A stretch of 64,000 nt of DNA, from NCBI GenBank assembly GCA_030272585.1, contig BSYQ01000014.1:1984001-2048000 (forward strand). Reading direction: 5' to 3'. A model generated the notes under the pieces. The model had not been told where the DNA came from. It searched no databases and saw nothing but the letters and a program-made list of their open reading frames with translations. A program made the translations under genes and the position numbers. This DNA is from Bryopsis sp. KO-2023. Its lineage: Eukaryota > Chlorophyta > Ulvophyceae > Bryopsidales > Bryopsidaceae. Below, piece after piece: positions 1 through 64,000 of the stretch. Each line of letters starts with the position of its first letter. Position 1 is the first letter of the stretch.

Positions 1-173
1 CCTCTGTTCGCATCAGGGCTGGAAAATTGGGGAAACGTGTTCGACCGAGATCTTTCCAGTCTTTCCAGCATCTGTCGCAATTGTGGATGTATGTCGGACA
101 TTCGAAAACACCCCCCATTCATGATCCTGGTCACCTTCGTTCCGTTGAGTGCTGAGTGGAAGCGTCTTACAGT

Positions 174-281
174 CCGATCTACCTGCAGTCGCAGTTGCTG
201 TTCCGTCAAGTGCTTCAGTTTTTAGTTCCGATCTACCTGCAGTCGCAGTTGCTGTTCCGTCAAGTGCTTCAGTTTTTAGTT
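174..281. repeat. 54-bp tandem repeat, two copies
   Basis: The units 174-227 and 228-281 match by eye. Each runs from ccgatctacc to gtttttagtt. Open frames across it are repeat artefacts, not genes. Confidence 0.85.
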
Positions 282-334
282 GTTGGCACCTGCCTGTGGT
301 GTGGCGTGGAGTTTTTATGGACCAGGTGTGGAAA

Positions 335-665
335 TCGTTGATTCCAGTGGAAGCGTGGCTGGCGGCGAATTGTAACTGGGAGCGTTTGTGGAAACGCTTG
401 CTTCCAGTGGAAGCGTGGTTGGAAGCGCTGCTGGAAGCGAAGTCGCTTCCATGGAAGCGCTTCTGGAGGCGAGGCCGCTTCCATATGGAAGCGCTGCTGG
501 AAGCGAAGTCGCTTCCATGGAAGCGCTGCTGGAGGCGAGGCCGCTTCCATGGAAGCGCTGCTGGAAGCGAAGTCGCTTCCACGGAAGCATATGGAAGCGC
601 ACCGCTTCCGAGGAAGCGGTTTGGAAGCGCGCTTCCGCCTTGTGCTTCCGTGGAAGCGAAGCCTC
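335..665. repeat. Palindromic GGAAGCG minisatellite
   Basis: About 330 bases are built from gaagcg and its complement cgcttc, joined by small palindromes such as cttccatggaag and cttccatatggaag. The units alternate between a 'gctgctggaagcgaag' form and a 'ctggaggcgaggccg' form, giving a period near 60 bases. Every unit can fold on itself. It is open in several frames on both strands because the repeat lacks stop codons, so I do not call a gene here. Confidence 0.8.
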
Positions 666-855
666 CAAACATTCCGACGTCAGGCCATGACTCCCTTTCT
701 TGAGCCCCATTGCTGCGCTCTGTGAAACAAGGATATTTTTTGGTTTTTGATACAAATATTCCGCCTCTGTTGTAAATGAACGAAAATAACAGAACCATTC
801 CAAAAAAAGTTGCTTAAAAGCAAAAGCCCCTGACACACAGTTGAGTTTCTTGAAT

Positions 856-1365
856 TCAGAAAGAAGGACGGGGTAGCCGTTCGCTGAAACAAAGCCAAAA
901 CGTTATCCTCCTCATGGGACTATCAGAAGCACAAAAACACGATTTCGACGTCGATGCAGAGCCATCACTTGCCGCCGCATCCCCACCCCCAATGATTCCC
1001 ACCACCCCCGCCGCCGCCGCCACCACCACCTCCGCTGCCACCGCCGCCCCCGCCGCCGCCGCCACCACCGCAGGGGCCACCACCACCACCTCCGCCGCCA
1101 CCTCCACCGTGAGGGCCACCTCCACCACCTCCACCGCCGCCGCCACCATTGCCGCCGCCACCGCCGCCACCACCGCTGAGCAGATTGCGGCTGACTTGGA
1201 TACTTTCAGCGAGCTCTGGTAACAAAGAGAAATACAACAACAGGGTGAATTGCATGTCCATCCCGTATCGTCCATCGACGTGAGACGTTGGATTCTATTC
1301 GCACCATCAGTTTTCACCGCGGCCACAAGCAGGCTAGCGATAAGAATAAGGCCGATCGCCTTCAT
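856..1365 (-). CDS. Candidate secreted low-complexity (Gly- or Ala/Val-rich) protein
   Basis: An ATG at 1365 opens a signal-peptide-like start (MKAIGLILIASLLVAAV) followed by a short Cys-containing stretch. The frame then enters a GGT/GGC repeat at about 970-1185. In this frame the repeat reads Ala/Val. In the overlapping frame 965-1261, which also has a hydrophobic start (MDMQFTLLLYFSLL), it reads almost pure Gly with scattered Pro, His and Cys, like a glycine-rich wall protein. A small intron joining the first start to the Gly frame would be the most natural model, but I cannot place a convincing donor. The plus-strand Pro/Thr frame is a shadow. Compositional bias makes the coding call uncertain. 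Confidence 0.35.
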   Translation of the reverse strand: MKAIGLILIASLLVAAVKTDGANRIQRLTSMDDTGWTCNSPCCCISLCYQSSLKVSKSAAICSAVVAAVAAAMVAAAVEVVEVALTVEVAAEVVVVAPAVVAAAAGAAVAAEVVVAAAAGVVGIIGGGDAAASDGSASTSKSCFCASDSPMRRITFWLCFSERLPRPSF

Positions 1366-1370
1366 GGTTT

Positions 1371-1409
1371 CGTGTTTTCTTGGTAAGGCCCGTGTTTTCT
1401 TGGTAAGGC
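1371..1409. repeat. 19-base direct duplication
   Basis: cgtgttttcttggtaaggc occurs at 1371-1389 and again at 1391-1409. Nothing further is recognised around it. Confidence 0.8.
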
Positions 1410-2072
1410 TCAACGCTCGTGCTTCGACTCAAGGGATGCAAACAATCGCGGACCAAGTATCTGAGGTGGTTGAACGGAGGAGGGTATTTATTTGTGGCCA
1501 CGACAGGAAGACCCACTGCCACCTGTCCATCGTGTGGAGTTGTCGCTCTCAATCCCCGCATCATTACTTCTTTTGTGCCTATGTGTTCCATCACTTTGGA
1601 GTGATCAGAAAATCCTAGGTATAATTTCGATCATGCTTTGGTTGAGTCAAACAAACAAATCATGTAACCATGTTTGTTTGTTTATTTGGCTGAGTCAGAG
1701 CTTTCAAATGAAATCGGAGCTTTCTGGAAGTGTCAAAATTTGCATTTGCTACCAGTCAAATATTTGATAGTTGTCCTTGGGATTGGGATTGGGATTGAGA
1801 TTGAGATTGAGATTTTCCGGTGGTTAATTACCTCAAAAATGAATGAGCGAAGGAGTCTTTCGAAAAGTTTCTATTGCGCTTGTTTCAGAATCCCTGACTC
1901 TTTTTTTCTTGATGTTAAATGAGCCTGGGTGTTGTATTGTGGTGTTGATTGGAAGACGTTTCTTGTAAGCTTCCTATTTGGTCTTGAAGACTTTGGTTTC
2001 ACACTCTTATTGAAAGAGAATAATAGCTCAGAATTTAACATATCAGAACAAACAATCAAACAAAAAGCACCC
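1410..2072. other. Non-coding stretch with a hexamer repeat
   Basis: No gene is supported here. A short GGGATT/GAGATT hexamer tract lies at about 1778-1814. The stretch ends at the target site ACCC of the LTR retrotransposon. Confidence 0.5.
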
Positions 2073-2243
2073 TGTTAATATCGCCAGCCTTAGCCTTGTT
2101 TCGAACAAGTGTTTTTCTTACAGAAAATTGTTCACGGACACAATCCTACTTTCCAAACTTATACTTCAAGATCTCTCCTCTCATTAACTAATTTAGTTCA
2201 CATCTACAGAAATTAAGGCTACTCTGAAATCAAATTCCCAACA
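2073..2243 (-). repeat. 3' LTR of the Ty3/gypsy element
   Basis: A 171-bp direct repeat identical by eye to 7706-7876. It lies downstream of the polyprotein stop. Confidence 0.92.
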
Positions 2244-2333
2244 CGCTTCACCGCGCAGAAAAACTCCGATATAACGAAATTTCGCAAAGAGAAGTAAATT
2301 AGTAAAGAAAAAGAATAGAAGATCCCTCAAAGC

Positions 2334-5300
2334 CTAGTAATAATGCTTCATCTGGTTGGCATGAAGTATTAAGTAAGGCTTGCGTCCCTTTTTGACTTCC
2401 CTCGTGACTGGAGCTACCTTGAACCTTCTGCCAGAAATGTGCGTAATGATTCTGTAAGGTCCCTTCCAAATCGGTTCCAGTTTTCCCAATTCGCGCGACA
2501 GACGATCGTAATCCAGGATTAGAACTTCTTCCCCCACATAGTGATAATGCCGATTGGGAGCTGTTCGTCGTGCGTTGATCTGTTCTCTCCTTTTTGCTGT
2601 CCGATCCAAAGCTTCAGCCCATGCATCCTCTCCCGCTCGCCACAACGCAGCAGGTGAGTATTCGGTAGTGTTGTGAATCATGTTGTTGATCTGGTTCAAG
2701 GCTCTGCTGATGTGATCACTCCATTCTCCTCCCATGTCGAATTGCAGAACTCTCAGACGATCCAGTAACGTTCGGTTAAAACGTTCTATCAATCCGTTTG
2801 CTCTGTGGTGGTGCGCAGGAACGCGATCTAACCGTATTCCACGGCGGTGGGCCCAATTGGAGACCGCGGAAGACTGAAAGTAGCTGGCACCGTCGGTGAG
2901 AATCGTGTTTGGAGTGGGAGCTGCCTTGAGCCAGATGTCCAGAGTAGCGAGGATGGATTGGGTTGACGACTTCTTCAGCGGAACAGCGAATCCAAGGCGA
3001 GTAAGTCCGTCGACCAAACACATTATGTATCTGTGTCCTTTCGCATCGACAGGTAGTGGACCTATCAAGTCAATGTTAAGGCTCTCGCCGGGCCGCTTTG
3101 GGTTCGTCGGAGAGCCTAAGGTCTCTTTTTCCCTCGGTGGTGTGAAGTGTTGGCACGTGACGCATCTTTTAACGACGTCGTGGATCTCCAACAGGCTGAC
3201 GTCCCAGCCCATTTGGTGGCACTGCCACTGGAGTTTTTTTGACTTCCAGTGTCCGTCCGAGTGAAGAGCTTCCAGTGCGGAACGGGACGGCGACACCTGG
3301 ATAGGGCTGACGTCGGGGACGTTCTCCTTCGCGAACCATCGCGACAGTTGGTCAGCCCAGGGATTGCTTTCGCCTGCCAGAAACTCCACTCGCATGCGTC
3401 CAGGGGAGGGGAAGTGTGACCAAATCCAGGCGACAAGGCGAGCGGCACGGAGGTCAGACATGAGATCTGGGCCAGGTGGGTTTCGTAATCGGTGGTAAGC
3501 ACTTTGGGAGTCAGTGTATACCACGATAGGTCTGGCTCCCACCAAAGGCATGACGTCGCGCAGGGACCAAGCAAGGCACTGGAGCTCGCCTAGGAAGCTG
3601 GATGGAGTAACTCCGGTGAGCCGTTGGGAGTTGAGTGCGACGATCCTTCCGTTTTCCGGCTGTCCCGAGAAGAGAACGTAGCCCCGCCCGGTTCCAGACC
3701 AATCGACTTGGAGGTGGAACGTGGAGGTATCTTCCCTCGTAAGTGATATGTTGTTCGCCAGAATTTTCGCCCAAGCTTCTTTCGCCAATTGATCCAGTGT
3801 TTCTCCAGGAGTGTTTGGTGCCTGTGCTTGTAGGGGCTCCACATAGGCGCTGTAGCCGGGGCACACTCCGCGTGTGACATTGAAGAGCCCTAGGACTTTC
3901 CGAAGATCGCTGGGAGAGCGTATAGGAGGTAGGTTTTTTCGCTGTTGCTCCAGGAAGTGTTTTAACGAGATGCCTTCAGGTCCCAGCGTGTAACCAAGGA
4001 ATTGGACTTCCGAGCGAGCGATTTGGGCCTTCGAGGGGTTTACGCACCACCCGACCTCGCGAAGGCGTTCCAGAACTTGGCGAAGGTGGAGGTCATGCTC
4101 TGCGCGGTTTCTTCCCCCTACTAGGATATCGTCGACGAAATTTCGGGCGGCCTTCCCTTCCAAAACGGACTTCACACGCTCATGGAACAGCCCTGGTGAT
4201 GAGCTCCACCCCTGCGGAAGACGAAGGTACCAATAGCGTCCCACGTCCGTTTCGAAGCCAAAGAGTGGGCGAAGGGAGGGACACACTTCCAATTGGAAGA
4301 AACCGTCAGAGAGGTCGAGGACAGAGAACGTCGTCCATTCCGCAGGGATGGAGTCCACCACCGAACGCACATTCAGAGATGACGAACCCCAAGGAGGAGA
4401 ATAGCCATTGAGCGTTCTGAAGTCGACTGTCTTGCGGAGTTTCCCCGATGGCTTCCTCAGGAAAAGAACTGGGGAGAAATGTGCGCGCTGTCCAGGTAAG
4501 AGATGCTCCACCACTCCTTTTCGCTCCAGGTTGCCCATAAACTCAGCGATTTCGTGTTTCTCGATGCCAGTAGGATGGTATCGTCTTCCTGTCGACGACA
4601 AAGGTATTCTGTGCATAGGTACTCTCCAGTCTATTTCCCTGTGACAGATTCGAAGTCGTTTACTCCACTTGTTTTTCGGAATGTGCTGTAGGTCGTCAGT
4701 GAAGACGTCAGGAAAGCTTGATATCCAGTGCTGGAGTAGGGAGGCATCCTCAGGGGGGTTTATTCCATTTGTTTGCTCTGCTTTGTCCAGTTTGTTTTTC
4801 CCGGTTCCCGACTTTTCCTTTGTTTGTCCACAGGTGTCCTTATCCATTCGCAAGGGGAGCTGAGCAGCTGCTGGAGTTGGAGATGGAACTGCAGTCCCAT
4901 TCAGGTTTGTTTTCAAATGCTCTTCGTGTTCTCCCAGAAATGTTGCAGTTGCATGTGGATGGTGTACAACTGGAGCTGCAGAAAGATCTTCTTGTGTTTC
5001 CCTTCCAGGACTGACCCGAGAGCTTTCAGGAAGGATTCCCAGAGAAAGCTGTAAACTGCCATCTGTGAGAGGAGTGGTTGGAGCTGAAGGAGGAGAGAGC
5101 ATTCCCTGGTAGGTGAATTCTGATGATCCAGAACATTTTTTCGAAAATCCAGGAGCTGCAGAAGGTCCTGCGTTCTTTCCAGCATTTAATCCAGTGTTTT
5201 CAGAAGAAATCCCCAGGGAAGGCTGTAAACTGCCCTCCAAGTGGGGAGTCGTTGGGGCTGAAGGAGGAGAGGGAACCCCCTGGAAGGTGAATTCCGATAA

Positions 5301-7706
5301 TCCATAAGTTCCTTGCAACTCCCCAACTGATTCTCCTGAAACAGTTCCTACTGTATCCTGATGTGATTCCATTTCGTATGCCAGAACATGAACCATGGGC
5401 TGATATGTGGTAATGTCCTCTTTTGTCCTTATTGCTCCATATATGTCCTTTGCTGTGTCAGGTGTGCAATCCAAGATTGCAGGAAGAGTTGGTGTAACTG
5501 CAGAACACCCTGTATCCAGGCATGACCCAAGCGATCGTGTATAAGAGGAGGAGCCAAGAACTGAAGTAGGATTCACCTCGGAAGGAGCTGATGAACTGTG
5601 GGTAAGTGGTAGTGCTGAAACTGTCCCATAATCCAATGCACTTTTACATCCACCTTCCCCTTCGAAACATTCTTTTTCCAAATCCGAAATAGGCACATCC
5701 CACTCGTTTTGTTTCGTATCCAGTGGAGTGGGGTGATCCAACTGATGCTCAATCATAGACAAACTTCCCTCACTGATCCATGTCACCCTTGTATCTTTCT
5801 TCAGAAGTACTGCAGCTAAGCAAAGTTTGCCCGTCAGCATACGACTCTCTTGGCTCATATTATGTACTTGGACTCTGACTGCTCCATTACCTCCCAATGT
5901 GATCGTGTGAAATACATTTGTGATTTGCCCTATAGGTATCACCCCGCAGATTCCCTCTCCTGTGATGCGGAAAGGAGGAATGATCGTCTTTGACATCCGA
6001 GGTCCCAGGACAACCGAACCACCCAAAGGTATGTATATGCGCTCTTGATAAATGCGAAGTCGTTTGGCTTGATTCCGTTTGTTTGCTGCCGTGAACACAG
6101 TGACCAGTGGCTGGGATCGGAAAAGGTTGGATGTGTCGCTTGTAGGTTCCAGTTCCGACGGCGTAACTCCCTTCTCCGTGGACTCCTGTTCCGACTTCAT
6201 AACCTCCTTGGCCTTGACTCCTGCTGCCTTGATCTCCCGTGCCGACTGCATGACCTCCGTGGCCTTGACTCCTGCTGCTGTCATTTCCTGTTCCACCCTC
6301 GTGATCCCGTCGTCCAATACCTGCGCTGGAACTTCCTGTTCTGCTGTCTTCGATACCAACGCCAGCTCTAAGGGTGGAGTGTCCAGTCTGTTTTCGATCG
6401 TAGAAGGGTTGACAGAAATAGAAGTAGAGGGATCAGAGTCAGGAGGGGTAGTCGAAACACTAGGTCCCGTGGCCTCCACTGCGTCCTGGCCAGTCGTCTG
6501 CGAGTTGTCTCCGTCTCCGTCTCCGTCTCCGTCTCCGTCTCCATCATAATCTTCAGCACACAGAGTAACAGTCGACACCTCCCCTCCATTTCCAACGTGT
6601 TCAGCGTGAGGAGGTTCCACAAGGGGTGGGTAAAGTGCCTGAAGAGGCAGGTCGGCTTCAGCGATGGGTGGTGCACTTGCCACTGGGTGGGTGACCACAT
6701 GACATGCCACTGTTTTTCCGTCCACACTCCGTAAGCACTCCTTTAAACAGTCCACGCTCAATTGCCTATGGCTCAGGAAAGGCATACCCAGTATTATCTG
6801 ACGAGCGGAGGCAGCAACCACAAAGGACTCTCTACTCTCCCAAGGTCCCACTGTTATCGAAATGGGTATCACACCAACGACTTTTTCCTTCGCTCCATTG
6901 AACCCAGACAGCTCAGAAAGGGTAGACGGCTGGATTCCAAGTCCGTTTCGTTTAGCGTAAGCCAACGGTAAAACGTTTACAGTAGATCCAGAGTCGACCA
7001 ACACGTCGTGGAGCTTGGGGTCCTCCCCCAACCTTATCCTTACTCTAAGCTGCTTGTAAGTAATCGGTCCGCTGTTCCCACTGGCTGAGTTGGGGTTCGA
7101 TTCCTCTTGGGAACTCATCTCTGCAGACGAAACCGGTGGTGTAGTCGTGTTGAGGAGAGTGCAAAGTCGACGCACCAGCTCCATGTCTTCCTGACTTAAC
7201 CCACGTCGGTTTCCTCCTTTAGCTCGAAAGTCTCTTCCTCCATGCTTATGTTCCGCCGCCCACACGCTTGGTGAGCGTTTGTTTCGCCAGTCCGACAAGG
7301 TCCTCCACAGCACTTTTGCGACTTTCAACGAGTAAGAAGCTAACATGCTGGTGGTAAGTCCCAGCCCCAGCAAGCCCAAGTCTGCCGATCGATGTTTCAG
7401 GCGAGCCGTCAATAACCGTATCTTTTCTACTGTCTGTAGAAATTCCAGTGAGAACAACGGAGGTTCCTCCTTTCGTGTTTTTCGTCTCCTTCGTTCCCAA
7501 ACTAAGCTCTGGGCCGCTTCGAGTATAAGTGAAACTTTCTCCTTATCTTCTTTTGTCTCGTAACCCAGGCTCTCGTACTCCTCAACCAATTTCTGAATGG
7601 CCGTGACTTTTTCAGAAGTGGCGGGCGTTTTCCACACGAGTGGATACGCCGAGGCTTGGCATAAGGCGGATATCAGGAGTAGTGATAACACAAGCTCCGA
7701 AACCAT
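2334..7706 (-). CDS. Retrotransposon polyprotein (PR-RT-RNaseH-IN), 1790 aa
   Basis: One uninterrupted frame encodes the replication proteins of the element. The start is hydrophobic and signal-like (MVSELVLSLLLISAL); no CCHC Gag knuckle is visible. An aspartic protease motif DSGST lies at about residue 237. A long variable linker follows, with a GDGDGD run encoded by a GTCTCC microsatellite (about 6508-6542) and two diverged copies of a Ser/Pro-rich repeat (SEFTxQGxxSPPSAPTTP). Reverse transcriptase has the FVDD catalytic box at about residue 1190. RNase H begins near DWSG (about 1334). Integrase follows, with an HHCC zinc finger and the catalytic D, D, E in NIDLIGP, TDGASYF and NGLIERF (about 1544, 1603 and 1637). 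The order is that of Ty3/gypsy elements. Plus-strand frames inside are shadows. Protease, RT and IN boxes all look intact, so it is probably competent or only recently silenced. Confidence 0.93.
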   Translation of the reverse strand: MVSELVLSLLLISALCQASAYPLVWKTPATSEKVTAIQKLVEEYESLGYETKEDKEKVSLILEAAQSLVWERRRRKTRKEEPPLFSLEFLQTVEKIRLLTARLKHRSADLGLLGLGLTTSMLASYSLKVAKVLWRTLSDWRNKRSPSVWAAEHKHGGRDFRAKGGNRRGLSQEDMELVRRLCTLLNTTTPPVSSAEMSSQEESNPNSASGNSGPITYKQLRVRIRLGEDPKLHDVLVDSGSTVNVLPLAYAKRNGLGIQPSTLSELSGFNGAKEKVVGVIPISITVGPWESRESFVVAASARQIILGMPFLSHRQLSVDCLKECLRSVDGKTVACHVVTHPVASAPPIAEADLPLQALYPPLVEPPHAEHVGNGGEVSTVTLCAEDYDGDGDGDGDGDGDNSQTTGQDAVEATGPSVSTTPPDSDPSTSISVNPSTIENRLDTPPLELALVSKTAEQEVPAQVLDDGITRVEQEMTAAGVKATEVMQSAREIKAAGVKAKEVMKSEQESTEKGVTPSELEPTSDTSNLFRSQPLVTVFTAANKRNQAKRLRIYQERIYIPLGGSVVLGPRMSKTIIPPFRITGEGICGVIPIGQITNVFHTITLGGNGAVRVQVHNMSQESRMLTGKLCLAAVLLKKDTRVTWISEGSLSMIEHQLDHPTPLDTKQNEWDVPISDLEKECFEGEGGCKSALDYGTVSALPLTHSSSAPSEVNPTSVLGSSSYTRSLGSCLDTGCSAVTPTLPAILDCTPDTAKDIYGAIRTKEDITTYQPMVHVLAYEMESHQDTVGTVSGESVGELQGTYGLSEFTFQGVPSPPSAPTTPHLEGSLQPSLGISSENTGLNAGKNAGPSAAPGFSKKCSGSSEFTYQGMLSPPSAPTTPLTDGSLQLSLGILPESSRVSPGRETQEDLSAAPVVHHPHATATFLGEHEEHLKTNLNGTAVPSPTPAAAQLPLRMDKDTCGQTKEKSGTGKNKLDKAEQTNGINPPEDASLLQHWISSFPDVFTDDLQHIPKNKWSKRLRICHREIDWRVPMHRIPLSSTGRRYHPTGIEKHEIAEFMGNLERKGVVEHLLPGQRAHFSPVLFLRKPSGKLRKTVDFRTLNGYSPPWGSSSLNVRSVVDSIPAEWTTFSVLDLSDGFFQLEVCPSLRPLFGFETDVGRYWYLRLPQGWSSSPGLFHERVKSVLEGKAARNFVDDILVGGRNRAEHDLHLRQVLERLREVGWCVNPSKAQIARSEVQFLGYTLGPEGISLKHFLEQQRKNLPPIRSPSDLRKVLGLFNVTRGVCPGYSAYVEPLQAQAPNTPGETLDQLAKEAWAKILANNISLTREDTSTFHLQVDWSGTGRGYVLFSGQPENGRIVALNSQRLTGVTPSSFLGELQCLAWSLRDVMPLVGARPIVVYTDSQSAYHRLRNPPGPDLMSDLRAARLVAWIWSHFPSPGRMRVEFLAGESNPWADQLSRWFAKENVPDVSPIQVSPSRSALEALHSDGHWKSKKLQWQCHQMGWDVSLLEIHDVVKRCVTCQHFTPPREKETLGSPTNPKRPGESLNIDLIGPLPVDAKGHRYIMCLVDGLTRLGFAVPLKKSSTQSILATLDIWLKAAPTPNTILTDGASYFQSSAVSNWAHRRGIRLDRVPAHHHRANGLIERFNRTLLDRLRVLQFDMGGEWSDHISRALNQINNMIHNTTEYSPAALWRAGEDAWAEALDRTAKRREQINARRTAPNRHYHYVGEEVLILDYDRLSRELGKLEPIWKGPYRIITHISGRRFKVAPVTREVKKGRKPYLILHANQMKHYY

Positions 7707-7876
7707 GTTAATATCGCCAGCCTTAGCCTTGTTTCGAACAAGTGTTTTTCTTACAGAAAATTGTTCACGGACACAATCCTACTTTCCAAACTTATACTTC
7801 AAGATCTCTCCTCTCATTAACTAATTTAGTTCACATCTACAGAAATTAAGGCTACTCTGAAATCAAATTCCCAACA
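7706..7876 (-). repeat. 5' LTR of the Ty3/gypsy element
   Basis: A 171-bp direct repeat. Its last base on the minus strand is the A of the polyprotein ATG; the TG comes from the adjoining primer-binding site. Confidence 0.92.
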
Positions 7877-7889
7877 ACCCAAAATTTAT

Positions 7890-8320
7890 CACTAATATTT
7901 CCCACTGTCGCACACGGGTGGGACCGTCTGGCCACCCGTGTGCAACCCACAAAAAACTGTCGCACACGGGTATGACCGTCTGGCCACCCGTGTGCAACCC
8001 ACAAAAAACGGTCGCACACGGGTATGACCGTTTGGCCACCCGTGTGCAACCCACAAAAAACTGTCGCACACGGGTGGGACAGTCTGGGCATCTGGTTTTG
8101 ACATCCACGGACTGTCGCACCCGTGTGCGACAGTTCGATATCCTGTGCGACATCTGATCTCTGAGAAAGACGTCATTTCTGTGCGACAGTACGCGGATGT
8201 CAATTCCAGATGCCCAGACTGGCGCACACAGGTGCAACAGTAAAAAAGTGATATCTAACTGTTCACGACGTGTTTGCGACAGTTCAAAAAGGATCGCACA
8301 GGGGCAGATTTCCCATAGTG
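7890..8320. mobile_element. Hairpin-rich element with CACTA...TAGTG ends
   Basis: The stretch starts CACTA (7890) and ends CCCATAGTG (8320). That right end matches the right end of the 4-kb element at 37934-41938. Inside are at least three 52-bp tandem units (about 7908-8080). Each holds CGCACACGGGT facing ACCCGTGTGC and so can form a hairpin. A larger imperfect inverted repeat pairs about 8064-8115 with 8180-8230. No protein is encoded. The left end does not carry the full CACTATGGGAA and I see no target duplication, so the left boundary is uncertain. It is probably a non-autonomous relative of the larger element. Confidence 0.5.
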
Positions 8321-8421
8321 TTTCTCTTGCAGCCTCGTTTTCGCCTTAAGGCAAAATCACAAGAATGTCATTTAGAATTTGGTGGTTATCGGCAGAAAAC
8401 ATGCTCAAAGAATCTCAACAT

Positions 8422-9352
8422 CTATGTGCTGCATAGTATGTCCAGCATCCTGACTCAGGGGTAACGAATATATGTTGGATATATCGCCCGCAGCATGGAA
8501 GGAGAATCGGAAATGCTCGGATGCTTACCTTGTGGGAACGGGAGGCGGTGAAGGTGGAACAGGGGGCGTCGGTGGCAAAGGTGGGGGGGGACCTGGGGGA
8601 CTTGGAGGTGGCGACCTGGCAGCAAAGAATTACGATGAAGCTGAGTTGGAGCTCCAAGAGAGGGGGAAGAACACAAACAAATTCATCAGACACGAGCGGC
8701 TCAGAACAAGAGGCACCTCACGGTGGGGAAGGCGATGGTGCAGGTGGCATTGGCGGCGGGAACCTGGTCATCACAACGCACGCACGTGAGAGTTTGAATA
8801 GGGGTCTCTCTGGTTGCCCGCGATCAAGAGCAGCAAACTCACGGTGGGGGCGGAGGGCTTGCAGGTGGCATGGACTTGATAGGGTTCGCCTGGCCCGACG
8901 CACCGAAGTCCATGGACGTCGGCCGGAAAATGGCTCCCAGCCTTTGCTTCAACAGGTCCAAGTCCACCCTCCCGAAGGGTTTTGTGGTCTCCGCTTGGCA
9001 ATTGACGCGCGGATCTCCATTTGATTCACGACTGGGGGTCCTGACGAGCTGTGGGGATGTGCAAGTGTGGCACGCGTTCTGAGCGCTGCAATCCAAGCAG
9101 CTCCTACCAAACACGTGTTCCCCACGTTGAATCAGCATGTTGGCGATCTCGGTGGGCGTCATCAGGGGCGTTGTCTGGTTTGTCTCAAACCACAGTCTGT
9201 AGTTCGAGTCTGCGTGCAAGAAAAAACCCCGAGTCAAGGAGAGTGGATCCAGTCATACAGCATCCCTGAAGTTTGTGCCGACGGTTTCCTTCTGCGAACA
9301 CGGCACGTGAAAACAGCACTGTGGCGGTGAGCCACAGTACCCAAAGCTCCAT
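8422..9352 (-). CDS. Secreted Cys-containing, Pro-rich protein, 5 exons, 198 aa
   Basis: Exons 9352-9259, 9209-8843, 8763-8722, 8615-8529 and 8428-8422 join in one frame through consensus GT-AG introns, the first only 49 bases. The ATG at 9352 starts a clear signal peptide (MELWVLWLTATVLFSRAVFA). The mature part has a Cys cluster (CLDCSAQNACHTC, about residues 75-87) and then a Pro-rich tail (PPPS, PPAP, PPPP) spread over exons 2-4. Those exons are separated by phase-2 introns, so they could be added or lost without shifting the frame. The last exon supplies only two residues and the stop. I do not recognise the family. It resembles small secreted wall or matrix proteins with hydroxyproline-type tails, but that is inference. 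Confidence 0.72.
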
Positions 9353-12300
9353 GATGGTCGTCGTCGGACCACACATGTTGAAACGCAGTTGTGGAATGAG
9401 AATGGGTGGGGGCGGCTTGTATGGGCCTGAAACCAAGCTCCACGACTGGTGGGTTGACCTGGGAGGACTCGTGAGTCGCGTGCTCTGTAACTGCAACCAT
9501 ATCCAAGTTGGCTTCCAACAACTCCCAGCACTTGGAACGTTTTCTGGCAATCTATCACCGACCAAAACTAAAGCCCGACAAAGGGGCGCATGTCAAGAAT
9601 TGCCATTATGAATCATTATCTGAGGCCAAGATTTCCAACAAACATCTCAAACCTTAACAGGGATTCCTGTCAACATATCAACTGATTCTCATCAGAATAT
9701 ATTTGAAAAGCTTCCAACCATTCGATGTCTATCTGAGTAACAACTTGACGCAAAGGGATATCTTGTCCTTTTGGTAAATTCCAAGTGAATTCTCGATCGA
9801 AAAGAAACCTTTCATCAGTGGTCGACATGTGGAACGTTGTCGACATCCAAGTCCAAAAAGTTGAAGTATCTTGTTATTAACAATGAGACTGTCTGCTTGT
9901 CTGTCTGTTCTGTTAGAGGGGATTTTTGTGTACAAATGATGCAGAGGAATTTTGAATCTGGACCCAAACTGCTTCCTGGTTCTCCCCCCATCCACAAGGA
10001 AAAACTCGAGAGACAGTCAATATCCTGTTGTTTTTTTGCTGCTTTCAATATAATGTGGATGGATTCCACATGCAACACTAAATTCTGCAATGACATCTTG
10101 CCCACACACTCAAAGATATTTATTTCTGGGCTCTCTTGAGTGGGGGACCAAAAATAGTTTAGGATTGCAGATCGGGAAAATTATTTTGTTTTGGCAGAAC
10201 GACCATTCACTGGGATGCGGAACAAATCTGGGTCAACACTTTTGATGATACCCAAAGCATTTCTGCCATTTTACCAAAACATTTGACATTCTTAATCATC
10301 TCGGTTTCCAAATCTGCCTCATCCAACCCCATGATCACACTCAACATTTCTGGACCTCTTTCCAATCCTCTTTGCCTAATTGTCGAGGTTAACCCGCCCA
10401 CCACCACCAAGAAAGAAACCAAGAAAGAAAAGAAAATTACGAAAACTGAATAATTCTTTTCATAAAAAAAACCTGCCGAAAGCGAAAATTTTCTGTGGTA
10501 AAATGTTCCAAGTCCCCCCACCCCTACATCCTTGCCGCCCCTGATACAACTGATGGTGTCCTCTAAGATATTATTTTCCAGCACTGCTTTGGCTTTCTGA
10601 CAAAAATCAAATTAATATGATTTCAGTGTGGTCACCCCACCCCAGTCTCCTCGGAAGTTGAAAATGCACAAAAGAGCCTCCGACTCACTCGATGTTGCTG
10701 AACATCATTTTGAAGACGGGGTGGGGAGACAATGAAGGGGGTTTTAGTGCATATTTTGAAAACAGAGTGCTGGAAAAACATTCCAAACACGTTTAAGAAT
10801 TTGATTGCAATTCTCCATACTCAGGGTGACGCTTGCTGGTTGGTTCAATATGTCAGGCCCTACATTGAAGGGGATGATATTTGATTTATCGACAATCCAG
10901 AAGGTAGTGGGGATAGAGGGACTTGGAAGCCCCATGATTTCTTAAAGCCGGAGACCAAAGCATACACAAATTGTCAAGATTCCAGGAAACTCCCAACCAT
11001 AAATCACGGCACTACAGAGTTGTGATTAAAAAAGAAGAAATGCCATGTTCACGGTGCAAATGCTCCACCCATTCTTCATACCATGTCGATAGCATGTTCT
11101 GCTGGGGGGGTTTTTTCTGTTATTTTCCTGTTTTTTCGAACCCGATTGGGAAAGCTCCACAAGAGCAAGGCATGGGGAGAGAAGTTTCTAGATCCAATGG
11201 TAGGACCATGGACAGAAGTCGTGTCGACAGCTCCGCAAGAAGCTTGAAGTGCTGGTGTTTCACAGATCATGAAACATGGAAGAGGAATATGTCCCACCAG
11301 ATAAGTGAGCAGAGGTGAAGATGGCTCTTCTGACAACTGTACAGATTTCTATCCCATGGAGGCTAGCAAACCACGCTAGCAGTTTTTTTTTACCCGTTGT
11401 AAGAAAATTCGGAACAAAAAAAAAACAAAAAAAAACACTGTGCTGACTCTCTTGTTGCAGGGATAGAGAGCGGCGGGACATGGCTTGCTCTTCACCCACT
11501 GACAGAGAATCTGGAGAGCCTGTCCAGAGCCTTACAGATGCCCTGCTTTGATTGAGCCTGGTCAGATCTGTCCAACAAAAAAAAGAGAAAACGAAGAAAA
11601 GCATTTGCGTACGACTGGTTCTCTCATCCTTTCACCTTCAGAGTTTTTTCTTTCGACCAGTTTTCCCAGGGGCATATATTCAGGGCTATATATATGTTTT
11701 CTTTTTTGTAACATGCAAACTGTCCTTATGTAAAAACAATGTGGAAATCACCACCACAACATAGTAGGGAACCAGCAGCCCTGAAGAAAGCAGGATTTCC
11801 TTTCGACTCAAACACCACAACACAAATGGTGAAACTTTCATCACTGAAAAGCTGATGTTACTGGGTTACAACACTGTAGGGTAGTCAATGGGTGCGAAAA
11901 TTTTGAACACTTTCCAAAGAGCATGTTTTTCTTGGACAACTCGTCTGGCACAAATTTCCAGGCGGGTCTCACCATCACAGTCAAGGATGCCAGAAATACA
12001 GTTCATGCATGCAGGTTTCATCAACCACCAACGGTCCTGTTCTTAACAGGCACATCAAGCTTTTCCCCTTTGGTTTTTTTAACACATGTTTCCTGAGTGT
12101 ACCACCACCCCACCAATTTGCTCAACCCCACCCAATTGGAAGTATCTTTCCACATTTTGCTGCGTATTGTTGGTTATTTGCCATCTGGCAAGGGATGCGA
12201 CATAAGGAAATTTTGACAGAGCAGGAAACACTGCAATGAGGACATCACAGCAATGTACAAGATGATTTGCAGCAGGTGACAATATAAGCTTGCAAAGGAA

Positions 12301-12369
12301 GAATGTAAAAAAAAGTCAGTAATTGAAAGAGCATCAGTATTAAAGGAAAGGAGATATTTAGGTGTGAAG
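9353..12369. other. Long stretch without a supportable gene
   Basis: Frames here are short, without recognisable motifs or consistent splice phases. I see nothing specific apart from simple A/T runs. Confidence 0.4.
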
Positions 12370-12409
12370 GACGCTCTGGGAATCGAACCCAGCGAGAAAC
12401 CGTTGCGTC
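12370..12409 (-). ncRNA. tRNA-like minihelix (acceptor-like stem + T-arm) behind U2
   Basis: On the minus strand GACGC (12409-12405) pairs with GCGTC (12374-12370). Between them, after a 12-base linker, is a T-arm, CTGGG TTCGATT CCCAG, containing an exact pol III B-box GGTTCGATTCC. No D arm or anticodon arm fits in the 40 bases. It starts 7 bases after the inferred 3' end of U2. Possible roles are an extragenic B-box promoter or an RNase P/RNase Z-type processing signal for U2. A degraded tRNA is the alternative. Confidence 0.55.
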
Positions 12410-12416
12410 ATATCAT

Positions 12417-12609
12417 GGGTGCCCGATCACAGCGGTAGTGGAAGACCGCAACCACGCTGCGCAGGGCAGATGCAAGCATCTGTTTACCCCCGCGCCCCAT
12501 GAAAAATCGGCTTAATCGTTATAAGGGATCAAATAGATCCCATATCAGCGATTAAACTGATAAGAACAGATACTACACTTGATCTTAGCCAAAAGGCCGA
12601 GAAAGGTAT
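12417..12609 (-). ncRNA. U2 spliceosomal snRNA
   Basis: The minus strand from 12609 reads ATACCTTTCTCGGCC then TTTTGGCTAAGATCAAG, the near-invariant U2 5' domain. The branch-point-recognition GTAGTA is at 12577-12572. The stem IIa region (GGGATCTATTTGATCCC) follows, then an Sm-type GATTTTTC (12508-12501). Stem-loop III has CAGATG facing CATCTG. Stem-loop IV has the loop TTGCGGTCTT, comparable to the U2B''-binding loop of other U2 RNAs. The 3' end is placed at GGGCACCC, giving about 193 nt, close to the 188 nt of human U2. U2 base-pairs with the intron branch point and with U6 in the spliceosome. I see no clear upstream snRNA promoter element. Confidence 0.95.
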
Positions 12610-12968
12610 GAGTAAGTAGTGCAGTCCGCTCATATTGATCACAAATAACTATTCTCCTCCTGCGCAAAGTTGGGAATCGCTTGAACTCTTCGGACCAATG
12701 GGACTTGAATTTTTTTGTTTCTCCGTACTCGGCGAAAACGCGCGGGCGAAGACGTCTTCCCTCAGTGAAGCGGTGCTTCGACGTAAATACTGGAGGAACG
12801 GAATCCGCATGACGTCAGGTGAAGATGGTTCGCTATTTTTTTTTGAAGCGCTCTCACGGGGGATGAGCTGGAAACCCACGAAGAAAAACCCTGACAAGGG
12901 TCGAAGGCATCGGTGTGTTGTTGAGATGAGGTTTACCGGTCGGGCAATGCGCAACCAACCCTGGACCC
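12610..12968. other. U2 upstream region
   Basis: No gene is supported. The U2 promoter must lie here, but I cannot recognise a PSE or TATA-like box. Confidence 0.4.
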
Positions 12969-13148
12969 CTTAATAATCTTGGAGCCTCCTCCTTCCCTAA
13001 GGTTGTGGGCTATCCAGAAAATGAGAGGTCATCGCGCGGCCAACCCTCGGGCCTATCGGCCCTCGGGCGTTGGGCCCGCGCGCAATGCCCTCCCATTTTC
13101 TGGATAGCCCACAACCTTAGGGAAGGAGGAGGCTCCAAGATTATTAAG
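12969..13148. mobile_element. Foldback (MITE-like) element flanked by TTAA
   Basis: The left arm, from cttaataatcttggagcctc, is complementary to the right arm ending gaggctccaagattattaag. The arms are perfect for about 54 bases, then pair imperfectly to a GC-rich centre near 13058. TTAA lies at both ends (12970-12973 and 13144-13147), as expected for piggyBac-type insertions. It encodes no protein. Confidence 0.7.
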
Positions 13149-15851
13149 TGGGTGTTTTATATCAATTCCTTTCAAGGTAGTTTCAGTTCTTTTCAATTTT
13201 TTTTTCTGACGCCTTTTTATTTTTGAGGTGGGGGGAAAAAAGACAACACTTGTATATATTTTTCAGAACTGAAATAGGGGAATGGTCTTCTTTGTTGAAG
13301 TGGTGTTTTCTTCTTTTTTTTTTTCTTTGAATTACTTTTCGAGGGGGAAGTTTTCTATTTCTGTCAAGTATGCAATTTCCCTAGGAAGCTTAGATTCGGG
13401 GGAAAACAACAAATTGAGACATTCAGCAGCTGGTGCATGGTTCACAGTGTCCAATTTTACCTCATTTTTTTGGCTCAAAAATGAAATGATTTTTGTTTGG
13501 CTCACTTTTTTTATTTTTATCTGGAGGGATTTGGTTGGCATTCTGCGCCAGATACAAGCAACTCAGTTGTGAAGTGCCCTATGCTAGTCAGGATGAAAAA
13601 CCTTACCCCTGTTTCAACAAGAATATAAAAGGAAATGCAGCAACACCCCATATGCGTCTTGTTTTTTATTTTTCCTGCACCTTTCATGGTTCATGTTTTG
13701 AAAAGACAGCATACGACAATCCTGCAGGGGGTTTTTTAACGCTTCAGGGAGTAGCTGTCCAAAAATTATTGGCTGGTCCAGTTTTGACCCATTTTGGTGG
13801 TGGTTGGAAGTGAAAAAAACAGTCGGCGTTACAAAAAAGCAAAAACAAAATCATTTCTTTCGGGGGTTGTTTCTTTTTTCTTCTTTTCACTCAGACCTTT
13901 TTATTAAAAACAAGCAAATGAAGAAGTGTGGGTAAAAAAATGAAAAGATCACCCAACAAGCAATGGAGGTTTTGTGGTGGTTGAGAAAAGCCAAAGGAGC
14001 ACCCTGTTTGCTGTCAGGATTGGTGTCTGACTGGGAAGCGGAAAACGATACGGATGTGTGGGAAATTTCTTGTGAGGAAATTTTCTTCGCGGTGTAAGTT
14101 ATTCCACATCGTGTGGTTGGGCTGCATTAATGTAAGACATGAGGGCAACCATACCATCACACATGTTCGATATATATTCAACAAAATCAGCAGGAGTGAT
14201 CTTAACTGTTTGGAAATGAGCGGTGGCTGGTGTGACAGATTGGTAGTAGTTTGGGGCAGTTAGAGGTGTTCTGGCTGTACCACAACTGGGATGGTGTTGT
14301 AACATTATATTCTCATGGGGCAAATTGATTGTGCATGCTGTCATGGGTTGATCCTCCTTGTTGGAGGATCCCACTTCCAACACAAGCGCCACCAGCAAAT
14401 AGCTTTGGGTGAAAGTTTTGACTTGAACACTGAAACGATGAGTGGGGTTACTTTGAGAAGAACGAAAAGAAAGAGAAAAGACTGCCACCTAGATGAACAG
14501 GGGAGTTATTAGTCCCAATCCCAATCATCTTTGCCAATGTGTGAAATCTTGAAATGATGCCAAAAAAACAAAAAGAAAGAATTGCTCCATCACCGAACAA
14601 CTGCAGGATGTTGGTCTGCCAGCACTTTTTTTTTCTAACAGCATGAAAGAGGAATAAGGGGAAACTACATTGGCATGCTTAGTTTTGCTTCCGGTCAAAA
14701 TTAAGCATAACACAGTGTTGGTGTTGAAAATGGACCATACATTGAGTTGAAATCTCAACTGTTTTTTTCAACCACAGTCGATGGGTTGACAGACAATACA
14801 TATGTTGTTTTATGTTGGTGAATACGAGTAGATTATGACAAGAATATACCTCCGGATTTTTTTGCCCTTTTCCTTTTTTTTTAAAGCACAGTTTTAACAC
14901 AATTTTCGAAACGCATGCACAGAATTGTGTCCATAAATAAAAACACACAATTTTTCATTCTTTTCACTCATCTTGGGTTGGCCCCACATGGCTTTGGGAC
15001 ATGAATTATATATATTACTCTATCCCCCTCTCCATCCTTTACCTTTTTTCAGAATTCATCGAATGGTTTGGGGTGAAAACATTTTTAGATTGCATCAAAA
15101 ATATGAAATGAAGAAGTTTCTCAATAGATTCCTTCTAAAAACCCTACCGTAATTTTTGGCAGCATCTGTGCAATCAGACCATTGAGCTCCAGAATAACAT
15201 ACCTCAAAAGGTTTGAGAACAGTAATTCTCCCTTCGAATTCTTCCCTTCCAAAAATGTTACGCATTGGGGCCGATGAGGTTCATGGAGCTTGTGTATTCT
15301 TGATATTCTGAGAAAAATTTGATAAGATTTTTGCTGCAAATCTTACTTTCAACAGGTCAAGGTGGCAAAAAGGCACGATTAGCGACAATTCTTCAAAGCA
15401 CTGTACCTCCTGAAAAAAAATGGGACTCTGGTGCTGCGGGCTTAGGGGGAGGGGGGGGGATTGCAAGTCAAAATGAGCAAACAATTTACAATCGAAGAAT
15501 AATGGGCAAAGCTGTTACGCCTGCCTTGAAAAAGAAAGCGATTCGAAGCATTGGTGGCATATTTTCATTTTTGAGTTTGGTCTTTGGTTTGGGGTTCGCC
15601 GCCAATTCAACTATAGAGAGGATTCGAAGAAAAAAAAAAAAAAAAACATTTTTGTTTCGTCTTCCTCCAGGATGACTCAACGTGGAGAAAGCACACACAA
15701 ACACTCACAACCTTTGGGGGGGGGGTGCATGTCCCCTCATCATTGCTCATCCACACGTCCCTTCAAACCCTGTCCCACCAAGCTTTCCCAAGCGCACCCT
15801 TTCGCGCGTGGTTGCTGGTATCCGCGCTCTTCGCACGGCAAGGCGGCCGAA
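13149..15851. other. Intergenic, A/T- and homopolymer-rich
   Basis: Only short frames without recognisable domains are present. I see no RNA gene or complete mobile element. Confidence 0.4.
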
Positions 15852-18032
15852 ATGATTTTTTTGGCGTCTCTGCTGCTCCTTCTATTTGGCGGCGCCGCCA
15901 GCAGGGATTTGACACCCAAATTGAGCTCATGTGAACGGCGGTGCTGGAAACCTTCAACCCCCAAGCCGCATTTGCAGTCGCTCCCACGCTACTGCGCGGA
16001 CGATGGTGTCGTTTATTCGAGCTTGTGTGTGGTAAACTGCATGGGTTTGAAAATCGTCCACTTTGAGAATTGCGAGCGTGGATTCGAAGGCGATCGCGAT
16101 GCTGCTGGTAGTTGGTGGGATGCCGTACAGTTAGAAAATATGGTGGAAAGGGGTGAAATGCCTGTGGAGAAAGGGCTTTCAGTGAATGGTGTGGCAGTTG
16201 ATGAGGGGAGGGGCAGGGAAATGAAGGATTTTGAGGAAAGCCGGAGGGCTTTGCTTCAAGAAACAATTTTTGGAGATAATGGAGTGGACGATCGAAGCCA
16301 GGTGGAGTTGGAAAAAACAACAACAGTAGATTCTTGAGGAGCCCTCACATTTTCCTGAGAGTGGAATTTGCAAGAAAAAAAATTGGAGCATTAACTCCAC
16401 ACCATCCCATTGAAAACGATTTAACTACCCTTTTTTGTGGACAGAATTTTCAAGCATGGCAAAAGATTGGCTGGCTCATGTTTGGAATTCATTGCCGATT
16501 GATCAGTCATGTGGGGACATACTGCAAGGTTTCATTTGGAGTGTTCTAGCTTGTTTTTTTAATATCTATATAAAAGCGAACGCTGCTTTGTGCAGGTGAA
16601 GGATAGCACCTTGGATCCTTTCAAAAAGCTGGGGCTGATTGAACCGGCGCATTGCACCGGTGCACTGGTGGGACCTCGCCACGTTTTGACGTCGGCTCAT
16701 TGTGTCTTCGACCTGAAAACCGACTTTTGGTTTCAAAACGTCTCGTTCACACCAGGTAATCAGAGAGCTCCTGTCAAAACTGTAGCATCAAAATTTCCAC
16801 TTTGGTTTTAGCACCGTCATTGAATTGAACTGATATTTCAACCGATGAATGCTACCCATATAAAACCTCCTGCCTTTTTGTGAAAAATTCCACCCTTTTT
16901 TCTGTTGGTGTGGTGATTTTTTCTTATAATCAATTTATTAATAATATATATATATATTTTTTTGGGGGGGGAGATTGGTCTCATTCGTATGTTTCAGAAA
17001 TGCTGTGCAAAAATATTCGAAAACATTTGCATGGAATGGGTGCCAATATTTCTAATATTAAAAACAGAAAGGAATAAAAAAATATAATCAAAATTAATTA
17101 AAAAAAAAATTAACACACATTCGGTCATCATTCAGCATCCAGGAAAAATTCACCATATCATTGCCTGTCAAAACGCACCGATAATTGAATTCACATTCAC
17201 GTGTTCTTTTTTTCAAGGGATAAATGTGACTGGCATAGCCCCTTATGGCACGTTCGCCTCCCAGTACGCCATGGCGAAAGATTGCTTCATTCACGAAAAA
17301 AACCGCGAATGCGATTTTGGAATGCTTCTTCTCGGGGAGGATGTTCTGGAAGGGAACGAATGGTTTGATATGGGTAAGCGATTTTACAACCCCCCCCCCC
17401 CCTCTCTCTATTGGGATGGACTCATGTATTCACAATCTAGTTCTCCCCTGGTGGTTTTCAACCATCGCTTCTTTTTCTTTCTGCAATCAACGTTTGTTTG
17501 TTTTTGCATTTTTTTTTGTATTTTTTTTTTGTTGCTACAATCAGTCTTTTTTAGATCAATGTATTTTTTCGGATTTTTTTTCGTTTTTTTTTTTGCTCAA
17601 TCAATGTTTTTTGTGTTTTTTTTGCTACAATAAATCTTTTTCCTTTTCTTTTTCTGCTGCAATCGATGTTTTTGTCCAACAGAGGTGGATTGTTCGCATA
17701 CGATGATCAATCTGCATACGGCTGGTTATCCTCTGGACAAAGCTCCGTCGACGCTGTGGAGGGAAGACTGTGGGGAGGCTAAAGTAAGCTGTGAACGGGA
17801 CCCCAGCATCATGCGGCACAATTGCGATGTGGTTCCTGGAATGTCTGGGGCCCCCTTGTGGGACGATGACTGGAAAATCAGAGCCATCCACCGAGGGGAG
17901 GAAAGATTTGCTGGTTTCAGCAACAATATCGCCGTCTACATCACCCCTTTTGTCAAAAAAACGATCCAAGAATGGATAATGGGCCCCATGAATTTCACAT
18001 TCGAGGTTTTCGATCATAGAAGCGGCGGCTGA
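15852..18032 (+). CDS. Secreted Kazal domain + trypsin-fold serine protease (glutamyl-endopeptidase-like), 371 aa
   Basis: Exons 15852-16301, 16596-16755, 17218-17373 and 17683-18032 join in frame with good splice sites (for example CCAG/GTGGAG and TTTGTGCAG). A signal peptide (MIFLASLLLLLFGGAAS) leads into a Kazal-like inhibitor domain, residues about 25-75 (CxxxC..., RYCADDGVVYSSLCVVNC). A linker runs to residue 150. The protease follows: His in TSAHCVFD (about 190), Asp in ECDFGMLLL (about 230), Ser in GMSGAPLW (about 315). The G-x-S-G-A-P-L nucleophile box is typical of V8/glutamyl endopeptidases (S1B) rather than GDSGGP trypsins. The enzyme should act outside the cell or in the secretory system. 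The Kazal module on the same chain may restrain it until cleaved; that is inference. Intron 2 carries a T-run/G-run block at about 16957-16971. Confidence 0.88.
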
Positions 18033-19775
18033 AGATCGAAGTTACGGAATTGGAGTTTCAGGGGAGGGGGGGGGGGGGGGGAGGATGGAGGCGGGCCGAT
18101 TGAACTGAAATTGGATTGGCAGGAGAGTGTGTTGGTTTTGTTTCGAAGGAAATTGGATGCATGCAAGGATGGCCTTTTTGGAAAAGAAAAAATCGAATGC
18201 TGAGGTGAAAATACCGATGGCTATTTTGGAAAGTGAGTTGTGAAAGATTGGGAAACCATTGGACATGCTGATCCCATCAAGGAAAAGAAAAAAACTGGAA
18301 AAAGAAAATGAAATGCATGTCCTGTTCATTGCATGTGCATCATGCATGCATGAGATGTCCGCCGACAAAAAAAATTAAAGAAGAAGAAAGCAAAAAAACC
18401 TGTTGATGCTTTTGGATCGTCTCGGCAATCAATTTGTTGAAAATTTAACCCCAATAAAATTTTAAAAAAACTTTTGTATATTTTGGTGTTTCATTGTGCT
18501 TTTGTTTTTTGCCCCGTTCTTTTCTTTTCTTTTCTGTTTTTTTTTTTTGCCCTTTTCCGTTTTTCTTTTTTTTAATTGCATCCCCTTCGAATTTGTGGGA
18601 ATATTGGCTGGTAAAAATTTAAATCTGTTTAGTCATTGTTTTTCGTACATATCGAAACCCCATCCAGTTTTCACCTCACAGACCTGTTTTTTTTTGTAAA
18701 AGAATGAAGGCGATTTTTTTTTCGCTGTTAGATGGGGGGGGAAATTTAAATTCAAGGTTACCCATTAAAACGTTATAAAAGCTTGGGCAAATCGACCAAG
18801 AGGGGGGAAATTTTTTTGAACCTAGTAAAAACCTGTATGATGGCATCATACTGGGTTGGATCCAGATATTTCTAGTGGGATGGGTTGTCTTTGGTGAAAA
18901 CTCAATTCTCAAACTTGAAAAAAAAGAAGGAAAAAAAAAAGGGCAGTTCATGTGGAATAAGAGGGAGGAAGATCGGAGGCTCCGAGTTGGGGAAAAGTTT
19001 AACTTTTAACTTTTGAGAAAAAGGGATGGAGTGCGTTCTTGTGGAGGTAAAAAGGGGGAGGTCAAAAACCTTAGTCATGAGTGTCTGATCAGAAATCTAG
19101 GAGAGCGAGGTCCTTTCCAAAAACGATGATGGTTTTAATGAATTGAGAAGGGATTTCAAACAAAACAAACAAACAAACAAAACTGGATTTGGAGAGAGTT
19201 TTTTTGTCTAGAAGAAATATCAACAATAGGTGTTCAATTGTACACCATTGTGCATTGGTTTCCTCTCAGACCCGGACAGAGAAAAGCAAGAAAAATCAGG
19301 TGCAACCTCACTGGTCAATCAAGTGGCGGCGCTGGTGATTTTCTTCTTGTGGAGGGGAGGGCTGGTTTGGAAATTGCAGATGCACAGTGCAACGGGTCCA
19401 TCGTTTTGAAAGAATGTCTCTTCAATTGTAGTTTTCGCCAAAGAAATTTCTGCGACAAGGGGCTTGAAAGAAATGGCATATTCACAAACTCACTCATAAA
19501 ACATGGGAAGACAAGACGCAGGAGTTCTAAAAACTAAAAACTTCGGACCATTCTGGAGCGAATTCTACTGTATTCCGTCCTGTTACAACATCTTGTTTCT
19601 TGCAAGAACCCAAAGTCTCAGTGCAATCATCGATTGATTGCAAACCAAAAAACTAAACAAGGACACATATGTGTATGTGTAAGCATAACGACAAAAAACA
19701 CTTCCCACAACTCCAAGCCCAAAACGGCCCGATTGCCTGCCACACTGCAACTACTGGTTGGATCCCTGGCTTAAT
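18033..19775. other. Intergenic between convergent genes
   Basis: It lies between the protease stop and the Pmp/TRP gene stop. Homopolymers (G-run at about 18064-18082, CAAA repeat near 19160) are present. A 99-codon plus-strand frame at 19238-19537 has no recognisable features. Confidence 0.4.
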
Positions 19776-22700
19776 TCACACTGAGGAACTTTGTTGGGAC
19801 TTTTTATCTCTCCTCCAAGCTATGCCCTGTTCTGCGAAATGCCAAAAAGAGTCCATAGCCCGGAACCAATAGAAATTCACCAGCAAACGCATCTTCAACG
19901 ACGTGGATGCGTTTTCAGGAACGACCACTGCCCTATCCTGCAGCAGCGTTGTCAAGTGGCGCGCGCTTTCCGCCGCCAACGCGAGCACCAAGTAAATGAC
20001 CAGCCCAATCGTCGCAGCAACCAGCAAGACTGAGAGCAGCACTTCGGACCACACGGGCAGTCGATCGTCGTTGAAGGCGATTCCTGCCAGGTACGTGAAA
20101 ACGGAAACGCACAGAGAGAGGGTCTCTCTGTGGTTCATCTGGGAAAGCTCCTCCCTGTACGGCTGAGAGTGCAGATGCAAAATCAACGCCGCCATCAGCA
20201 CCGTCACTGCAAGAACCGACTGAAGGTTGCCCCCCAGCTCATAGGCAAACACCACAACTCCGCCCAAGAGCGCCTTTCTAGCCATGACGACTATCTCCCA
20301 GTAAACGTGATCGTTATGGTAGGCACGATACAGAAACCCATAGCTTTTGGCGAAACTCTCGTCGTTGAGTCTTTCCTCGTTTCCCCAGAGAACGTAAAAC
20401 AGATACCCTGGAAAGCCAAAGGAATAAAAAACTAACACAGGAAGCCCCAGTAGGGCGGCCAGATACGCGTGGTCGCCTTCGAAGTACCGTATGTTGGTGT
20501 CATCAGCCCAAAACCTCCCTTGGGCGAACAGAGTGTCAGACTCCACAGGATCCACCGACACCCCTTGCAAAATTCTCAGCGCGCGCTTTGTTGTCCCCGT
20601 GTAGAACACATAGGCCACCACCAGAGAAGATACGAAAGCTTTGCGGTGGAGGAGCTGCGATGTCGCCTTGTCGAACCAACCCCTCAAGACAAAGAAAACT
20701 GGGAACACCATCATGATGAACGGCAAGAGCATGGCTAGAATGGTACGACGAATCGACACAGGCACCCTGGAGTCTTCAAGCGGGCAATCGAAGGAAAGAA
20801 TGCCCTCGTTGGCTGAGAAACCGGACGCGAGATCTATAAACACAAGCACTCCTTGAAGCCATAGGTGTATAAAAGATGGTGCACTTGATGGGGCCAAGGT
20901 ATGTATATTTTTTTTTGCGGGGGGGAAGGCGGCACATAAAAAAGATATATGAACTTTGCTCTAGTTCTCTACTTTTTCTGTTTTTTTGTGTGTGCGCCGC
21001 CTTGTCTCCAAGGAGTCTAGCTCAAATTGAAGCAAAGTTGGCATTTTGGGTGCGGACAAGAGTTCTTGCAAAAAGGGGTGCATGGACTTGAAAGAAAAGG
21101 TCTTTATCCTGCCAATGACCACGAGAAAATGCCATCTACATGTATCGAGTACCCTTGGACACTCACCCTGAAGTTGCAGGGCTCGTCGCACTTCCTCTCG
21201 CCATTCGACGTTGATGACGAGGGCGATGCTGGTGATTTGCAGGAAATTGATAAGAATCTACAGCAAAACGAAAAATCAACACACTCACATCCACTTAAAA
21301 TGCAAAGGCGAACGAGCGGAGCTCCATTCACACGCGTTCAGTTCGATATTTCACCTTGGCATTCTCGGTGGCAGGATTCACTCCCAGGAAAATGGTCGGG
21401 GAAGGCTCCAGACTCTCGTTCCTTACAGAATTGACTCGAGTGTTGGCTGGTGTGCCAGCTTTGAGGGCGTTTCGGATGATGAAGCCAACAACTATGAGCA
21501 TCCAAAACACCAATAGAACCATCAAAGGAATGGTTTTAGGTTTTGCCAAGCACTTCTGGCACTCGAATGCTCTCACACGACCGTAGCCTTTCGTACAGCT
21601 CCCGCATAGAGGGCCTTCATAACCCTGCAGCATACACATGTGGGGTAATCATATTCATCATCAAGCCATGTACATAGACGTAACCAGGGTAATGGACTTG
21701 GGGGGGCCAAAAAAAAATCAGGTGGGGCACTCGAAAAAAATAATGAAGTTTACACTTGCACGGGCAGTCCGCTAATTTTTGGGTGGTGCGCCACCTACTC
21801 TGGGGGGGCCAGAATGTCTTTTGGGGGGGCCTGCCCTCCCCAGGCCCCCCCCCTGGCTATGCCTATGCCCATATCCCCCTCTCCTTCCCAGCCCTCCCTT
21901 CAAAACCCGAAAAGAAATGGTTCTCTACGCAACAGCTGCACTGGAGGAAGCATCGGATCCATACAGTCAATATTTTTTTTCAATCGAAATTATGGTGTCC
22001 TTAGGCTCAACTACACTGATGTTGTAGCCTCAACATAAAAAAGAAGCAAAAAACCTAGCCCTGCAATCGACATTTATCTATTTGGACTAGGGCTTCTATC
22101 GCCACCACCATGGGTTGTGCTGTTACATTACCTCACGACAAAGTGAATAATCTCTGAAGTGGAGAGGTTCTGCCCCCGATTGCTCCGACTCCAACCCCAA
22201 GATAGTAGAGCGGTTGGTGTAGGAACATGCAACATCCACCAGACATTTGTGAATGGACTCTGACCAGGATGAAGAATGCCAGTAGCCATCGATCAGCATC
22301 AGGGTCCCAGTGCCACAAGTGGTGGATGTCGGACATGGTTTGCATGACTGACTCGGCCTGAAACTGAAACTGTTGGTCTCGCACTGACGACAACTGAAGG
22401 AGGTCAAAAACTTCCCTGCCACTGGAGTTTCTCCACGAACGCACTCCCTGACTCTCACTCTGAACGGTATATCTCCCACCTTCAGATCCGGAAAACTCAT
22501 TTTCATTTGGTAGTCACCAGGGAAGGCACTGACGATCGTGGCATTGAAGTCGGTAATGCCTGTTTTCAGTTGGCTGTCGACCTGGCCAGACAGGATTTGA
22601 CCACCAGTCGACTCCGATGTTACTTCAGCAAACACCCTGGTTTTCTGGACAGTCACAACCTGATCAAATAGATCCTTTATCTGAACCTTCAAGGAGACCA

Positions 22701-25700
22701 TCGGTTGGCCGCTGTTGTGCGAGTCGTCCAAAACCTCATTTCCCTGGAGCAGACCCCCGTCTGACTTCATGACAATTGCACTGGAGACAAACGAAGCCAC
22801 CATCGGGCCATACCCCTTTTCCCCATGTGAGTTGCCCACCCAAGATTCTACGCAGGCTCTCTCCAACTTGAAGTCCGATTTCTGCCCGAGGGACTGACAG
22901 GCTTCGGAGCACTTCGTTCCACAACAGGCACACACCAGAGTTGGGTCCCTGGTGAAAATTCCACCCCCTCCGTTTTTAGCTTCATTGTCGGAGATCGACG
23001 TGTTGTTCAAAAAGAGGGCCAGCGGCGTAAACGAGGGGGACCGACCTGCATCCGCCACCAGGTTCTGACTGGAGTGTCAAGTTGAAGATTTGAGCCACTG
23101 GATGGTGGGTGGAGAGACATACCTTTGCTATTCTGTTGAACATCGGCGAAAATTCCACCACCGAATTCAGCAAAGTTCCCGGTGATATTGCAGTCGTCCA
23201 GAGACACCATGCTTCCATTTCCTTGCAGGGGGCCTTCGACCCAAACGGAGCCACCCATTCCTGAGGCGAAGTTTTTGCTGAGCTCCAGATCCTTCCCGCT
23301 GAAAAGCGATTCTGAAACAAACACCGCCCCACCATCGACGGCTCGATTTCCAGAAAATATCCCCGAGGTTAGATTGAACCTGGCAAAATTGGCTAGTTTC
23401 ACCGCCCCCCCTCCCCCGCCAAACCTGTCCTCCTGGAAGTCACGGTTTCGCCCAGTGCCGGCCGCATCATCCAGCAGCAACCTTTTATCCTTCTGTCCAG
23501 ACCCTTTAGTTGAATCGGAGGTGTCATTTCCGAAAGCAGAGTTACCTCTGAACTCCACATCCTCCCCATTAAAAAGCGATTCCGAAACAAACACCGCCCC
23601 ACCATCGACAGCTTGATTTCCAGAAAATATCCCCGAGGTCAGATCAAACCTGGAAAAATGGACCAGTTTCACCGCTCCCCCCACACCGTCGAACCCCTCC
23701 ATGACCTCGTTGTTCTGGAAATCGCAGTTTCGCCCAGTCATAAAAACGTTGACCAGAAACATGGCCCCACCATCTTTCGTGATCCTTTGCTTATCAAATC
23801 GAACCCCATCCAATGAAATCTGCGGAGCTGGAGGAGCCCTCAGCGGCACAAAAACCTCTCTGACCAGCTCATCTTCCGGAAGACGGCACCTATCCTCATT
23901 TCTAGCATCAACCATTAGCCCCCCTCCCATGAACCCCTCGTTCCCTGTGAACTCCACATCCGTTAGATTGACTGCCAGGCCGTCGGATATTCTGGGGAGG
24001 AAGACCAGCAGCCCACCACCGCTCAATGCAACATTGCCTGAAAACGATGACTGTGAAATTTCGACACTCTTGGTGTCAAACAGCTGGATCGCACCCCCAT
24101 CTCTGGCTGTGTTGTTGGCAAATTTGTTGGTTTTGCCTGATATGGATAAAACGATTCCGGTGCCGTCCAGGGACATCGCACCCCCTTTTCCCCCCAGGGG
24201 CAAACTTCCCTGCAGAGGAAATTCAGGGGACGAACCCATGTGGTTTCCAGAAAATTCAACATCTTCCAGTTTGATGTTCAGGATCTTTTTCGCCTGTATA
24301 CACCAAGACAGAAAAAAAGAAAGTTAATTTTTTCCCCTCATGTAACCTGAACCCCCTTTTATTTGCATTTCTTTAAGGGCAGAAAAACATAGACGTATTG
24401 CACACACAAACTTCAAAGATTTTTGAAGTTTTATTTTCTGATAAACTGTGAAAATCAACCTTTGCATGTAGAGCTCCCCCAGCCACCGTCGCTTTGTTAT
24501 TGATAAAAGCTGTATCTGTGAAGGTAATATCTGAATCCTCGCTCAAACATGCAATGGCACCTCCTATGAGAAAAAACAAGAAACCCCCCCAAAAAAAAAG
24601 AAAAAGTTATTCATGATATACAAACCTAAAAATATATATTTTTCACTGTCAATGTCCCTGGCACCAGCCTTCGTCACTTCCACCAGGAATAAAATTCCAG
24701 GCTTGACTTTTTTTCAGAAAGATATTTTGTCCACTCGTAACTAAATTTTCTCCAAAAAACCTTCCAAGATTTTTTAAATTGCTAGAGATACCCCCAAACA
24801 TACAAACACATTTTAAGATTTTTTGCAGAACTCCCCCTCGACTTTTCCAGCAAGTTATTTGGCAAAAACTTAGTAATAAACTTAGTATATTTCTCACTTA
24901 GAAATAAGCAATAAGCAATAAAATAATAAAATCGTAGAGGTACAGGGATGTATTGTGTCATCTATTATGTGTTCAAGCAAAAACGTGTGAGTCATCACCT
25001 ATCATGGGTTCAAGCAAAAAAAAATAGTGACACAAAAAAGAGTGACCCTGTTACTCAGATCTTCACAACACCCATGCTCAGGATTTGCACTTGCGCAAAT
25101 TCCTACCGATTTTCCAGCTCAAAAAATCTCAGAAAATCCACCCCCTGGTTTGGAAGGGAGAGGCTGTTTGCATTGGATTATGGTTTACGGATGCTATGGA
25201 AGTTTTTTGCTGGAGAACTACTTAATTTCTGACCTTCAAATTTTTTTTAACACAAGAAAGGAACTGAGTACGGCGTTTAACAAATGCCGGTTTGATTTTT
25301 TATCGTTTGAGTGGTGGGCAAAGTGCACCCGCTCCATGGGACTTTTTTTTTTGCTCGATGGAATGCACTTGGAAAAGAAAAAAAAGTTTTTTCATCTCAT
25401 ATTCCACGTTGGAATCTTCTATACTTTTTCTTAAAATATTTGACGTGCGGAAAAAAAAAAAGATCGGAAGAAAAAAAAGGCGTTGAACGCATCAAAACAG
25501 TCCAAAAACATCAATCTAAAAAAGAAGTTCCAAAAATATTAATCTAAAAATGAAAGTCCAAAAATATTAAATTTTCTAATCTTGTATATACATATGTCGA
25601 TACTCCTCTTTTTCTGTTGGTTTTCATGCACCATTGATGTATGGGACCTTTATGGTGAACAGTGAGATGCAGCCAATGGAGTCACTCTTTTTTTTTTCCT

Positions 25701-28700
25701 AGAACCCATCATAGATGTCAATTCACTACACCCCCGTACCTCTACGGTTTTATGTCTGCTATTCCTGTTGCATCAATTTTCTCATCACAATACATAAAAG
25801 AATTTTCTCATCACAAGAAATTAAAGGATGCCCTCCTTAGGGTTCTTATACCCCACTACAAGCAGCCACGTGCCGATCGTCCCCCAAACAACACTCAGAC
25901 TGTACATCTAAACCACTCAAACATCAAGCATCTGGTTTACTTTTCTCCATCTAGCTGTCTATCCTCAATTTTTTTTTTTTAATTTTTCGTTTTTTTTGGG
26001 GGGAAGGGATTTGCGTTTTACCTAATATTTTTATAAGATCCACCTGATTTTCCAGCCTCGTTTTCACCGAAGAGAGTCAAGCCAGTTGTGGTGATGGTGG
26101 TGCCAGTGCCCAGTAGTGCGATAGCTCCGCCACTCCCCCTCTTGGCCTCGTTACCAGAGAAATATGCACCAACGAGGTTCAAATTAGCAGATTCTCCCTG
26201 GAAAACGACCAAAAACACCGCAAATTGTTGGCAATTGCCTGTTGAGTTGTGTTTGAAGCAATGCCAGACTAGTGGTTACCGATCGTGCAAAAGTGATGGC
26301 CTCAAGGATGACAAATGAGAAAAATGCTTTGTTTTTTCCCTTCTTCTGGAGACTTGGAAAACATCACAATGACAGACATAGCCACCCACATCCCCACGAT
26401 TCCTTCATTTTATTTATGTTCTGTTATATTATCCGATATATAAAAGTATATATATTTTTTACCTCCAAAACAATACCACCACCATGGAGCCCCGCTACGT
26501 TGTCTTTGACCATCATCTCTTCTTCTGCCACTAGGGTTGCTCCCTCCGATATGGCCAAGGCTCCCCCTCTCGAATTTTTAGCCGTATTTTTCAGAAATTC
26601 CACCCCTTTCTCCAGAGTGAGGATGGTTCCCTTTCCTGTGAGAAAAATCGCTCCTCCAGCGCCGTCCACGGTATTGTTCTCGAATTTGGTGTTCGACAGC
26701 CTCATTTTTGTGTTGATTAAAACTTTCTACAGCCAAAAAAATGAGGGGGGGGGGGGGGGGGAAGATACAGTCAGAAAAAAAATAATAAATAAAATATATA
26801 TACATATATATATATATGTGTGTGTGTTTCAATGATCTTTTCAAGTCATCCTTACTTGATTATGAAGGAGTGTATATTTGATTTGCTTTTCTTGAAACGA
26901 GAAGCGGAATTGATTTTTTATTTTATTACTATTATTATTTTTTTTATTTTTTTATTTTTTTGGGGGGGGGCATTCGTAATCTGTCTTGATCTCAAAACCA
27001 TTCAATTATTTTGATGAATAAGATTAACTTTTTTTTTCAAGTATTTTATCTGTTGAAAAAAAAAACCCTCTGATGGAGTAGCAGGGGGGGGGGGGCAGAC
27101 TGGGTTTGAGGTGAGGGCTGACAAGATCAATTCATAAATATTTCTTTTTCTTCCTCAATTCTGAACTGGTACAGTCTGACAAATCTTTTGAACCTCATTA
27201 CGGCCTCCATTTTTTTTCTGTATACCCTGCCCTCCACCTTTTTCTGAATAGTTTTTTTCACCCCAACAAAAACTGCCCTCACCTCACACAAAGCCGCAAT
27301 ATCATCTGGTCGATCTTCCAGCTGGATGAAATTTTCTTCAAGAAGGAGCCCCTCACACTCAGTTGCATCCACCAGCACGCATATATCCCTGGAGTCACTG
27401 CCAAAGGATTCGCAGCTGGGCGTCAGACTGAATTCGTTGTAAGAACCGCATTGCAGTTCGCATTGGCTTCCTGGCGGACTGTCCAGAACCCTGGGCACAT
27501 CACTTTCAAATCCCTGTAGAACAAAAAACCAAACGCAGCCACTTAGTCAATCACTTCACTTACTCAAGAGCTTTTTCCTATCCCAAGAAAGAATAAAATA
27601 AAATAAAGAAAATGGTCCTTGAAAAACGTCGAGACTCGACTGCTTGTCGAAACCCAGTGGTTTCTCCCCCCCCCCAAAAAAAAAACAATAGTAATAATAA
27701 TAAATATAGATATATTTTATTTATTAATTTATTTAAGAAAATCGAACTTGGTTGATATTTTCGTCCTTGGGCTTTAGGTTTCGATGAACTGAAAAATCGA
27801 TCTAAAAGAAAAATGACAACAACAAAAAACAAAAGCTTTAGTCATCCGCGACTTCGGAGTATTACTCACAATCAAATAAATGGCGCCCCCCGATGCCTCC
27901 TCTCCTAACGCATCCAAGTTTCTGGCAGAATTTCCTTTGAAAACGGTGTCCATCATTGTGATATTTTTGGCACTGGCTAGATAGACCGCCCCCCCTTCAG
28001 GCCCCGTTTGACCCGCTCCCCCCAGGCCGATTGCTGTATTTTCTTGAAACAGATTTCCTTTGGACGTGAAGCCAATGGATCTTCCAACGCATCTGATTGC
28101 ACCCCCCCTGCCAGGGATGCTGAAAGGAAATTCACCGACAGCTTCTGGGATGGTCCCAGGTAAGACGTGTCGCAAGGAGGCTTCATTTCTCAAAAACTTA
28201 CTGTTGGAAATTGAAAGGTCGATTTTCCATTGAATGCTTGCCTTTTTGGGACGTGCCACAAACACAACACACACACTATTGAAAAAATGGAATAAACAAC
28301 CCTTGCAATTCTTACTCCCCTCCTCCCTTCCCCAAAGAGAAAAAGAAATTAAATTAAAAAAAGCATCCAACCTGTTCAAAGCGAAAAAGATATTCTGACA
28401 CAAATATCGAAACTTTTTTTTTCTTTTTACCTTTTTTGTTTGTTTGTCTTGTTTTTTTTTTTTTTTTTTGGGGGGGGGGGGTGCAGCAAACCTACTGGAG
28501 TAATATATATCCATGTACTAGCCATTATTCTTGCTTGAAAAGTTTGGCAGCGCCTCAATAATCAAAAGGTTAGATTTCTAGCAATCAAAATCGAGTGTAT
28601 ATAAATACCAAGCACAATCTGTTTGCACCTGCCATTACAAATTCCAAAAGGAAACAAAAAACAAAAAAAATACATCAGGAAATCAATAGTCACCTGTGCC

Positions 28701-30834
28701 CATATCACCCCTCCTCCGTGTGCAATATTTTCCTCAAAAACTGAATCCTCGATGTCGACTTCGACTCTGCCCGATCCTGTGTCTTGCAACAGAAAAATTC
28801 CGCCCCCTTGAGCTACGGCTTTGTTTTCGTTCATTGTGCAGTTTTCAATTCTCATTTTTAATGTGGGGCCTTTCGCCCATATTGCTCCGCCACCATCATC
28901 GTCTGCATCCGAATTCAAAGTCCCAGCTGTGTTGTTGAGGAATTCGGTGTTCGTTATGGCCAATGTACTGGCTGGTGCCTTTCCCTGAAATGGAATTTTA
29001 TTCTTTTCAGTCTGACAAAGTAATTTTGTAAAAATAGAAAGCAGAAAATGAATCAACACAAGTGTCTGACGAAGGAAAGCAAAAACTGCAACTTTTCTTT
29101 AAAAAAGATGTAACTGCCAGAGTAGCTGAGCACTCCCGTTTTCACTGATTCTTTGTATCTTGATCTCCACCTTTCACTCTTCTTTAAGCCGCCAGTTTTT
29201 CTGTAAATCCTCAAAAAGAAAAACGAATACATATAAATAAATATCAGCCCCCTCCCATGCAACCCCCTTCAAAACGCACTCACCAAAATGTGCAGGGCCC
29301 CTCCTTTGCTCGCCGCATGATTATTCAGAAACCTCGATCCAGTCACTGTGATAAATGCCGGTGCCTTCTGAAACAGGGCTGCCCCCTTTCCTCCCCTTGC
29401 TTTCCCAAAATAGACCGACAGATTCTCCTCAAACACGCAATCCTTCACTTTCACCTCCATGCCAGGTGAATTCAAAAACACCCCCCCGCCACGTGTCCCC
29501 ACGTTTCTAGAAAACGCAACTTTGGTCAATGACAGGGATTCGGCGGATTTGATGTACATGCTGGCCGATCCATTCAGATTTTTGTTTTCGACAAAATCCA
29601 CCCCAGTGATTTCCAAGGATGCGGTTTCGGTGCCCTTGTCTTTTCCAATGTCGACCACGACTGCCGATGTGAATTTAGACTCAGTCGCACAGTCAGACAC
29701 AACGAAGTTCTCCAGCTCCACTCCTGTAGAGCTGTAATCATGCAAATCCACACAAGGAACTCCATCAGGATTTGAACTCAGGTTGACAAAGTGATGACTC
29801 AAGATGCCACTGAGTAAACAGTGGTTTCAAGCAAAACACTTCCAACCTCAATTCTTGGTTAGAATCATTGTCCGGGAGTGTCAGAATTTCACCATACCTG
29901 ATTTCAAGCAAGGGTTTTCCTACACCAGGACAAGTAAACACTGGCCGCTGCTTTCCCTGCCCCCCTGATGTCAATTTGATGGCATCTTTTATCACCACTG
30001 TGGTGGTGGGTTTGATAATCAGTCCTGGTTCGATTGCAAGTTTCCCTCGGTGCGGAACACAGTCCACAAGCTTCTGAAAGTCGTTTTTGATTTCATCTAA
30101 TACTCCCTGGGTGACTGAAAAATCACTCCCCTCAAAAATAGCATCACAGTTCTGGGCACCTGGTTCATTTTCACCACATGGTTTACTCAGAATCACATCT
30201 CAGTTTCCAAACTGCAGAAAATCGCCATCAAGCAATGTCTGCCAGACATCCAGAAAACTTTATTAATGTCGGACTCAGCTGGATCCATCCTGCCATAATC
30301 CACCCCGGCGAGAGCTTAGTTCTCTCAGACTTTATCAAAGCGTGGGGCGATTCTGCGTAAGGCCCGCGCGTACGACATGGCGGCGCGCGCGTGCGTTTTG
30401 AGTGAGGAACGGTGACTTTGGGTGAGAAACGCCCGATCGCAGATTTGAGTTTTGCCTGCTGAGAAAAGATTCTATGACAGACATAGCGGGAATCGTCCAT
30501 GCTGCGGGGTGGCGCCGCCCAGAACTCCCTCACTGGAGATTCTCGTATTGAATGACCATGAGAACTTTTCTGGCTCGTATCAAAGTGACCAACAATGTTC
30601 GACTAGGAAAACCCATAAACAAGATAGAATGCTTTCCCGCGATTCAGCAGCGCACGTGCGTTTCCTGTCCATCTCTCTTCACCAATGCTTCTTGTCAGGA
30701 CACATCGATCAGTAGAATAAACGAAACTCACCGGCAATATCCGGGCGTAATATCAAAAAGAACGCAGCGAAGAATAGACCTATGCAGCCCTGCGATGAAA
30801 TTCTTCCAAACTCAGCTGTCCGCTGCGACACCAT
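19776..30834 (-). CDS. Giant Pmp-repeat beta-helix protein with TRP-like membrane domain, 14 exons, 1955 aa
   Basis: Exons: 30834-30732, 30198-29898, 29809-29284, 28984-28694, 28241-27870, 27513-27283, 26726-26463, 26197-26044, 24563-24460, 24293-23123, 23045-22132, 21624-21355, 21257-21167, 20851-19776. All phases agree and the total is 1956 codons. Exon 1 is a signal peptide (ISSQGCIGLFFAAFFLIL). Residues about 130-1270 carry many copies of the paired motifs GGA(I/V) and FxxN, the signature of chlamydial Pmp-type right-handed beta-helix repeats. The strongest are in exon 10, with two near-duplicate blocks (GIFSGNxAVDGGAVFVSESLF). A Cys-rich GCC2/GCC3-like segment (CRQCETNSFSF, CKPCPTSTTC) precedes TM helices. 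A C-terminal TRP-like multi-pass domain follows (YHNDHVYWEIVVMARKALLG, then LHSQPYR). This architecture is known from large algal and stramenopile surface proteins. A surface adhesion or sensor role is likely but unproven. Internal plus-strand frames are shadows. Confidence 0.88.
24597..26043. other. Largest Pmp/TRP-gene intron (part)
   Basis: The intron between exons 8 and 9 of the Pmp/TRP gene runs 26043-24564 and is much longer than its neighbours. It is A/T-rich with T/G homopolymer blocks. I find no nested gene. Confidence 0.5.
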
Positions 30835-32291
30835 TTCGTCAAAGTGTTCTTTTCGTTTCAGCTTTATCTTTCACAGCTCAACGGTTGTCTTCCACTTTTG
30901 AGGAGCTGTTCTCTATAGTGACGGCTCCTCTACCGAGCACGACGTCAGTAAAATTTCGCTTCTGTGTTTCTTTTTTTGGATTTCCACTACACAGCACACT
31001 CTCATATCAGGTTTACTAAGCTTTTCGGTTGTGTTGCGATTTTCGTCCTCCTACGAAGTTTTGGCGTTAAAAGAGTGTTTCACCACCCGATGCACTGTCT
31101 CACTGTTTCTGATTTTGCCTCTTGATCACTTTTTGCTCCAGAAGAGGTTGCCAATGAAAGGGTTTTTTGGGATGAATCGAACACGTGATCCAGGAGTGTT
31201 TGGACATGACAGTCATGAAGGGCTGGAGGATCGTGCAAAGTGGAACTATAATAATAAACTTACTGGACTCGATCCAGTTGGGTGGAACACACAAGAGACA
31301 CAGTTGAGCTTTGCCCTGAAGGGACTTACAAGAACTATCTTATCGTTTCTTCCACAACATTTTATCCTTCCCCTTTCCAAGTACTGCCTGTCCTCCAGAA
31401 AACCACTGTACTTTGCCAATACACCAAATCTTCCTGTAGTGCCTGTGACCCCTCACGAAAGCTCACGTGATTCACCCTCTACCTCTTCCTCCCCTAACCT
31501 TTTCTACAGGAGCCTCGTAAATTGATGCAACACATCTTGGATTATTGGCCCGTCGTTTTTTTCAGGATTCTTGCCTATTCTTCCCCCTTTCGGAGAAAGC
31601 TCCTCTTGCTCCGAAAGGGGGTGGCTTTCAAGCAAACAAACATTGGGATCGAAACAACAGCGAAACTCTGTTCCTGGGAGGGCGGGCATACCCCCTGCGG
31701 GACCAGTGAGCATCCAGTTCATTGCCACTGTTGGGTTTCTGAGATTCTATGAACGGCAAAAGGTTTGAGTGAATGTGTCAATGAGTCATGCTGTAAATTG
31801 TAGTCATAGCTTAGTAAGGGATCCAGAAAGGATAAGGAAGGAGTTGAGAAATTGGAAATTGACTCTTGTAAAAGAGTCAGTTCCCCCTCTCACAGACACC
31901 ACCTTATCCTTTCCGATCCACCGATCCTCTTGTAAAGAGTGTGGTTGCAACTTTGAGACTCGAGAGTTCAACACGTCATAAGTTGATGTTGGGAATTTGC
32001 GACATCACACTTTGAAGTGCGTAGAGTGAGACTGTGTGTCTCGGATTGTGTAACGTTCTCTTCAACCTTGAAGTTCGCACGGGGACACAAGTGTAACAAA
32101 GCCCAGTAAACCTGGTGCCAAGGTAAGAGTGAGCTGCGTGGTGGAGGTCCCAAAAAACACAGAAGCAGAGTCCTTGAAATTCGAGATTGATCGAGGAGTC
32201 GACTTCACAGTGACGAACTTGTGTAACAACGGAATACCGATATCGGAGTTCGAAAAAAGAAGTGCAACGAAACGGTGTGCAGCGGAGAACA
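30835..32291. promoter_or_regulatory. Divergent promoter region of the Pmp-repeat gene pair
   Basis: It separates the start codons of two head-to-head paralogues, so both promoters must lie here. A 13-bp-stem hairpin (31583-31595 with 31609-31621, ccccctttcggag facing ctccgaaaggggg) is the only clear structure. The open frames here show no coding features. Confidence 0.5.
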
Positions 32292-35200
32292 ATGCATGAA
32301 AATACGAAAAAGCGAGGAAGATTTTCGTCGCACGTCTCCAAATTTCTGCTCGTTGCTGTCTTATTCGCGGCACAAAGCTTGGGCGCCGCCGGTGAGATGA
32401 ATGCGGAGCAGGGAGGTCTCCCTGTTGTTCGACACGTTTCCCCTTTGGGCATTCGGGCGAGATGGTTTCGGGTGGCGGCACCCGTGTATCTGTCATAGAA
32501 TAATTTCTCGCCTCACTCCTGGCCCTATCGCCATGTCGGACTCGTGGGCTTTACTCAGAACCGCTCACTGAACGTAGAAATTCTGGGAGGGGGGGATGAT
32601 TCTGGCAAGACACATCTAGCGGAACAGCCGTCGTTTTCGTTTTTCAGCCTGGACGTTAAAAATCCATGTGAAGTTGATGGTGATTTTTCTGCACCAATTG
32701 ATCCTATGCAAACTGAGATGTGATTCTGAGTAAACCATGTGGTGAAAATGAACCAGGTGCAAGGAAATGTGATGCTATTTTTGAGGGGAGTGATTTTTCA
32801 GTCACCCAAGGCGTATTAGATGAAATCAAGGACGACTTTCAGAAGCTTGTGGACTGTGTTCCGCACCGAGGGAAACTTGCAATCGAACCAGGACTGATTA
32901 TCAAACCTACCACCACAGTGGTGATAAAAGATGCCATCAAATTGACATCCGGGGGGCAGGGAAAGCAGCGACCAGTATTTACCTGTCCTGGTGTAGGAAA
33001 ACCCCTGCTTGAAATCAGGTCTGGTAAAATTCTGACACTCCCGGCCAATGATTCTAACCAAGAATGAGGTTGGAAGTGTTTTGCTTGAAACCACTGTTTA
33101 CTCAGTGGCATGTTGAGTCATCACTTTGTCAACCTGAGTTCAAATCCTGAGGGAGTCCCTTGTGTGGATTTGTTTGATTCCAGCTCTACAGGAGTGGAGC
33201 TGGAGAACTTCATTGTGTCTAACTGTGTGACTGAGTCAAAAGTCACATCGGCAGTCGTGGTCGACATTGAAAAAGACGAGGGCACCGAAACCGCATCCTT
33301 GGAAATCACTGGGGTGGATTTCGTCGAAAACAAAAACGTGAATGGATCGGCCAGCATGTACATTAAATCCGCCGAATCCCTGTCATTGACCAATGTCGCT
33401 TTTTATAGAAATGTGGGGGCACATGGTGGGGGGGTGTTTTTGGATTCACCCGCCGTAAAGGTGAAAGTTAGGGATTCCGTGTTTGAGGAGAATCGGTCAG
33501 TCCATTTTGACAAATTGATGGAGGGCAGGGGGGCAGCCCTTTTTCAAAACATGTCGGCATTTGTCACAGTAACTGGATCCAGATTTTCGAGCAATTACGC
33601 CGAAAGTGCAGGAGGAGCCATGTACATTTTGGTAAGCATTTGCAAGGATGGCTGCAGAGGTTTGATCATTTCCACAATTTTTTGACTTCAAATTAAAAAA
33701 ATTCAAATTGATTTTTCTTCAGGGAGAGCCGCCGGCTAGTACATTGGCCATAACAAACACCGAATTTTCCAACAACAGAGCAGGGAGTTTGAAACCGGAC
33801 GTCGACAGAGATGGCGGGGCGATCTGGGCAAAAGGTCCCACATTTGAATTGAATGTGAAAAATTGTACCTTGGTGAAAAACAAAGCCACAGGCCAAGGGG
33901 GGGGGATTTTTTTGCTGACATCCATACGACCGGGCGAAATCAAAACAGAAATCAAAGACACAATTTTCGAAAAAAATGTTGCGTTTATCGGAGGGGCGAT
34001 CTGGGCACAGGTAATCATTTCACTTATACGTTTATACAAGTTCATGATTTTTTCTTCTCCCTTCTTAATTTCGTTTTTTTTCACCCCAATCCCCTCCCCC
34101 CTTCTCTTCCCTGAATTGACAGCGGCAAGCAGCTTTTCTTTTTGTTGGTTTGCTTACTCCGCTCGCCTGAATTTCAAGGGATAGGGTTATGTAAAAAAAA
34201 TTCATATTCTGGCTTCTTCCCGATTATTGCATTTTAACAAGTTAAAAAAAATGGTCATTTAAAGAAACAGATTTTCCTCCAGAGTCCTCCCTCGGACCAA
34301 CAATCGTATATACACACGATGAATGTTTTATTTTATTTCAATGTTTATTTTGACATTTTTTGTCCCTTGTCTTTGGGGTGGGTGGGTCGAAAGGCATCCA
34401 TTCAATGGAAACTGGGCCTCTCGATTTCCAACAGCAAGTTCTTGAGCAATGAAGCCCTGCTGCAATTCGTTGAGCCAGGGAGCATTTTCGAGAACGCCAC
34501 TCAGTTTTCTTTCATCGATCCCGGCCAGGGGGGCGCCCTCGCATGCATTGGAATCTCCATCGACCTCAATTCCAAAGGAAATCTGTACGAAAAAAACACA
34601 GCCGTCGGCCTGGGGGGCGTGGATCAAAGGGGCCCCCGGGGGGGAGCGATCTTCATAGCGGATGCAGAAAACGTCACCATGACAGACGATGTTTTTAGGG
34701 GAAATTCAGCCATACATCTCGACACATTAGGGAAGGAGGCGTTCGGGGGTGCCATTTACCTGACGGTGAGTAACCCTTATCCATTCCAGGCAAAACCATG
34801 ACTGTTTCACCACTTTCTGACCCGTTTTTCTTAAATTTTGTCATGTTCAGCATATCGAATCAAACCTTGCGCACCAGAGAAAAGATCCAGGTCGAAAGGC
34901 AAAAAGAAAAGCCATCAGAGGAGTCTATGTTTGTGTTTTTTTCCAGGCAGTAGGAATTGAAGCAGCCAGGGTTACGGGCACCCCACCAGGAAGCCAATGT
35001 GGACTCCAGTGCGATGGAAATGTTCAAGCGCAAACCCTTGGAATATCGAATCTTAGGGCCGGCTGTGGAATTCTGAACAGCAACAGCCCGAGGCTGTGTG
35101 TGTTGATGAACGCAACCGAATGTGAAGGGGTCATTCCTAAAGAAAACTTTATCGTTTTCAAAGGAAGGCCAGAAATCGGAGCTAGGTGTAAGGTGTGTGA

Positions 35201-35922
35201 TTCCCCCTTTGGTCAAATTTGTAAATTTTCTCTTTCCAGGATGGTGGGGGGGGCGTTCAGTTTTCCTCCTATGATTGAAAAAGCTTTGTTGAAGGGTTTG
35301 TATGTTTCGAGTAAAAACTTGGAAAAAGAGAGAAGCCACTTTGTTTTTTTTTCTCCATTGTTGCGAGGCTGGAAATAATTTAAAAAAAGTGCTGAAAAAA
35401 AAGAATAACTCCAAAAAATGGACCTTGAGCAAATTGCCACTACAAGGAAAAAATCGTCCTCTAGATTTTTCCAGAGCACTCGTCAATTTTCGAAAGAAAG
35501 AAAAAAAATTCCCACCTCTCTTTTGGCTGCAGACCATTGTGATCAACTCGAACATGAGGCTGTCAGACACCAAATTCGAGGAAAACACCGTGGATGGTCC
35601 CGGAGGAGCGATTTTCTTGACAGGAAGGGGAGCCATCCTCACTTTGGAGCAAGATGTGGAATTTTTGAGAAACTCAGCCAAGAAGTCGCGAGGGGGGGCC
35701 TTGGCTGTGGGGGAGGGAGCGACTCTGTTCGCTGAAGAAGACATGATGGTCAAAAAGAACGGTGGAGGTAAGACAACCAAGGGATTCGATTCAGAACTGG
35801 TGAGGAAAAACATGGGTTCAGCAAGGAAAGCCGTTTTCAACACCTCTAGAAGTAAGCGTGTGTTTTTTTTTCCCTGGAAAAACATACATTGGATGCACAC
35901 ACTGCTTCACTGGCTGGATTAG
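32292..35922 (+). CDS. Truncated Pmp-repeat paralogue, secreted, about 740 aa
   Basis: Exons 32292-32391, 32718-33018, 33106-33631, 33723-34010, 34394-34765, 34947-35192 and 35533-35922 keep one frame. They correspond one for one to exons 1-7 of the minus-strand gene; exons 3 and 5 are exactly equal in length. The signal-peptide exon (SKFLLVAVLFAAQSLGAA) ends in phase 1, like its partner. The beta-helix motifs GGA/FxxN are kept (GGGVFLDS, GGALACIG, GGAIFLTG). The last exon lacks a stretch before the usual donor and reads on for about 50 unrelated residues to a stop. The paralogue's later repeats, Cys-rich segment and membrane domain are absent. It is either a soluble short form or a decaying copy; a phase-1 donor at 35768 leads nowhere I can find. 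Exon 2 and the following intron are almost identical to the other copy, and similarity falls away from the centre. Confidence 0.75.
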
Positions 35923-37377
35923 TGAACGAGTTGTTGTGGGGTTTGGTTGTTTTCAGGGAAATCTTGCTAATTCCATCCTCCAAGGTGTATCCTGAATTGG
36001 GAGCAAGGCAGACAAGGGGATTGGAGGGAGTCATCGCATTCTGGAACTGGATTTTTTTCGTGAAGCTGGAGAATCGGCCGCTTTAAAAAAAAGAACAAAG
36101 ATCCAATCAAAACAGAAACTAGGAACGAATCTTCAAAACCAAAATGAGGGGTTTCGTCACAGGCACAGCCAGGATGATAAACTTGGTTGGGCAAAGAAAA
36201 AATTTGGGAGGGGGAGGAGGTGCTCTAGAAATACAGAATAGAGTCATATCACGATTTAGAATTATTTTCTTGTTTTTTTTAATACCCGCCATGGAATCTT
36301 GAGGGGTGCAGAACGTGCTTTTTTTTTTGCCACGCTTTTGGTTGTCATATATTCGAGATAATCCGAACTTCATTAACACTGGAAGTAACTCCGGCTTGAG
36401 TACGAGGTATGACTAATCAGTCGGGTGTCGAATACGAGGTTGCTGGAAGATAGAATGTAAAGTTGTAGAACCATGTGGTGTGACATGGGAGCACTGACAG
36501 AAATGCAACTAGTATTCTTGATGTGGGCTTAGGTACGAAGCAGTCAGCAGCATGATTAGTAATTTTGGTGCAGAGGAGACGAACTGTCTTAAAAGTTGTT
36601 CTTAGGATTTTCCGCAGGCCACATCGACTTGGGTGGCAATTTTTTGAGGGAAGCCTTTTGGCTTTGCCCGTCAATGCTCTAGGATTAGTAATCAAATTTA
36701 GATTTTAGCACAAAGATTTTTAAAGAGGTTTTATCGAAAATCGTTGTAACCGGAGAACGGCTTTCTCATGAACAATGTAAGTTGGTGCTTGAAGGTTTTT
36801 GCTCTTTCTCCGGAAATGTTCCCATGGGGACTTGAATTGTCAATTTGACTGCGGGTGCGCCGATCACTAAAGACTCCCAAGGAAAGCTACAGGAGTGACA
36901 TGTCAGTGCTGCTAAACGTTTATGGCCCCTTCCTTTCTACCTTGAGGTTATGGCTTGGATTGAAACTGTACAAAGTCCAAATCCCAGCACCAAGGCCGAT
37001 TTTACATGAAAGCAAACGTTTCAAGCGAGGCGGTGCAGATGAGAACACATTCAAACTAACACCAAAACAGCTTTTGCCAAGTGCAGGCATCGAATTGCTT
37101 TGGATCCAAGATCGCGTGTAATCATGATTTGATTTGATTTGATTTGGATCCAAAATGAGGTGTGCTCGCCAGAGCTCACGTATGGCAGACACCCTAAGGA
37201 ATGTCACTTCCATCAAAATATCAACATGCCCCAACGGAGGTCAAATACGGATCCCAATTCCCTTGTTTGTGTCCATCCAGGAAAGCAGCACTGGTCAAGG
37301 AAGGAGGTCTGGACACAGAGGACGACGAGAGAAGGATCGTTGCTTGGATTTTGAATTTAACGCTCGAATCCACAGCA
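35923..37377. other. Intergenic region before the expansin-like gene
   Basis: No gene is supported. A short GATTT repeat lies near 37125-37145. Confidence 0.4.
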
Positions 37378-40300
37378 ATGAGGGTGGCGGTTATTGCTCT
37401 GGTCGTCTTCGGTGTGCTGGCCGTTTCCGACGCTTGGCGTACGGGCCGTGCTACCTTTTATGGTGACCAGCCTTGGTTGTGGGATATTCACAAGTGAGTG
37501 ATCGACCTGGCGGCGCCGCCGTTCAGGATCTCCACCTGATGCTTTTGTAATTGTGGATTGTCCGCTTGGTTGTTCGTTGAACGATCATAGATGGGGTTGA
37601 AACCTCGTTGTCATTAGCCCGGTTTTGGTTGTAGTGTTCATTTTTGTGGTTCCGTGGTGCTTGTAATTGTTTGGCAGGGGTTCGTGCGGATACGGCCAGT
37701 TGGACCCCAACAAAGGAACTGGCTGGGACATTGCTGCTTTGCCTGATGGTCACTACGAATTCTCGGGTTCCTGCGGGTACGATATCCAACGATCAGCATT
37801 ACATGATGTCCATACCACATGTCTGTGGAAATCTTGCCATGTCTCTTTATTGAATGCACTGAGTTTATTGTTTGGGCCAATGCAGACGATGCTATGAAGT
37901 GCGCTGCAAGCCCATGAGTTTCAAGGACAACTACACTATGGGAAGTCGCGTTCTGTGCGGGGTGTTTTTGAAACCCCGTACAGAACTCTGAAACCCGTGT
38001 TTTGCCACGCACAGGGACAGAATAGCCCCGCACGGCTCTGTGCCCCGGTTTGGCCGGTTTTTGTGCGGGGTCCCAATTCGACCCCGCACAGACTGGAACC
38101 CCGCACACAGAACCTGACGTCTTCCCCGTTGTGGGACCCCGCACGGATAAAACATAGCCCCGTACAGTGTGCGGGGTACCCTATCCTCCGTGCGGGGGTG
38201 CCGTGCGGGGTGGATATGATAGACGTCAGGTTCTGTGTGCGGGGTTCCAGTCTGTGCGGGGTCGAATTGGGACCCCGCACAAAAACCGGCCAAACCGGGG
38301 CACAGAGCCGTGCGGGGCTATTCTGTCCCTGTGCGTGGGTGTTCAGGGTGCTGTGCGATTCTGGAACCACCCCGCACGAAAGAGTCATACCCTCGTACAG
38401 CTGTGCGGGGTCGCTGTGCGGGGTGGCTGTGAAAACCTTGTGCGGGCTCCTCTTGTCTGTGTGCGGGGTGATTGTTGAAGGCGTGTGCCACCGTATTCCG
38501 CCCCCGTGCGGGGTCCTTATCTGTGTGTGCGGGGTGGTTGGTGAAGGCGTGTGCCGGTGTATTTCGTCCCTGTGCGGGGTCGCTGTGCGGGGTTATGCTG
38601 TGTGCATGCTGTGTGATTGTAGAAACATCTGTGTTGTGGTTGTTACAATAAAACTACGATGACAAGACCCCTTTGAATGTAGACCCCATTTTTTTTTATC
38701 AAAGACTTGCCCATTCCCACTTATTCCAAAAAAGAAATAGAAACAAAAAAAAAGGCCCAAAACCATGAACTCCAATCCTACCATTCCAACCCTGCGCTTG
38801 TCTTTCAATAAAACAGACCCACTGACCCACTTCCAACTGTTCTATCATATGCATATGAATCCGGGTTCACTGAGGCTGGAAAAGTCTTAATAAAGTCAGT
38901 TTCCTGAATCAAAACCAAATAAAAAGCGTTTTGAAGAAAACAATGCGCTCGTATGATACCAGAAACAAAAGAAGCATGTTGCACCACAGTCAAAAAAAGG
39001 GGGGGGCGGAAATCACCCTATCCAGCTGCCCTTCGCAATTGTTGTTACCTTTTTTTCATGGGGTGGGCAGGCTGCCCATTCTAACACACCTGCACCTTCC
39101 TTTTTCTGCTGGGGTTAGTCTTTTTGGAATAAATCAATTATTTCAAGATAACTAAAAGCCACCTCAACATTTTTTCTTTTCTGCCTATTTCCCTTACTGC
39201 AAAAGAAGGTTCCTGCTACATGAAATGCATCTTGCTGACGCACCCACAGCATAATTCCCTGTAACACACCAGGGCATTTTTTTATGTTTTATAACACACT
39301 GTCCATGTTTTTTAACACACTGGGGACTGTCCATGTCGACCCCATGCAAGACCAAGAGCCTCCCCTGGGTGTGTGGATGAAAGCAACTACGAGGTCACAT
39401 TACAAGACATCAAAGGAATCGAAAAAAGAGTTCGATCAAAAGCTCACTTGCATTTAGATGATGAGGTGGCCACAAAAAAACTGCTTGAAATACACAAGGA
39501 AGACGTATTGTTTTTCCAGGATTTCAGGTGCACATGCACCACGGAAAGAAAAGGTACACCTACTTCTCAAAGGCACACAATGTTACACATATATCACCAC
39601 AGTATGGCCAAGTCAGTTCAATGAACAAGTGCTGCAATCGATGCAGCCCAACATGATTTTCTGTTCCCTTTGTGTAAAAATTAAATAAATATAAATAAAT
39701 ATAAAGAAAATTTTGATACAGGAAAAAAACAGTGCTACGGTGGCGATTCGGCTCTGCTATTTTCATGTTATGCAAGCATGGGCTAGATGGATGAGAAAGG
39801 GGGAGAATAAAATATCAGTTACACAAAGAAAATTGATCATATCTTTCATTCGAAAACTCAAAAATGCAGAGAGCCCGGAGATGGCGGAAGATCTCTTGAG
39901 GGATTTTAAAACGTACACCGCTGCTGAAAATATCACCAAAGTTTGGGATCATCTCCAGAAGCACTACTGGGATAAAGGTTTGTATTATTGTATTTTCCAC
40001 AATTTAATTTCAACAGGTCTGATGTACGTACCTAGTTTTTCCACCAAAACTGTACCTAGTTTTACCACCAGAACTGACCACAGTTTAATTTGAACAGGTC
40101 TGATGTACGTACCTAGTTTTTCCACCAGAATTGCACCCAGTTTTACCACCAGAACTGACCATGTGGAATGTATATAATGCAGACACTGGCTTGGGACCAA
40201 TCCGCACTGCTTGGATAAATGGACTGCGAAAAAACAAGCGCCTCGGCAGTAGATTTCCCCTGGAAACAAACAACCTTATCGAGAGTTTCTTCAAAACGTT

Positions 40301-42404
40301 GAAGTACACAGTTCTGGGGGGAAAGTTCAACAAACGACTTGATATTCTTATATCCAAACTGTTGACAAATGTGAAAGACTTATACCTCAGCAAATCAGGG
40401 AACAACGATCAGGAGAACAACCCACGACTGAAGAATCAAATATTTGAGAGAGAAACGAAGGTGATAATGATGATTTTCTGCTTGTACATACTGAAATCAG
40501 ACTATGTTCAGAGATCCGTTATATTTTTTTGTGTTCTTTGACGCAGGCCAAGGCAATATGGGAAAACCAAGACAAAATGATTGATATTATTTCACCTGAT
40601 GAAGGGCTTGCAACAGTTCTATCCAGCGATGGGATTGAGACATATCAAGTCGATATGGGGCATTCCACGTGCACATGTAAGGACTCCGCGGGCATTCTCT
40701 GCAAACACCTACGTGCTGTTGCACGTTCTTTGGGAGGGTTGGAGGGGTGGGGACTGAACATTGATTCAATGAGGCCGGGAACCATCACCATCGAAGACGC
40801 TTCAGCGGGAGACTCACAGGGAGAACTTCGTGTTGAGGATCGTGAACGGGTCGCCCTGGGGGTTCCTACAAATCCACCAAATCCTCAAATTTTGGGAATG
40901 ATGCACAGTGCACTTGACAGATTAGATGATCTTCCAGCATCAGAAAGAGATGAAACCCTTAGACAAATGAGAATAGCTTTGATACACAAGACCCAAGAGT
41001 TCCAGAAAAAACTCAGACCGAAGGAGGGGACTAGACCGAAGGAGGGGAGTAAACCTGCGACAATAGATGGGAAGAAATGGCCAGGAAACCAAAAAAAAAG
41101 AAAACAGGGAAAAGAAGACTACCCTAGACCTCTAGAAGACAAGGAAAATGTCAGAAAAATAAGAACAGTGGCCACATATTATCAAGCCCTGTAAATTGTA
41201 AACCTGGACTCTTTGGGACAAGTACAGCACTAGTCTTTTTGCTCCTGCATATCACGAAACTCAAGCGTAAAACTCACCATCCGCCAAAATTGTCCCGAAA
41301 GATCCTTCCGCCTCTGATAACCCTGCTCGAGAAATCGAACAGTGCAGAATCGTTCCAGGCAGGAGGAGGAATTGAACCTCCTTTTTTCCACCAGACCTAG
41401 CGTTGTTGCGACGACCACGAAAAGGTTGCGGCCGTTGAATGTCCTCATTTGCGGTATCTCAGGTACGCCAGGTGCAAGGCCGTCCACGCAACACGCCCAC
41501 GCGCGTCGCTTCCACTTGAGTCAGGGAAGGGCACTTGGTGATTTCTGTGCGTGCATGCAAGGGAATGGTGACTTGGATGCTGACGTCGGCCAGTCTGACT
41601 TTTTTGCACGCGTTTGGGTGGATTTGGTACCAGACCCTTCGCGATTCGGTGACGTCAACCCCGCACAGGATAGTAACCCCGCACAGAGTCCTGTACGGGG
41701 TTACTGTCCTATGCGGGGTTGACTGTGCGGGGTTGATTTCCGCGGTTTCATCCGTCGCTGACGACTTCGCCAGCGACTACGTTTTTCCGCCCCAGATCGT
41801 GACGGGAATGCCTGGGAGTCGAACCCAGGTGTTTCCTACCATTCCCTCTCTCTGTCGCGTCGGTTTTCGCGACTCCAGTTTTCGGCGGAAATCGACGGTG
41901 ATTTTACTACCCCGCACAGAGCGGGTTTTCCCATAGTGCTACGGAAATGCCCTGGACAGAACCGGTGCATGCTACGACCCATCCAAGGTCATCACCCTGA
42001 CCATTACTGACACCTGCCCTTGCAACTACTCCGGAAACCTCTACTCCAACAAGAGGTGGTGCTGCATGGACATGGAGCACCTCGACATCTCTGTGTACAC
42101 CTATGACAAACTGGCGGATCGTCGCTGGGGGGTGATTGGTCTGGAGTACAGGCCGGTGCCCTGCGGTGGTGGAAGTATCGGCCCATCCAAGCGAACAGAC
42201 ATCCATCAGTCCACCAACGGCCAAGGAAGCAGGTGTGTGTGTTTGTCAATTTTCTTCAGTCTGACTGTTCTCAACCTTCCGTGGGTTGGTTTTCTTCTTC
42301 CCGGGGTGAGTGATTTTTTTTCTTTTTCCAGGATGGACTGGCTCAAGAGTGCTATCAATGAAGGTGATGCTACTGTCCAGGCTTTTGATGGAACTGGCAA
42401 GTAG
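37378..42404 (+). CDS. Expansin-like DPBB protein, 208 aa, coding exon split by a transposon
   Basis: Exons 37378-37493, 37678-37776, 37886-37933 + 41942-42232 (one exon split by the element at 37934-41938) and 42332-42404. Omitting the element and one TSD copy gives a single frame of 209 codons with correct phases throughout. A signal peptide (MRVAVIALVVFGVLAVSDA) precedes GRATFYGD and the double-psi beta-barrel of expansin domain 1. Visible are GSCGYGQLD, the Cys-paired ITDTCPCNY, the CMDMEHLDISVYTYDKLAD stretch (position of the family's HFD motif) and GVIGLEYRPVPC. The second, carbohydrate-binding expansin domain is missing, so this is a one-domain expansin/EG45-like form. Such proteins loosen or bind wall polysaccharides outside the cell. 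In this allele the gene is interrupted unless the transposon is spliced out or excised. Confidence 0.85.
38005..38338. repeat. Perfect 117-bp inverted repeat, 100-bp spacer
   Basis: The arms 38005-38121 and 38222-38338 are exact reverse complements by eye. They lie in the left subterminal region of the transposon and contain several GTGCGGGGT boxes. Confidence 0.92.
39458..41194 (+). CDS. SWIM-finger transposase of the CACTA-ended element
   Basis: Three exons join cleanly: 39722-39977, 40153-40460 and 40547-41194 (404 codons including the stop). An upstream exon probably ends at 39673 (CSLC/GTAAAA); its start is unresolved because the frame shifts between 39373 and 39600. The middle part has RLCYFHVMQAWARWMRKG and TNNLIESFFKTLKY, which resemble the catalytic-core C-terminal half of MULE-like transposases. 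A SWIM zinc finger follows, C-x-C-x(n)-C-x-H in STCTCKDSAGILCKH (about 40665-40705), then a Lys-rich tail. The transposase would bind the element ends and move it. The intron at 39978-40152 contains an 81-bp tandem duplication. The core exons are intact, but the N-terminal half may be damaged. Confidence 0.75.
40003..40164. repeat. 81-bp tandem duplication inside a transposase intron
   Basis: Units 40003-40083 and 40084-40164 share tttaattt-aacaggtctgatg and ccaccagaactgacca with few differences. Each carries a possible splice acceptor (ccaccag). Confidence 0.8.
41654..41723. repeat. Hairpin in the right subterminal region
   Basis: gtcaaccccgcacaggatag pairs with ctgtcctatgcggggttgac around a 3-base loop with few mismatches. 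It uses the same CCCCGCACAG box as the left side. Confidence 0.8.
41804..41846 (-). ncRNA. tRNA-like minihelix inside the CACTA-ended element
   Basis: The minus strand reads GGGAATG, a 10-base linker, T-arm CCTGGG TTCGACT CCCAGG, then CATTCCC. That is a perfect 7-bp acceptor-like stem and 6-bp T-stem with an exact B-box GGTTCGACTCC. There is no room for D or anticodon arms. Confidence 0.6.
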
Positions 42405-43821
42405 ATGGAAATCTATTGTTGCTAAATCTGCAGGAATATATATATCAGGTTGTCTGGTCCTTTGGTGTGGAAGTTGGCTTATTGTTTCTGGTCAGTTTAA
42501 GGGGGGTTGAGATGTTCTTAGGTTTTATTGACGGTGGTTGGTGATGGAACCTTGTGACAGTATTGAAGGGGATTTGACCACCGCATAAATTTTCCCAGCA
42601 AACATGTGCCTTTCTCAAAAGGGGCATTTTGATTTTTCGTTCTTTGGGGGAGAACCATTCGCCCATTTTTAGTATTTCGAAATTCAAGGTGTCGAGTTTG
42701 CTGAAGGGGGTGGGGGTGCGTTCAAATCCTCTTGCTAGATCCATTTTTTTTTATCCTTTAAATAAATCTCGACTGCTTTTCAGTCGCTACCCTTTCGAAG
42801 ACAGTAAGGGCATGTGGTTTTTCCTTTTGGAGGAAGGGTAATTTGTCGTTCTTCTTTCTTGATCTCTAAATTTGTCAAACAAATAAGCATATATCTTAAT
42901 CCCGACTTGGGGGGTGGTGTCGATGATTTTCATGACTAAAAATATAGGGGGAAATTTTCCCCAGCAAAAAAAGAAAATGTGATTCTGTCATTCTTGGGTT
43001 GATCTTGATGTGATGGGTCACATTTGTTTAATTAGTTATATCGCATTTTAAGCTTTTTTTATGTGTATTTGGATGCTGAACCAAGGGTTTTATGTTGAAG
43101 AATAAACATCGTGGACATCTATTTGTTCTTGTTTGTGGTATCCTTTGTAAGCAATTATTCCTGCCAGTTCTGCCTTTGGTTTTTGGCCTTCATTGGAAGA
43201 ACTATCTCATATTTCTAGAGTGAAAGAAAAAATCATTATCATTGTATGGTAAAGAAAATGCAAGAATTGACAGTTGAAGGTTTAGTTAAATAAATAACCT
43301 TCAAACTGTCAAAGGTAAGTGTCAATTTTGTTCAGTGGCTCCCTCTTTGTTAATTTTGAACGATAAGAAATAAGAAGACACCCCCTGTTTTATTGCAGTT
43401 CTTTTTTTAATGTGTCCAAAGCAGGTTTCATAGTTCATGCCAGAAAACTGTGACATGAAATTTTCAACTAGCCTTGTCTAATATCATCATAAAATTATAG
43501 GTAGTTCAACCTGTAGTACACACCGAATGTTTCAATGGAACGTGCAAGAGGGTAGGTACTTAACTTTCTGTAAATAATAGCTTTTCCTAATTGCCTCATT
43601 TTTGCCCTCAAGAATTTGTCAGTTTTTCTTTGAAAAAACTATTTGTGTTTGGATTGACAACCCATTTACAAAAAAAATGTAACCACAAAAGCCCAACCCC
43701 CCTCCCTCACCACATTTCCCTATCATCAAATACACAAAGATCTGGACCTGCCTAAAAATACATAAAAACAAATTTCCCCAATTTTTTTTTTATCCCCATC
43801 ATTCGTCGGATTCAAAAAATA
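42405..43821. other. Intergenic between convergent genes
   Basis: It lies between the expansin-like stop and the DnaJ-like stop. No gene, RNA or complete repeat is recognised. Confidence 0.45.
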
Positions 43822-44973
43822 TCATACTTTCGCCGCCACTTCTCGTAGCCTCAATAAATCCTCTTGCCCTTCCCACAGGTCTCCGTTCGGCACCACCACA
43901 TTGGTTTTGAAATAATGCGCACCCTGCTGTTCATCCGCCCCAGCCACTCTCAGACCACTCCCCAGCTTAGCAATGGTGTCCCCATGTTGAGTGCCCTCCG
44001 GCAGCTCCAATTTCTCAGCCCCCCAAACGGTATCCACCACAATTTCGCCCCCCAGCATCGCCACGAACAGGGGGACATCGATATCACTGAACACATCTGG
44101 ACCTTCCCTCGAAAACACCCTATGCTTTCGAACCAGCACCCCCACGTACAAATCCCCCACCGACCCTCCAACTCTAGGCAAACCGCCCAAACCTTGAGCC
44201 TTCAGCACAGCCCCGTTCTCGATTCCAGGGGGTAATTTCAGCATAACTAGCTTTTTGATTTTGGTCAGCCCTTTGCCCCTGCAGTGTCTACACACATGAC
44301 GAAGTTGGATTCCAGTCCCCCCACAATTTGGGCAATACCCCCGCCTTACCTCCTCTGGTTGCTTGGCCCCATTAGGATTATACTCCGAAATGAAAACGAA
44401 ACCCGTCCCCCTGCAGTTCACGCAATCACTGGTGCCACCCTCCACAGTCCCCTCCCCACTGCATGGCGAGCAAACTCCAGTGACCTCCACTCTGACGGAT
44501 CTCTGCCCCCCCGAAGCAGCTTCCTCGAGGTCCAGTCGGAGCAAAGTCTTGACGTCCCCATTGGACTCCCCCAAAAGATCCCTTAAGGCTGCGTGACGCC
44601 CTGTCAGCCCCTCCAGTCCGCGACTGTCGTACAATCCCCTCAGCGCTCTGTTGGACAACACTTCAAACGCCAGGAATCCCGACAACACCTCGTTGCGCGA
44701 GGGGCGCCGGACGTTGGGGATGGGCTTTTTGAATCTGGCCAGTAACCTGCGGTAAGCTGACGACACTTCTACCCGCGTGGCGTCAGGGGGGATCCCGAAG
44801 AGTTCGTACAGCCGGACGTCGGGGGAGGAGAACGTCTTGCAACAGCGACGTCGCGGATTTGCTATCGTTGGGCGAGTCAGAAAACCGCGCGATTCGCGCC
44901 CAATGGCCAACCGGGAGTTGTGGTTTATGTCTGGCAAAGAGAGCAGGTCTCGGAAATTTGGGCTTGATAGCAT
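43822..44973 (-). CDS. Type I DnaJ-like co-chaperone with degenerate J domain, 383 aa
   Basis: The in-frame ATG is at 44973, and the following 45 residues are Ser/Arg-rich like an organelle transit peptide. The J-domain fold is visible (LYELFGIPPDATRVEVSSAY...), but the loop that normally holds HPD reads RFKKPIPNVRR, so the Hsp70-activating triad is missing. A complete zinc-binding region follows with four CxxCxGxG repeats (CSPCSGEG, CVNCRGTG, CPNCGGTG, CRHCRGKG, about residues 170-250). Next is the DnaJ C-terminal substrate-binding domain (LKLPPGIENGAVLKAQGLGG, GDLYVGVLVRKHRVF, ELPEGTQHGDTIAKLGSG). Single exon. It probably holds substrates in a plastid or mitochondrion without classical J activity, or its J loop has diverged. 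The opposite-strand frames are shadows. Confidence 0.88.
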   Translation of the reverse strand: MLSSPNFRDLLSLPDINHNSRLAIGRESRGFLTRPTIANPRRRCCKTFSSPDVRLYELFGIPPDATRVEVSSAYRRLLARFKKPIPNVRRPSRNEVLSGFLAFEVLSNRALRGLYDSRGLEGLTGRHAALRDLLGESNGDVKTLLRLDLEEAASGGQRSVRVEVTGVCSPCSGEGTVEGGTSDCVNCRGTGFVFISEYNPNGAKQPEEVRRGYCPNCGGTGIQLRHVCRHCRGKGLTKIKKLVMLKLPPGIENGAVLKAQGLGGLPRVGGSVGDLYVGVLVRKHRVFSREGPDVFSDIDVPLFVAMLGGEIVVDTVWGAEKLELPEGTQHGDTIAKLGSGLRVAGADEQQGAHYFKTNVVVPNGDLWEGQEDLLRLREVAAKV

Positions 44974-45766
44974 CCTCGTGTGGTGCAAAATTCCTGTTGT
45001 GTGTCTGCGGTGTTCACCTCTTTTTGGCGAAATGCGGATTTAATGGAAATGATGTTCGTTCTGGGCACCATTTGGAGTTTTTGGATGCATTTCCCTGGGG
45101 AAGGGATTTGATTTGGTGCTGGGGCAAGACCACATCGCAGCCGAAATCGAGGGGGTTGTCGGTGCTGGTTTTTTTTTCGCGGGAAATTCAAGGGAGGGAA
45201 GTCTCAAAACATGTTCTTTTTCCTCAATGCAAATACGATTTCCAGAAATGTCAAGAGAGACAGAATTGGAAGGTATGGACATCCCAACTCCTCCTATCCA
45301 TGAAACGAGCGTTAGTGTTGTTTCACTGGCGGCGAAGGAACCCCTGTCAACCCAGTTCAGGATTTACCTATAGTCTATACTCTTCATCTCAAGCCTTCCA
45401 GTTTCCAATCTCTTGCCACAGCAAAAAAGGGCCCAAATCATGATTACACAGAGCAACAAACAAACAAAAAACTTGCGTTTTCCCAGAGACCTTGGATCAC
45501 GACAGGGGGACAAGTCCTGTGGCGGCTGGGACGTCAAAGCCATGCATTCTCAAAATTCGCTTCTTTGGACCACCACGAGTTGACTTCGTATGTTCAAGCA
45601 ATGTTGGGTTCAGTGCCGTCTCACGTTGTGCCCTTCGAGCCGCGATAAAAGCCCCACCAACGACGAATCGAATCAGGAAATTAACCATCGAGTGTTTTAA
45701 CCTATTCGGACTGCTTCCATTTTTGTTTGTGTGTGCTGAAGAGAGCGTCAAATAGACGTCTGAGTT
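44974..45766. other. Intergenic between divergent genes
   Basis: It separates the DnaJ-like and Cys-rich protein genes, so both promoters are expected here. The frames on both strands are short and unconvincing. Confidence 0.4.
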
Positions 45767-47133
45767 ATGTTCGTTGCTAAAGCGATTGTTTTCGCGACGC
45801 TGCTGGCTGTACATGTTGTGGCGCCAGCCTTGGCATCCCCACTACCAGGTGAACCTGATTAAGATTCACATGGTCCCGACCTTCCTTTCTGGCAAAACTT
45901 CTCGAGGTTTAACGATCGGTTCAGCGCCGCAAAAACAGCGCCGAGATTGAACGCCCTAGCGACCAACCAATTCCTTTTCCCAAACCTATTATGACAGGCC
46001 GAATTGAACGAACAATAAAAGGAAAAGAAATGAAAATCATGGCTAATAGAATACCTAGGTCTGGCACTAACTTGAATGTGCAAGTTGAGGTCGAAAACTT
46101 ATTGGCTGAAATGTGAAGATGTGGGTGTCTGTGCGCAGATCTTATGGCCATGTGTGAAAAGCTTGGAGAGGAAGCGGGCCTGGCGGCGGCGGAAAAAGCA
46201 TGTGAAGTCGTCAGAGAGTCGTGTCCGCATGTAACCAACCCCATCGGCGCCTCCTCAAGATCCCTTCTGCAAGGCTTATATAGCCCAGGTGGATCCATGC
46301 TTTGCCGTACAGACACATGAAAAAGACTCGAACAAAAACATAGAAAAAAAGAAATGTGTGGAATGTGCTGCTTTCGTTGTCAATTTGAAAATAATTTTTA
46401 TTCTTTGGGGGGAGGGGAGGCTCATTAATTCTATATTGTCATTTCTATATTAAGCGATCAAAAACTTCTGTGGGATGAGGTAACTCAAAAGGCACTCGAA
46501 GGTGTCCAGAAACTGCTTTTTCGAAAGGTACAGCAGACAGCTCTCTAATCCAGCCAATTTAATGAATTGAATCAGAGGAGGGTGTGTGTTTTTTTGGCAG
46601 ATATCATTCAGGAGCTGAGGGACAGCTGCAAAAATGCTTATTCCACTACTTGTGGAGGAACAGCCCTGGTCGCTGCCTATAAAGATTGCCTAAAAGATCT
46701 CTACCTGGAATCGGTCACCTTCATTTCCGAAGAGTGTCCAGATTTCGAAACAGCCCAAGAAATTTTCCTAGACAATCTAGATGCATGCGAAACACCGACC
46801 CCGGCAGCTGAGTCTGTCTTAGGGAAGCTGTTTAAGCCAGAATGCACCCCTGAGAGGATGCACAGTAGCATGCATGCGGCAGAGTTCGACCTACCTAGCA
46901 ATTTTGTGAATTCGATGGCGGGCCGACGCCTGCTTGAATTTCAAGCTACTGAAAAGGAGCCGATCAGGTCGGTGAATGGGAATCACCCCTGTGATTGCGA
47001 CAGCAGAGGGTGTATGGGGGCGATATGCTATCCAGTGGGAGGTGCCAGTTGCAAAGGATCAGTCCCTTCAGCAAAAAACCCCAGCTTGTTTTTCAGACTA
47101 TGCACCCTCGATGATCGAAAATTCGCAGCTTGA
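45767..47133 (+). CDS. Secreted Cys-rich protein of unknown function, 254 aa
   Basis: Exons 45767-45848, 46139-46288 and 46601-47133 join through phase-1 introns into 255 codons. The first exon is a signal peptide (MFVAKAIVFATLLAVHVVAP). The mature chain has two similar helical Cys segments, MCEKLGEEAG...CEVVRESCPHV and LRDSCKNAY...CGG...YKDCLKDL, suggesting a tandem of small Cys-paired helical modules. A C-terminal Cys cluster follows (PCDCDSRGCMGAICYPVGG). No known domain is recognised. All three exons entering in phase 1 fits module duplication. It is likely extracellular or vacuolar. Confidence 0.75.
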
Positions 47134-48157
47134 GGGGGGTTGACATCGATCCATTGAGGAGGCTGCTTGCCTAGAAAATTTTGCAGAATTCCTGATCTCT
47201 CACACTTTTTTCCCAAAAAAGAAAGTGTGAGAAGTGTGGTTGCTCACAATTAACAATCTACTAGTGGAGTCTTTCATTGGCCCAGTAAAAATCAGCATGG
47301 GTTTGCTCCAATACATTTTACAATCTATTAGTGGAGTCTTTCATTGGCCCCGTAAAAATCAGCATAGGTTTGCTCCAATACGTTTTGCATTCCTCAATCT
47401 TGATCATAGTTTTTTGAGTTTTTCTTTTTTAAATCTGGAAGCCATCGATAGAGGGTCTGTACTATTTTGATCAGTCTTTTCTTATTTTTGAAAAAAGTTA
47501 TTTAATATGTGAGTGTGAGTTGTAGTGTTTGCGCAAGTGGAAGGGGACATTTTTTCTTTATTATCTTCATTCTTTTTCAAAATTTGACAGTTGAAAAATT
47601 GGGTTTAGCCTCGATGTACATTTACTGAAAGAAGAAAACAGCTTTGTGATTTAGTTTATTGTTCAGGTTAATAGACTTGGATAGCAATGACTCATGAAAA
47701 TGTAAAATCATGTTCTTCTGATTGTTTTCAGATGTTCAGTTGGTTTGGAGTGGAGGAAAATGAAATATTAATAATACAACCAGCAAAAAAAACTAAAAAG
47801 AATAGTACTGACAGCAGATACCCCTCGGAAAATGATAGTGGGTTTTTGTGTTCAATATTTTCAAGAGGATGCTTTTAAGGGCATTCTTGCATATTTCAGT
47901 GGATCTTGATAGGGGTTATTTGTCAACAGACTGAAACAGATTGAGTTGTTTTAGTTGTTGTATGCCACCCAGTGGGGAGTTAAGAAGTGGGGAGTTCAAG
48001 AAGGATGGTGAAATAACATAAAAGTAGCATTGCCTTTCTTGGAATTTGATCTTTCAAAAATGATACAGCAGTGCAGACGACCTGACCTCAAAACGCCATG
48101 TCATGGCCATGGTAATGCTTAGTTTAATCGAAGGATGATAAATAAAATGGCAGGAAG
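47134..48157. other. Intergenic with a 67-bp tandem repeat
   Basis: Units 47253-47319 and 47320-47386 (acaatctayta...ccaatac) repeat with few changes. Otherwise I see nothing in this stretch. Confidence 0.6.
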
Positions 48158-48204
48158 AAGGCAGAGGGGATTCGAACCCCATCAAGAGTCCATCCACTTG
48201 CCTT
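48158..48204 (-). ncRNA. tRNA-like minihelix (third copy type)
   Basis: On the minus strand AAGGCA (48204-48199) pairs with TGCCTT (48163-48158). The enclosed T-arm GGGG TTCGAAT CCCC carries the exact B-box GGTTCGAATCC. An 18-base linker replaces the D and anticodon arms. No full tRNA can be drawn. Confidence 0.5.
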
Positions 48205-48621
48205 TTTCTTTTGAGAGAAGAAACTCGAAGGAAAGAAAATACCCCACCCAAAATAAAAAATCCCACCCAAACAATCACAGACAAGAAAAGAAAACCCTCC
48301 CATTTTTTCTTTTTTTTTTTGATTTTTTCAAATAATATTAATACAAAAATATTCTCCCCTTTTTTTTGATAATACTCTTTTTTTTTGTATAACACTTTTT
48401 TTTTCTCTCGATCATAATATTTTTCAAAATACTTCTTTTTCTTTTTTTTCATATTGATATTTTTTTGATGGGTCTTTTTTTGATATTCTTTTCCTGGTGG
48501 CACTTTCTTCACCATTGAAAGTCTGTTTTAGTGAAGTTTAAGGTAAGATCCAGCCCATGCTGGAAGGTTTGAGAAATATGTTGTGATGGGGGATCCCTTG
48601 GTTGTGGTGGTGTCATCGCTC
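48205..48621. other. A/T-rich spacer
   Basis: Homopolymer-rich, with no supportable gene. It ends at the left LTR of the integrase/SH3 element. An 11-base word tgtcatcgctc at 48611-48621 recurs just inside that LTR at 48767-48777. Confidence 0.4.
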
Positions 48622-48764
48622 AATATTTTGACGTTACATGAACGCATAACAAACAACCAGACAAACTGCCAAGAATAGAGAATTGTTTAATACCGCTGTT
48701 GATCTATCTCTCCGTCCGAGAACTTCCTAATCATTCTTGGACACCAAAGGATTTGTCGACCACA
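48622..48764 (-). repeat. 3' LTR of the integrase/SH3 element
   Basis: A 143-bp repeat identical by eye to 52417-52559. A frame on the minus strand enters it and reads CGRQILWCPRMIRKFSDGE to a stop, the same peptide as in the other copy. Confidence 0.8.
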
Positions 48765-48829
48765 ATTGTCATCGCTCCACTTCGCTTCCACGAGCAAATC
48801 TCCGAAAATAAAATAAAAAAAACTTCCCG

Positions 48830-50200
48830 CTATTCCGATATTTTTTGTAAATCCTCCAAACCCATGCGTCGTTTTTCTCTTCCCAACACAATCGTTGCTA
48901 ATCTCCATTCACTATCTATTTCATGAATTTGCCATACCGTTTTCGAGGCTAATGGATCTAAACTCTTCCTTCTCAACAAACGAAATCGAACAAAATCCCC
49001 CACTACAAAATCAAAATTGCTCGAGCGAGAATGTTTTTTTTCAAAAGCCCTTTGTCTTTTTGCCTGGACTAATGATATTTGCCTCTTTGCTTCACTCCAA
49101 AGATCCTCTAAAGGTAATTCACTTCTTTGTAAGTAAAACTCCCCACTTACTGCAATCATAGCCTTCATTCCATAAGCCAATTCATAGGGGGAAAGTCCTG
49201 TGGTAGTGTGAGGAGCACAATTATGACTCACCACAATTCTCCCTAAAACTTTTGGCCATTGCTTGCTGATATGATTCCTCTCAAGAAGAACACATCTAAT
49301 CCTTTTCTTAACATCCCCAATTGTAGCTTCAACATTACCATTGCTTTGCGGATGCAATGGTCTACTGTGGACATGCCTAATGCCTTGTTCCACCAACAAT
49401 ATTGAAAATCCACCATCGAATTCCCCACCATTGTCGGATCTAATATATTGAGGTTTTGGGTATTTCCCCAAAATCTCCTGTTGAAACCATGTTCTAACCG
49501 TCTCTGAAGTTTTATCTGGTATTATAGTAACCACAAGAAACTTTGAAAAAAGATCCAATGCCACAGCAATATATTTATACCCACATTCACTAATTGGTAA
49601 TTGGGCTAAATCCACAGCCCACCCAACAAAAGGTTGGTCTGGACCCTTGTCCTGAATAAGGCTTTTTGGGGTATTCCATTTAGACCTATTGCAACTGCAA
49701 GCTTCGCATTCGTTCAAAACCTCTTTCACTGACCCAGTCAAATCTGCCCAATAATATCTCTGCCTAAGAAACCGAAGGCATTTGTCCCTGAGGTGCCCCA
49801 GACCAAGGTGCACATTTTTAACAAGTGACACTCTTGTTTCTGGCCTTGGCACAATTCTTGAAAGAAAGCCTTCATCTTTTTTCCACAAAATCGGACCTCG
49901 AAATTCGTAAGTCTTTTTCTTAGCAAGGATTCTATTCCTTTCCGCATGCGAACCACTTAACCTTTCACCATATTGCAAGTATCTAAGACTTGCCGCGTCT
50001 TTCCATATATCGTACACCATTTTTTTATCCAAACAAAAGAACCACTCTTGTTCCAACACGAATAGGGTAGTCGCCACCAATTTCGTCACACCCGCCACAG
50101 TGGTTTTGCCACCACACTTGGAGAATAGATGGATAAAACGGAGGAGATATATATATAGAAGGTAGAGAATAAAACCCCGCAATATAAGCATATGAAGCAT
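48830..50200 (-). CDS. Retroelement integrase (HHCC + DDE), about 456 aa
   Basis: The first in-frame ATG is at about 50200. The N-terminal 30 residues are very hydrophobic. A pre-integrase segment resembles gypsy elements (LRYLQYGERL...GPILWKKDEG). The HHCC zinc finger is VHLGLGHLRD...CEACSC. The catalytic core has D in VGWAVDLAQLP, D in IRSDNGGEF and E in SNGNVEATIG, with normal spacing, followed by the LSPYELAYG motif common in Ty3/gypsy integrases. A C-terminal SH3-like DNA-binding fold is likely (VVGDFVRFRLLRR). The frame starts only 32 bases after the SH3 ORF stop. It encodes no RT or protease. It should insert element cDNA into the genome if cDNA is made in trans. Confidence 0.85.
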   Translation of the reverse strand: MLHMLILRGFILYLLYIYLLRFIHLFSKCGGKTTVAGVTKLVATTLFVLEQEWFFCLDKKMVYDIWKDAASLRYLQYGERLSGSHAERNRILAKKKTYEFRGPILWKKDEGFLSRIVPRPETRVSLVKNVHLGLGHLRDKCLRFLRQRYYWADLTGSVKEVLNECEACSCNRSKWNTPKSLIQDKGPDQPFVGWAVDLAQLPISECGYKYIAVALDLFSKFLVVTIIPDKTSETVRTWFQQEILGKYPKPQYIRSDNGGEFDGGFSILLVEQGIRHVHSRPLHPQSNGNVEATIGDVKKRIRCVLLERNHISKQWPKVLGRIVVSHNCAPHTTTGLSPYELAYGMKAMIAVSGEFYLQRSELPLEDLWSEAKRQISLVQAKRQRAFEKKHSRSSNFDFVVGDFVRFRLLRRKSLDPLASKTVWQIHEIDSEWRLATIVLGREKRRMGLEDLQKISE

Positions 50201-50232
50201 ATAAGCATTTGATATAATCAAATCACTTTTCG

Positions 50233-51609
50233 TTAAGATCTAAAAGGAAATCTTGTGCGAAAAAAAGAATCGTGCAAATTCCAATTAAAATGCCGGTAAT
50301 AGGGCCACCAGCAAAATTCTGGCCAAGGAGATTGCATCCAAGAAATCAATGGCAATCTACCCTGTACGTGTCCTGGAATTTGCCCGTCAGGAAATTTCTG
50401 ATCATCTCTAAAATGTGTAGGAGAACAGCTTACATTTCTTTGTCGATTTCGTTGTCGTCTCCTGTTTCTCCTCCTCACTCTTGATTCAAATTGATCAGTT
50501 CGCATCATTTGCTCGTTCTCCTTTTTCTTGCAATCAGATTCCATCCCGCTTTTTGATCCTTGGCTTGGTAATTTCTCCTTTTGTACAAATGCATCTCTTG
50601 GATGTTCTTCTTTGGGTTTGAGATGCTCTTCAATAACATCTGAAGACAACTTGAAAGGTCTTCTGCTTCTTTTCCAGCCACCATCCGAATGTGCGTCCCG
50701 TGCTCGCTTCAATTCCATATCCAAGTTTTTTAAAGAATCAGCCCTCAATCTGAGAATCTCTTTCTCTAAAGCTTGAATTTTTTCCACATCTTTTCCCCAC
50801 AATCTGAAAATCTTCTCAAGGTTTTCGCCCCTATTTTCCACAATCTTCATGCTTCGTTGTACATCTGAGAAAAAAAACCTTTTCTTTTCCTGATCGGCCT
50901 TTATTTGACAATGCCATTGTACAGGAGAAAAATTCACCATTTCTGGTTGCCTATCATATCTCCCTTTCCTACTTTCACACTGAAAATTCATTGGATGATG
51001 TCTTTGGATGATTTTAGGGATTTCAAGAATCGAAGAGCACAACAAATTGCAATCCCTAATCTCATATTTTTGATCTCTCATTTCTCCTTCCGTTTGACAT
51101 CCAATAGAAAACTGGACATCATTCAAAAAAGAATCATCCACTGATTCCATGTAAGAAAAAGGTATCAAACCTTCTACACCACTTTGTAATTTCACCAAGA
51201 CTTGCCCATTATTTTTCTCCTCCACAACTCGTACAATCTCTCCTTTTCCCACAGAAATCTCCCCGGAAAAGCCACCAGAAAACTCAGTTAAAATTCTGCC
51301 ATATTCAATTTTGTGTGAGAAAACAACTGGATCAGAACTACAAAGATTCTGATGCAATTTTTCAGGTTTAGAAAAGCTTCCTTGAAAAACCTGAGGTGGG
51401 GATGCCATAACCTTTTTTTTCTCCTCAATTTTCTGAAGATAGGACGAAGGAATCAAACCAATTTTATCATCCCTTTTGGATTGTACTGAAGTCCAACCCT
51501 GATCACACTCTTCCAAGATGATAACAATCTCATTTTTCTGAACTGAAAGCTCCTCTGCAAATTCTGCCCCAAAGTCGTGCAAAACTCTTCCGTGTTCTTT
51601 TTTCTCCAT
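50233..51609 (-). CDS. Tandem SH3-domain protein carried by an LTR element, 458 aa
   Basis: The ATG at 51609 is followed directly by an SH3 domain, residues about 5-60: GRVLHDFGAEFAEELSVQKN, a DQGWTSV tryptophan motif and GLIPSSYLQ. A second SH3, about 100-155, has GRILTEFSGGF...GEISVGKGEIVRVVEE and GLIPFSYMES; its binding-surface Trp is replaced (GQVLV). A coiled-coil-like helix lies at about 260-310 (VEKIQALEKEILRLRADSLK), and an Arg-rich patch near 385-405 (RVRRRNRRRQRNRQRN) could bind nucleic acid. SH3 domains bind Pro-rich peptides and are normally host signalling or cytoskeletal modules. In position it takes the place of Gag. It may be a captured host gene serving as a Gag substitute or a passenger; that is inference. 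Confidence 0.75.
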   Translation of the reverse strand: MEKKEHGRVLHDFGAEFAEELSVQKNEIVIILEECDQGWTSVQSKRDDKIGLIPSSYLQKIEEKKKVMASPPQVFQGSFSKPEKLHQNLCSSDPVVFSHKIEYGRILTEFSGGFSGEISVGKGEIVRVVEEKNNGQVLVKLQSGVEGLIPFSYMESVDDSFLNDVQFSIGCQTEGEMRDQKYEIRDCNLLCSSILEIPKIIQRHHPMNFQCESRKGRYDRQPEMVNFSPVQWHCQIKADQEKKRFFFSDVQRSMKIVENRGENLEKIFRLWGKDVEKIQALEKEILRLRADSLKNLDMELKRARDAHSDGGWKRSRRPFKLSSDVIEEHLKPKEEHPRDAFVQKEKLPSQGSKSGMESDCKKKENEQMMRTDQFESRVRRRNRRRQRNRQRNVSCSPTHFRDDQKFPDGQIPGHVQGRLPLISWMQSPWPEFCWWPYYRHFNWNLHDSFFRTRFPFRS

Positions 51610-52416
51610 TGTTTTATAGTCCCAGAATTTTGTTTAACTTTGTTTTTTATATAGAAAATGTTGTCCACAGACCCGTTTTCCTAAAACTATCAATTTTAGG
51701 AAAGAAAGGGAAACACCTGAAGATTTCTTTTAGAACCCAGAAGTTCTCCAATATCTTTCACTGTTTTTTTTTTTTTAACTTCCGCACAACCTAAAATAAA
51801 AAGACTCAACCTTTCGAAGAAAAGGGAGTTCACACAAGGAAAAAACCAACCCAAACCAGAAACTTAGAGCTCAAGAAAATTTTGCAGCTCTACAAAATAA
51901 AAACACCACCCAGAAAAAACAAAATCAAGAAAAAATCTCAATTCTGCCAAGGGAAAATAAAGACCTATACAAAAATTTCCAGAAGTTGTTTTCCTACAAA
52001 AATGGATCCAGTTGAATCTACTACCTTCCACAGAAGGGAGAAAGCAATAAAATCCTTCAAAATATCAAGAAAAAAGAAAATAAAACCCCTCCTGTGATTT
52101 CCAAATTAAAAAAACCCGTTTCAGATCGAGTCAAATGATCACTCTTACGATCACAGTAAGTATCAATCTTGGTAGATCGATATCTCCTTCGAAACTCGTC
52201 GAATGTCTCTGCTTCGAAGTCGACAGGCTTCCTTGGGTCGAGAGGTTAGGATTAGACTCCAAGATCACTCGAAACGGATGAGAATTGGGATAAAAATCGA
52301 CCAAAACAAAAAAGGGCTGGGACGTATTCGTCTCCACGCCTCGCGTCCGTGCGTAAAGGAGGCAGTCGCCTTCCACTCACTCGCTACAGGAACGTTTGAG
52401 CTGTGCTCCGAAACCA
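51610..52416 (-). other. 5' leader of the integrase/SH3 element
   Basis: About 800 bases between the 5' LTR and the SH3 ORF, A/T-rich with no supportable ORF. It begins with the primer-binding-like TGGTTTCGGAGC on the minus strand. Confidence 0.55.
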
Positions 52417-52559
52417 AATATTTTGACGTTACATGAACGCATAACAAACAACCAGACAAACTGCCAAGAATAGAGAATTGTTTAATACCGCTGTTGATCT
52501 ATCTCTCCGTCCGAGAACTTCCTAATCATTCTTGGACACCAAAGGATTTGTCGACCACA
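52417..52559 (-). repeat. 5' LTR of the integrase/SH3 element
   Basis: A 143-bp repeat directly followed on the minus strand by the primer-binding-like TGGTTTCGGAGC. Confidence 0.8.
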
Positions 52560-53776
52560 GTGGCAGTTGTCTTGCTGATGGAACGCTTCATTTCATAGAC
52601 AAAACAGGGATTGAGAAAAAACACGCGTACACCAACCCACAATTGTGACTTGTCTTTGTGGTGGTGTTTTCTTTATAACAAAACAAAACCCGTCAACAAA
52701 AGCAGATTAGCACCCAGGAAAAAGCTCCACACACCTGTTTCGCAAGAGTGCATTTCACTCCCCCTCCGTCCACTCTCTCGATCCTTCTGGATCCCAGGAG
52801 CCCCTTCCAACTGTGATCTGCTTTGGTTTCCAGCGTCGGCGAGGGTTCCAGATCGAACCCGTGCTCGCTGTGCTGGGCACTCCCCCGGTGCGGCTCCGGA
52901 ACAAACAGCTGCAGGCACAAGATGCCTCCAAGTGAAACGATTCCCAAATTTTGGTTTCTGCCCCACTCCCACATCCATCCAACCCAAACATGACTCCTCA
53001 CCTGCTGAGTACATGTCGAACTCACTGACGGGCGAAATTGCCCTGGGGTAGAAGATATTCAATATCCTTTCAGCTGGGAGGTACGTCGGCCAGGAACACG
53101 ACAGGTAGGCCTCACTCTGGTCAGGATTCATTGTCTTCATTTGTGCTTTAAAGCACAACTTTGTCACTGCATGGATGGCCCAGCGACCCAAGTCGGCTTT
53201 GGCATCCAGCACTTGAGTTTGTTTGAGTTTTGGATCGAACTTGGAGGCGTCGTGCTTGCTGTGCTGGGCACTGTCCTTGGCCAGGTGCAAACAAAGGACG
53301 CCTGCAAGTGCAAAGATCTCCAAATTTGGGTTTCTCAATCACTCGCACACACATCCAACCCAAACATAAGCCTCCGCACCTGCTGAGTACATGCTAAGGG
53401 GCGAAATGGCCCCCGGGCAGAGACTGTTCGGTATCCTTTTGGCTCGGAGGTATGCCGGCCAGGAACTCGATAAATACGTCTCACTCTGGTCAGGCTTCAG
53501 GGTCGTTGTTTTTGCTGTTGTCGCCGCATGCAAGAACCAGCGACCCAAATCCTGTGCAGATGAGAAACGTGAGGAAGAGATACAAGCCAACCCAGCCACT
53601 TTGTGATCCTGCGTTGACGTTGTCGGTTTGCAAACGCGTGGAAATAGAGGCCTCAAGCGCGAGCCACTTTGACTACATGAAACACTGGTGCAAGAACCGC
53701 AAATACCTTGTAGTCGTCGAACTGGAGCTCCATTGCTGGTACTTGGTTCGTCGAAAATCGCAGGTACTGACGGCAA
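52482..53776 (-). CDS. Gene with duplicated exons abutting the LTR element; function unknown
   Basis: Exons 53776?-53600, 53551-53380, 53301-53002, 52925-52735 and possibly 52574-52482 follow one frame with GT-AG junctions. The second half of the third exon repeats the second exon (DLGRW..HA, then PDQSE.YLS.SWP.YL, then GAISP/RAISP and MYSA). The fourth exon repeats the start of the third (LCLHL/LCLQL, SAQHSKH/SAQHSEH). The unit has thus been duplicated through phase-1 introns. The final exon runs into the 5' LTR and takes its last 26 codons and the stop from it. The 5' end is unresolved: no ATG with a signal or transit peptide is found, so the model is partial. I do not recognise the family. 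Confidence 0.5.
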
Positions 53777-53796
53777 TGACGCCCGAGCTTTTATGA

Positions 53797-56582
53797 TGAG
53801 GGCGGGCGGGTGGATGGGGCAGGGTCAGTTGCTGGCATCTTTGATTCCTTCGTTTTGCGAGAAATTATCTCCACCAAAATTTTGTGCCTTAATATAGCTC
53901 ACACTTTATCGACCCACCAGTATCACGTGGTTCCTGCTCTCATAACTTCCCGCGCTATTGTGGCGTTGACGTGAACGGTTAATCACGACGTGGTGTTGGG
54001 CTCCAGGGAGCTGTATGTTTGTTCTGTTTGTTTGGGCAACATGTGTGTGTGCAACCTTGACGACGTTCTTAGAGATGCATTGCCGCCACCTCACAAGAAT
54101 TGCGACTATCGATCATTTTTTCCGTGTGTGTTGGCTGGCCTGCAATGAACAAAGTGGTTGCGGACGAGGAGCCACTGCCATTGCTCCCAGACTTCATCAC
54201 AACACACACAAGAAAAAATACAAGGACTTGCCCAAACTGATGGCTTGGCCTAAAGGCGGCGTTGTACATGTGCACAGCATGGAAAAAACATGGTGTCGGG
54301 TTCACCACCTCTCAAGTGGCTAATGAGATGATTGGCACGGTATATTTTGCGGGGGTTGGGAAAGAAACAATTTTTTAACATATCTTTTTATCATTTTTCG
54401 CCCCAACACCAAACAAACAAACAACACCAACACCACTGGACATGCTTTTCACGACAAATTTCCTTGATGTTGCCTGATTCAACAATGCTCGAGTCGAATC
54501 GAATTCAGGAATAACTTTGAGACAAGATTGGAAGCACTATGCTACCAGGTGTTGAATTCCTGTATGTCTCACCTGGACCAAGAGGATGGTACCCAACAAA
54601 AAACAAGATTTCACAAAATTTCTTAGGACCACAAACAGGAATAAATAGGAGTTGCTTGTTTGAGATGTTGACAAGGAAGGGGCTTTACTGGAATTGATTG
54701 ACTTAAATTTCACAAACACACCTTACCCAGACGATAAGGTATACCTATATCTAAAAGGAACCAAAAGAAGTGCACCTTCATAAACACAATCGGAGGAAGA
54801 TCAATCCAAAACCGGGGGCAGCTTTTGTACAAAGTTTGGATATTGCTTGCTTAACTTCAGATTCTAAGATAGAACCTGTTGACACCGAACTATGCATTTC
54901 TGACTGGCGAAGGGAAAAACGAATTGAAACTTCTCCCAGTTCCCCGTGTGCTGCGCAATGGCACAGGTTCGCCATCGATAAATTGACTCACTTCCATGGA
55001 TTTATTATTATTTTTCTGGAGCAGGAATGTATTGGAACCCCAGAATTTACTGAATTCAAAATAAACCCACCAGTCATAAACACGTGACTGTATTCTGAAC
55101 TGGGAACAGGAATACAGACCAACAGCCAGCCAGCAAAAACTCCACATGCATGCACGATGAACCACAGCCGAATCTGCCTAAGGAGTTGCAATGGGAAAGG
55201 AGGGGGCCCCAATCGGATGGGGGCTTTCTGGAAGGAAATCTAGGGAATGTCTCAGATCCCCACACGAATTCGTTGGAGAAGATGTGTGCAGTTGGTGGTG
55301 GGAGTGGGGGATTTGGATCGAGCAGTGGAGGAAAAGACTTCTTTCCAGTGGGATTGTGACAACAAAGCGTAGTATTCTTTTGAATGTTGGAGATTCCAGT
55401 GCGCGCTTGCAAATTCAATCCAGTGTCTGCAGGTTCAGTCAGGAATGAATTTGAGAGTGATAGACTGCATGGCCAACACAAAAATTGTCCATCAAGGTCT
55501 ACAATTGGCGGGTGGTGAAGATTCAGCCATCTCTCAGCAAGGATCGATTGTTTCCACTGAGACAGAGTGCATGTTTAGCAGTTCTCAGTGTTGGCCAGAC
55601 ATACCAAACCATCCTCCAGGAATCGGACAGAGAAGACAACAAAGAGGCGACCCCGACCCCCCCCCCCCCTAATGCCACAAAAACAGAAGTGTAGTGTGCA
55701 AAAATTTCCGAAATCGAATTATATTTCTCCCACTTATAACTATATTATAATTATAATTATTATTAAACAATTGCACTATGACAAAAAGAGGTCATCATTA
55801 ACCCCAACCACAGCTTTCTGATAAAAAGGAAAGGAGAAGTCTAGACTCTCGTTTTTGTGCCCATCAAACGCACTTCACAGCGGCGCTGCACCATGCAATC
55901 AGCTACCCATCCTGTTTTGTATTCCTGGCTTTGAGCAGCAACCTCATTAGTGCATGCATATGAGTGATGTTCCACAATATGTAGGATCATTGAATTATTA
56001 ATGAAAAATTCTCATAGTTCCCTCACATTGTACAACCAAGAGCCCAAAAGACAAAAAGGCATCTTGGCGGAAGTCACAGCTGGCTGTTTTGAACGTGGGC
56101 GTCTCCCAAGCCACAATAATCTCTTTGGATGTCTTTTTTGTCGTATGTTTTTTATTTATTGGTTGTTGCTTTGCGTTTCTGTTCAGTGCAAGACCTCTTC
56201 AACCAGACTCGATTCGCTGAGGATGTCGTTCAGCATCGGCGCCCCGAAACAGAGCTCCATTGTGTACTAACGACTCGTCATTTTTCCCTAGCACAGAAAC
56301 AAGGTCCTGGAAATTCCGTGACGGCGTTCAAAACCCCCTCGCCTCGCTGTTTTCGGTTCCAGCAGCGCTTGACAAGAATAGCAAAAAACGTAGACCTTTG
56401 CACAGTGTCGGCCACACCGTTTCGGTCTGACACATCAACTGTGATGTTCCAAAGTCTTCGCTGGCGCTGAAGTTCCATCAAACGATGTACAGTGGGCGTC
56501 ACCTATTCAAAATTGGTGTCCAATCCATCACTTGGGATTGAAAACCCAAACACGGCGCTCTTCACTCGGAGGAGGAGCAGCC
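53797..56582. other. Region without a supportable complete gene
   Basis: Two plus-strand frames have hydrophobic starts, 54015-54323 (MFVLFVWATCVCATL) and 56129-56470 (MSFLSYVFYLLVVAL). Both could be signal-peptide exons, but no consistent downstream exons were found. A C-run lies at about 55660-55670. Confidence 0.35.
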
Positions 56583-57155
56583 ATGGGCTTGTTGGAGGAC
56601 AGCAAGGGAGGCTTTTTCAAAAAGTCTCAGTTGCAATGCACCAACAAAGTGCCAATGGATCCGTTGATTAGGGTGGAAATCGAAGACAAGCCGCTGACCG
56701 CGGTGGTTCTGGGCGGAACAGAGGGCCTACGGCAAGTTTGTATGCATACGATATTTGGCTTCGACGATGTGGACGCTGGCTGGAACAAGGGTCGATCGAG
56801 AAAGCACCCTGATCATCCCATCAGGCTCCTCGACCCTTTTCCTGGCGATTTTTGCGGTTCTGGGGTTGATGGCGGTACAACGACGGGCTCGATCCCTGAC
56901 GTTCTGGCGGACTGCGTGATTCTGGTGCGGGACCTCGACCGAGTTTGGGATAAGCAGTCGGCGGTTGCGAGCTGTATGCTTGCATCCTCCGTTGCGAATC
57001 AGTGCCGCTGTCGTTCGATAGTTGTATTGAGCGTGTGGAATGGCGGCGGTGGGACGGACAGCGGCCGATCGGCGTGGAGCGTGAATCGGGACCAGAGCGC
57101 ACGCATCATCGAGGAGCTCCTCGTATACGAAGGCGTTGCCGCCTCGAAGATGTGA
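56583..57155 (+). CDS. Hypothetical protein, about 190 aa
   Basis: The frame opens further upstream at 56532, but the ATG at 56583 fits better. The chain looks like a real globular protein (LIRVEIEDKPLTAVVLGGTE, ADCVILVRDLDRVWDKQSAV, ARIIEELLVYEGVAASKM) with alternating beta and alpha segments. I do not recognise the family. The end may be a splice donor: AAGAT/GTGAGT at 57151 would add a further exon, for example at 57722. The opposite-strand frame is open but less protein-like. Confidence 0.5.
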   Translation: MGLLEDSKGGFFKKSQLQCTNKVPMDPLIRVEIEDKPLTAVVLGGTEGLRQVCMHTIFGFDDVDAGWNKGRSRKHPDHPIRLLDPFPGDFCGSGVDGGTTTGSIPDVLADCVILVRDLDRVWDKQSAVASCMLASSVANQCRCRSIVVLSVWNGGGGTDSGRSAWSVNRDQSARIIEELLVYEGVAASKM

Positions 57156-57721
57156 GTGAGCACTCGCATCAGAACAAGAGTTCCGATGTTGAGATGTTGA
57201 CAGTCCAGCGTTTTGGGGCAACCCCTTGGAAGTGAGTTATGACGTCACTCGCGAGCAGTCCAAATTCGAATCGAATGGGGCCGAGTTTTGGTCGAGGGGA
57301 TGGTGGCTCGCCAGATAAGCGAAGAATAATAAAGAATGAAACCTGGGCTTGTCGCCCGATAAAAAAACTAGTAATGGAAAATATACTTGATTTGGGAAGG
57401 AAGGAAAAAAGGGGGGCATATAAATTAGAGCGTTCAGCAGCAAATTTAACCCTCAGGGTTGTGTTGACCTTGAAAAAAAAAAAATGCCCACCATGATGGT
57501 CATTTTCTCCAAATGACGTGGGCATAACCTTGCTCCGTTCCAAAGAAACTAAAATCTGGGAAAAGGAAAAAATAGTTGTTTTGTTCACTTTCAACAAAAA
57601 TACCTGGACAGCAATCTTCAAATCAGTATTCCAGGGACCGAAATCTGAATAGAGCTGTTCTTAGAATTATGAACATATCTTTATTTATTCAAATACTATT
57701 CTTTGTTTCTGTAGTTTTCAG

Positions 57722-57886
57722 TGCTACTGGGACTTGGATGCATGTGCGGCAAAAATCGACGGCAGCTATGTGCTTCCTGATGGAGCAAACTTGGCGAAAC
57801 ATTTGTGCGAGCAGCTCAGCAAAGCTATAGGAAAAGAAGCTGTTCAAATCTTGGCCCTAGCCTCCAATAATACCCAGGTGCAGTGA
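57722..57886 (+). CDS. Candidate terminal exon
   Basis: It follows a good acceptor (CTGTAGTTTTCAG) and reads CYWDLDACAAKIDGSYVLPD to a stop after 54 residues, a plausible helical tail. Its 5' partner is not established. The upstream donor at 57151 is phase 2 and would select a different frame here. An alternative is a short secreted ORF at 57669 (MNISLFIQILFFVSVVFS). Confidence 0.35.
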   Translation, partial: CYWDLDACAAKIDGSYVLPDGANLAKHLCEQLSKAIGKEAVQILALASNNTQVQ

Positions 57887-58256
57887 AAGCATTCAGACGA
57901 TCAAAGAAGTAAATTAAAGTATAATTAATTTTAAGAAACTTAAGCTTGGATTTTCGTTTGCAATAAAGTATAATCCATTAGAAAAAAGCCCTGAAAAAAA
58001 ACAAAAGCTCCGTGCCACTCTTCCAACGCTCGAAAAAATAGCTCGAAACCGAATCAACTAACTGTAATTTCTCCACTTGAAATATTTTTTTTTTTCCATC
58101 TATTGCACGGTGCTGCAATACTGTTTGGAAAAGAAATCGATAATTTTCTTGATGCTTTCCTGAAACAGTCCATCATTTTTTGATATGATAAACAAAGCTG
58201 AGAAAAATGGGTGGGTTGATTGTCGAAAAATTCAGATCAGGAGTGCAGCCGCCAAG

Positions 58257-60299
58257 ATGTCGAGTGTAAACCACACCGATGCTCGAAATCGCAATCCAAA
58301 AAGGAAACCCCTGACTCTCTTTTTCCAGTCGCTGGATTTTTTTCTTTGGATGGCCCACACCGTCGAAATTTCCACATACCTGGCCTTAGCTTTTGCATTA
58401 TCCATCATCCTACCCCCCAGAGTGGTTTTTCTCAATCTATTGCTGTGCTTCCTGGGCGGGTGGCTGATCGCGGTGTTCTGCATCGAAACGATAAAACGCC
58501 AGGGCAGCTCCCCTCGCCCGGAGCATCTCAAAATCGGTGGTTTCCGGAAATTCTGCATGTTACTTAAGAATTATTGGGTGCTGATTCTCCTGTATTACCT
58601 TCTCCAACCATTCAATCGGCTCATTTCGCCTTGCTTGGAGTGGGTGGTTCTGTTTTTGCATGGTATTCGGGGGGCTGTGGGGAAAAGGCGAGCCCAGGAT
58701 ATGTATCCACACCCTGTGCTACTGATTCATGGCTTTGCATGTAATGCGATTTTCTGGATGCCCGTGAGATTCTATTTGGCATGGAAAGGGGTTAGGTGGG
58801 TGCATTCGGTAACTCTCAACCCATGGATGGGGGACATTGATGCCTATGCAGAAGATATCGCTGAAAAGGTGCTGATCACTGAAAAGCCGTTCTTAATTTT
58901 GGTCGGAAAAGGAGTCGATGTTATTAAACGGGAGATGATTGGATGGAAGGAAAAGAATTGTTTTTCACGAGCAGAGTTTGTTGAATGTATCAACCCAGAT
59001 TACCCATCTTAGAAATTGAATGGGCAATATGGTGTAACGATTGAGAAGAAAAATTATATATCAAAATGCCATTAAGTTTCAAGAAAAGTTTTGAAAGTGT
59101 TATTTGCCGTTGGCAGTCTTTTTTAAAGAAAGGGAACTTTTCAAAATCTGTATTGATTTTACAAAGCATCAAGCATCTACCCTCCCCCCCCCCACCCCCC
59201 AAAAAAGTATATATATATATAAAACAACAATAAAAAATTCAAAAATCAAGAGTGTGTGTTTTTTTTTGGTGACTTTGCTTTCGTGAAGGTCGATGAAATA
59301 TTGCAAAAAACGAGCGCTGAAAAAGTGATAATCGTTGGTCATTCGATGGGTGGCCTTGTTGGAAGATCATATATACAGAAAAGGGGCGGAGAGAGTAAGG
59401 TGGCTAAGCTGGTTTGCTTGGGAACTCCACATCATGGATCAGTTCTGAGTGGAATGTTGGCTGGCAAGCATTGTGGCGCTTTTTTGAACGTGAAACAGAT
59501 GGTCCGCGGGAGTCGGTTCTTGAAAGAGTTGAACGTATCGGAAGGGGGGTCAAGCAAGGGGGTGCCCATTACTAACATACTTTCCTATGATGATGAGCTT
59601 GTCGTTCCGCAAGAATCAGCTATTCTGAGGGTAGGGGCAGCTTCCTTTTTTTTTCCTTAGAAAGAAATCGAAAATTGGACGGAAAAGAGCAGTTGCAAGT
59701 ATCTCTCATTGAATTTTTGGGAGAGATAACATTTTTTTTTAGATATATATATATAAATATATATATTTGAGAGCGAAATTAGAAATAATGTTTAAAAAAA
59801 AGAAAAAAATGTTGAAACACAGTTGAATAAAATTAGAGATAGTAGAAGCGATTCATGTTCATGAGCCTTTTTCTCACCTGAATACCCCTGCTTGTAAAAA
59901 AATGAGCGATTAAAACTTTCCTCTTTTCAGTTTGACTTATTGTTATTTTATTTATCATTTTCAAATATATGACTAATATGTTTACTGCAACACGGATTAC
60001 ATCAACATGTAGCTCATTCATTATGGAAATGAGTATCATATTGACGCATTTATCCATTATTAAACAAATAAATAAAAAAATATATATATATATTGAAATT
60101 TATGGTCACATTTACTGCTTTTTCTTTTTTTTTGCAGATGCCCCATTGTAAGAATGTTTCATGTAGTGGCATAGGCCATCTATCCATGCCTTTTTCAATA
60201 GAAATTCAAAGGCACATTTTTCAAGAGATTTTTTCTGTCGGATCTGAGAAATACTCGGATCTACACCCAGACGCCGAAACTCCACGTAATAGTTTGTAG
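58257..60299 (+). CDS. Membrane-anchored alpha/beta-hydrolase (lipase/esterase), 371 aa
   Basis: Exons 58257-58868, 59289-59630 and 60138-60299 join in phase 0. An earlier in-frame ATG at 58185 would add 24 residues. The N-terminal third has two or three membrane segments (STYLALAFALSIILPP, FLNLLLCFLGGWLIAVFC, YWVLILLYYLLQPF). The hydrolase fold follows: the oxyanion-side HPVLLIHGFACNA (about residue 160), nucleophile Ser in VIIVGHSMGG (about 220), LGTPHHGS after it, the acid Asp probably in LSYDDELVVP, and His in SGIGHLSM (about 335). The GHSMGG and TPHHGS pair is typical of triacylglycerol lipase/EstA-like and PGAP1-like enzymes that cleave ester-linked acyl groups. The active site is set on the membrane surface by the TM anchor. 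The natural substrate cannot be read from the sequence. Confidence 0.88.
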
Positions 60300-62794
60300 C
60301 TTTTTATAGGTGCAATTCGGAAGGGAGGTTCTTTTCTTTCTTTTTTTTCTTTTTTGGCTGTTTTTCTTTCGAAACTGGTGAGTTCAGGCAGAGCAGTAAT
60401 GAAAAATATCCCATTTTTTCGCTGAAAAATAAAATTCTAACTAACTACAAGAAAAAAACAAGAAGAAGAAGAAAAAAAAAGCAGCAAGGCACCCATATGG
60501 TCCAAACAGGGAATGTCCCCCCCCCCTTTCCAAATTCACCCCTTTTTCCTCCCCCCCTTTTCAAATCACTGGACTCAAAATCTAGTATTGAGTGTCTGAT
60601 TTAACAATTTCTCAGAGGTGGGGAGGTAGGAGATTTAAGGGGGGGGGGGGGAGGATTTTTTTTATTTTTTTTTCAACCCGGGAAGTTTTACACATTTTGT
60701 TTCTCAACATTGTCTGGCTCCTTTTGGTTTGCTTTTTTTGTTTCAATGGAGAGAAGACCAAATCGGTTGATGCTGTTTTGAATGCTTGTGCTACCATTTC
60801 ATGCAATCGACAGACTTTTGGATGGTGTCGATGGCACGTTTCTTGGGGTTGTTTCTGTGGCTTTTTTTTTGTCTATCAAATTTTATAACACATAAATGGG
60901 AGTGGGAGAGAGTCGGCCCGTTTTGCTGCCCATAAAACGAAATTAGTGATCATTCGAGAGGTGATATCTCCTGATTGGGATTTTCTGTTGCTGATTTTTT
61001 GGAGGGGGGAGGAGGGTTCGAACATAGGACCTGGGCAATCTTAAAAAAAAATTCAAAAAATCAGGGAAAAAAGCTGGAAAAGATATTATAAAGATAGGTG
61101 AGAGAAATGAGGTGAAAAGCGATCTTTTTGTAGGACACATTCTCACCGTTTTTTGTTTTTTTGGAACCAAGTCTGATGTTCTTTGGAATGTGCATCAAGC
61201 AACAATGAGCTGGAAATGTATGAGCCAAGGGACAAGCGGCAGTAATGATGGCGAAAAAAGATTCAAGCTGGAGGTCATTTTGAGCATCCAAAAGATCAAT
61301 GGAATGCAAAAATGAGGGTTAGAAGCTCCTGCCAAGGCGGGGACTGTAGCAGGACATATTTCCTTTGGAAAAGAGTGATCTATAGATAAATGGGAGAGCT
61401 GTGTTTTTTTTCCACTATTTAGAATGTCTTTGGACATGTGTATCAACGTTTTTTTGGGGGTGTAGGGGTGGTCTGTAAGTTTTTTTAAGGGGCTTGCTCT
61501 GGTAATAATTTTATTAAAACTTTTGATTGGTAAGTATGAAAACGCACGTAGGTGCGTGCACACTTGGATGGTGGCCAGAGCGTTTTATGATGGATGGAAG
61601 GGAGGAGTCGTTGGATTTTCTGATTTTGGTTTGTAAAAAAAGCATCCTCCCATGTCTGACCGCAATCGAAACAAAGACTAAAATACAAAGCACAGATTAT
61701 TAAGGATTGCATACTACAAACATCATTCTTTTTTGTGCCGTTGGATGAAACCTTGGCTTGACGTGGTGCTTTTCTCGTATTCTTTTTGCCTTTTTTTTCC
61801 CTCTATTGGGTTGTGTCACAACTTGTGTGATACTTGAAGCAAGCCTCAATCAATGAGCTGTTCATGCGCGCCATTATCCTCATACCCATCCTCTCACTTT
61901 CCCCACCACCCACTACCTCCAATCAACCACCCAACATTCGAACTACACCCCTCTCGAACATACCATATCCTCCAACCACACTATCCTACCTCCGGGATCC
62001 CCACACCCCCTGGAGGATCATATCCGTCTCTCTTTTCAGTCTGGTGAGAGTCAGGTTTCGAAAGGGGGGCAAAAGAAAAAAGTGCCATTTTTTTTTGTTC
62101 CATTGCAAAAACTCCCGGGCTGAACCACAGATTGAATCTTCAAGCAAGAAACAACGATTCGCAAAAAAAAAATCGTACCAAAATTCAGGAAAAAAGAAAA
62201 GAAATTGTTCGGAAGAAATTGGGATCAACAAGAAAATCACTTCAGCATCTAACTTTTCCAAAAACGGAAAAAGAAAAAACATCTGGAGAGCAAATGCTTT
62301 TGCTCCCCAAAAGCAAACGCTTTCATTTCATCCGATAAAAATATTATATTTCAGAACACATCCTTTTTACATGGAATAATATTAAGACAGCATCTGCTCA
62401 CCATTTCCCCAATGGTCCAAAATTCATAATAAACCCACTGCCCGAAACGAAATCAAATTGCTGATTGGGGTCCTTGCATACATTTTTGAAAACAAAAAAA
62501 GAAATTGAAACACAACGGGGAGCTTTTTGCAAAGAAAAATGCTGTTATTCTTCGTACGGCAAAAGCCCATTTATAAATCACATTGGCTCAATAACCATTG
62601 TCTCTACTTCCCCCTATGTAAACCCACAACAAAATCAAGCCTGGAAAGAAAAGATTCTCCAAAAGGCGAAGGAAAAACTCCTTTTTTTTTTTTCCCCTGG
62701 CACTTCAATGGCGAGCAATCCACCAACCCATATTTATGTTGGTTTTTTTTACACGAAACCTTGTTTTTTCTTTCGGCATGGAGAGGATTTTTGT
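60300..62794. other. Intergenic, homopolymer-rich
   Basis: Poly-G/poly-T tracts are present at about 60510-60660. Frames lack domains or splice logic. I see nothing specific. Confidence 0.4.
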
Positions 62795-64000
62795 TCATTT
62801 GTTCCCCTCCTGGCCGGAGCAGCTGACGTTTTTCAAGACCTCATTTTCCCCCAGAAGGAAGAGTTCTGAAGCGATTTGAGTCGACGAGACATTGACAAAC
62901 TGAGCCTTGGAAGAAATTCCAGTTTCCAATCTGGCCCCAATGAAATCCAGAGCTCCACAGACACCATCACCAGCGCTGGCGATATTTCCGTCGAAAATGA
63001 CTTCGCCTATTTCGAGCTTTCCGCCCTGGAAGGCCTGGTGCATGGGGCAGAAGTCGGATCATACCAGTTGTTTTGTTACAGATTATTATTTATTGGAATC
63101 AATTTGTTGGGAAACATATCCATTTTCTGGCGTTATGTGCTACATTCTTCTTGAACAAGTAACGCCCCCCCCACAAAAAAAAAAAGATTAAAAATAATAA
63201 TAATTTAAGATCGTAGTTATGGAGAATCGAGAAAAACAAGAAGTCATCACATTATCCACTTTTTCCACCATCAAGTGTTGCCCCATTTCCCCTCCAATAA
63301 AAATAAAAAGGAACTAATACATATGTTTAAGAATATTAGTAAAATATCTTTACCTGAGCCCAGACGGCTCCACCGCGATCTGCCTTGTTGGTTGTGAACC
63401 ACACTCCATTCAAAAGCAGTTCGGAATCTTCCACAGAAATGGCCCCGCCTCTGGAAGCAGCGTTCCCCAGAAAAGCAGAGCTTTTGCCGATCACGCAAAT
63501 GACCGAGGAATCGGGGAAAGATCTGGACCCCACGATGGCAATGGCTCCTCCCTTTTGATCTTCCCCAATCAAAGCGGTGTTGTTTCTGAAGGTGGTACCA
63601 AAAATTCCGATCGTGGTGTTGCCATGAGTCCCCTGGCAAACAAAAAAAGCACGAAGGTTAAAAAAAATTCAGTCAGTTTATCTGTTTTTAACACCCCCCC
63701 CCAAAAAATAACAAAAAACAACAAAAAAATCGTTTTATTTTATTTCCCCTCCAAAAAATCACCTTTTCTTTATTTCTTTTTTTTCCTTTCCCTACAAAGA
63801 AATTACCTTTTCTTTATTTCTTTTTCCCTTCTAAAAAAATCAATTTTTTTTCCATCGTCTGAACGAAATTAATTGTAATTATCTGTGTTTAGTTTTTTAA
63901 AAACATACAAACCCGACCTCAGCGAAAATTGCTCCTCCTTCTCCAGCCAAATTAGCATCGAACGTCGAATTTCTGGCGGCCAAACTGGCACCGTATCGAA
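62795..64000 (-). CDS. Pmp-repeat protein, partial (runs off the right edge)
   Basis: Three exons in one frame: 64000-63918 (partial), 63632-63354 and 63025-62795. They carry the beta-helix motifs GGAIFAE, FRNNTA, GGAIAIVG, FLGNAASRGGAISV, GGAVWAQ and FDGN, as in the large gene at 19.8-30.8 kb. The GGA(I/V)xAQ/GT exon ends are shared with that family. The last exon either stops at 62795 or is spliced at GAG/GTCTTG (about 62841). No downstream Cys-rich or TRP-like exons follow, so it is a short form or its 3' exons are lost. Confidence 0.7.

Follow-up and report, generated by a model that had tools for sequence, protein, structure and literature searches.

How does a long terminal repeat (LTR) element move when it encodes an integrase but no reverse transcriptase (RT)? 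The question is raised by a locus of Bryopsis sp. KO-2023, in the 64,000-nucleotide window analyzed here (contig BSYQ01000014.1, positions 1,984,001-2,048,000 of the forward strand; all coordinates count from the window start). The element resembles Ty3/gypsy but departs from it in both gene content and end structure. It has a Ty3/gypsy-like integrase of the H2C2 and rve type with a zinc domain and D-D-E residues, as well as direct terminal repeats, TG/CA ends, an adjoining primer-binding site (PBS), a polypurine tract and a short target duplication. Unlike Ty3/gypsy, it lacks the Gag-protease (PR)-RT-RNase H region, its tract is offset by about 12 nt from the TG, and the insert extends past the 3′ repeat by an 11-bp copy of internal sequence that is absent after the 5′ repeat.

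Table 1. Features of the RT-less element, in window coordinates.
Feature	Position	Strand	Details
Complete inserted element	48611..52559	minus	A1-interior-B1-nn-A2-B2; 3,949 bp
Target-site duplication, 5′ side	52560..52563	none	CCAC on element strand
A1, 5′ terminal repeat	52417..52559	minus	First bases TGTGG; read in five elements
PBS motif	52405..52416	minus	TGGTTTCGGAGC; directly adjoins A1
Leader	51610..52404	minus	Primer site to ORF1
ORF1	50233..51609	minus	458 aa; two SH3 domains, conserved middle region, long helix, Arg-rich patch
SH3 domain 1	51433..51588	minus	Residues 8-59
SH3 domain 2	51139..51309	minus	About residues 101-157
Integrase ORF	48830..50020	minus	396 aa from conserved Met; HHCC zinc domain; D137, D196, E231
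Polypurine-tract-like motif	48777..48791	minus	GTGGAAGCGAAGTGG
B1	48767..48777	minus	GAGCGATGACA; upstream of 3′ repeat
nn, two-base spacer	48765..48766	minus	AT, between B1 and A2; missing from inserted ends; proposed integrase cut CA-AT-TG
A2, 3′ terminal repeat	48622..48764	minus	
B2	48611..48621	minus	Copy of B1 at true 3′ end; 11 bp
Target-site duplication, 3′ side	48607..48610	none	CCAC on element strand

The two terminal repeats are 143 nt each and 100% identical, as an initial annotation of this DNA had claimed; of the boundaries given there (48622..52559), the 5′ end holds, whereas the true 3′ end lies at 48611, B2 extending beyond the repeat. A search of the genome with the repeat returned 10 near-full matches and one 39-bp fragment, representing five elements (C14, which is the window copy, C10, C2, C6 and C19), and the family is thus multi-copy. 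All five are flanked by 4-bp target duplications and sit at different sites, which rules out segmental duplication and chance repetition and supports the recent mobility proposed earlier. The C6 relative, 20.4 kb long, was considered as the longer, RT-bearing sibling from which the window element might have derived, and was rejected: its leader is interrupted by a nested 15.6-kb insertion and resumes with 9 nt of overlap, and the insert includes a gypsy element with its own 798-bp repeats and target duplication. The C6 copy also has stop codons in its integrase region.

Both reading frames described as intact in the initial annotation, ORF1 and the DDE integrase ORF (ORF2), are indeed so. ORF2 matches the Pfam families Integrase_H2C2 (2e-8) and rve (1.5e-11), both above the curated cut-offs, and its closest relative of solved structure is the integrase of the foamy virus PFV (E = 1.1e-18). 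Its start is probably Met 50020; the window frame upstream of this residue differs from those of C10 and C2 and is unconserved. Comparison of C14 and C19 yields an integrase dN/dS of 0.19; values for close copies (0.42-1.06) are uninformative. In tblastn at E ≤ 1e-3, the element was matched by none of two RT-RNase H queries, one Gag-PR query and one gypsy PR-RT query, in agreement with the earlier claim that protease, RT and RNase H are absent, and integrase queries matched it in the same comparison.

ORF1 matches Pfam SH3_1 over two stretches (E = 1.2e-15), and its AlphaFold model (mean pLDDT 42.6) contains SH3-like strands, one long helix and disorder, with only the SH3 domains and the helix being usable. 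Outside these element families, ORF1 has a single match in the genome, over 60 aa at 36% identity (E = 4.7e-4), which leaves a recent capture of a host gene unsupported. In related families, the corresponding frame carries one SH3 domain or none, or a CCHC knuckle instead, and that of C2:532 has none of the sought motifs; by this comparison, ORF1 is a swappable cassette. Because it varies in this manner, and with the RT-bearing elements R1 and R2 described below having a putative Gag-PR of their own, the proposal that an SH3 protein replaces Gag is doubtful, although its premise of two SH3 domains stands. Some elements match each other at 94-100% identity except for leader and ORF1, which have been replaced; the breakpoints lie close to the PBS and ahead of the integrase, a pattern that fits what template switching would leave.

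The RT-less layout is not confined to the window family, as we identified five further, more divergent families that share it. Their integrases differ by 45-75% from that of the window element, yet the 3.6-3.9-kb layout is the same, and PBS and polypurine tract are retained in 6/6 RT-less families. Integrase trees do not resolve whether the RT-less group has a single origin (bootstrap support for one clade 2% and 11%; p-AU 0.165). Among the matches listed in searches of open-access titles and abstracts, we found neither an integrase-only LTR family nor split direct repeats combined with a DDE integrase. The PBS motif is found 2,013 times in the genome versus 11 for the reversed pattern, and a degenerate polypurine motif has 41 matches versus 4 in the control. 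A direct pattern search for tRNAs carrying the PBS acceptor returned no match.

The 3′ end holds a structure that had been missed in the initial annotation, namely the order B1-nn-A2-B2 followed by the target duplication. In 13/13 copies for which we read both termini, A2 stops where the primer site adjoins A1, to within one base, and a second copy of the segment preceding nn-A2 then comes; one-base differences exactly at the A2/B2 joint occur in three of them (I_C2, I_C3 and R1_C4). B2 begins at, or one base away from, the GTG^G in the polypurine motif, and a target duplication of 4-6 bp lies directly after B2 in 14/15 copies (12/13 plus 2/2), with I_C2:532 having no clear duplication. The nn dinucleotide is constant among the copies of each family for which several were read and is therefore not host flank. 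As controls, two ordinary gypsy elements (window positions 2069-7876 and the element nested on C6, with duplications GGGT and ACTGG, respectively) have a tract that adjoins the TG and no B2. Given that A2 stops at the primer site and B2 starts where the tract would be cut, the A2/B2 boundary appears to be the joint of two cDNA ends, from which the integrated copies would appear to descend from circularized or concatenated cDNA, cut by the integrase at CA-nn-TG. Such joined cDNA is favored because linear cDNA would be without B2; circle and concatemer are indistinguishable by sequence.

We therefore asked where the RT might come from. Exact B1-nn-TG occurs in the genome in the five window-family copies only, as does the repeat end plus PBS with up to 3 mismatches, and hence no RT element with this family's ends was found. 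Allowing one mismatch in B1-nn-TG added 26 matches, the total of 31 being close to the 29 of the control. A relaxed pattern built from other families' B segments gave 31 matches versus 2 in the control; four are the known I_C2:532 and I_C6b/I_C3 type elements, and five others were rejected as RT partners, four being an unrelated coding repeat and one showing no element. By the criteria for non-autonomous elements, the window element is without RT and shares its PBS motif, with no end-matched donor among these results.

The genome does contain reciprocal elements, overlooked in the initial annotation, which encode Gag-PR-RT-RNase H without integrase and have the same end architecture. Queries for Gag-PR and RT-RNase H match R1 and R2, those for integrase do not (E ≤ 1e-3), and the reverse holds for the integrase-bearing (I) elements. 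R1 and R2 each have a separate frame with an aspartic protease, taken for Gag-PR; the structure model of R1 Gag (mean pLDDT 33.6) was left uninterpreted. In 22/22 R2 matches with 527- or 566-aa frames, the RT-RNase H match is followed by the tract at a distance of 24 bp (compared by hand). R3 and I_C7 have identical B1 and nn, and blastn aligns the R1 repeat with those of I_C7 and I_C2:776 (E = 1.9e-24 and 3.1e-28), whereas unrelated pairs give no match at E ≤ 0.01; global repeat identity is 78-81% between R and I elements, and that of unrelated pairs under the same scoring is only slightly lower (59-74%). Furthermore, a 27-mer of repeat end plus PBS is found at 8 places with 0-1 mismatch (3 allowed; control 0), assigned by position: in I_C7, in a shortened copy with I_C7 ends, twice in R1, three times in R3 and in a relic inside I_C6b. 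Complementary genes on elements with matched ends are thus seen for R3 and I_C7, partly for R1 and not for the window family.

Taken together, we consider it likely that the window element is an LTR-type retroelement that uses RT in trans and its integrase in cis by way of a circular intermediate, so that the earlier proposal of cDNA synthesis in trans is supported, by inference, as the likely route. The element would provide integrase and ORF1 protein in cis and borrow reverse transcription. Its RNA would be primed at a site common to many LTR elements of this genome and copied by RT and RNase H that other elements provide; the probable sources are the RT elements without integrase or relatives with both RT and integrase. 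Priming of the plus strand at the polypurine tract, which lies about 12 nt before the TG, would give cDNA with the ends B-nn-A, and joining of these ends a 2-LTR-type circle or a head-to-tail concatemer. Cleavage of both strands at the internal CA-nn-TG by the integrase would then remove nn and leave two processed ends, with the linear A1-interior-B1-nn-A2-B2 being inserted with a 4-bp duplication.

Parts of this route have counterparts elsewhere. PAT/DIRS-like elements have split direct repeats in the order A1-B1A2B2 and a tyrosine recombinase, and are not known to make a target duplication; the window element shares the repeat order, which implies a circular intermediate, and adds a 2-nt spacer, but has a DDE integrase and belongs to families with 4-6-bp duplications. 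The PFV integrase is reported to cleave both strands of the 2-LTR palindrome, leaving 5′ AT (PMC1180852); the cut proposed for the window family would be a step of this type, and the window-family spacer is also AT. The PFV junction is, as described there, a simple LTR-LTR joint whose role was argued from mutants and in vitro assays (PMC1180852), whereas in the window family the proposed cut site is internal to the repeat, and integrated copies retain the joint. The end structure thus bears on an old dispute over joined (2-LTR circle) DNA as a precursor for integrase: as integrated copies of several families seem to retain the cDNA-end joint, the question becomes open to testing.

A more far-reaching reading, which we put forward only tentatively, is that of a segmented LTR retrotransposon system, in which one set of elements would carry the integrase and another Gag-PR-RT-RNase H, each useless singly and linked by matched ends, and every member would insert from a DNA circle that a DDE integrase opens at the internal CA-nn-TG; if true, the integrated copies would document circle-first integration in the genome. 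The existence of a strict two-part system is not established, since the G_L075 family carries both RT and integrase between the same B-nn-A and B2 ends. This family also lends itself to an explanation that we regard as rather unlikely, namely that the RT-less and integrase-less elements are ordinary non-autonomous derivatives of G_L075-type elements, which lost one or the other gene by lineage and are each mobilized by complete elements with no mutual dependence. R2 shares B, nn and the first 22 bp of the repeat with G_L075, and about three dozen integrase matches score like that of G_L075 (judged by score and frame, unaligned). Against such derivation, identity to the R1 RT is 35-39% for the RTs of R2 and R3 over most of the protein, whereas the RTs of R1 and R2 share only 27-29% identity with that of G_L075 over 157-200 aa; the RT-less integrases combine deep divergence with a constant layout; ORF1 is unrecognizable as a Gag remnant; and the ends of R3 match those of the RT-less I_C7.

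Known partnerships between retroelements offer partial parallels. RLG_Cereba and RLG_Quinta of wheat are described as an LTR family pair with shared ends, one reliant on the enzymes of the other, in which one partner is complete and the other has Gag and an unknown domain (PMC11302176). Bipartite florendoviruses likewise distribute complementary genes over two retroelement molecules with common non-coding regions, an organization termed unique among viral retroelements in that paper, and are presented there as pararetroviruses without integrase (PMC4241990). In the Bryopsis elements, unlike the wheat pair, integrase and RT reside on separate elements, and an integrase kept over long divergence with RT absent, beside reciprocal elements, would be a new division of labor among retroelements.

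It is very improbable that the window element is instead a DNA transposon, whose integrase would move DNA without RNA by way of a circle in which the two ends abut, as IS3-type copy-out does, the repeats being relics. The integrase is the only enzyme encoded and CA-nn-TG resembles abutted ends, but the meeting point of A2 and B2 is set by primer site and tract, both retained in six RT-less families; nn is constant within multi-copy families; and the cassette replacements fit template switching. Ginger DNA transposons also have a gypsy-type integrase without RT, TGT ends and duplications of about 4 bp, and are reported to have long terminal inverted repeats and cut-and-paste movement (PMC2836005), in contrast to the direct repeats, PBS and tract seen here. 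No long terminal inverted repeat is among the element's listed repeats, its two inverted repeat pairs being AT-rich and away from the two ends. Scarcely credible is RT supplied in some exceptional way, for example through trans-splicing or by an unlinked host gene: the failure to find a donor with window-family ends in the assembly at the sensitivity used would agree with it, but nothing positive supports it, and elements that share the primer site and could donate RT are present.

Two smaller observations concern the termini and the wider relationships of the enzymes. The overlap of PBS and B resembles a tRNA 3′ end. B itself was considered as a tRNA copy and rejected, as the implied 12-mer has 17 matches versus 3 in the control but ARAGORN predicts a tRNA at 0/17 sites. 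In the viral_contigs collection, which is without eukaryotes, so that a lack of matches carries little weight, the R1 RT has no match and the integrase alignment has 8 distant ones (24-36%). The same alignment matches at least 79 loci in prokaryote genomes at 23-37% identity, probably insertion-sequence transposases.

The window element has identical direct repeats of 143 bp and codes for a 458-aa protein with two SH3 domains (ORF1) and for an integrase that spans 396 aa from a conserved start methionine at 50020 and carries an HHCC motif and the triad D137-D196-E231; its closest relative of solved structure by sequence is the foamy-virus integrase (E 1.1e-18). Gag-PR, RT-RNase H and PR-RT queries gave no match within the element (tblastn, E ≤ 1e-3), and the initial annotation was correct in describing an LTR element with an SH3 ORF and an integrase but no RT; the element is stranger than was stated there. 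We regard it as a strong variant of the Ty3/gypsy-like type that falls short of the full definition of a member. In the assembly (28 contigs, 91 Mb), eukaryotic to judge from a U2 snRNA in the window, its repeat has 10 near-full matches and one of 39 bp, belonging to five elements. The ORF1 proteins of three of these, on contigs C2, C10 and C6, are 98% identical to that of the window copy (C14), and the C19 copy shares repeat and integrase with an only distantly similar ORF1. The possibility that a longer sibling carries the missing RT is not borne out, as the long C6 copy, with stops in its integrase region, owes its length to a 15.6-kb nested insertion that splits the leader. The same plan, 3.6-3.8 kb long, recurs at six or more further loci (I elements, see table), of which the six listed represent five families beyond that of the window because I_C6b and I_C3 have repeat and integrase in common; the I_C6b integrase is 55% identical to the window's, and the other four aligned are 25-30% identical. 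Since the best candidates alone were scored (for integrase, the best 92 of 1,425), these copy and locus counts are lower bounds. Repeats that are identical or nearly so point to recent insertion and uphold the recent mobility suggested initially, and a dN of 0.027 against a dS of 0.141 between the C14 and C19 integrases points to constraint on integrase within the RT-less lineage; closer integrase pairs hold too few changes for judging selection.

Coordinates and copy numbers of the elements and other features
Feature	Position	Strand	Description
Window element	window 48611-52559	minus	
Control gypsy element	window 2069-7876	minus	1,814-aa frame: protease, RT, RNase H, integrase
U2 snRNA	window 12414-12609		
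Similar frame 1	window 29269-29826	minus	
Similar frame 2	window 33089-33685	plus	
I_C6b	C6:2335908-2339522		
I_C3	C3:5341728-5345314		
I_C7	C7:3352836-3356641		
I_C2:628	C2:626615-630226		
I_C2:532	C2:532013-535642		
I_C2:776	C2:774792-778399		
R1			two copies
R2			22 matches with 527- or 566-aa frames, and further partial ones; tract 24 bp past match in 22/22
R3			three copies, in-frame stops

The elements are laid out as A1-interior-B1-nn-A2-B2, where A is the terminal repeat, B a short repeated stretch and nn a 2-nt spacer (AT in the window family). In each copy A2 is followed by B2, which repeats the 7-11 nt lying just before the spacer and A2, and beyond B2 comes the target duplication. 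Both ends were read in 13 copies, and in all of them A2 terminates at the boundary between A1 and the primer-binding-site motif (PBS), give or take one base, and B2 starts at the GTG^G of the polypurine-tract-like motif (tract) or at most one base off; the repeat end at the joint is intact in 10 of them and carries a single-base change in three. Target duplications measure 4-6 bp in 14 of 15 copies, a count that includes two of eight 5' ends aimed at by expected length and leaves out the six misplaced ones: the seven copies that make up the window family and its closest relatives, as well as I_C2:776, all have 4 bp, I_C7, I_C2:628 and the two R1 copies have 5 bp, and the two R2 copies have 6 bp; no clear duplication was found at the ends of I_C2:532. 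In two ordinary gypsy elements taken as controls, the termini are the LTR ends, the tract adjoins the TG and the duplications are GGGT and ACTGG, the former flanking the window element of this type, whose 175-bp repeats are 99% identical. The PBS motif TGGTTTCGGAGC occurs 2,013 times in the genome versus 11 for the reversed pattern, and a search of the genome for a matching tRNA found none.

The cDNA of an LTR element has its right end set by the PBS and its left end by the tract. Here the tract lies 12 nt upstream of the TG, and linear cDNA would therefore read B-nn-A...B-nn-A, neither predicted terminus of which matches that of the inserted element. Were the two cDNA ends to join, the joint would read A2|B-nn-A1, and its staggered cleavage at CA-nn-TG would give exactly A1...B1-nn-A2-B2, with loss of nn. 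Such a joined-cDNA route is well supported by the anatomy of the elements, and its precursor may be a circle or a concatemer, the sequence being compatible with either. Circular or concatenated precursors would also fit an apparent tandem pair on C3, where a relative that carries both RT and integrase is present twice, 12,467 bp apart, with the intervening stretch partly read and B-nn-A common to both copies. The proposed cut resembles that of foamy-virus integrase, which cuts its 2-LTR palindrome in comparable fashion and leaves a 5' AT (PMC1180852); HIV-1 integrase cleaves its own palindrome with, in most cases, a four-base overhang (PMC1905944). Another integrase ORF, with frames of 395-404 aa, is present in four copies (L034-L037, at C5:6514338, C8:3842660, C2:8036014 and C2:7112140). 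The PBS motif lies immediately before it in L034-L036, where TGTGATG is preceded by a B-like stretch and a GC spacer, and ~1 kb upstream in L037, which extends from TGTGATG to CCTTTACA with the duplication CACG; a 3' repeat was not seen in this copy, which resembles an insertion with one repeat only, such as a one-LTR circle would yield.

A search with the tract motif recovered three families of reciprocal content, R1, R2 and R3, which combine an aspartic protease frame with RT-RNase H and lack integrase, a gene content tested directly in one R1 and one R2 copy, R3 being read at its 3' end only. B1 and nn are exactly alike in R3 and I_C7, and the R1 repeat matches those of I_C7 (blastn 1.9e-24) and I_C2:776 (3.1e-28), while unrelated repeats gave no match in the same comparison. 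Under one scoring, global alignment yields 78-81% identity for R-I repeat pairs versus 59-74% for unrelated pairs, a margin so small that the measure is weak by itself. A 27-mer spanning the repeat end and PBS has eight genomic sites (control, 0), assigned by position to I_C7, a C2 copy with I_C7 ends, R1 (two), R3 (three) and a relic in I_C6b; the C2 copy is internally shortened, as its PBS and tract are only ~1.7 kb apart. The relic (C6:2337998-2338024) lies between ORF1 and integrase and was not recovered from the near-identical I_C3 by motif search.

These shared ends might be taken for a strict pairing of RT and integrase elements, but G_L075, a family whose large upstream frame we take to be a putative Gag, carries both RT and integrase with the same end structure, and has the first 22 bp of the repeat, B and nn in common with R2. 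This likeness is confined to the ends, since the whole repeats are 69% identical, no higher than unrelated pairs; the RT proteins share 29% identity across 200 aa. The end structure may therefore go back to the ancestor of a broader group that has complete members alongside RT-less and integrase-less ones. The integrase trees neither support nor reject a single origin of the RT-less members, which are united in a single clade in 2% and 11% of bootstrap trees (p-AU 0.165). End-sequence searches of the genome found no RT element bearing the window family's own ends, but RT in trans is likely for this family.

Repeats and integrases are 96-100% identical between elements whose leader and ORF1 mostly differ, the C14 and C19 leaders having one 248-bp piece in common (94%). 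ORF1 holds two SH3 domains in C14, one in C19 and none in I_C2:628, all three with a common middle region and basic patch; those of I_C6b, I_C3, I_C7 and I_C2:776 carry a CCHC knuckle together with RFPFL-like motifs, from one to four of them, and one such motif is also present in I_C2:628. None of these features was found in I_C2:532 ORF1. We suggest that ORF1 is a putative RNA-binding or particle-associated accessory protein.

Elsewhere in the window, two highly similar frames on opposite strands (see table) lie in a region whose frames have, by eye, a repeat-rich surface-protein look, and just beyond the element, at 52900-53500, are two imperfect direct repeats of 106 and 86 nt (77-78%).
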